DNA of 20,158 nucleotides, from IMG/VR virus record IMGVR_UViG_3300028025_000367, positions 1-20,158 of that record. One strand, given 5' to 3'. Below the pieces are notes generated by a model that was not told the origin of the DNA, did not search any database, and saw nothing but the letters and a program-made list of their open reading frames with translations. This document shows positions 1 through 20,158 of the stretch, piece by piece. The stretch is from a virus. Positions within the stretch are counted from its first letter, which is position 1. Every line of letters starts with the position of its first letter. The position numbers were made by a program, and so were the translations under genes.

Positions 1-128
1 TCAACTAGTTTCCCAGACTTAGATGAACATGGCAGACAATATCTGCGCACATCATTCTTTCGTGGTTTCGTTGGTGCAAGTAATCCATGATCACAGATTC
101 CGCACTTCCATCTCACCTGCTTAACCAT
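1..128 (-). CDS. Zinc-ribbon protein, N-terminal part (runs off left edge)
   Basis: Only the first 42 codons are visible. The start ATG at 128-126 is preceded by a perfect AGGAGG (135-140) six bases upstream, the strongest ribosome binding site in this part of the window. The peptide has two CxxC knuckles, Cys9/Cys12 and Cys31/Cys34, separated by a basic, proline-containing linker (PTKPRKNDVRRYC). That is the layout of a small zinc ribbon. The product is probably a nucleic-acid-binding or SprT-like phage accessory protein, but the rest of the gene is outside the window and the function is inference. It is the first gene after the long late operon and is separated from it by a terminator-like region, so it likely belongs to a different transcription unit. 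Confidence 0.75.
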   Translation of the reverse strand, partial: MVKQVRWKCGICDHGLLAPTKPRKNDVRRYCLPCSSKSGKLV

Positions 129-173
129 TTTGATCCTCCTCTTGAATCAATCAGTTTTGTACCTGATAGATAC

Positions 174-199
174 ATTTTAGCAGATTGCAAATCATGCAA
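174..199 (-). promoter_or_regulatory. Weak candidate promoter for the zinc-ribbon gene
   Basis: On the minus strand a TAAAAT box (174-179) lies about 45 bases upstream of the start codon at 128. A TTGCAT box (194-199) precedes it, with a spacer of only 14 bases, which is shorter than the usual 17. The stretch 181-220 is AT-rich. A promoter is expected here because the gene follows a terminator, but the match is poor. Confidence 0.22.
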
Positions 200-221
200 A
201 ATCAAAAAGTACACAAAACAG

Positions 222-250
222 AAAAATTGACCTTACGGTTACTCGGTCAA
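222..250 (-). terminator. Rho-independent terminator-like hairpin at the end of the late operon
   Basis: Read on the minus strand, TTGACC (250-245) and GGTCAA (232-227) form a perfect 6 bp stem with a 12-base loop, followed by five T residues (226-222). It lies downstream of the last late gene (stop at 368). The stem is short with three GC pairs, so termination may be partial. The loop contains GAGTAACC (244-237), which is complementary to an arm of the next hairpin upstream. Confidence 0.5.
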
Positions 251-284
251 AAAAAATCTCAAAACTTTTTTCCGTAGTTTTTGG

Positions 285-321
285 GAGTAACCCCACCTCG
301 TACTAGGAGGCGAGGTTACTC
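285..321 (-). repeat. Stem-loop with 8 bp perfect outer stem
   Basis: GAGTAACC and GGTTACTC (arms at 314-321 and 285-292) form a perfect 8 bp inverted repeat. Inside it CCTC pairs with GAGG across a 7-base loop, with a 3x3 internal loop between the two stems. It lies between the end of the late operon and the terminator-like hairpin at 222-250. No U-tract follows on the minus strand, so it is better read as an RNA structure, 3' end protector or protein-binding site than as an independent terminator. The same 8-base element recurs at 237-244. Confidence 0.5.
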
Positions 322-332
322 AACCAATTTGC

Positions 333-361
333 TACGCAACGGAGAAGGAGAACATTGCGTA
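333..361 (-). repeat. 7 bp inverted repeat just after the last late gene
   Basis: TACGCAA (333-339) and TTGCGTA (355-361) are perfect inverted copies with a 15-base purine-rich spacer. The structure begins only 6 bases past the stop codon of the 88-residue gene (368-634). It could be a 3' end stem-loop of the late transcript. There is no U-tract. Confidence 0.35.
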
Positions 362-367
362 ACAGAA

Positions 368-634
368 TCACCCTAGATGTTCTGACGCATCCAGTCCACT
401 GCCCAGAACTCGCATTGACTGAACCATTGCAACTGGAATAGATAGAACGCAATCAACTTGATCGTAACTATTCAACGACTGCACAAGTACAACATGATCA
501 GGCTTTGCATCAGGCAACAAAATGCCACACGAAACAACTACACACGGCTGCTCACTGATCTCATCCTTTTCAATCCATGTTGTTGTATCGGCGTGCGCAT
601 CATGCCAAATGATCTCTGCAAAAGTAGCCACCAC
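368..634 (-). CDS. Conserved-looking small phage protein, last gene of the late operon
   Basis: This is an 88-residue soluble protein with no signal peptide or membrane segment. The N-terminus is acidic and His/Trp-containing (IIWHDAHADTTTW), followed by a hydrophobic core (CVVVSCGILLPDAKPDHVVL) and a C-terminal helix rich in Val, Met and Ser. The start is one of two adjacent GTG codons, immediately after the TGA of the metallophosphoesterase gene, so it is translationally coupled to it. I do not recognise a functional family. Its position, with the HTH-like protein and phosphoesterase behind the lysis genes, suggests a non-structural or regulatory role. It is followed by stem-loops that close the operon. 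Confidence 0.7.
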   Translation of the reverse strand: MVATFAEIIWHDAHADTTTWIEKDEISEQPCVVVSCGILLPDAKPDHVVLVQSLNSYDQVDCVLSIPVAMVQSMRVLGSGLDASEHLG

Positions 635-1696
635 TCACCAACCTTCACGCTTGCGATCTAAACAAAACACTGGTGCTTGAATCGTAATGTTTTTCTCTGG
701 GGTCACAATCGCTAACGCTTGTTGCGGTTGCTCAAATCCGAAGCCCATCAGCATCGCATATTCGTCGTAACCTTTCATGCTTCCATTCACGATCATTGAC
801 GGGGTGGAAATATATTGATGCCAGTGTCCTAGCCACAAAGTCTGGAACGATTTACCAGTCACCATGTATCGCTGGTGTTTCCGTGCTCGCATCCTCATGA
901 TCGGGGGATAGATCCCACCGATACCACCACCACCTGATACCTGATCACCATGCGTTATGAGATGCCCGTGATCGTAAATCTTGATCAGAGCATCAGCCGA
1001 CTCAGGAATAGTGAACGACACTCTCTTGTCTTTGGCAAATGTTCTTTCAACCATCTTGGCGAGTAGCCAGTCAAAGTTGGTTTTGACTCTCTGCTTCATT
1101 CTCGGTTTGCGTGTAGTCCGACCATGATTACCCACCACCGAAACGACATGGCACTTCTTGAACTCTGTGGTCAGCAATTCAATCGCACCTGATAACTGTT
1201 CAGCCCAGAACAGCAACGAGCCGATCATGGTGTCCTCATTGGTTAGTGCTAGTTCCTCGTGGATATCTCCAGAGAAAATGTCGCCACCCAAAATGATCAC
1301 CACTCCGTCATAGTTCACACCTGATAGATAGTGGCGAGAAAGTTTGATGACATTCTGTGTCCACTTCTCTAATCGCATCACAGCAATATCACGGTTGTAG
1401 GCGTTAAGCCCTTCCATCTCCTCTGGGTTCACCACTTCGTCAAAGTGTGTGTCCGACAACATCACAACGAGTGTTGCAGCATGAGCCTTCGGTTTCGTTG
1501 GTGCTAGCCAGATAGGAGGCTGCACTGTTAAACCATCCACCTGATCCACAAACGAGAGTGCCTTTTCTAGTTCCTCAAGTTTTGTTTGCAGGCGAACATT
1601 CTGATTCGCAAAACTGTCACGCTGCTTACGCAAGCGCAATAACTCTCCGCTACTTTCAGCCTCTAGAGCCTCATTGATTTGATCGCCTAATCCCAT
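635..1696 (-). CDS. Calcineurin-like metallophosphoesterase with N-terminal coiled coil
   Basis: The 353-residue protein carries the full set of metal-binding motifs of the calcineurin-like/Mre11-type phosphoesterase fold: DTH (Asp82, His84), GGD (Asp139), GNH (Asn190, His191), a His before Gly-Asp (His249) and GHWH (His301, His303). These predict a two-metal phosphodiesterase or nuclease. Residues 1-50 form a charged, heptad-like helix that may mediate oligomerisation. There is no signal peptide, so it acts in the cytoplasm. The ATG overlaps the upstream TGA by one base (TGATG). Substrate is unknown: DNA ends, nucleotides or cyclic nucleotides are all possible. Position after the lysis genes is unusual for a replication enzyme and argues for a role late in infection or in takeover of the host. 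Confidence 0.9.
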   Translation of the reverse strand: MGLGDQINEALEAESSGELLRLRKQRDSFANQNVRLQTKLEELEKALSFVDQVDGLTVQPPIWLAPTKPKAHAATLVVMLSDTHFDEVVNPEEMEGLNAYNRDIAVMRLEKWTQNVIKLSRHYLSGVNYDGVVIILGGDIFSGDIHEELALTNEDTMIGSLLFWAEQLSGAIELLTTEFKKCHVVSVVGNHGRTTRKPRMKQRVKTNFDWLLAKMVERTFAKDKRVSFTIPESADALIKIYDHGHLITHGDQVSGGGGIGGIYPPIMRMRARKHQRYMVTGKSFQTLWLGHWHQYISTPSMIVNGSMKGYDEYAMLMGFGFEQPQQALAIVTPEKNITIQAPVFCLDRKREGW

Positions 1697-1926
1697 CAGA
1701 TACCTTCCCTATTGCGCCAACGGATGACGGCGGTTCTACTTATGTTAATCCCGTTATCGTTCAACACCTGAGCCAACACCGAAGCCGAAATCGTTGGGTT
1801 TTGCAAAGCGCACAAAAGGTCATCTCTGTCCTCCCCTTGCATTGACTGTATCGCCAGATCAACTGATGATTGCTTTCCCCCAGAATTAACTGGCGTTTCC
1901 TCTATCTGCTTTAGTAACTTTCCCAT
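1696..1926 (-). CDS. Small helix-turn-helix-like DNA-binding protein
   Basis: This is a protein of about 76 residues. Its last 40 residues have two helices separated by a short turn and end in RTAVIRWRNREGI, the look of a recognition helix, so DNA binding is inferred. The ATG at 1926 is preferred over an in-frame GTG at 1932, because AGAAGG lies about five bases before the ATG and would overlap the GTG. The gene starts inside the previous gene (about 40 bases of overlap) and its TGA overlaps the phosphoesterase ATG, so the two are translationally coupled. A small-terminase-like or regulatory role are both possible. No other terminase small subunit candidate is visible in the window. Confidence 0.65.
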   Translation of the reverse strand: MGKLLKQIEETPVNSGGKQSSVDLAIQSMQGEDRDDLLCALQNPTISASVLAQVLNDNGINISRTAVIRWRNREGI

Positions 1927-2149
1927 GCTCACCTTCTCTGTGATCCTGAATATGTTTATCTAACTTGTCGTCCACTTTGTTCAAGCCCTTGTAGATCATC
2001 TTGAGTTGCATCTGCACTACGGCATGATCCTCACGGTTCTCCCTCCGTGCCTCTTTCGTCTCCCTCTTAAATGATTGCATGAATCCAGCCACAATGCCAC
2101 CGACTGTTGTGATACAAGCGACAACTACTGCAGCGATCCCCATATCCAT
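1886..2149 (-). CDS. Single-span membrane protein with coiled-coil tail, holin/lysis accessory candidate
   Basis: The 87-residue protein has one N-terminal hydrophobic segment (about residues 4-24, IAAVVVACITTVGGIVAGFM). A strongly charged helical tail follows, with heptad-like leucine/methionine/valine spacing (VVQMQLKMIYKGLNKVDDKL), and the C-terminus is Lys/Asp-rich. This resembles small membrane proteins found beside actinophage endolysins (DUF2746-like). The ATG directly follows the endolysin TAA (TAAATG), so translation is coupled. It probably inserts in the inner membrane and helps time lysis. An alternative is an anchor for another late protein. The family assignment is from memory of architecture, not a search. 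Confidence 0.75.
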   Translation of the reverse strand: MDMGIAAVVVACITTVGGIVAGFMQSFKRETKEARRENREDHAVVQMQLKMIYKGLNKVDDKLDKHIQDHREGEHGKVTKADRGNAS

Positions 2150-2656
2150 TTATGCACCAACGACTACTTGCTCTGGCGGATTCTGTGCGAATACAGCCTT
2201 AATCTGCTCAGATGATTTCTTGCCATCCACTTCAACATGAAACCAATCGCCGTTAGGTGCACCATGTACCGTCTCTTTCGTATATTTTTGCCACGCCATA
2301 TCTCTATCGCACTTAGATGCACGACCGTGTGGCGCAGGGAAATAATCAATGATCATCTCAATGCCTAAAGCGTCAGCGTGTTTGACCAGATAATCCATTG
2401 CCTCCATCGCATACTTGCGACCACCCTTAGCGACACCACGCTTACCATCACCCATGTTGCGAAACGAGATATCGCAGGCTCTGCCAGTTGCATGAACACT
2501 CAGAGATTCTTTGCCACGCATATTGCGAACACCCCACGAACCATTGTTCCACAACGCAGGTGAATACGCCCTAAATAGTTCACGCATCAATGCAGTCAGT
2601 TGAGGATGCTCTCCTGCTGCAGCCCCATCCTTATTGCCAGTGTATGAGCGTTTCAC
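2150..2656 (-). CDS. Endolysin, M15-type peptidase (D-Ala-D-Ala carboxypeptidase-like)
   Basis: The 168-residue protein has the M15/VanY-like zinc peptidase signature: SVHATGRACDISF supplies His55 and Asp62, and DWFHVEV supplies the third ligand His140, with Glu142 next to it. An NNGSWGVRNMRG segment precedes the first motif, as in phage lysins. It should cut peptide cross-links in host peptidoglycan. No signal peptide is present, so release depends on a holin. No cell-wall-binding domain follows the catalytic domain, only a short tail from about residue 145, so it is a compact single-domain lysin. Translation starts at GTG, overlapping the TGA of the preceding membrane protein gene (GTGA). 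Confidence 0.88.
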   Translation of the reverse strand: MKRSYTGNKDGAAAGEHPQLTALMRELFRAYSPALWNNGSWGVRNMRGKESLSVHATGRACDISFRNMGDGKRGVAKGGRKYAMEAMDYLVKHADALGIEMIIDYFPAPHGRASKCDRDMAWQKYTKETVHGAPNGDWFHVEVDGKKSSEQIKAVFAQNPPEQVVVGA

Positions 2657-2913
2657 TTCGCTGCCTTCTTGGCTGCAATCTTTTTCGGAGTAGCACCGAA
2701 CGCTGCATCAATTTCATCGGCGGTTAGTTTCCCATCTACACTTGCACGAGCGAGAGACTCAACTACCTTGAACACGGACACTGCTCCAGCAAGTGCTGCA
2801 GCCTTCCAGAGTTCCAACTCAGGTGCAATAACACTCGCACCTGTAATCACACCTAACGCATTAGTGAGAAACAACGCAACAATTCTGCCTGCAACATCTT
2901 GAGCCTTTTTCAT
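2653..2913 (-). CDS. Two-helix holin candidate with EF-hand-like C-terminus
   Basis: This is an 86-residue protein with two hydrophobic helices, about residues 10-30 (IVALFLTNALGVITGASVIA) and 36-54 (LWKAAALAGAVSVFKVVE). It ends in the EF-hand-like DGKLTADEIDAAFG segment and a Lys/Ala-rich tail. That architecture fits a class II-type holin. The frame is open further upstream to 3159, but ATG 2913 is chosen for three reasons: the upstream part overlaps another good small gene, it would add a charged non-membrane stretch, and the ATG overlaps the preceding TGA (ATGA). A GGAAAGG sequence lies about 11 bases upstream. Immediately followed by the endolysin. Confidence 0.8.
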   Translation of the reverse strand: MKKAQDVAGRIVALFLTNALGVITGASVIAPELELWKAAALAGAVSVFKVVESLARASVDGKLTADEIDAAFGATPKKIAAKKAAK

Positions 2914-3080
2914 TCTGGGTCGCCTTTCCTTAACATTGTTGCCACGAAGTGTACTAGCACCGTTAGACAAGTAATCCAGAGAGCCTGTCGCAAAGTAGTT
3001 CCAGACAAAGTGAGCAACACTAAACCTGTGCCAGCCCACACCCATGCGTTCTCTATTAGGTACTCGTGGATCTTTTTCAT
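2910..3080 (-). CDS. 56-residue membrane protein, holin/antiholin candidate
   Basis: This short gene starts at ATG 3080 and stops at TGA 2910. The product begins MKKIHEYLIENAWVWAG and has two hydrophobic stretches, about residues 13-26 and 33-49 (ALWITCLTVLVHFVATM), with a charged tail ending RKGDPE. It overlaps the preceding gene by ATGA and the next gene by ATGA. GAGG lies about six bases before the start. The exact head-to-tail coupling with both neighbours and the clean membrane profile make it a credible gene despite its length. With the 86-residue neighbour it would form a holin pair, or one member may be an antiholin. Which one is lytic cannot be told from sequence. Confidence 0.72.
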   Translation of the reverse strand: MKKIHEYLIENAWVWAGTGLVLLTLSGTTLRQALWITCLTVLVHFVATMLRKGDPE

Positions 3081-4444
3081 GGTCGCCTCGTGGAAACTGG
3101 GGAAGGTAAAGCCATAAGAATTGTAGTGCCTGCAATAATCGTGCGCCGAACAGCAACATTCACTGCAGATCCAGTAGGCACATATGTAGAGAAACCATCG
3201 TTGTTAAAAATGTTGATTGATTCCTCAAACGCTTCACGAACCTCATCAGGAACTTCAGGATCGTTCAGTGCATCAGCAATAACGGCTGCCATTGACTCTG
3301 ATAGTTGGGTTGGTTCAATCTCATCAAACAACTGTTGAGCCTGTTCACCTGTTATCGCTGTAAGGATTTCTGCTGAGGCGACCAGTTGTTCAGCCTGATC
3401 ACTACTCAAATCGCTAGCGAGAATTGTGGTCACAATTTCAGCGACCTCATCTGCGGTTGATTCAGAGAGAACAGCCAGAACGCTAACGAACTGTTCTGTG
3501 GTCAGAGGCTCATCAGGCGAAAAGAAAGTTGGTGGGGTTACTTCCACACTCGTAGAAGTTTCCGAAGGCTTAGGGAGGCTCGTAGAGGTGTCTAACGGGA
3601 TTATAAGTGCAGTAGTTGCAGGCGACAGAGGCTCGCTAGTCTGAGGGGATGTGGTCAGCATTGTTTCTGGTAGGGGTTCTGGCAGGGTTGTTGTGGACTG
3701 TTCTGTTGTGGCTACCACGACTTCTGGAATGGGTTGAGGAATCGGTAGGGGAGTAACAGATGAGGTTGTTTCTGGGGCTGTTGATGTTATTTGTGGTTCT
3801 GCCGTTGTACTTGGCTGGTAAATAGATGCTGCTGTGGTGCTTACTGGCATCTCCGTTATCGTGGTACTTGGCTCTGTGGTTGTCGTTTCAAGCGTGGAAG
3901 TCGTTGAAGGCGTTAAAGGCTCATTTGTAAAAAACTCAGGCTGGACTATTTCCCAACCACGCCCGTCAATGTTCCACGCAAACATAAAACAGGTACCACC
4001 ACTATTTTCATACATCCACGCATCAACGGCCTGAGTTCCCGCAGCCATTTCGATCAGCCCTGTTTCGGTAGCCGAACATCCCTGATCCTGCCAGACCCCG
4101 AACTCCTCTGTGCCAATCTTGATTGTGCCGCCATCGTCTGACGCAATCCAAAACTCGATCGTGTCATGTACCGGAACTTGAAGGAAGCCCGTGTAGTGAA
4201 GCATGAAGGAATCCCAACCGCAATCACCAAACAAGTTCTGTTCATAATCCCATGTGGCATTAATAAACGGTTCAACACTGCTACCGCACAAAGGGTAAGC
4301 AATATCAGATTTAATTGGTGGTATTTCCGTGACTGAATAGCCACGAACTAGCAGCCCTGTTTGTGATGCCTGTGCAGGCTGTGGTGCAAATAAAGCAAAC
4401 AGCGCTACAGGGAGAAAGATCAGCCAACGGGAACTTCTACCCAT
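3077..4444 (-). CDS. Secreted PA14-like domain protein with Ser/Thr/Pro-rich linker
   Basis: The 455-residue protein starts with a classic Sec signal peptide (residues 1-26: SSRW, a hydrophobic LIFLPVALFALFA core, then AQA). Residues about 27-180 look like a PA14 domain, with the segments DSFMLHYTGFLQVP, FWIASDDGGTIKIG and MYENSGGTCFMFAW, plus several cysteines that could form disulphides. Residues about 180-310 are a Thr/Ser/Pro-rich linker. Residues about 315-415 are an acidic helical region (STADEVAEIVTTILASDL). A short hydrophobic segment near the C-terminus (TIIAGTTILMALP) is followed by Arg. PA14 domains bind carbohydrates. It sits between tail-fibre-like genes and the lysis genes, overlapping both neighbours. 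It could be a host-surface modifier, an exclusion factor, a lysis accessory or a virion adhesin. The function is not known. Confidence 0.85.
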   Translation of the reverse strand: MGRSSRWLIFLPVALFALFAPQPAQASQTGLLVRGYSVTEIPPIKSDIAYPLCGSSVEPFINATWDYEQNLFGDCGWDSFMLHYTGFLQVPVHDTIEFWIASDDGGTIKIGTEEFGVWQDQGCSATETGLIEMAAGTQAVDAWMYENSGGTCFMFAWNIDGRGWEIVQPEFFTNEPLTPSTTSTLETTTTEPSTTITEMPVSTTAASIYQPSTTAEPQITSTAPETTSSVTPLPIPQPIPEVVVATTEQSTTTLPEPLPETMLTTSPQTSEPLSPATTALIIPLDTSTSLPKPSETSTSVEVTPPTFFSPDEPLTTEQFVSVLAVLSESTADEVAEIVTTILASDLSSDQAEQLVASAEILTAITGEQAQQLFDEIEPTQLSESMAAVIADALNDPEVPDEVREAFEESINIFNNDGFSTYVPTGSAVNVAVRRTIIAGTTILMALPSPVSTRRP

Positions 4445-4776
4445 GACAGTTCGCTTTCATCCCACATCCAGTTGCCTTCAGGCTTAGGAGTAGGTGGCTG
4501 CCAGTCATGGTTGCTATCTAAAGTCCAAGAAGGAAATGGTTGTGGAGAAAAAAACACATCTGCCTCAGCATCATATGCGTACCCAATTCCTGCATATGTC
4601 TTACGAAAGTTTGAGTGATACGAAGTCTGCAACCATTCACCGCCTAAACCAATAGAAGCAATAAACGCTTGACCTATTGGTTCTGATTCAGGGAACTCAC
4701 CACCACCGCAATCTGCGTTATTAACCACGATTACTTGTGTAACGATTCCGTTTGATATTTCTGCAAAGTGTGCCAT
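4420..4776 (-). CDS. Small protein associated with tail-fibre genes
   Basis: This is a 118-residue soluble protein. The N-terminal half has the pattern MAHFAEISNGIVTQVIVVNN, then GEWLQTSYHSNFRKTYAGIG. The C-terminal half is rich in Pro and Trp (PQPFPSWTLDSNHDWQPPTP) and ends with NWMWDESELSW. I recognise this as a type of protein recurrent beside tail-fibre genes in aquatic phages, without an assigned function. The ATG overlaps the upstream stop by one base (TAATG), and its end overlaps the start of the secreted PA14-like gene by 25 bases. It may be a fibre chaperone or a tip component; neither is shown. Confidence 0.75.
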   Translation of the reverse strand: MAHFAEISNGIVTQVIVVNNADCGGGEFPESEPIGQAFIASIGLGGEWLQTSYHSNFRKTYAGIGYAYDAEADVFFSPQPFPSWTLDSNHDWQPPTPKPEGNWMWDESELSWVEVPVG

Positions 4777-5525
4777 TAGAAAGTAATGCTCCCTGAACCT
4801 GTAAATGTATATACATGATAACCAGCACGAGATACCGCACTGTAAGTTGGCGAACCAGTAGTTGCTGTTGCCTGTTTGTAACTCTGTGAATATGCAACAA
4901 CGACAAGACCAGAACCACCTGCACCTGCTGTGGCGTTTGATACTGCCTGTGTTCCACCACCACCGCCACCCGTATTCACTGTTCCTGATGTTGCCAATGT
5001 TCCTGCTGTACCAGCACCGCCACCACCTGCGCCTCCAGCGCCTGGAACTGCACCACCACCGCCACCGCCACCACCACGCTGAACAGATGAACCTGTAATG
5101 CTGTCAAAGAAACCTGCACCACCACCAGCGTTCTGACCACCACCAGCACCACCTGTATAAGTTGCGCCAGTTCCACCAGAAACTCCAGAAGTTTGTGTGC
5201 CACCTGAAGCGCCAGTAACGCTCACACCAAATGTTGAAGTATTGCCAGTTCCTCCACCGAGTGGACCAATGTAGTTGTTGCCTGCTGTTCCACCACCACC
5301 AACAGTGACAGTGATTGCAGAGCCAGCCGTTACAGCATACGAAGTGCTTTTTGAACCACCCGAACCTGCACCGCCACCACCGTTCGTGATTCCAGTGTTT
5401 CCTGCTGCACCACCACCACCGCCAGCGATAACAAGATATTCAACAGTTGGTGGTGCTAAATAAACCAATCCATTACCAACCCAAGTACCGACAACTGTTG
5501 ACGGTCTAGTGCGTGAACCTCTCAT
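4776..5525 (-). CDS. Glycine-rich adhesin-like tail protein (second copy)
   Basis: The 249-residue protein is dominated by glycine runs. After about 28 residues it has the EYLVIAGGGGGAAG motif. A long Gly/Ala/Ser/Thr region with several GGGGG blocks follows, then SITGSSVQRGGGGGGGG, a VVVAY strand, and a C-terminal segment (YHVYTFTGSGSITF) that looks like a beta-strand end. Phage tail-tip adhesins with polyglycine-II helices have this composition, so a host-receptor-binding role is inferred. It is clearly related to the neighbouring 302-residue protein, with the same EYLVIAGG start and SITGSSV block. It starts by an ATGA overlap with that gene. The GC-rich antisense ORF in this stretch is a by-product of Gly codons. 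Confidence 0.82.
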   Translation of the reverse strand: MRGSRTRPSTVVGTWVGNGLVYLAPPTVEYLVIAGGGGGAAGNTGITNGGGGAGSGGSKSTSYAVTAGSAITVTVGGGGTAGNNYIGPLGGGTGNTSTFGVSVTGASGGTQTSGVSGGTGATYTGGAGGGQNAGGGAGFFDSITGSSVQRGGGGGGGGAVPGAGGAGGGGAGTAGTLATSGTVNTGGGGGGTQAVSNATAGAGGSGLVVVAYSQSYKQATATTGSPTYSAVSRAGYHVYTFTGSGSITF

Positions 5526-6430
5526 TTGATTACGCTCACAGTAGTTGCACCTGTAGAAGTAAATGAATGAATTGTGTACACACCAGAAGTAGTTATTGTT
5601 CCACCGCCAACAGAAATACCTGCAGCCGTTGCATCTGCTGTGAGATAACGAAAGATCACAACACCTGAACCACCTACACCACCAGCCTGATTGCTTTGGC
5701 TTGCACCTCCACCTCCACCACCGCCAGTATTCACTGTGCCTGCAACACCTGTTTGGTTTGCTGGCGCACCAGCACCACCACCACCAGCACCGCCTGCACC
5801 ACCACCGTTGTCTCCTGCACCACCACCACCGCCACCACGAGTGACAGATGAACCTGTAATAGACGAGGAAACACCTGCACCACCAGCACCGCCAATGATT
5901 CCTGCTGAACCATTAGAACCAACAGCACTAGCACCGCCACCGCCACCAGAAGCATAAGTGCCTGGATTATTTCCACCTGCACGACCTTGATCAGTTGTTC
6001 CTGCTGCACCCGAGGAAGCACCAAGAGTTCCTATTGCACCACCACCAGAACCACCTGTACTTACTGCAGCGAATAAACCACCACCACGACCACCGCCAGT
6101 TGATGTGATTGTTGAAAGACCAGAACCAGCAATAGAACTATCTGAACCGATTGCGTTAGTCGCACCACCAGCACCAACAGTCACCGTATATGTGATACCT
6201 GCGGTAAGCGTTATCGGTGCTTCTGCACTTGCACCACCACCTGAACTTTCAGCGAGTGCTGAACTGCGATAACCGCCAGCACCACCACCGCCACCATTTG
6301 ATGTTGCGTTACTTCCAACACCGCCACCACCGCCACCTGCGATAACTAAATACTCAGCAAGTAGAACAGGGTTTAGCCAATTCTTTGTGTACTGATTAAC
6401 CCTGTTACGAGTATCCCAACGAAGCGTCAC
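5522..6430 (-). CDS. Glycine-rich adhesin-like tail protein (first copy)
   Basis: The 302-residue protein opens with a Trp/Asn-rich segment (MTLRWDTRNRVNQYTKNW) and then LLAEYLVIAGGGGGG. A long series of Gly/Ala-rich blocks follows, including SITGSSVTRGGGGGGAG and VNTGGGGGGG, then a GSGVVIFRY strand and a C-terminal beta-like module (GVYTIHSFTSTGATTVSVIK). The start is GTG at 6430, supported by AGGCGG seven bases upstream. A role at the tail tip in receptor binding is inferred from composition and position downstream of minor tail genes. The N-terminal segment may attach it to the tail, as it differs from the otherwise similar neighbour. Confidence 0.82.
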   Translation of the reverse strand: MTLRWDTRNRVNQYTKNWLNPVLLAEYLVIAGGGGGGVGSNATSNGGGGGAGGYRSSALAESSGGGASAEAPITLTAGITYTVTVGAGGATNAIGSDSSIAGSGLSTITSTGGGRGGGLFAAVSTGGSGGGAIGTLGASSGAAGTTDQGRAGGNNPGTYASGGGGGASAVGSNGSAGIIGGAGGAGVSSSITGSSVTRGGGGGGAGDNGGGAGGAGGGGAGAPANQTGVAGTVNTGGGGGGGASQSNQAGGVGGSGVVIFRYLTADATAAGISVGGGTITTSGVYTIHSFTSTGATTVSVIK

Positions 6431-6440
6431 AAACTACCGC

Positions 6441-6803
6441 CTATGCGGTAATCGCATTGACATAGCCAGTGAGCAAAATAACATCTGCAGTACCAGCAAA
6501 CGCTTTAACAACTTTACTGTTCTGCAAAATAAGTCCTGGAATTATCAAAACTAAACCTGCTTCTGCAGCGATAGTTAGTTCAATGTTTCCATCTGCAGCC
6601 GTAGCAGTTCCCCACTCAATAGTGAGTTTCACCGCACTGGCTGAAGTGTTGTTTGCATAAATCCAAATCTCATCAAACACGCCAGCAGTTGTACCAGCCA
6701 CAGCAGTGTGAACCGTCACGGTTGCTGCAGTAGATGTGCCAGTAACTTTGATTCCTAATCCGTCAGTTGAACCTGACAGTTTGTTTTTCGTAAATGTTGC
6801 CAC
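6441..6803 (-). CDS. Small virion protein, beta-rich (tail tip or decoration)
   Basis: The 120-residue protein is rich in Thr, Ala and Val with alternating hydrophobic pattern (GLGIKVTGTSTAATVTVHTA, FDEIWIYANN, VKLTIEWGTAT, GLVLIIPGLIL), which suggests a beta-sandwich. It has no signal peptide. The start is GTG at 6803, backed by AAGGAG about six bases upstream. It lies between minor tail and glycine-rich adhesin genes, so it is most likely a structural tail-tip or fibre-associated protein. No specific family is recognised. Confidence 0.75.
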   Translation of the reverse strand: MATFTKNKLSGSTDGLGIKVTGTSTAATVTVHTAVAGTTAGVFDEIWIYANNTSASAVKLTIEWGTATAADGNIELTIAAEAGLVLIIPGLILQNSKVVKAFAGTADVILLTGYVNAITA

Positions 6804-6812
6804 GCTTACTCC

Positions 6813-7079
6813 TTAACTAAATACTTGAACTTGTAGAACATCTGCACCGCCACCGATAGCGACCCATGCCGAACCGTTATAAACTTGAACGCTTGCAATA
6901 TCAATCAAATATGAAACCATGCCTGAAGCAAGTACTGGTTCACCTGCACCACCAAACGCTGCAGTACGGGCTGCCTCATTCGCAAACCTCATGACGGCTT
7001 GATCCATCAAATAGGTATTGACCTGTGCTGCTGTTAATACAGCACCGCTTGTAAAGAGTTTTGCGCCTGCGCCTGCCAT
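6813..7079 (-). CDS. Small tail-fibre-associated protein
   Basis: The 88-residue protein begins with Gly/Ala-rich AGAGAKLFTSG, then VLTAAQVNTYLMDQAVMRFA, and ends with a strand-turn-strand module (SYLIDIASVQVYNGSAWVAI) of the kind that presents a Trp near the end of fibre-type proteins. The ATG has a good ribosome binding site (GGAGG, four bases upstream). The 21-base gap to the minor tail gene contains an 11-base near-palindrome (7090-7100), probably incidental. A structural role near the tail tip is inferred from neighbours. Confidence 0.75.
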   Translation of the reverse strand: MAGAGAKLFTSGAVLTAAQVNTYLMDQAVMRFANEAARTAAFGGAGEPVLASGMVSYLIDIASVQVYNGSAWVAIGGGADVLQVQVFS

Positions 7080-7100
7080 AGTGCCTCCGAGTGTAACACT

Positions 7101-8378
7101 TTATGTTAGTGCGTTTGTTGAGTCCATCACACCGAAGGTGGCATCATCCAGAATAAATGGATAGACCAGATCCGCTACCGCTAGCCCATATTCAACAGTA
7201 TGTGAACTAGGGCTAATCACATGGCGGATGTTCTCAATGCTGTACTGCTTAGTCACGCTGGCTGGTGTACCAGTTGGGTAGGTGCGTGTGATACTCACTA
7301 CATCAGCAATATCTACAGCCGTCAGAACACCCTGATCCACAGAACTCAACGGATTGTAAATCGTCTGCAATTTATCAAACCTATATTCGGGCAACTTGTA
7401 CCTGTCCAATAGATCTGTTGCCAGAGTCAATGCTGCAGCATCATCCACTAACAGCAAGCCTGAAAGGTTAAGGGTGGAGATTCCATATTCGGTTTGGGAT
7501 GCCACATCATTAACTGTTTGATCTGTTCCACCCTCAACAGAGCAGACGACTTTGTTGTACAGGAACTCTTGCCCATACATAACAGAAAGACTTGTGTACG
7601 GAATGTTGCTTCCAGTATCGGAGAAGGTAGCACTCACTGTTGCAAACGAGGCTGCAATACGGTCTGTAAAAGTCAGATCACCATTCGCTGCGATAAAGAA
7701 ATATCCCTGTTCGCTAGTAGCAACTGATTGCAAATAGGTGAGAACATTCGTATTACCTGCGATCTCAAAAGTTGCACCACCACCCAATGTTGCTGAACCT
7801 GCATCAATATCTCTAGTCGCAGGGTAACTAACTTCTGGTAAGTCAAGAATGTTTGTGACTCGTGTTCCAGACAACTCTTGTGTCGGGGTTATCGGTGACT
7901 CTGTGAATGTGTTTGCCAATAGCACGAAGTCATCTGATGCTGTAATAGTCACATAACTGTTCTCGCTGGTTGCGTTTGGATTGTTAGGTTCGTAGGAAAC
8001 ATCTATGTCTGTGATACGACCAGTGAATAAAGCAACACCATCAGAAACGACTGTAACTTTTCTGCGTGGTGCAACTCCAGAAACACCTAACGCACTATTC
8101 CAATACGGGGAACTCTCATTGATTGGGTCAAACCTTCTGTCACGATTTAACAGGCGAACGCTAAAAGTTCCAGCGTTAAAGTTTTGTAACTGGTCAGAGC
8201 GACCTCGTGATATAGAAATTTCTTGCGCATATGGTGACACATCATCACCGATCAAAGTGCCGTCAAGATAATCCTCATCCAGTACACCGAGCGCAGCATC
8301 ATCAAGTGTGAACGCATTTACGGGGAAACCCAACTCCATGAAAATCTGGATGTTTTCACCCCACGCCATTGCTGTCAT
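7101..8378 (-). CDS. Minor tail protein (tail tip)
   Basis: The 425-residue protein lies directly after the tape measure gene, the usual place of the distal tail protein and tip components. Seen features: an N-terminal module with ISISRGRSDQLQNFNAGTF and VRLLNRDRRFDPINESSPYW, typical of actinophage minor tail proteins; a central region of beta strands; and a C-terminal short motif that repeats the N-terminal one. FTLDDAALGVLD (residues 23-34) and FILDDATFGVMD (408-419) match at 8 of 12 positions. Residues Arg/Lys in GVAPRRKVTVV fit the tail hub fold. ATG at 8378 is two bases past the tape measure stop; an in-frame second ATG lies nine bases on. Confidence 0.85.
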   Translation of the reverse strand: MTAMAWGENIQIFMELGFPVNAFTLDDAALGVLDEDYLDGTLIGDDVSPYAQEISISRGRSDQLQNFNAGTFSVRLLNRDRRFDPINESSPYWNSALGVSGVAPRRKVTVVSDGVALFTGRITDIDVSYEPNNPNATSENSYVTITASDDFVLLANTFTESPITPTQELSGTRVTNILDLPEVSYPATRDIDAGSATLGGGATFEIAGNTNVLTYLQSVATSEQGYFFIAANGDLTFTDRIAASFATVSATFSDTGSNIPYTSLSVMYGQEFLYNKVVCSVEGGTDQTVNDVASQTEYGISTLNLSGLLLVDDAAALTLATDLLDRYKLPEYRFDKLQTIYNPLSSVDQGVLTAVDIADVVSITRTYPTGTPASVTKQYSIENIRHVISPSSHTVEYGLAVADLVYPFILDDATFGVMDSTNALT

Positions 8379-8380
8379 GA

Positions 8381-10864
8381 CTATGCGACCTTAAGTGGTA
8401 GCGCACCATTTCTGCGCTGATAACGGGTCAGTACATCTACGATTTCGTCACCGAGTTTTGCAGGATCAGTACCCATGCCAGCGTTGATTGTGACATTAAC
8501 TGTCATGCCTGACTGCAATTTGTCTAATGGGATAACTGCTTCTGCTCCAGCCTCACCGATCAACGCTGCAGTTGGACTAGTAACAATTCCACCTTGTGCA
8601 AGTGCGACCAAAGTTCCAGCCTTGTAGTCGGCAAATAGTTTCGGGAACTTTTCTTTTGAGTCAGCAATAGGCGTTGATGATTTCAATGTCTTGCTATTTG
8701 GGTGCAACGCTTTAACGGCATCCAAAAATGAACCATATGAGGCACTTGGTTTTGGTGCTACACCAATCTGTGTTTCTGCTGCCGTAGCATCTCCAGCCTT
8801 AACACCTACTCGTGCTGCTTGTGCTTTTTCCTCAGCCTCACGCAAACGATCCGTTGCTTCAGTTTGTCGTTCAATCGCTTCAGTGACAGCATCAGTTGCA
8901 TCTACCTGTGATTTCTTAGCGTCATTCAATCTGTCAAGCGCTTCTGTGTATGCGTCACTTCCTTCCTTCGCACCATTAATCGCTTCATCCAAAAGAATCT
9001 CTGCCTCAGTAAGCGCATCAGTAGCCTCAACCTGTGACTCGGTTGCATCCCTCACACCTAGTTTCGCTTCAGCAAGCGCAATCTCTGCCTCACGAATAGT
9101 CTGCGCAGATGATTCTGGGTCAAGACGAACTGCAGCAAGATCTTGCTCTGCTCTAGTTACAGCGAAAACTGAACTCTCAACATCGTAACCAGCCTTTTCA
9201 ACAGCACCCTGAGCCTTACGCAAAGCGACCTGACGATCCTTAGCCTGCTTACTATTAGCACCATATCCACCAACCACTTGATTGAAATATGCCTGTGCAT
9301 CAGTAAGTTTCAATGTTGCCTCAGCAAGACTCGTGCGAGACTTCAGCAAAGACTTGTCAGCATCACGAGCAGACTTCTGTGCCGAACTCATCCCCTTAAG
9401 TGCATCAATGTATTTCTGTAGTTTTTCTCCAGCAGTCTCAACTGTTTTTGCTGCACCACTAGCACCATTACCAAGACCAGTAAATGGTGGATCTTTTTCA
9501 TCCTCCTTCTTTGTTGCTTTGACCTTTGCTCCAAAACCTTCGTATTTCATATTCAACGCTTCAATCTTTGCGCCTGCTTTGTCGGCTGCCTTACCAATAC
9601 GCCCGAACTGAACTTCACCGATCTTGCCGATTTCAGTCAGACCTGCACCAAAAAAGTTTGCAGCCTTGATTAGAAAGTTGATTCCCGTGATGATCGCATT
9701 AATAACTGTGATCCAAGCGTTCAGCCAGTTCTCAATGATTCCAATAATGAAGTTGATAACAGAGTTAATGACCTTGCGCACGACCTCAAACTTCAGATAC
9801 AGGGCAACTGCTGCAACACCCAGAGCAATGATGCCTGCGATTACTAAACCGATAGGGCTATTAAATAGAGCCACATTAAACAAGTTCTGTGAAATTGTTG
9901 CAGCGATAGTTACCAAACGAATCGTTGTGAATACTGCAGCAAGAGCGAGCAAAACATTTCCGAACGCACCCATATTTGTTGTGAGGTTCACAAAGTCACC
10001 TGCCAACATTTTGATGCCAGCACCTAAACCATTTTCACCAATCACATCGGCAAGTTTGTTGAGATATGGAACGACCTTCTGCACAACAAAGTCTGCAAAC
10101 TTTTCTATGTAAGGGATAAGGATCGCACCGAACTCCTCAGCGACATTGCCCATCGCAACCCTCATTCGGTCAAAACCTGTAGCAGTTGCTGCAGCCGTAC
10201 CACCGACCTGCGATTCAACTTCAGCGAGGATCAACTTCTGTGCACCTAATACATCCCCAGACTGCACAAGTGTTTTGATCTGTTCCTTCTGCTGGTCAGT
10301 GAAGTTGATACCTGCACGGCGTAGTGCGCTGATTCCTTTTTCTGGGTCACTCAAAGCCTTGCCGAGTTGCATTGCTGCAGCATCAGCCGAACCGAAAACA
10401 TTTCCCAGATCTTGAGCAGTAATTACTGCACGATCAAATATGTTGTTGCCTTCACCGACCTGATTCTGAACCTGCTTAAAAGTTAGCAATAGGTTCGCAG
10501 ATTTTTGGATTAGTTCATCATCCACACCAATCTGCATGGAAAGTTTTTCAGATAAATTGGAAATCTGTGTAGCAGTAACATTCGCTGCACCACCCGTAGC
10601 CTTGATGATCGCTTCTGTTTGAGCCATAACTTTCTGTGACTCATATGCAGCCGAAGCCAACTTGAAACCAATAGCACCTGCAGCAACAGCGACACCTGCA
10701 GCAACCTTTCCAACAGTCTTAAGTGTGTTGGTCATCCCCTTATCAAAGGTGCGCAAACCGAAGGTGGCTTTGTTTCCTGCGCCCTCTAGTTTTTGGAAAT
10801 CCTTAATAGCCTTGCTGATGCCCTTACTGTCAAAGGTGCTTACTATATTTACGCCAACTGCCAT
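8381..10864 (-). CDS. Tape measure protein
   Basis: The 827-residue protein is the longest gene in the window and follows the tail chaperone pair, the standard siphovirus position. The N-terminal 250 residues are helical, with a short hydrophobic stretch near 50-70. A hydrophobic region of several segments lies at about 295-395 (LLALAAVFTTIRLVTIAA, IGLVIAGIIALGVAAVALYL). Residues about 490-720 are a long charged coiled coil with internal repeats (SQVEATDALTEAE, SQVDATDAVTEAI). Near the C-terminus is AALIGEAGAEAVIPLDKL, a motif widely seen at the end of tape measure proteins. No lysozyme or peptidase motif is visible. At about 1.5 angstrom per residue, the length predicts a tail of roughly 120 nm. 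Confidence 0.95.
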   Translation of the reverse strand: MAVGVNIVSTFDSKGISKAIKDFQKLEGAGNKATFGLRTFDKGMTNTLKTVGKVAAGVAVAAGAIGFKLASAAYESQKVMAQTEAIIKATGGAANVTATQISNLSEKLSMQIGVDDELIQKSANLLLTFKQVQNQVGEGNNIFDRAVITAQDLGNVFGSADAAAMQLGKALSDPEKGISALRRAGINFTDQQKEQIKTLVQSGDVLGAQKLILAEVESQVGGTAAATATGFDRMRVAMGNVAEEFGAILIPYIEKFADFVVQKVVPYLNKLADVIGENGLGAGIKMLAGDFVNLTTNMGAFGNVLLALAAVFTTIRLVTIAATISQNLFNVALFNSPIGLVIAGIIALGVAAVALYLKFEVVRKVINSVINFIIGIIENWLNAWITVINAIITGINFLIKAANFFGAGLTEIGKIGEVQFGRIGKAADKAGAKIEALNMKYEGFGAKVKATKKEDEKDPPFTGLGNGASGAAKTVETAGEKLQKYIDALKGMSSAQKSARDADKSLLKSRTSLAEATLKLTDAQAYFNQVVGGYGANSKQAKDRQVALRKAQGAVEKAGYDVESSVFAVTRAEQDLAAVRLDPESSAQTIREAEIALAEAKLGVRDATESQVEATDALTEAEILLDEAINGAKEGSDAYTEALDRLNDAKKSQVDATDAVTEAIERQTEATDRLREAEEKAQAARVGVKAGDATAAETQIGVAPKPSASYGSFLDAVKALHPNSKTLKSSTPIADSKEKFPKLFADYKAGTLVALAQGGIVTSPTAALIGEAGAEAVIPLDKLQSGMTVNVTINAGMGTDPAKLGDEIVDVLTRYQRRNGALPLKVA

Positions 10865-10868
10865 AGGG

Positions 10869-11423
10869 TTATCCGTTCAATCGCTTCTGTACTTCACCAT
10901 CAATCTTACGAATTGAAATCTCAACTGCTTTCTCAATCAGTGGCAAATGTTTTTCGGTTGCTGGATACATTACACGGGAACGATATTTACCCTGTCTCGT
11001 CTTAACCTTCAGATGCTTGTCAAGATTCGCAACAAACTTTTGACCAGCACTAGCACGTGACCCACGAGCGCCACCGATGTTAGATCCAGCCGTGTCATAC
11101 ACCTGACCACCTGCATCAGATTGTTGCAAACGAATCAAACCATGCTGACCCACCCCTGTTGGTTTCTTAGTAGATACAGCGACACGAACCTTGTTCTTTG
11201 CCTTAGCACCGTTGTATTCAGGCATTCGTGATTTGCCTTTACGACCTCCAGATGTGTGCCAATTCATTAACGGTTCATCAGGGAACTCACGACCTACGGC
11301 ATCGGCTGCAGGCTTTGCAGATGTTTTCAGATCTTTCTCAATAGTGGTATATGCCTCACGCTCATACTTGCGCAACTCTGCAAGAGTCTCACGCACACCA
11401 TATACATCAAAGTTCATAGCCAT
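10869..11423 (-). CDS. HK97 gp10-like / tail completion-like protein
   Basis: The 184-residue basic protein begins MAMNFDVYGVRETLAELRKY, which matches the start of HK97 gp10-like head-tail or tail-completion proteins (a short strand followed by a long helix). The middle is Lys/Arg/Gly-rich (TSGGRKGKSRMPEYNGAKAK) and the C-terminus has long helices (PLIEKAVEISIRKIDGEVQK). gp10-like proteins normally sit between the adaptor and the major tail gene; here the gene lies between the tail chaperones and the tape measure gene. Function is inferred at family level only. The ATG at 11423 follows the TAG of the frameshifted chaperone by 15 bases and has a weak ribosome binding site. Confidence 0.65.
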   Translation of the reverse strand: MAMNFDVYGVRETLAELRKYEREAYTTIEKDLKTSAKPAADAVGREFPDEPLMNWHTSGGRKGKSRMPEYNGAKAKNKVRVAVSTKKPTGVGQHGLIRLQQSDAGGQVYDTAGSNIGGARGSRASAGQKFVANLDKHLKVKTRQGKYRSRVMYPATEKHLPLIEKAVEISIRKIDGEVQKRLNG

Positions 11424-11438
11424 AGTGTGCCGATACTA

Positions 11439-11854
11439 CTACCGCCTACGATTAGCCCGTTCAGCCTTCTTGGTCAGATAGTCCAACATGACTTGAATCA
11501 TCACATCACTTTCGGCTAATAATGCTGAAGGTGCAATACCTGTTTCGCAGGCTAGGAAGGCAACGATCCAATGTGCGGAGTCGTCACCTAGTCGGCTTTT
11601 GGGGTTTCTACTTCCTCACGGATCTCAACCGTAGCGACAGTGTTAATCCAGTCTGGATCAAACTTCAGACTTGTTTTGCGTGTACGAGTCTCACTATGCC
11701 AAGCGAGCCATGCGAGGTCAGTTAAACGGATCTCTGTCTCAAAGCGTGCAACAGAGCGTGACCATGTTCTCTCAAATGAAACAAAGTCAGCGAACACTGC
11801 ATCCACTTCAGATTTCGTACCGTCATTGAACTCAACTGTTAATGCAATTTTCAT
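11439..11854 (-). CDS. Tail assembly chaperone, -1 frameshifted long product (gpGT type)
   Basis: This is the long form of the chaperone. Translation starts at 11854, reads 86 codons in the zero frame through ..ETPK, slips back one base on CCCAAAA (11597-11603), and continues in the -1 frame from AGC (11597-11595) for 52 codons to TAG at 11439-11441, giving 138 residues. The -1 extension starts SRLGDDSAHWIVAFLACETG and ends in a basic helix (YLTKKAERANRRR). It has no good start codon of its own near its beginning, and no stop interrupts it after the slip site. A long chaperone made at a minor level, next to the tape measure gene, is the classical siphovirus arrangement. It guides tape measure and tail tube assembly. 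Confidence 0.85.
11588..11854 (-). CDS. Tail assembly chaperone, short product (gpG type)
   Basis: This is the 88-residue zero-frame product that ends at TAG 11588-11590, five codons into the region of the slip site. The sequence starts MKIALTVEFNDGTKSEVDAV and contains LTDLAWLAWHSETR, a Trp-rich helix typical of the short chaperone of actinophages, then ends EETPKAD-like residues. AGAAGGAG six bases before the start gives efficient translation. In known siphoviruses the short form is the major product and binds the tape measure protein with the long form. The gene lies between the major tail gene (11886-12290) and the tape measure gene region, exactly where expected. Confidence 0.85.
   Translation of the reverse strand: MKIALTVEFNDGTKSEVDAVFADFVSFERTWSRSVARFETEIRLTDLAWLAWHSETRTRKTSLKFDPDWINTVATVEIREEVETPKAD
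11597..11603 (-). promoter_or_regulatory. -1 programmed ribosomal frameshift site CCCAAAA
   Basis: In the zero frame the codons read ACC CCA AAA GCC. The heptamer C CCA AAA fits X_XXY_YYZ with X=C, Y=A, Z=A. Slipping by one base gives CCC AAA AGC and opens a 52-codon frame. The zero-frame stop TAG is only two codons after the site (GCC GAC TAG). I did not find a clear downstream stem-loop by eye. Confidence 0.85.
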
Positions 11855-11885
11855 TGCGACTCCTTCTAGTTGTTTGGTTTAGAAA

Positions 11886-12290
11886 TTATGCAGTTGTCTT
11901 GACCAGAGTTCCACCAGTGAAGGTGAGGGAAGTCATTGCCAATTCGCCAACAGCACCCGATACAGGTGTGTGACTTGACAGGAATGTTCCCGTTACGGTG
12001 TAGAGAGGATTCGTTGCGCTAGTTGCTGCTGCACTTGGGCGAACAGTAACACTCGTCTGTTGTCCGACCAACGGGTAAATCGTTGCTTCAACATTCGCTG
12101 CAACAAAATCTTGCATGAACTCAATCGTAATCGTGTTGTTTTGCAGACCACCAACGAAAGAACGGTTACCGCCAAACGCTGTTACTTCAACTGATTCAAC
12201 TTCGTAGTTGAGTTCAACAGAGTTTGCCCTGTTGCTAAGCACCACACCATTGACGGTGATATCAGCATTTGTGAGAACTAATTGAGCCAT
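11886..12290 (-). CDS. Major tail protein (tail tube)
   Basis: The 134-residue protein is beta-rich and Thr/Val-rich. It starts MAQLVLTNADITVNGVVLS, then VELNYEVESVEVTAFGGNRS, a pattern of immunoglobulin-like or tube-type tail proteins of actinophages. The end (MTSLTFTGGTLVKTT) is a strand. Position right before the tail chaperones is the canonical place of the tail tube gene. The start ATG has AGGAAAAA upstream with a spacing of about nine bases. It should form the tail tube around the tape measure protein and end at the tail-terminator-like protein. Confidence 0.88.
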   Translation of the reverse strand: MAQLVLTNADITVNGVVLSNRANSVELNYEVESVEVTAFGGNRSFVGGLQNNTITIEFMQDFVAANVEATIYPLVGQQTSVTVRPSAAATSATNPLYTVTGTFLSSHTPVSGAVGELAMTSLTFTGGTLVKTTA

Positions 12291-12293
12291 GAT

Positions 12294-12464
12294 TTATTTT
12301 TCCTGTTCGCTTGTAACTGACTTAGAAACTTTTGCACTGACTTCAGCAAGGTGACCTGCTTCAACCAACGCCTCAATGTTACACCCATCCAATGCTGTGA
12401 TGTCCAGCACTTCACCCTGTTTGCCTACAGAAAAGTTGTCGCTTAATACTTTGTAACTTGCCAT
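12294..12464 (-). CDS. 56-residue small protein between tail terminator and major tail protein
   Basis: The gene starts at ATG 12464 and stops at TAA 12294. The product begins MASYKVLSDNFSVGKQGEVL, continues DITALDGCNIEALVEAGHLA and ends with charged residues (TSEQEK). The start is supported by AGGAAA about six bases upstream, and the gene fills the gap between its neighbours with only 3 and 10 bases to spare. It is soluble, with a beta start and a helix. Proteins of this shape occur beside the major tail gene in actinophages. Function is unknown; a head-tail joining or chaperone role is possible. Confidence 0.75.
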   Translation of the reverse strand: MASYKVLSDNFSVGKQGEVLDITALDGCNIEALVEAGHLAEVSAKVSKSVTSEQEK

Positions 12465-12474
12465 GTGATGTTTC

Positions 12475-12882
12475 CTATCCGTGAACTTCCACTTGCATCT
12501 GAATAACTAGAAACTGTGCACCGCCAGCGTCAAGGCTGGTGATGTCTGCACCCGATCGTACTATGAGAGTAGAGCATACGCCACCGAGAGTCGGATCGCC
12601 TTCAATCGCTGCACGAACACTCTTATCCCCAGAGTATGAAAGATAATCATCTAACTGTGCGTGTGCTGTTCTGTCAAGGTAACGCCCCACGATCACATAG
12701 ATAGTCCAGTCCATAACGACATCGCCACCTGCATACGCACGGTGATAGTTAATGCTGTTGATCTCTGGGTATCCGAACGGAGGGTTCTCCTGTTCAGGCT
12801 GATACGAAAAAGTTCGCAGCCCAGAAATAGTTGCGAGGCGTGTTTTCAATCCTTCAGCAACTTGAGAAACGGTTGCTGGCAT
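12475..12882 (-). CDS. Tail-terminator-like protein
   Basis: The 135-residue protein has an N-terminal helix (SQVAEGLKTRLATISGLRTF) followed by strands (VVMDWTIYVIVGRYLDRTAH), a helix (AHAQLDDYLSYSGDKSVRAA), and C-terminal strands (FLVIQMQVEVHG). This resembles the alpha-beta fold of tail terminator proteins, which cap the tail tube and join it to the head connector. It lies between the adaptor and the major tail gene, as in HK97-like phages. The ATG overlaps the adaptor stop by one base (TGATG). The assignment rests on position and secondary-structure pattern. Confidence 0.72.
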   Translation of the reverse strand: MPATVSQVAEGLKTRLATISGLRTFSYQPEQENPPFGYPEINSINYHRAYAGGDVVMDWTIYVIVGRYLDRTAHAQLDDYLSYSGDKSVRAAIEGDPTLGGVCSTLIVRSGADITSLDAGGAQFLVIQMQVEVHG

Positions 12883-13484
12883 CAGAGAACTCCGAACGCC
12901 ACATACTGATTGAGCAGATCTCGCACATCAGGATCAACAGCACGAACCTGTAGAGCCATATCAGCGAAGCCAACAACACCTAGCGCAGCGTTAAGCCTTG
13001 CGAACTGTCTCATAGAAAGCAACACGCAAGCCTGAGACACATCAGATGGAACAGCGTTCCAACCCCATTGTGCTGTGACCTGACAAGTAGGAAACGATGG
13101 TGTTACATACAACGGGAAAGTTGCACCGCCAACCATACGAGCATGAACATATGGATAGCCACGAAGCGAAGCGTTAGTCGGTTCAAGAATGTAATCAACA
13201 CCCTGTACAAGTGTCGTCGCATAAGTACCATTCGCTGTTGTATCAATCTTGATAGTGACAGTGTTAGTTGCTAAATCCTCTGGCATCCTCAACAGATATT
13301 CGTTGATCGGATAGATATTAATTGCTGTAGATGCAGTCTTGTAAAAGAATCTATTGCAGTAACCATCAATACGCCTTGACGCAGACTCAATAGCCTTCTC
13401 AAGTAATCCATCATCCGCATTGTCTGTCAGGCGAAGTGCTGATTTGACTTCAGCGAGTGTGCAATAACCATTAACGATTGCCAT
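12882..13484 (-). CDS. Head-tail adaptor (connector) protein, gp6/gp15-like
   Basis: The 200-residue protein starts with MAIVNGYCTLAEVKSALRLT, then LLEKAIESASRRIDGYCNRF, the helical beginning of HK97 gp6/SPP1 gp15-type adaptors. A beta domain follows (NIYPINEYLLRMPEDL, VTAQWGWNAVPSDVSQACV), and the C-terminus is a helix pair (LLSMRQFARLNAALG, VRDLLNQYVAFGVL). It should attach below the portal ring in the connector. The order capsid, short protein, adaptor, terminator, tail tube is canonical. The ATG at 13484 lies three bases after the preceding stop. Confidence 0.85.
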   Translation of the reverse strand: MAIVNGYCTLAEVKSALRLTDNADDGLLEKAIESASRRIDGYCNRFFYKTASTAINIYPINEYLLRMPEDLATNTVTIKIDTTANGTYATTLVQGVDYILEPTNASLRGYPYVHARMVGGATFPLYVTPSFPTCQVTAQWGWNAVPSDVSQACVLLSMRQFARLNAALGVVGFADMALQVRAVDPDVRDLLNQYVAFGVL

Positions 13485-13487
13485 TGA

Positions 13488-13697
13488 TTACGCCTTACGC
13501 TTTGGTGCAGCCTTACGAACAGTGCGCTCTGTTGTTGGTTCAACCGATGCTGTTTCAACCTCAAATGCTTTTGATTTATATCCAAGTGCATTGAGTACAG
13601 AATCAACTGCAGCGACACGATCCTTCAATTTTCGCTGAACATATCCTGCTCGTTCAACTAGTAGTGATTCAATTTGTTTGTTCATGTCGGAAATCAT
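13488..13697 (-). CDS. Small helical protein after the capsid terminator
   Basis: This is a protein of about 69 residues. It starts MISDMNKQIESLLVERAGYV, continues as a charged helix (VQRKLKDRVAAVDSVLNALG) and ends in a basic tail with Thr/Glu (TVRKAAPKRKA). The frame is open to a GTG at 13727, but that start would put the first codons inside the terminator hairpin. ATG 13697 is chosen as the first ATG past it; ATG 13685 is also possible. Neither has a clear ribosome binding site. The basic tail suggests nucleic-acid or capsid contact. It lies between the capsid and the adaptor genes, where small head-joining proteins occur. Function unknown. Confidence 0.6.
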   Translation of the reverse strand: MISDMNKQIESLLVERAGYVQRKLKDRVAAVDSVLNALGYKSKAFEVETASVEPTTERTVRKAAPKRKA

Positions 13698-13706
13698 ACA
13701 CGCTAG

Positions 13707-13751
13707 AAAAAGAAAGACCGCCAACACCGTTCAAGATGCTGGCGGTCTTTC
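13707..13751 (-). terminator. Rho-independent terminator after the major capsid gene
   Basis: On the minus strand GAAAGACCGCCA (13751-13740) pairs perfectly with TGGCGGTCTTTC (13723-13712). This makes a 12 bp stem with a 16-base loop, followed by TTTTT (13711-13707). It lies 28 bases after the capsid stop (13780). The hairpin and U-tract form a standard terminator in the direction of transcription. Because tail genes follow with no clear promoter, it likely acts as a partial terminator that leaves more capsid mRNA than tail mRNA and protects its 3' end. Confidence 0.88.
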
Positions 13752-13779
13752 GGTCTAATCCGAAATGTAGGTATCGGCT

Positions 13780-15099
13780 TTAGAAGGTTGGGGTGATCAA
13801 TCCAGTTCCGCCAACGAGTGCGAAAGCGTTTGGATAACGGTTAGCAGTAAATGCACTGTAGCCGTACACGATCATCTGAACATCAAGTTCAGCACCCTTT
13901 GGTTGCTCAAAGCGCAACATCATTGGCGAACCATCACCTGTTTCCCACAGGTGTGCTTCTTGCGTGTTACCAATGATGATGACATCTTCGTTGCCACCAA
14001 CACCGTTGGTTGTGGTCACATTGGCATCGGTAATTACAGGGAGACCTGCAATCGTGTAGCCAGAGTTTCCGTACACAACTGATCCGTTGCCAACACCGAC
14101 AGCGTTGAATGAACCGTTGCCAACTGGAACAGCCAATGGGCGGTTCGTGGTGTCAAGCGCTGCAAGGATATAAGCCAAGCGGCGTGGGTGCATCAGGATG
14201 AAGTTTGGTCCACCGAAGTAGTTGGTCTGAATGCGCTGTACAGCATCCAAAAGTTTCGGATACAACTCAGGAACAGTTGGCGATGCATCTGTGTAGGTGA
14301 CTACCTGCGAGATGGTGTTCATCAATGATGTTGCACTGGTCGTTACGAACAACGAATCCAAGTTGGTGTTGTATGCAGAAACGAGATCTGCCATCACCAA
14401 TGAATCAATTCCCGTACCACGCTCAAGAGCCTGACGGCTTACATTCTGCTGACCAGCAACAGTGACTACGGAAACATCTAGTTTCGTGTCATCCATGTTG
14501 GTTTCGGAGACTGCTGCGCCTTCAGTTTGTACTGCGGTGCTTGATCCAGTTGTTACCTTGCTGATGCTGATAACTAGACCCGAATCAGGAAGTTGATGCT
14601 TACGAGCAACATCCAAGAACGGGCGACCTGCACGAGCAAACGGTGCTGCCAAGTCAGTAAGGAATTGTGGAACAACGAGACCAGCAAAGTTTGCACTGGT
14701 CACATCACGGCGCTCAATTTTTTCCTCTTGCATGTGGCGTGCGAGACGCTCCTTTGCAGAGAAGTCATTGTTGAACTGTGCAGCGTAAGCGTCAGCAACG
14801 AACGAAACTTCAGCCTGTGGGCTGTAGGTGCGTGCTTCTGACTTAACTACTGCTGGTGATGCAACTGCATCAAACTTCTTTTCTTTGCGAAGTTCTGCAG
14901 CCTGAGCCGAACGCTTTTCAAGTTCGCTATGGGTTGCAATTTGTTCGTCAAGTGAACGCACTTCGTCAAGTGCTGAAGCGATTTCAGCATCTTGTTCTGC
15001 AGTAAGTTCACGAGCCTCAGCCTGTGCTGCTTCAACGATTGCTTCTGCTTTTGCAAGTGAAGCGTCACGCTTTTCAATAAGGGATTTGCTAAATGACAT
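13780..15099 (-). CDS. Major capsid protein, HK97 fold, with N-terminal delta domain
   Basis: The 439-residue protein has residues 1-75 as a charged coiled coil (AQAEARELTAEQDAEIASAL, DEQIATHSELEKRSAQAAEL), the scaffold-like delta domain that the prohead protease removes. A linker of about 75-135 follows. The HK97-fold body includes VVPQFLTDLAAPFARAGRPF, GGPNFILMHPRRLAYILAAL and VPVGNGSFNAVGVGNGSVVY. The start has a strong GGAGG site four or five bases upstream. The upstream gene is the matching protease. After removal of the delta domain the mature chain should be about 300-330 residues and form the icosahedral shell. The mRNA leader contains a complement of the ribosome binding site, and a terminator follows the gene. 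Confidence 0.96.
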   Translation of the reverse strand: MSFSKSLIEKRDASLAKAEAIVEAAQAEARELTAEQDAEIASALDEVRSLDEQIATHSELEKRSAQAAELRKEKKFDAVASPAVVKSEARTYSPQAEVSFVADAYAAQFNNDFSAKERLARHMQEEKIERRDVTSANFAGLVVPQFLTDLAAPFARAGRPFLDVARKHQLPDSGLVISISKVTTGSSTAVQTEGAAVSETNMDDTKLDVSVVTVAGQQNVSRQALERGTGIDSLVMADLVSAYNTNLDSLFVTTSATSLMNTISQVVTYTDASPTVPELYPKLLDAVQRIQTNYFGGPNFILMHPRRLAYILAALDTTNRPLAVPVGNGSFNAVGVGNGSVVYGNSGYTIAGLPVITDANVTTTNGVGGNEDVIIIGNTQEAHLWETGDGSPMMLRFEQPKGAELDVQMIVYGYSAFTANRYPNAFALVGGTGLITPTF

Positions 15100-15100
15100 A

Positions 15101-15157
15101 TGACCTCCAAGATCATCTGATTATGTGTGTGTATTTCCTTTCAGTGTTAGGAGGTCA
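15101..15157 (-). promoter_or_regulatory. Capsid mRNA leader: Shine-Dalgarno and its upstream complement
   Basis: The minus-strand leader has TGACCTCC (15157-15150) and, 41 bases later, GGAGGTCA (15108-15101), which contains the capsid ribosome binding site just before ATG 15099-15097. The two 8-mers are perfect complements. The upstream copy mimics the 16S anti-Shine-Dalgarno sequence. A competing short hairpin (GTTAG and CTAAC around the upstream copy) is also possible. This is a candidate translational control element for the capsid gene. Confidence 0.45.
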
Positions 15158-15178
15158 GTGACTAACTAAGTCGGCTGT

Positions 15179-15775
15179 CTAACGGCTGCGAAGTTTCTGC
15201 AATGCGACCTGATTTTTTCTCAGGCTCAAAGTAGAAACTGGTGCAACGATAACAGGCTCATTTCGTTTGCGCAACTCTGCAACGGTCTGCTCATATGCAG
15301 GGAAGGTAACTACGCTCACATCAAACAGTTGAACCTCACGCAATTCACGAACCGAACGGTCACTATTCCAGTTGTCCTTGACAGTTCTAAATGCGAAACT
15401 CATCTGCGATAGATCTCCACGCTTCATTGCTGACATGATTCGTGCTGCATCAGGATTCATTGGATCTAGTTCAGCCTCAATACGCAAGCCTCGCTCGTCC
15501 TCCTCAAGTGCAAGAGTGCCAGACTTAGAGCGTGCCAACGGTACACCTTCATGATCAATCAACAGGCGCACATCTGCACCATCGTTCAAAGTTTTTGAGA
15601 ACGCACCACGCTTAACAAACTCAGTGAACCCCATGTACTCTGACGGAGAATCCCAGACGGCTGCATAACCAACAATGGTTTTGCCTTCATTCTCTGCACG
15701 AACTTCAAGATTAGAATACGCAATGCTGCGCTTCTCATCCACTTCTGTTGCTATCCATTGCACGAGTTCGCTCAT
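15179..15775 (-). CDS. Prohead protease, HK97 type (S78-like)
   Basis: The 198-residue protein has the HK97 prohead protease layout: an N-terminal strand (IVGYAAVWDSPSEYMGFTEF), the FVKRGAFSKTL segment, VRLLIDHEG with the likely catalytic His75, LDPMNPDAARIMSAMKRGDL, and MSFAF with the likely catalytic Ser126. LFDVSVVTFPAYEQT follows, as in the family. It cuts the delta domain from capsid subunits and other head proteins before DNA packaging. The start has AAGGTGG five bases upstream. The gene lies immediately upstream of the capsid gene. The C-terminal 40 residues are basic and variable and may be self-cleaved. Confidence 0.93.
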   Translation of the reverse strand: MSELVQWIATEVDEKRSIAYSNLEVRAENEGKTIVGYAAVWDSPSEYMGFTEFVKRGAFSKTLNDGADVRLLIDHEGVPLARSKSGTLALEEDERGLRIEAELDPMNPDAARIMSAMKRGDLSQMSFAFRTVKDNWNSDRSVRELREVQLFDVSVVTFPAYEQTVAELRKRNEPVIVAPVSTLSLRKNQVALQKLRSR

Positions 15776-15816
15776 AGTTCCACCTTACTTGTCTTATATA
15801 AATCTTGCCACAGATG

Positions 15817-17106
15817 CTACTCGTTGTCCTCTGAATACTTTGGGTGATCAGAGTTCAGCAAATCATTGTCTTGCACATAGTTAGCGTTCTCTGGTTTCCC
15901 ATTCTTAGAGAGATATAGAAACGCATTGACTCTTGCCATAGCCCATTGCCCTCTAGTCATGTTAGGTCGGTGAGAAGTAGAGAACGCACCTGCACCACGC
16001 CTATAAACGGCACGCAAAGCGGGTACACGAACCTTTGTCCAACTAGGGCGATCATCATCAGACATTTCTTTGTTGTGTTCATCAGCCTTTGTCTGTAATG
16101 CTTTCTCAGTAGATTCACCTAGATTTATGCCTGAGCCAGTATCGGCTGCTGATCCTTGAGGATTCTTTTCGCTACCGAATATTTGATCCTTCGGTGGTGC
16201 TGCTGCTCTTTCCTCATCCAGTCTCTCAACAATGCGATATGCATAATCTTGGGCACGGCGTGCTGAAGCCTTACTAGCACCACCACCCCAGAGCAGCATT
16301 GCGACAAGACCTGCAGTGATTTCATCACCCTGCACCGCATCCAGATCATCAATATGTCTGGCGATCCACGCACCGATCTTGCGCCACTTCGCTTCGGTCA
16401 CTTCACCTGCAGCCATTTTCCTTGCATCCTCAACAGTCTGAGGAACTAGACCATCGCCAGACAAACCTTGCTCATGTAAAGCAAGACCACGCTTCGCTGA
16501 TGCTCTCATAAATGCTGGTGCAGAAAGATCAATCGCACGAAACTCTGATTCCTCGTACTCCTCCTCTGGTTCAATCATCGGTGCAGAATCCTCTGATTTG
16601 ATTCCGAGTAGTTCCTCATTGATTATCCAGAGTTTGCAAATACCGTTAGGTGCTATGCGACCTTCAACGATTTCACAAATCTGACCGCCTTCATAGAAAA
16701 CGCAGTTGCCACAGATCAGACCGCTATCTGTGAATGGTGATTTTGCAACATAGTGCGCACCATTAGCACCATCGCCTTGATTAAATATCCCGAACTGTTC
16801 AACGACTTCCTCATAGAACTCATACATTGCAAACTGTCTGCCGTTCAATCCTTTTTCGTCCATGTCCGATAAGCCTTCAAGCATTTCATCGGTGTCGTCC
16901 TCTAATTGAACTTCCACAAGTTGTCTTTGGTTTCCAACTTCTCCTGCTGGTTCCATTCCTTCAGCAAGAGACTGTGCGACCATACGATCTATTGCGTCTT
17001 GTTTTGTGGTGTAGCACTCAAGAGTTGTTGCAGATCCATCCGACTCAATCTTTACTGCAGCCCAATTAGAGCAGTCGGATTGGTTTGCTGATATTCCGTA
17101 GGGCAT
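15817..17106 (-). CDS. Multidomain head-region protein with four-cysteine cluster
   Basis: The 429-residue protein lies between portal and protease genes. Parts seen: residues 1-50, a small domain with Cys12 and Cys31 (MPYGISANQSDC, LECYTTKQDAIDRMVA), of a type often found attached to actinophage head proteins; residues 130-160, CGNC..C..C (Cys132, 135, 144, 157) near GRIAPNGICKLW, similar to a high-potential iron-sulphur or zinc fold; residues 205-300, a helical domain (KRGLALHEQGLSGDGLVPQT, then ALLWGGGASKASARRA-like); residues 355-420, VPALRAVYRRGAGAFSTSHR and RGQWAMARVNAFLYLSKNGK. No catalytic motif is recognised. A capsid assembly or packaging-linked role is inferred from position. ATG is two bases after the preceding stop. 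Confidence 0.8.
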   Translation of the reverse strand: MPYGISANQSDCSNWAAVKIESDGSATTLECYTTKQDAIDRMVAQSLAEGMEPAGEVGNQRQLVEVQLEDDTDEMLEGLSDMDEKGLNGRQFAMYEFYEEVVEQFGIFNQGDGANGAHYVAKSPFTDSGLICGNCVFYEGGQICEIVEGRIAPNGICKLWIINEELLGIKSEDSAPMIEPEEEYEESEFRAIDLSAPAFMRASAKRGLALHEQGLSGDGLVPQTVEDARKMAAGEVTEAKWRKIGAWIARHIDDLDAVQGDEITAGLVAMLLWGGGASKASARRAQDYAYRIVERLDEERAAAPPKDQIFGSEKNPQGSAADTGSGINLGESTEKALQTKADEHNKEMSDDDRPSWTKVRVPALRAVYRRGAGAFSTSHRPNMTRGQWAMARVNAFLYLSKNGKPENANYVQDNDLLNSDHPKYSEDNE

Positions 17107-17108
17107 GA

Positions 17109-17372
17109 TTAGTCCGAGTCAATCGTGATGATACGCACGACTTCGGTTTCTGCTACTGCACAGATAGCCCACAAACCATCGCCTGCAGGAAGTCCACCCT
17201 CAAGTGGTGCAGTGTGTTTCACGATAGGGAAACCTTGTGCTGCAGTCACATTCGGACCACCGATATAAACAGTTTTGTTGCCCTCAATTTGTAAATAAAC
17301 GGGTCTGTTCAAGTCATCTCTTGGAACAAGTTGGACAACGGTATCTGTGACTGTAACTTTGTACGCTTTCAT
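17109..17372 (-). CDS. Small beta-rich protein between portal and head-region protein
   Basis: The 87-residue protein is mostly alternating hydrophobic residues typical of strands (MKAYKVTVTDTVVQLVPRDD, VYLQIEGNKTVYIGGPNVTA, GLWAICAVAETEVVRIITID) with Gly/Pro turns. It has no signal peptide or membrane segment. Its ATG has AGAGG about six bases upstream. The sequence resembles small head-decoration or fibre-type modules found near portal genes of aquatic phages, but a specific family is not recognised. A virion protein is the most likely role. Confidence 0.75.
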   Translation of the reverse strand: MKAYKVTVTDTVVQLVPRDDLNRPVYLQIEGNKTVYIGGPNVTAAQGFPIVKHTAPLEGGLPAGDGLWAICAVAETEVVRIITIDSD

Positions 17373-17375
17373 GAA

Positions 17376-18572
17376 TTACCTCTTAGGTGGTTCTGCATCT
17401 GTTCCGAGTGTTGGCATATCTCCACCCTCAACACCTGCGACAACTGTTCCAGCAACACCAAGAACAAACTGATCGCCACCTTCATACGGTTCACGGTTCT
17501 CAATCTCACGAGCCTCATTAGGTGTCATAGTTCCAGACATGATCTGCTTCTGCTGTGCATTGACACGAGTCATCAGATCAGCACGCAGGAACTCCTCTGG
17601 ATTAAAACGAACAGACTGCAACGGTGGCAACATTTCACTGAGCGCAGATTCCAGACGGCGAACCCATCCGAGCAATGTGTACTTGAAAAATGCTGAACCT
17701 AATGCCTCAATGTTTTGATATGTCTGTGAATCTCCACCCGTTCCAAGAATTAGATGCAATGGGATTCGGTACACACGAGCAATGTCACGGATGATTGATT
17801 CTTTATGTTCCAGCATCTGCATATCTGCTGCACTCGTTGTGATGCTTCTCCACTTCAGACCACCCTGCAATACGGCAGGCTTGCGATGCTTGTAATGAGA
17901 TTCAACCCAGTTGTCACGGATCTGTCGTGCTTGTTCAATCGTTAGTGACGAGTCGGTTTCTAATACTGATGATGGGGTTGCACCTTCACCATAGAACTGT
18001 GCGAGGAAACGATCCATCGCAAGACCCATGCCGACAGTGTTGCGCATAGTTTCCAGTGGGCTGATGCCACGCAACTGGTTAGGCAGAATCGCCCAATGAA
18101 TTGCACGAACATCCTTACTGCTGTACTGAACTTTCCCCAGATCATAAATCATTTCGCCTGTATCGATAATCGCTATTCCTTTGACAGCGTGGGGATGAAT
18201 GTTTCGCATCTCAACGGGAAGTCCGTCTGCTCCTCTTGGTGCATAAATGTAGGCGTTGCCATGTAGCGCAAGAGTAAGCATTGTTTGATGCACGAACTCA
18301 AACATATTCTGGTGGTCGTTGGGTTGCTCAAAGACAGAAGGTGTTGGGAGTCGTACAAGTCTGTCTGCCTTTTTCTCTACCAATTCAACTGGCATCGCTG
18401 CGATGGAATCAGCAAGGATAGTGACTGAAGCGAGTACTGCGCTATGTGCAACGGCTGTTATCTCTGTAACAATTTCACCTGACCAGTTGTTAAACAACGG
18501 GCGAGCAGTTATCTGATACGGGTCAATGCTTGTTGGCAGTGCTCGCTGTTCAGATTTTTTCCACAAACTCAT
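17376..18572 (-). CDS. Portal protein, HK97 type
   Basis: The 398-residue protein shows HK97 portal family features. An N-terminal segment (VLASVTILADSIAAMPVELV) leads into HGNAYIYAPRGADGLPVEMR and VRAIHWAILPNQLRGISPLE. The clip/stem region includes FLAQFYGEGATPSSVLETDS and ARVYRIPLHLILGTGGDSQT, and the C-terminal TPNEAREIENREPYEGGDQF is a hallmark (MTPNEAREIENREP). It forms the ring at the head vertex through which DNA is packaged. The ATG overlaps the small membrane gene stop by ATGA. The terminase gene is one gene upstream. The C-terminus is Gly/Thr/Pro-rich and likely disordered. Confidence 0.95.
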   Translation of the reverse strand: MSLWKKSEQRALPTSIDPYQITARPLFNNWSGEIVTEITAVAHSAVLASVTILADSIAAMPVELVEKKADRLVRLPTPSVFEQPNDHQNMFEFVHQTMLTLALHGNAYIYAPRGADGLPVEMRNIHPHAVKGIAIIDTGEMIYDLGKVQYSSKDVRAIHWAILPNQLRGISPLETMRNTVGMGLAMDRFLAQFYGEGATPSSVLETDSSLTIEQARQIRDNWVESHYKHRKPAVLQGGLKWRSITTSAADMQMLEHKESIIRDIARVYRIPLHLILGTGGDSQTYQNIEALGSAFFKYTLLGWVRRLESALSEMLPPLQSVRFNPEEFLRADLMTRVNAQQKQIMSGTMTPNEAREIENREPYEGGDQFVLGVAGTVVAGVEGGDMPTLGTDAEPPKR

Positions 18573-18712
18573 GCTGCCAAGCCTCCACCAATTACCAAGA
18601 GAACACCGAGAACAATAACACTGATCGGAACACTAAACGAGGCGATACCGACAACGATACAAATAGCACCGACTAATTCAACTGCTGTAGTAATTACTTC
18701 TCTAAGTTTCAT
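18569..18712 (-). CDS. 47-residue two-helix membrane protein
   Basis: The product MKLREVITTAVELVGAICIV continues with IASFSVPISVIVLGVLLVIG and ends GGLAA. It has two closely spaced hydrophobic helices and almost no charged residues after the first six. The ATG at 18712 overlaps the terminase TGA (ATGA), and its stop overlaps the portal ATG (ATGA), so it is a translationally coupled member of the operon. An alternative ATG two codons earlier (18718) and a frame open further upstream are less likely. A membrane hairpin between terminase and portal genes recurs in some actinophages with no function assigned. It may anchor the packaging machinery or act in lysis or exclusion. Confidence 0.72.
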   Translation of the reverse strand: MKLREVITTAVELVGAICIVVGIASFSVPISVIVLGVLLVIGGGLAA

Positions 18713-20158
18713 GACCATATATCCAATACTGAAGGGGTGGGTTCGTCTGGGGGTTTTCTTGTTGCACGATCTAATGCCATAACCATAGCGATGCACGAGT
18801 CTATCTTTCTCCTTGACTTTCCTTTGGAAAGTGTCCAGCCTTTGTCACTCATTCGTTGCGCTGCAGATAAAACCTGATCCGTGAAGGTTGGTGATCCATC
18901 ATGGGCGATCTTTTTGGCAACGATCATTTCGTAGGCATTACCGCACGCAGGAATCATTCGGGCTGCAGACTGTGAGAAGGTTACGAGGTTCATCCCTTCA
19001 TCTGATAGTGCTTCGGCTGATCTCTCAAAGAACGCAGGGTCGTACACAAACTCCCGAACCTCATAAGTGTTGTGGATCTCTCGTAGGTACGCTTCCACTC
19101 CAGCGATGTCAATTCCATCTACTTCTGGATTCCAGATCTTTGCCCTAACGACACACCTTTCACCTTGAGGTTGTGCGATACAGATTCCGATGGTGTCACG
19201 CTTCAACGCCATGTCAATTCCGACCCATACAGGCAGTTCGGTGTCTAGTTGTATTTGAGGTGCAACGCACTGAGCCCATGCACCCTCTGGTAGCCAAGAC
19301 TCCTGAGAACGAACCCACTGATTCAACCTCCAACGGCGAACAGATGTTTCGCTGGACTGTTTAACGGCTGCATCAAAATCCTCGTGCGATAACAAACCTT
19401 CAGCGAGGTTCGGGTTAGCAATGAGTCTTGCCTTCTTGTTATTCAGATCACAGTCGGCTGGTGCTTCCCACCAATAGAACCCGAACGACTCATCATCCAC
19501 TTCACCTGCAGCAACTTGTTTGCCGTACTGGTACATCTGACCTGCAGGAGAATCCAAATCGTACCCTGCTGTAGTGATGCTGATGCTGATTGGTTCAATA
19601 CGGTTGCCTGAACCCAACTGCATCTGATCCAGTAGATCACTGTTGGACTGTCCCCAGATTTCATCTATAAGCGAAACGGATGGGTTTAGTCCAGCCAACC
19701 CTTTGACCTCACTAGAGAGAACACGGAACACTGAACCGAATCGTGGCATCTCAATAGCGTCACGATAAATCTTTGCCTCACTATTCAACAACGGGCTGTT
19801 CTGAATCTGTTGTTTCGCTTCGTTGAAAATAATTCTTGCCTGCTGACGGTCATTAGCGACTGCATATATTTCCCCACCTGCCTCGCCAGCGATCATGGAA
19901 TACACACCGAGCGCACTCATCATCAATGACTTGCCGTTCTTTCTAGGCAGACCAACTAGCGCACGGCGGTATCTCAAACGCATCGTGGTGTCATTGCGTT
20001 CCAGTAGTCCACGCATCAGCCACTTCTGCCAGTCGGTGAACTCTAAAGGAAGTCCAGCCTTGAAACCTTTAAGCACTTGGAAGTGTGCCTCAGCGAACTC
20101 AATGAGTTCATCGCCGTCTGTTGTTTTATATTTTCTTGGGGTATAGAAGGCTGGTTGC
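18709..20158 (-). CDS. terL: Terminase large subunit (5' end beyond window)
   Basis: The frame is open to the right edge, so the visible 482 residues are a C-terminal fragment of a slightly longer protein. Motifs in the fragment: Walker A-like GLPRKNGKS (about residues 69-77), Walker B SLIDE (about 163-166), the SISITTAGYD coupling motif, and RNase H-like nuclease aspartates in VGIDMALKRDT (about 315), FVYDPAFF (about 373) and RKIDSCIAMV (about 453). It is the ATPase and nuclease that cuts and packages genome DNA through the portal. A GTG at 20076 is in frame, but residues before it (FYTPRKYKTTDGDELIEFAE) fit the family N-terminus, so the true start lies outside the window. Confidence 0.96.
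   Translation of the reverse strand, partial: QPAFYTPRKYKTTDGDELIEFAEAHFQVLKGFKAGLPLEFTDWQKWLMRGLLERNDTTMRLRYRRALVGLPRKNGKSLMMSALGVYSMIAGEAGGEIYAVANDRQQARIIFNEAKQQIQNSPLLNSEAKIYRDAIEMPRFGSVFRVLSSEVKGLAGLNPSVSLIDEIWGQSNSDLLDQMQLGSGNRIEPISISITTAGYDLDSPAGQMYQYGKQVAAGEVDDESFGFYWWEAPADCDLNNKKARLIANPNLAEGLLSHEDFDAAVKQSSETSVRRWRLNQWVRSQESWLPEGAWAQCVAPQIQLDTELPVWVGIDMALKRDTIGICIAQPQGERCVVRAKIWNPEVDGIDIAGVEAYLREIHNTYEVREFVYDPAFFERSAEALSDEGMNLVTFSQSAARMIPACGNAYEMIVAKKIAHDGSPTFTDQVLSAAQRMSDKGWTLSKGKSRRKIDSCIAMVMALDRATRKPPDEPTPSVLDIWS

Follow-up and report, generated by a model that had tools for sequence, protein, structure and literature searches.

Most of the proteins that phages are known to place on the surface of their host are encoded by prophages and are either lipoproteins of small size or membrane proteins. 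Ltp of phage TP-J34, a superinfection-exclusion lipoprotein exposed at the outside of its Gram-positive host (PMC3952083), resembles the protein described here in being phage-encoded and directed, as we propose for ours, to the host surface, and possibly in its purpose; unlike Ltp, our protein lacks a lipobox cysteine, relies on a two-gene anchor, carries a lectin head and is linked to lysis genes, and no sequence relation was noted. CwpV of Clostridioides difficile, a surface protein with a variable part hindering phage infection (PMC4737114), offers a functional likeness only, as it is host-encoded and has a different anchor and a different fold. In structure, the nearest described proteins are cellular adhesins: MpPA14 (PDB 6x7z), a domain of bacterial RTX adhesins, and yeast Epa1/Flo5 share with our protein the same beta-sandwich, consecutive invariant aspartates and a display on a long stalk which is predicted here, whereas the present protein is phage-borne and has a Thr/Ser/Pro stalk, an undescribed helical C-terminal module (hereafter C-module) and a partner protein with two transmembrane (TM) segments. 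By sequence, the closest PA14 domains are those of RsgI-type anti-sigma factors (PDB 6qe7 and 6qdi, 2e-23 in a profile comparison), which are likewise membrane proteins with a PA14 domain outside; our protein differs from them in having no sigma-factor-binding part and in its anchor and partner.

The window, that is, the whole stretch of DNA analyzed, is the 20,158-bp virus record of a tailed phage (IMGVR_UViG_3300028025_000367). Its terminase has its nearest relative in Pontimonas phage phiPsal1 (38.6%) and its capsid protein matches mycobacteriophages only (36%), so that an actinobacterial host is likely on the grounds of sequence relatedness. The surface gene (3077..4444, minus strand) encodes 455 amino acids, which the earlier note had divided into a Sec signal peptide, a PA14-like module with cysteines, a Thr/Ser/Pro linker, an acidic helical domain and a short hydrophobic tail, a division that our analysis bears out for the most part. 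The signal peptide (residues 1-26, MGRSSRWLIFLPVALFALFAPQPAQA, with AQA before SQ; 4367..4444) obeys a pattern that is general in the family: a crude rule of our own for Sec-type signals was passed by 39 of 40 non-redundant members, whereas of 197 control ORFs taken from these loci only 24 passed it. The PA14 lectin-type head (residues 27-178; 3911..4366) holds all four cysteines of the protein (53, 75, 123 and 152). The stalk (residues 179 to 305 approximately; 3530..3910) consists of Thr, Ser and Pro to 59% (residues 176-305) and is predicted by AlphaFold2 (AF2) to be disordered over residues 180-303; its length and sequence vary among relatives, while both ends of the protein are kept. The acidic C-module (residues 306-430, with 25 D/E versus 1 K/R), encoded together with the tail (residues 433-455) at 3080..3529, is modeled as all-helical with a pLDDT of about 90 (AF2) and carries the motif YVPxGSxVxVxxRR (family form Y[VI]Pxx S xVxVxxRR). 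It is followed by RR, a short hydrophobic stretch of about 13-17 residues and RRP. Among unfused family members, RR plus a hydrophobic stretch is found in 43/43 tails and a net basic end in 42/43.

Relatives of the surface protein are encoded at 29 viral loci. In five comparisons the dN of the head was 0.08-0.21 versus a dS of 0.66-1.5; since dN lies well under dS, ORF 3077-4444 is a gene under purifying selection, and the ORF described in the earlier note is real. Selection is clear in the head and the C-module and weaker in the stalk. Conservation and dN/dS rule out a chance ORF, and contamination of the contig by host DNA was rejected as well because relatives flanked by phage genes occur in many viral contigs.

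The assignment of the head rests on several lines of comparison. Pfam PF07691 matches the surface protein with 22.1 bits (E 1.5e-4); the curated cut-off is 24, narrowly missed here but passed by two relatives (L079, 29.6; L208, 27.5), and a profile built from the family heads matches solved RsgI PA14 domains with E values of 1e-21 to 2e-23. Where the earlier note had allowed for a protein without a PA14 fold, structure prediction gave that very fold: AF2 models the head as a confident beta-sandwich (pLDDT about 90 over residues 30-170), for which Foldseek returns solved PA14 domains. The best PDB matches are the PA14 domain of a Marinomonas adhesin in sugar-bound form, then RsgI, yeast Epa1 and Flo1/Flo5; MpPA14 aligns with an E value of 7.8e-9 and a TM-score of 0.66 by target. 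Protective antigen, the namesake of the PA14 domain, also appears lower in the Foldseek list, only because the domain is named after it; no other toxin-like feature was noticed in the surface protein. Residues Asp103-Asp104 are invariant among relatives and fall, in a sequence alignment, on the DDG of MpPA14. In PA14 lectins a cis Asp-Asp site serves calcium and sugar binding (PMC8092209), and the alignment suggests that the head may bind glycans in the same way.

Directly after the surface gene, and overlapping it by 4 bp (ATGA), lies a gene for a protein of 56 amino acids (2910..3080, minus strand) with two hydrophobic segments flanking a TLSG turn. This ORF, which is under the usual length limits, is absent from the earlier note's account, which had the surface gene overlap its neighbors on both sides: the upstream overlap stands (25 bp, with 4420-4776), while the downstream one is not as listed, the actual overlap being the 4 bp shared with the 56-aa ORF. 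The partner matches phrog_29041 (7.5e-22), a family of unknown function which also matches the C-terminus of a 944-aa protein of DSL-LC01 that contains the C-module too. Wherever the viral sequence is long enough, the partner is next to the C-module gene or fused to it. In a first viral set of C-module proteins the partner was encoded next to the gene in 62 cases, fused in 5 and hidden by a contig edge in 1; in a larger, stricter set of 53 non-redundant viral proteins it was next in 43, C-terminally fused in 10 and absent in 0, with a 4-bp overlap in 20 of the 43 unfused pairs. The reverse search of viral sequences, with a single partner sequence as query, found the C-module upstream in 79 of 80 loci, the remaining locus being cut by the contig end. 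Because the pair is so constant and is fused in other genomes, surface protein and partner probably work together.

The C-terminal end of the surface protein could also be read differently. Its motif, hydrophobic stretch and basic end are arranged like a tripartite sorting signal, so that the YVPxGS...RR + hydrophobic + RR tail might be cleaved and the protein attached to the wall, not the membrane; a host PA14 protein from a Rhodoluna genome, with LADTG beside a sortase-like gene, lends this idea some support. However, the motif differs from LPxTG, no known sortase is as small as the 56-aa partner, and fused forms carry the TM hairpin in the same chain, which together make a cut sorting signal most improbable. 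Anchoring through LPxTG itself is ruled out, as the motif is absent, and membership in the Ltp family was rejected for want of a lipobox: the only cysteines are at positions 53, 75, 123 and 152, with cleavage expected near residue 26. The Rhodoluna protein (L032:7998-9626) has a signal peptide and a PA14 domain and ends in LADTG and a TM segment, with the sortase-like gene directly 3'; in this host surface protein a head of the same kind is mounted on a different anchor.

While C-module and partner stay constant, the heads are exchanged. The heads of non-redundant C-module proteins fall into at least eight groups unrelated by BLAST: the PA14 type accounts for 25 heads and a type with a CCGNP motif for 12, two further kinds have 5 and 3 members, and 4 heads are singletons, one of which is a SUEL galactose/rhamnose lectin scoring above its cut-off. 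The L208 head combines PA14 with fn3. At L073 the tail-gene neighbors are the same and the partner is 82% identical, yet the head is unrelated. A head with an LWLY...CCGNP motif recurs on the same C-module (L062, L063, L068, L072, L087, L088 and L103), and the members scanned gave no Pfam or PHROGs match. Variable heads are also what one sees in adhesins, and the nearest folds are those of adhesin and flocculin lectins; the protein might then make infected cells stick to other cells or to particles, bringing progeny out in the midst of new hosts, or might shield cells from grazers. Synthesis late and together with lysis genes would leave little time for such a role, which we regard as quite unlikely.

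More than 500 viral sequence stretches contain the C-module, and the two-gene set occurs with many different heads in hundreds of environmental phage sequences. A tblastn search for isolates among 50,697 phage records, with the surface protein and two further C-modules as queries, returned DSL-LC01 only, a metagenome-assembled phage (PMC10611076); the 56-aa partner had no match among the phage records, and neither did the module among the plasmids searched. The homologue search that the earlier note had proposed for phages and host genomes yielded, besides these viral relatives, the C-module and two-TM part in four actinobacterial genomes: among 396 genomes sampled from the phylum to which the Rhodoluna genome belongs, one contained the C-module, and among 296 sampled from the class of this first positive genome, four did. 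In three of the four chromosomal genes the two-TM part is fused on, and the fourth is followed by it. In G634 and G640 the copies sit between the same two genes, by our reading oxidoreductase-like and DedA-like, and therefore look like resident genes, not prophage. Where the genes are complete enough, the chromosomal heads consist of RCC1 repeats and/or DUF4082 (L186:6357-8243, L187:5825-8845 and L105:7515-10313, two of which occupy one locus in different genomes). An unrooted tree of the C-module places the four chromosomal sequences, with moderate support, in one group whose neighbors are phage proteins mostly of the fused type. For one of the fused chromosomal proteins, AF2 models a helix behind the RR motif and a hairpin of helices at the end of the chain, this part with low confidence. 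A scan of genome contigs with PA14-head patterns found two cellular PA14 proteins, neither with the C-module.

In the phage, the pair is embedded in a run of overlapping minus-strand genes. Upstream lies a gene for a 118-aa protein (4420..4776; phrog_7759, function unknown). Downstream, the partner gene overlaps (ATGA) a gene for a protein of about 86 residues (2653..2913) that appears to be holin-like from its sequence and is common to relatives. It was listed as a 168-aa ORF at 2653-3159, whose true start is probably 2913 because relatives share the last ~86 residues. Its family, phrog_26427, is labeled "nuclease" in PHROGs; this label may be wrong, since a product of ~86 residues with two hydrophobic segments looks holin-like. 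The gene in turn overlaps (GTGA) that of an M15-type/extensin-like peptidase (2150..2656), a putative endolysin judging from weak Pfam and PHROG matches and its sequence, and immediately 3' of the latter is a gene for an 87-aa protein with an N-terminal hydrophobic segment (1886..2149; phrog_32850, function unknown), holin-like by synteny. After the lysis genes comes a phosphoesterase/exonuclease-like gene (635-1696; phrog_284), syntenic in many relatives, which is an unusual place for a DNA-metabolism gene. The order of surface, partner, holin-like and endolysin genes is kept in relatives such as L015, L048 and L067, and by our reading of synteny holin-like or endolysin homologues lie near the module in about 19 of 24 representative loci.

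Given this position, together with start and stop codons that overlap those of the holin-like and endolysin genes and a partner that is holin-like in size, the anchored lectin and its partner could assist holin and endolysin in breaching the envelope or clearing it away, for instance by gripping wall sugars. We consider this unlikely: resident chromosomal copies sit beside metabolic genes, where a lysis role would make no sense, the module is away from lysis genes in some phages (L061, L062 and L063), and among the holin families of Pfam and PHROGs the partner has no match, phrog_29041 being the only family found.

Just upstream of the surface gene region, 4776-6430 encodes two adjoining glycine-rich proteins (Pfam Gly_rich_2), which are tail-fibre-like by position and possibly adhesins. 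That the surface gene directly follows these genes, and that its head is of the lectin type found in adhesion proteins, would suit a virion component, either a decoration or a lectin associated with the tail, which would retain its N-terminus or arrive at the particle by way of the membrane. Against it stand the signal peptide, the membrane partner and the chromosomal counterparts, and ORF 3077-4444 matches no tail family; a place in the virion is decidedly unlikely. An ordinary tail fibre was rejected on the lack of a tail PHROG match and on the constant membrane partner. In view of this partner and of the fusions found in chromosomes, display in the envelope is likelier than incorporation into the virion.

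Phage-encoded host-surface proteins are a known kind, and the anchor made of C-module and partner is undescribed. Neither Pfam nor PHROG has a family that the C-module matches above threshold, and its fold has no PDB match at E < 0.001 in a search whose model also held low-confidence TM parts. In the PHROG library, phrog_29041 includes the two-TM partner with no record of its link to a surface protein. The structural database BFVD contains a "PA14 domain containing protein" of an uncultured Caudovirales phage (A0A6J5SZ50) that matches over the whole length (E 1.4e-23) and is a deposited sequence only, with no described function, and in open-licence papers we found no earlier description of the surface-display family. 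The interpretation of the earlier note is partly supported: a secreted protein in the style of bacterial surface proteins, with a PA14 head, does lie inside a phage late operon, and to this we add an obligatory partner, exchangeable heads, counterparts on actinobacterial chromosomes and a tight coupling to lysis genes.

We propose that the two genes probably form a module that displays a glycan-binding head on the exterior of infected cells; surface display by itself is likely, as the Sec signal, the hydrophobic and basic C-terminus and the membrane partner fit membrane display with a stalk through the wall. The position of the gene points to production alongside the lysis proteins, when virions are released or shortly before. 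Translated late and coupled to the lysis genes, the protein would be exported by the host Sec system; its hydrophobic tail and the two-TM partner would hold the helical C-module at the cytoplasmic membrane, the Thr/Ser/Pro stalk of ~130 residues would span the wall, and the PA14 head would bind glycans on the host surface or close to it, probably via a calcium site. Such a late coat might occupy or hide receptor glycans, keeping rival phages and newly released virions from adsorbing there. Among the roles considered we favor this masking of receptors, on infected cells or on debris, but only tentatively, having chosen it from gene position and by analogy.

What sets the system apart is a lectin on a stalk that has a partner gene of its own, is joined to lysis genes by start and stop overlaps and has its heads swapped while the anchor stays constant. 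As a mask for receptors it would amount to a coat made by the phage, and as an aid to lysis to a new lysis part; each of these roles would give a function to phrog_29041 and to the C-module. More speculatively, actinobacterial phages may share a chassis with exchangeable glycan-binding heads that recoats the cell at lysis and so decides which phages adsorb and where the progeny go.

Follow-up and report, generated by a model that had tools for sequence, protein, structure and literature searches.

A very probable programmed -1 ribosomal frameshift at a CCCAAAA heptamer in the tail assembly chaperone gene of IMG/VR virus IMGVR_UViG_3300028025_000367

Previous studies of the lambda tail assembly chaperones G and GT (Levin 1993; Xu 2004, 2013, 2014; review PMC5009743) described two overlapping frames between the tail tube and tape measure genes, which give a short and a long product because some ribosomes slip by -1 at an XXXYYYZ heptamer shortly before the first frame ends. 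The short product of lambda binds the tape measure protein, while the extension binds the tube protein (PMC5009743). Tail assembly chaperone frameshifts collected by SEA-PHAGES form the PRFect training set of 2,397 annotated cases, which concern the same gene as the one described here and a similar site near the zero-frame stop, but come mostly from high-GC soil actinophages and in many cases lack the XXXYYY motif (PMC10274946) that is universal in the family of our virus. Two individual phages are closer. In Pontimonas phage phiPsal1, genes 016/017 (MG835450) have G and T domains homologous to ours (G 45% identical), with the second domain in the -1 frame, the tail tube gene upstream and the tape measure gene downstream; its slip site, unlike ours, is AAAAAAA immediately 5' of the stop. 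The phiPsal1 record lists two hypothetical proteins without an annotated frameshift, and the 217-aa gene 017 begins inside the T region. In Gordonia phage Schiebs (MN234213), the T-like gp14 lies in the -1 frame, overlaps the end of gp13 and stands directly before the tape measure gene; unlike our locus, it has a GTG start and no perfect heptamer at the junction.

The window analysed here is the whole 20,158-nucleotide stretch, positions 1 to 20,158 of the virus record, and its tail genes show the arrangement of lambda, with two overlapping frames, predicted short and long products and a heptamer close to the stop of the first. The features, in the order of transcription, were as follows:

11886..12290, minus strand: tail tube (major tail) gene (phrog_4574 major tail protein, E 9e-22)
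11588..11854, minus strand: zero-frame gene, G-like tail assembly chaperone (putative short product), 88 aa, an open frame
11597..11603, minus strand: slippery heptamer CCCAAAA in phase C_CCA_AAA, from the sequence, with an in-phase heptamer in 131/131 unique relatives
11588..11590, minus strand: zero-frame stop TAG, two codons past the heptamer
11439..11597, minus strand: -1 frame extension (T-like domain), 52 codons plus TAG at 11441-11439, supported by pN/pS and by 190/190 loci
11439..11854, minus strand: predicted frameshift fusion, 138 aa (GT-like long product)
10869..11423, minus strand: 184-aa gene between chaperone and tape measure, possibly HK97 gp10-like (weak Pfam match; conserved place)
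8381..10864, minus strand: tape measure gene, 827 aa (phrog_27166 tape measure, E 4.8e-26)

A ribosome-binding-type sequence, AGAAGGAG, lies 5' of the ATG of the zero-frame gene (11854-11588), and CCCAAAA (11603-11597) is followed by GCC GAC TAG. The original prediction had placed the end of an 88-codon zero frame two codons past C CCA AAA, and had a -1 slip open exactly 52 codons up to the TAG at 11441-11439, giving a 138-residue fusion that stops 15 bases before the next ATG (11423); the sequence agrees with it in every coordinate. Base 11597 is re-read in the first codon of the extension, and a stop closes the -1 frame 21 nt 5' of the slip. Such a site is rare within the window, whose genes contain 18 in-phase XXXYYYZ heptamers per 6,303 codons; only 3 of these 18 have a -1 frame that passes the zero-frame stop, by 52 codons at CCCAAAA (11603-11597) and by 14 and 16 codons at the other two.

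The order of tail tube, chaperone, next gene and tape measure is conserved. Among testable loci, the tail tube gene was upstream of the chaperone in 115/125, the tape measure gene downstream in 89/106, and the 184-aa gene kept in place in 80/122. Also upstream of the chaperone are a 56-aa gene and a tail terminator gene (phrog_17840), and the tape measure gene has in addition a Pfam TMP_2 match slightly under its cut-off. The position between tail tube and tape measure genes that had been proposed for the chaperone was thus borne out, although the chaperone does not adjoin the tape measure gene, since the 184-aa gene (11423-10869) intervenes. This extra gene before the tape measure and a downstream hairpin in the window's clade distinguish the locus from lambda, as does the heptamer itself (CCCAAAA vs GGGAAAG); no sequence relation to lambda was detectable. 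HK97 gp10-like tail completion genes usually lie between the head-tail adaptor and tail terminator genes. For the 184-aa gene (10869-11423) there are weak signs of such an identity: a weak Pfam HK97-gp10_like match in 2/34 relatives and, in a second fold comparison, a match to the SaPI1 tail completion protein with a Z of 4.7, which is too low to use alone; the first fold search (Foldseek) gave no significant match. In phiPsal1, gene 017 (our locus L082, MG835450 11169-11822) has its annotated start inside the T region, and its true start may be further downstream. Elsewhere in the window, at 4776-6430 on the minus strand, we observed two adjoining, very glycine-rich predicted proteins of 249 and 302 aa, both with EYLVIAGGGGGG, which are probably tail fibre-like and encoded by duplicated genes.

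The G domain had no significant match in Pfam, PDB sequence or PDB fold searches. Its predicted structure is confident (pLDDT 88), and the best viral-model matches of the fold were unnamed phage proteins. As the predicted G fold has no counterpart among solved structures, it is position and architecture that carry the assignment of a chaperone role. To these is added a distant match to an annotated chaperone: Schiebs gp13, named tail assembly chaperone by others, matches the G profile with E 2.4e-6 in that locus. Taken together, position, gene architecture and this match support the identification of the window gene as a tail assembly chaperone. Moreover, the G proteins matched phrog_6889, a group of unknown function, in 40/48 members, which suggests that the function of phrog_6889 is that of a tail assembly chaperone.

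Relatives were gathered with the fusion and three relatives as queries, and with the phiPsal1 record added, which gave 190 loci with a G domain, the window included, and 131 unique loci once duplicates were taken out. The queries held both domains, so a bias to two-domain loci is possible, but most of the patterns used came from the G domain. The T domain followed the G domain in 190/190 loci. The original prediction would fall if related phages lacked the heptamer and the open -1 frame; instead, all 131 unique loci had an in-phase XXXYYYZ heptamer within the overlap and 130 of them had the T domain in the -1 frame. The heptamers were CCCAAAA (70 loci), AAAAAAA (37), CCCTTTG (20) and CCCTTTA (4), and elsewhere in the same genes XXXYYYZ occurred at 10 per 10,725 codon positions, about 1 per 1,000 codons. 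The base ahead of CCAAAA was C in all 70 CCCAAAA members, whose kinship makes the counts interdependent; CCA AAA was preceded by ACC, GCC, TCC, GTC, CCC, GAC, AGC or TTC, that is eight codons for seven amino acids, and codons ending in C make up only 2-38% of those used for these residues elsewhere in the gene. On the tree of G proteins, which is short and has many unresolved forks, the heptamer type changed about five times and was lost zero times. The sole exception in frame is locus L089, in which, compared with its sister L090, one base is missing just after the A7 heptamer (L089:3228-3240); this looks like a one-base deletion, either a sequencing error or a real mutant.

The extension also evolves as a coding sequence. 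Among 37 members of the window's clade, the zero frame had a pN/pS of 0.09; the extension had 0.15 when read in -1, compared with 1.33 and 1.88 in the other two frames. Purifying selection on the extension DNA is confined to the -1 frame, and therefore the extension is a translated protein domain. We considered that this domain might be a separate protein made from its own start codon, by translational coupling at the overlap and with no fusion. Schiebs has its second domain annotated in this way, as a separate gene with a GTG start and a 4-base overlap, and an ATG, GTG or TTG is present in the -1 frame near the junction in 34/131 unique relatives. No such codon is present there in the other 97/131, and the window's -1 frame has none before codon 31 of the 52, as the original prediction of a fusion called for; therefore, independent initiation cannot make the extension of the window. 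A separate start would also leave unexplained why all relatives have an in-phase heptamer and why its only replacements are other heptamers, and we regard such a start as very improbable.

Frameshift sites of the XXXYYYZ class usually, but not obligatorily, have a stimulatory structure 5-9 nt past the heptamer. The original prediction had reported no obvious stimulatory hairpin, which proved wrong for the window's clade, as the following feature begins 7 nt past the heptamer:

11558..11589, minus strand: downstream hairpin of 13 pairs with one bulge, AGGTGACGACTCCGCACATTGGATCGTTGCCT, found by folding (-14.3 kcal/mol alone)

The window sequence gave a hairpin z of -2.0 against dinucleotide shuffles, and with synonymous codon resampling, in which the protein is kept, 29/32 unique clade members were past the 5% point (mean z -2.42). 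We also aligned 48 members of the window's clade and the AAAAAAA group without gaps: 87% of the cells form pairs, and doubly changed cells number 40, where shuffles give 12.5 and slid controls 4 to 24, with the caveat that kinship inflates the counts and that the hairpin was first spotted in these same sequences. For these two reasons we grade the hairpin as likely real and limit it to the window's clade and part of the AAAAAAA group. A hairpin common to the whole family was not supported: the 92-aa sister clade has the same CCCAAAA and no downstream hairpin signal (mean z +1.04, synonymous resampling), and most CCCTTT members have no such signal either, although a perfect 8-pair hairpin lies 6 nt past the slip in three or four of the CCCTTTG members. 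An upstream Shine-Dalgarno-like stimulator is an optional feature of -1 frameshift sites. The window has GAGGA about 10 nt 5', which we rejected as a stimulator: its anti-SD pairing does not exceed that of synonymous resamplings, and its position is not kept in the 92-aa clade. In loci of that clade (L042, L043 and others), where the downstream hairpin is absent, GTGGGTGCAGACCC about 20 nt 5' of CCCAAAA could form a small hairpin including the slip-site CCC.

The longer frame could in principle be reached by RNA polymerase slippage, with one base added to the transcript, instead of by slippage of the ribosome. Runs of seven A can cause transcriptional slippage, and 37 relatives have such a run, 36 of them in one kind of site; the window, however, has only CCCC then AAAA, and the CCCTTTG relatives have single-base runs of at most three. 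In every case the heptamer stands in the codon phase that tandem tRNA slippage needs, and a downstream hairpin at 7-nt spacing fits pausing of a ribosome, so that we consider polymerase slippage even less probable than a separate start. The least credible explanation of all is a chance heptamer beside a -1 frame that is open at random or left over from decay, or one gene split through a sequencing error. It has nothing in its favour save the L089 exception resembling a one-base deletion, and is already refuted by conservation, with the same split in 130 independent unique contigs and purifying selection in the -1 frame.

We therefore return to programmed -1 ribosomal frameshifting, which very probably produces two forms of the tail assembly chaperone, as in lambda gpG/gpGT. 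Most ribosomes would halt at the TAG at 11590-11588, having made the 88-aa short form, while a minority would slip -1 from CCA AAA onto CCC AAA, taking the Pro and Lys tRNAs along, and read 52 more codons to give the 138-aa form. The analysis itself shows the sequence anatomy, the conservation of slip site and frame, the coding selection in -1 and the hairpin signal; the slipping, its rate and the partners of the two proteins are inferred. In the window's clade, the 13-pair hairpin 7 nt past the heptamer probably makes the ribosome pause and slip more often. If the products act as in lambda, the short form would coat the tape measure protein, and the part added in the long form would recruit tail tube subunits, both being putative binding partners. 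Against this reading stand the predicted G fold, for which the search of solved structures gave no match, the 92-aa sister clade without the hairpin, and Schiebs without a perfect XXXYYYZ near the junction.

The observation is essentially ordinary, because tail assembly chaperone genes are well known for programmed -1 frameshifting (PMC5009743; PMC10274946), and what is new here is the gene-family assignment and the exchange of slip-site types inside one homologous family. A limited literature search found no relevant paper on CCCAAAA in phage frameshifting. As a wider reading, we put forward, with confidence evenly divided for and against, that this is one homologous chaperone family in which -1 frameshifting and its rate have been held while the heptamer (CCCAAAA, AAAAAAA, CCCTTTR), the distance to the stop (0 to 24 nt) and the downstream hairpin turn over clade by clade.

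Through the analysis, a family that is nameless in databases (phrog_6889; phiPsal1 016/017 hypothetical) acquires a suggested function and a correct gene model; the long product of each member would escape ordinary gene calling. The nearest cultured relative of these phages infects a coastal actinobacterium. Further, the family forms a natural series, in which the slip-site sequence, the stop distance and the hairpin vary while the protein and the frame remain constant.
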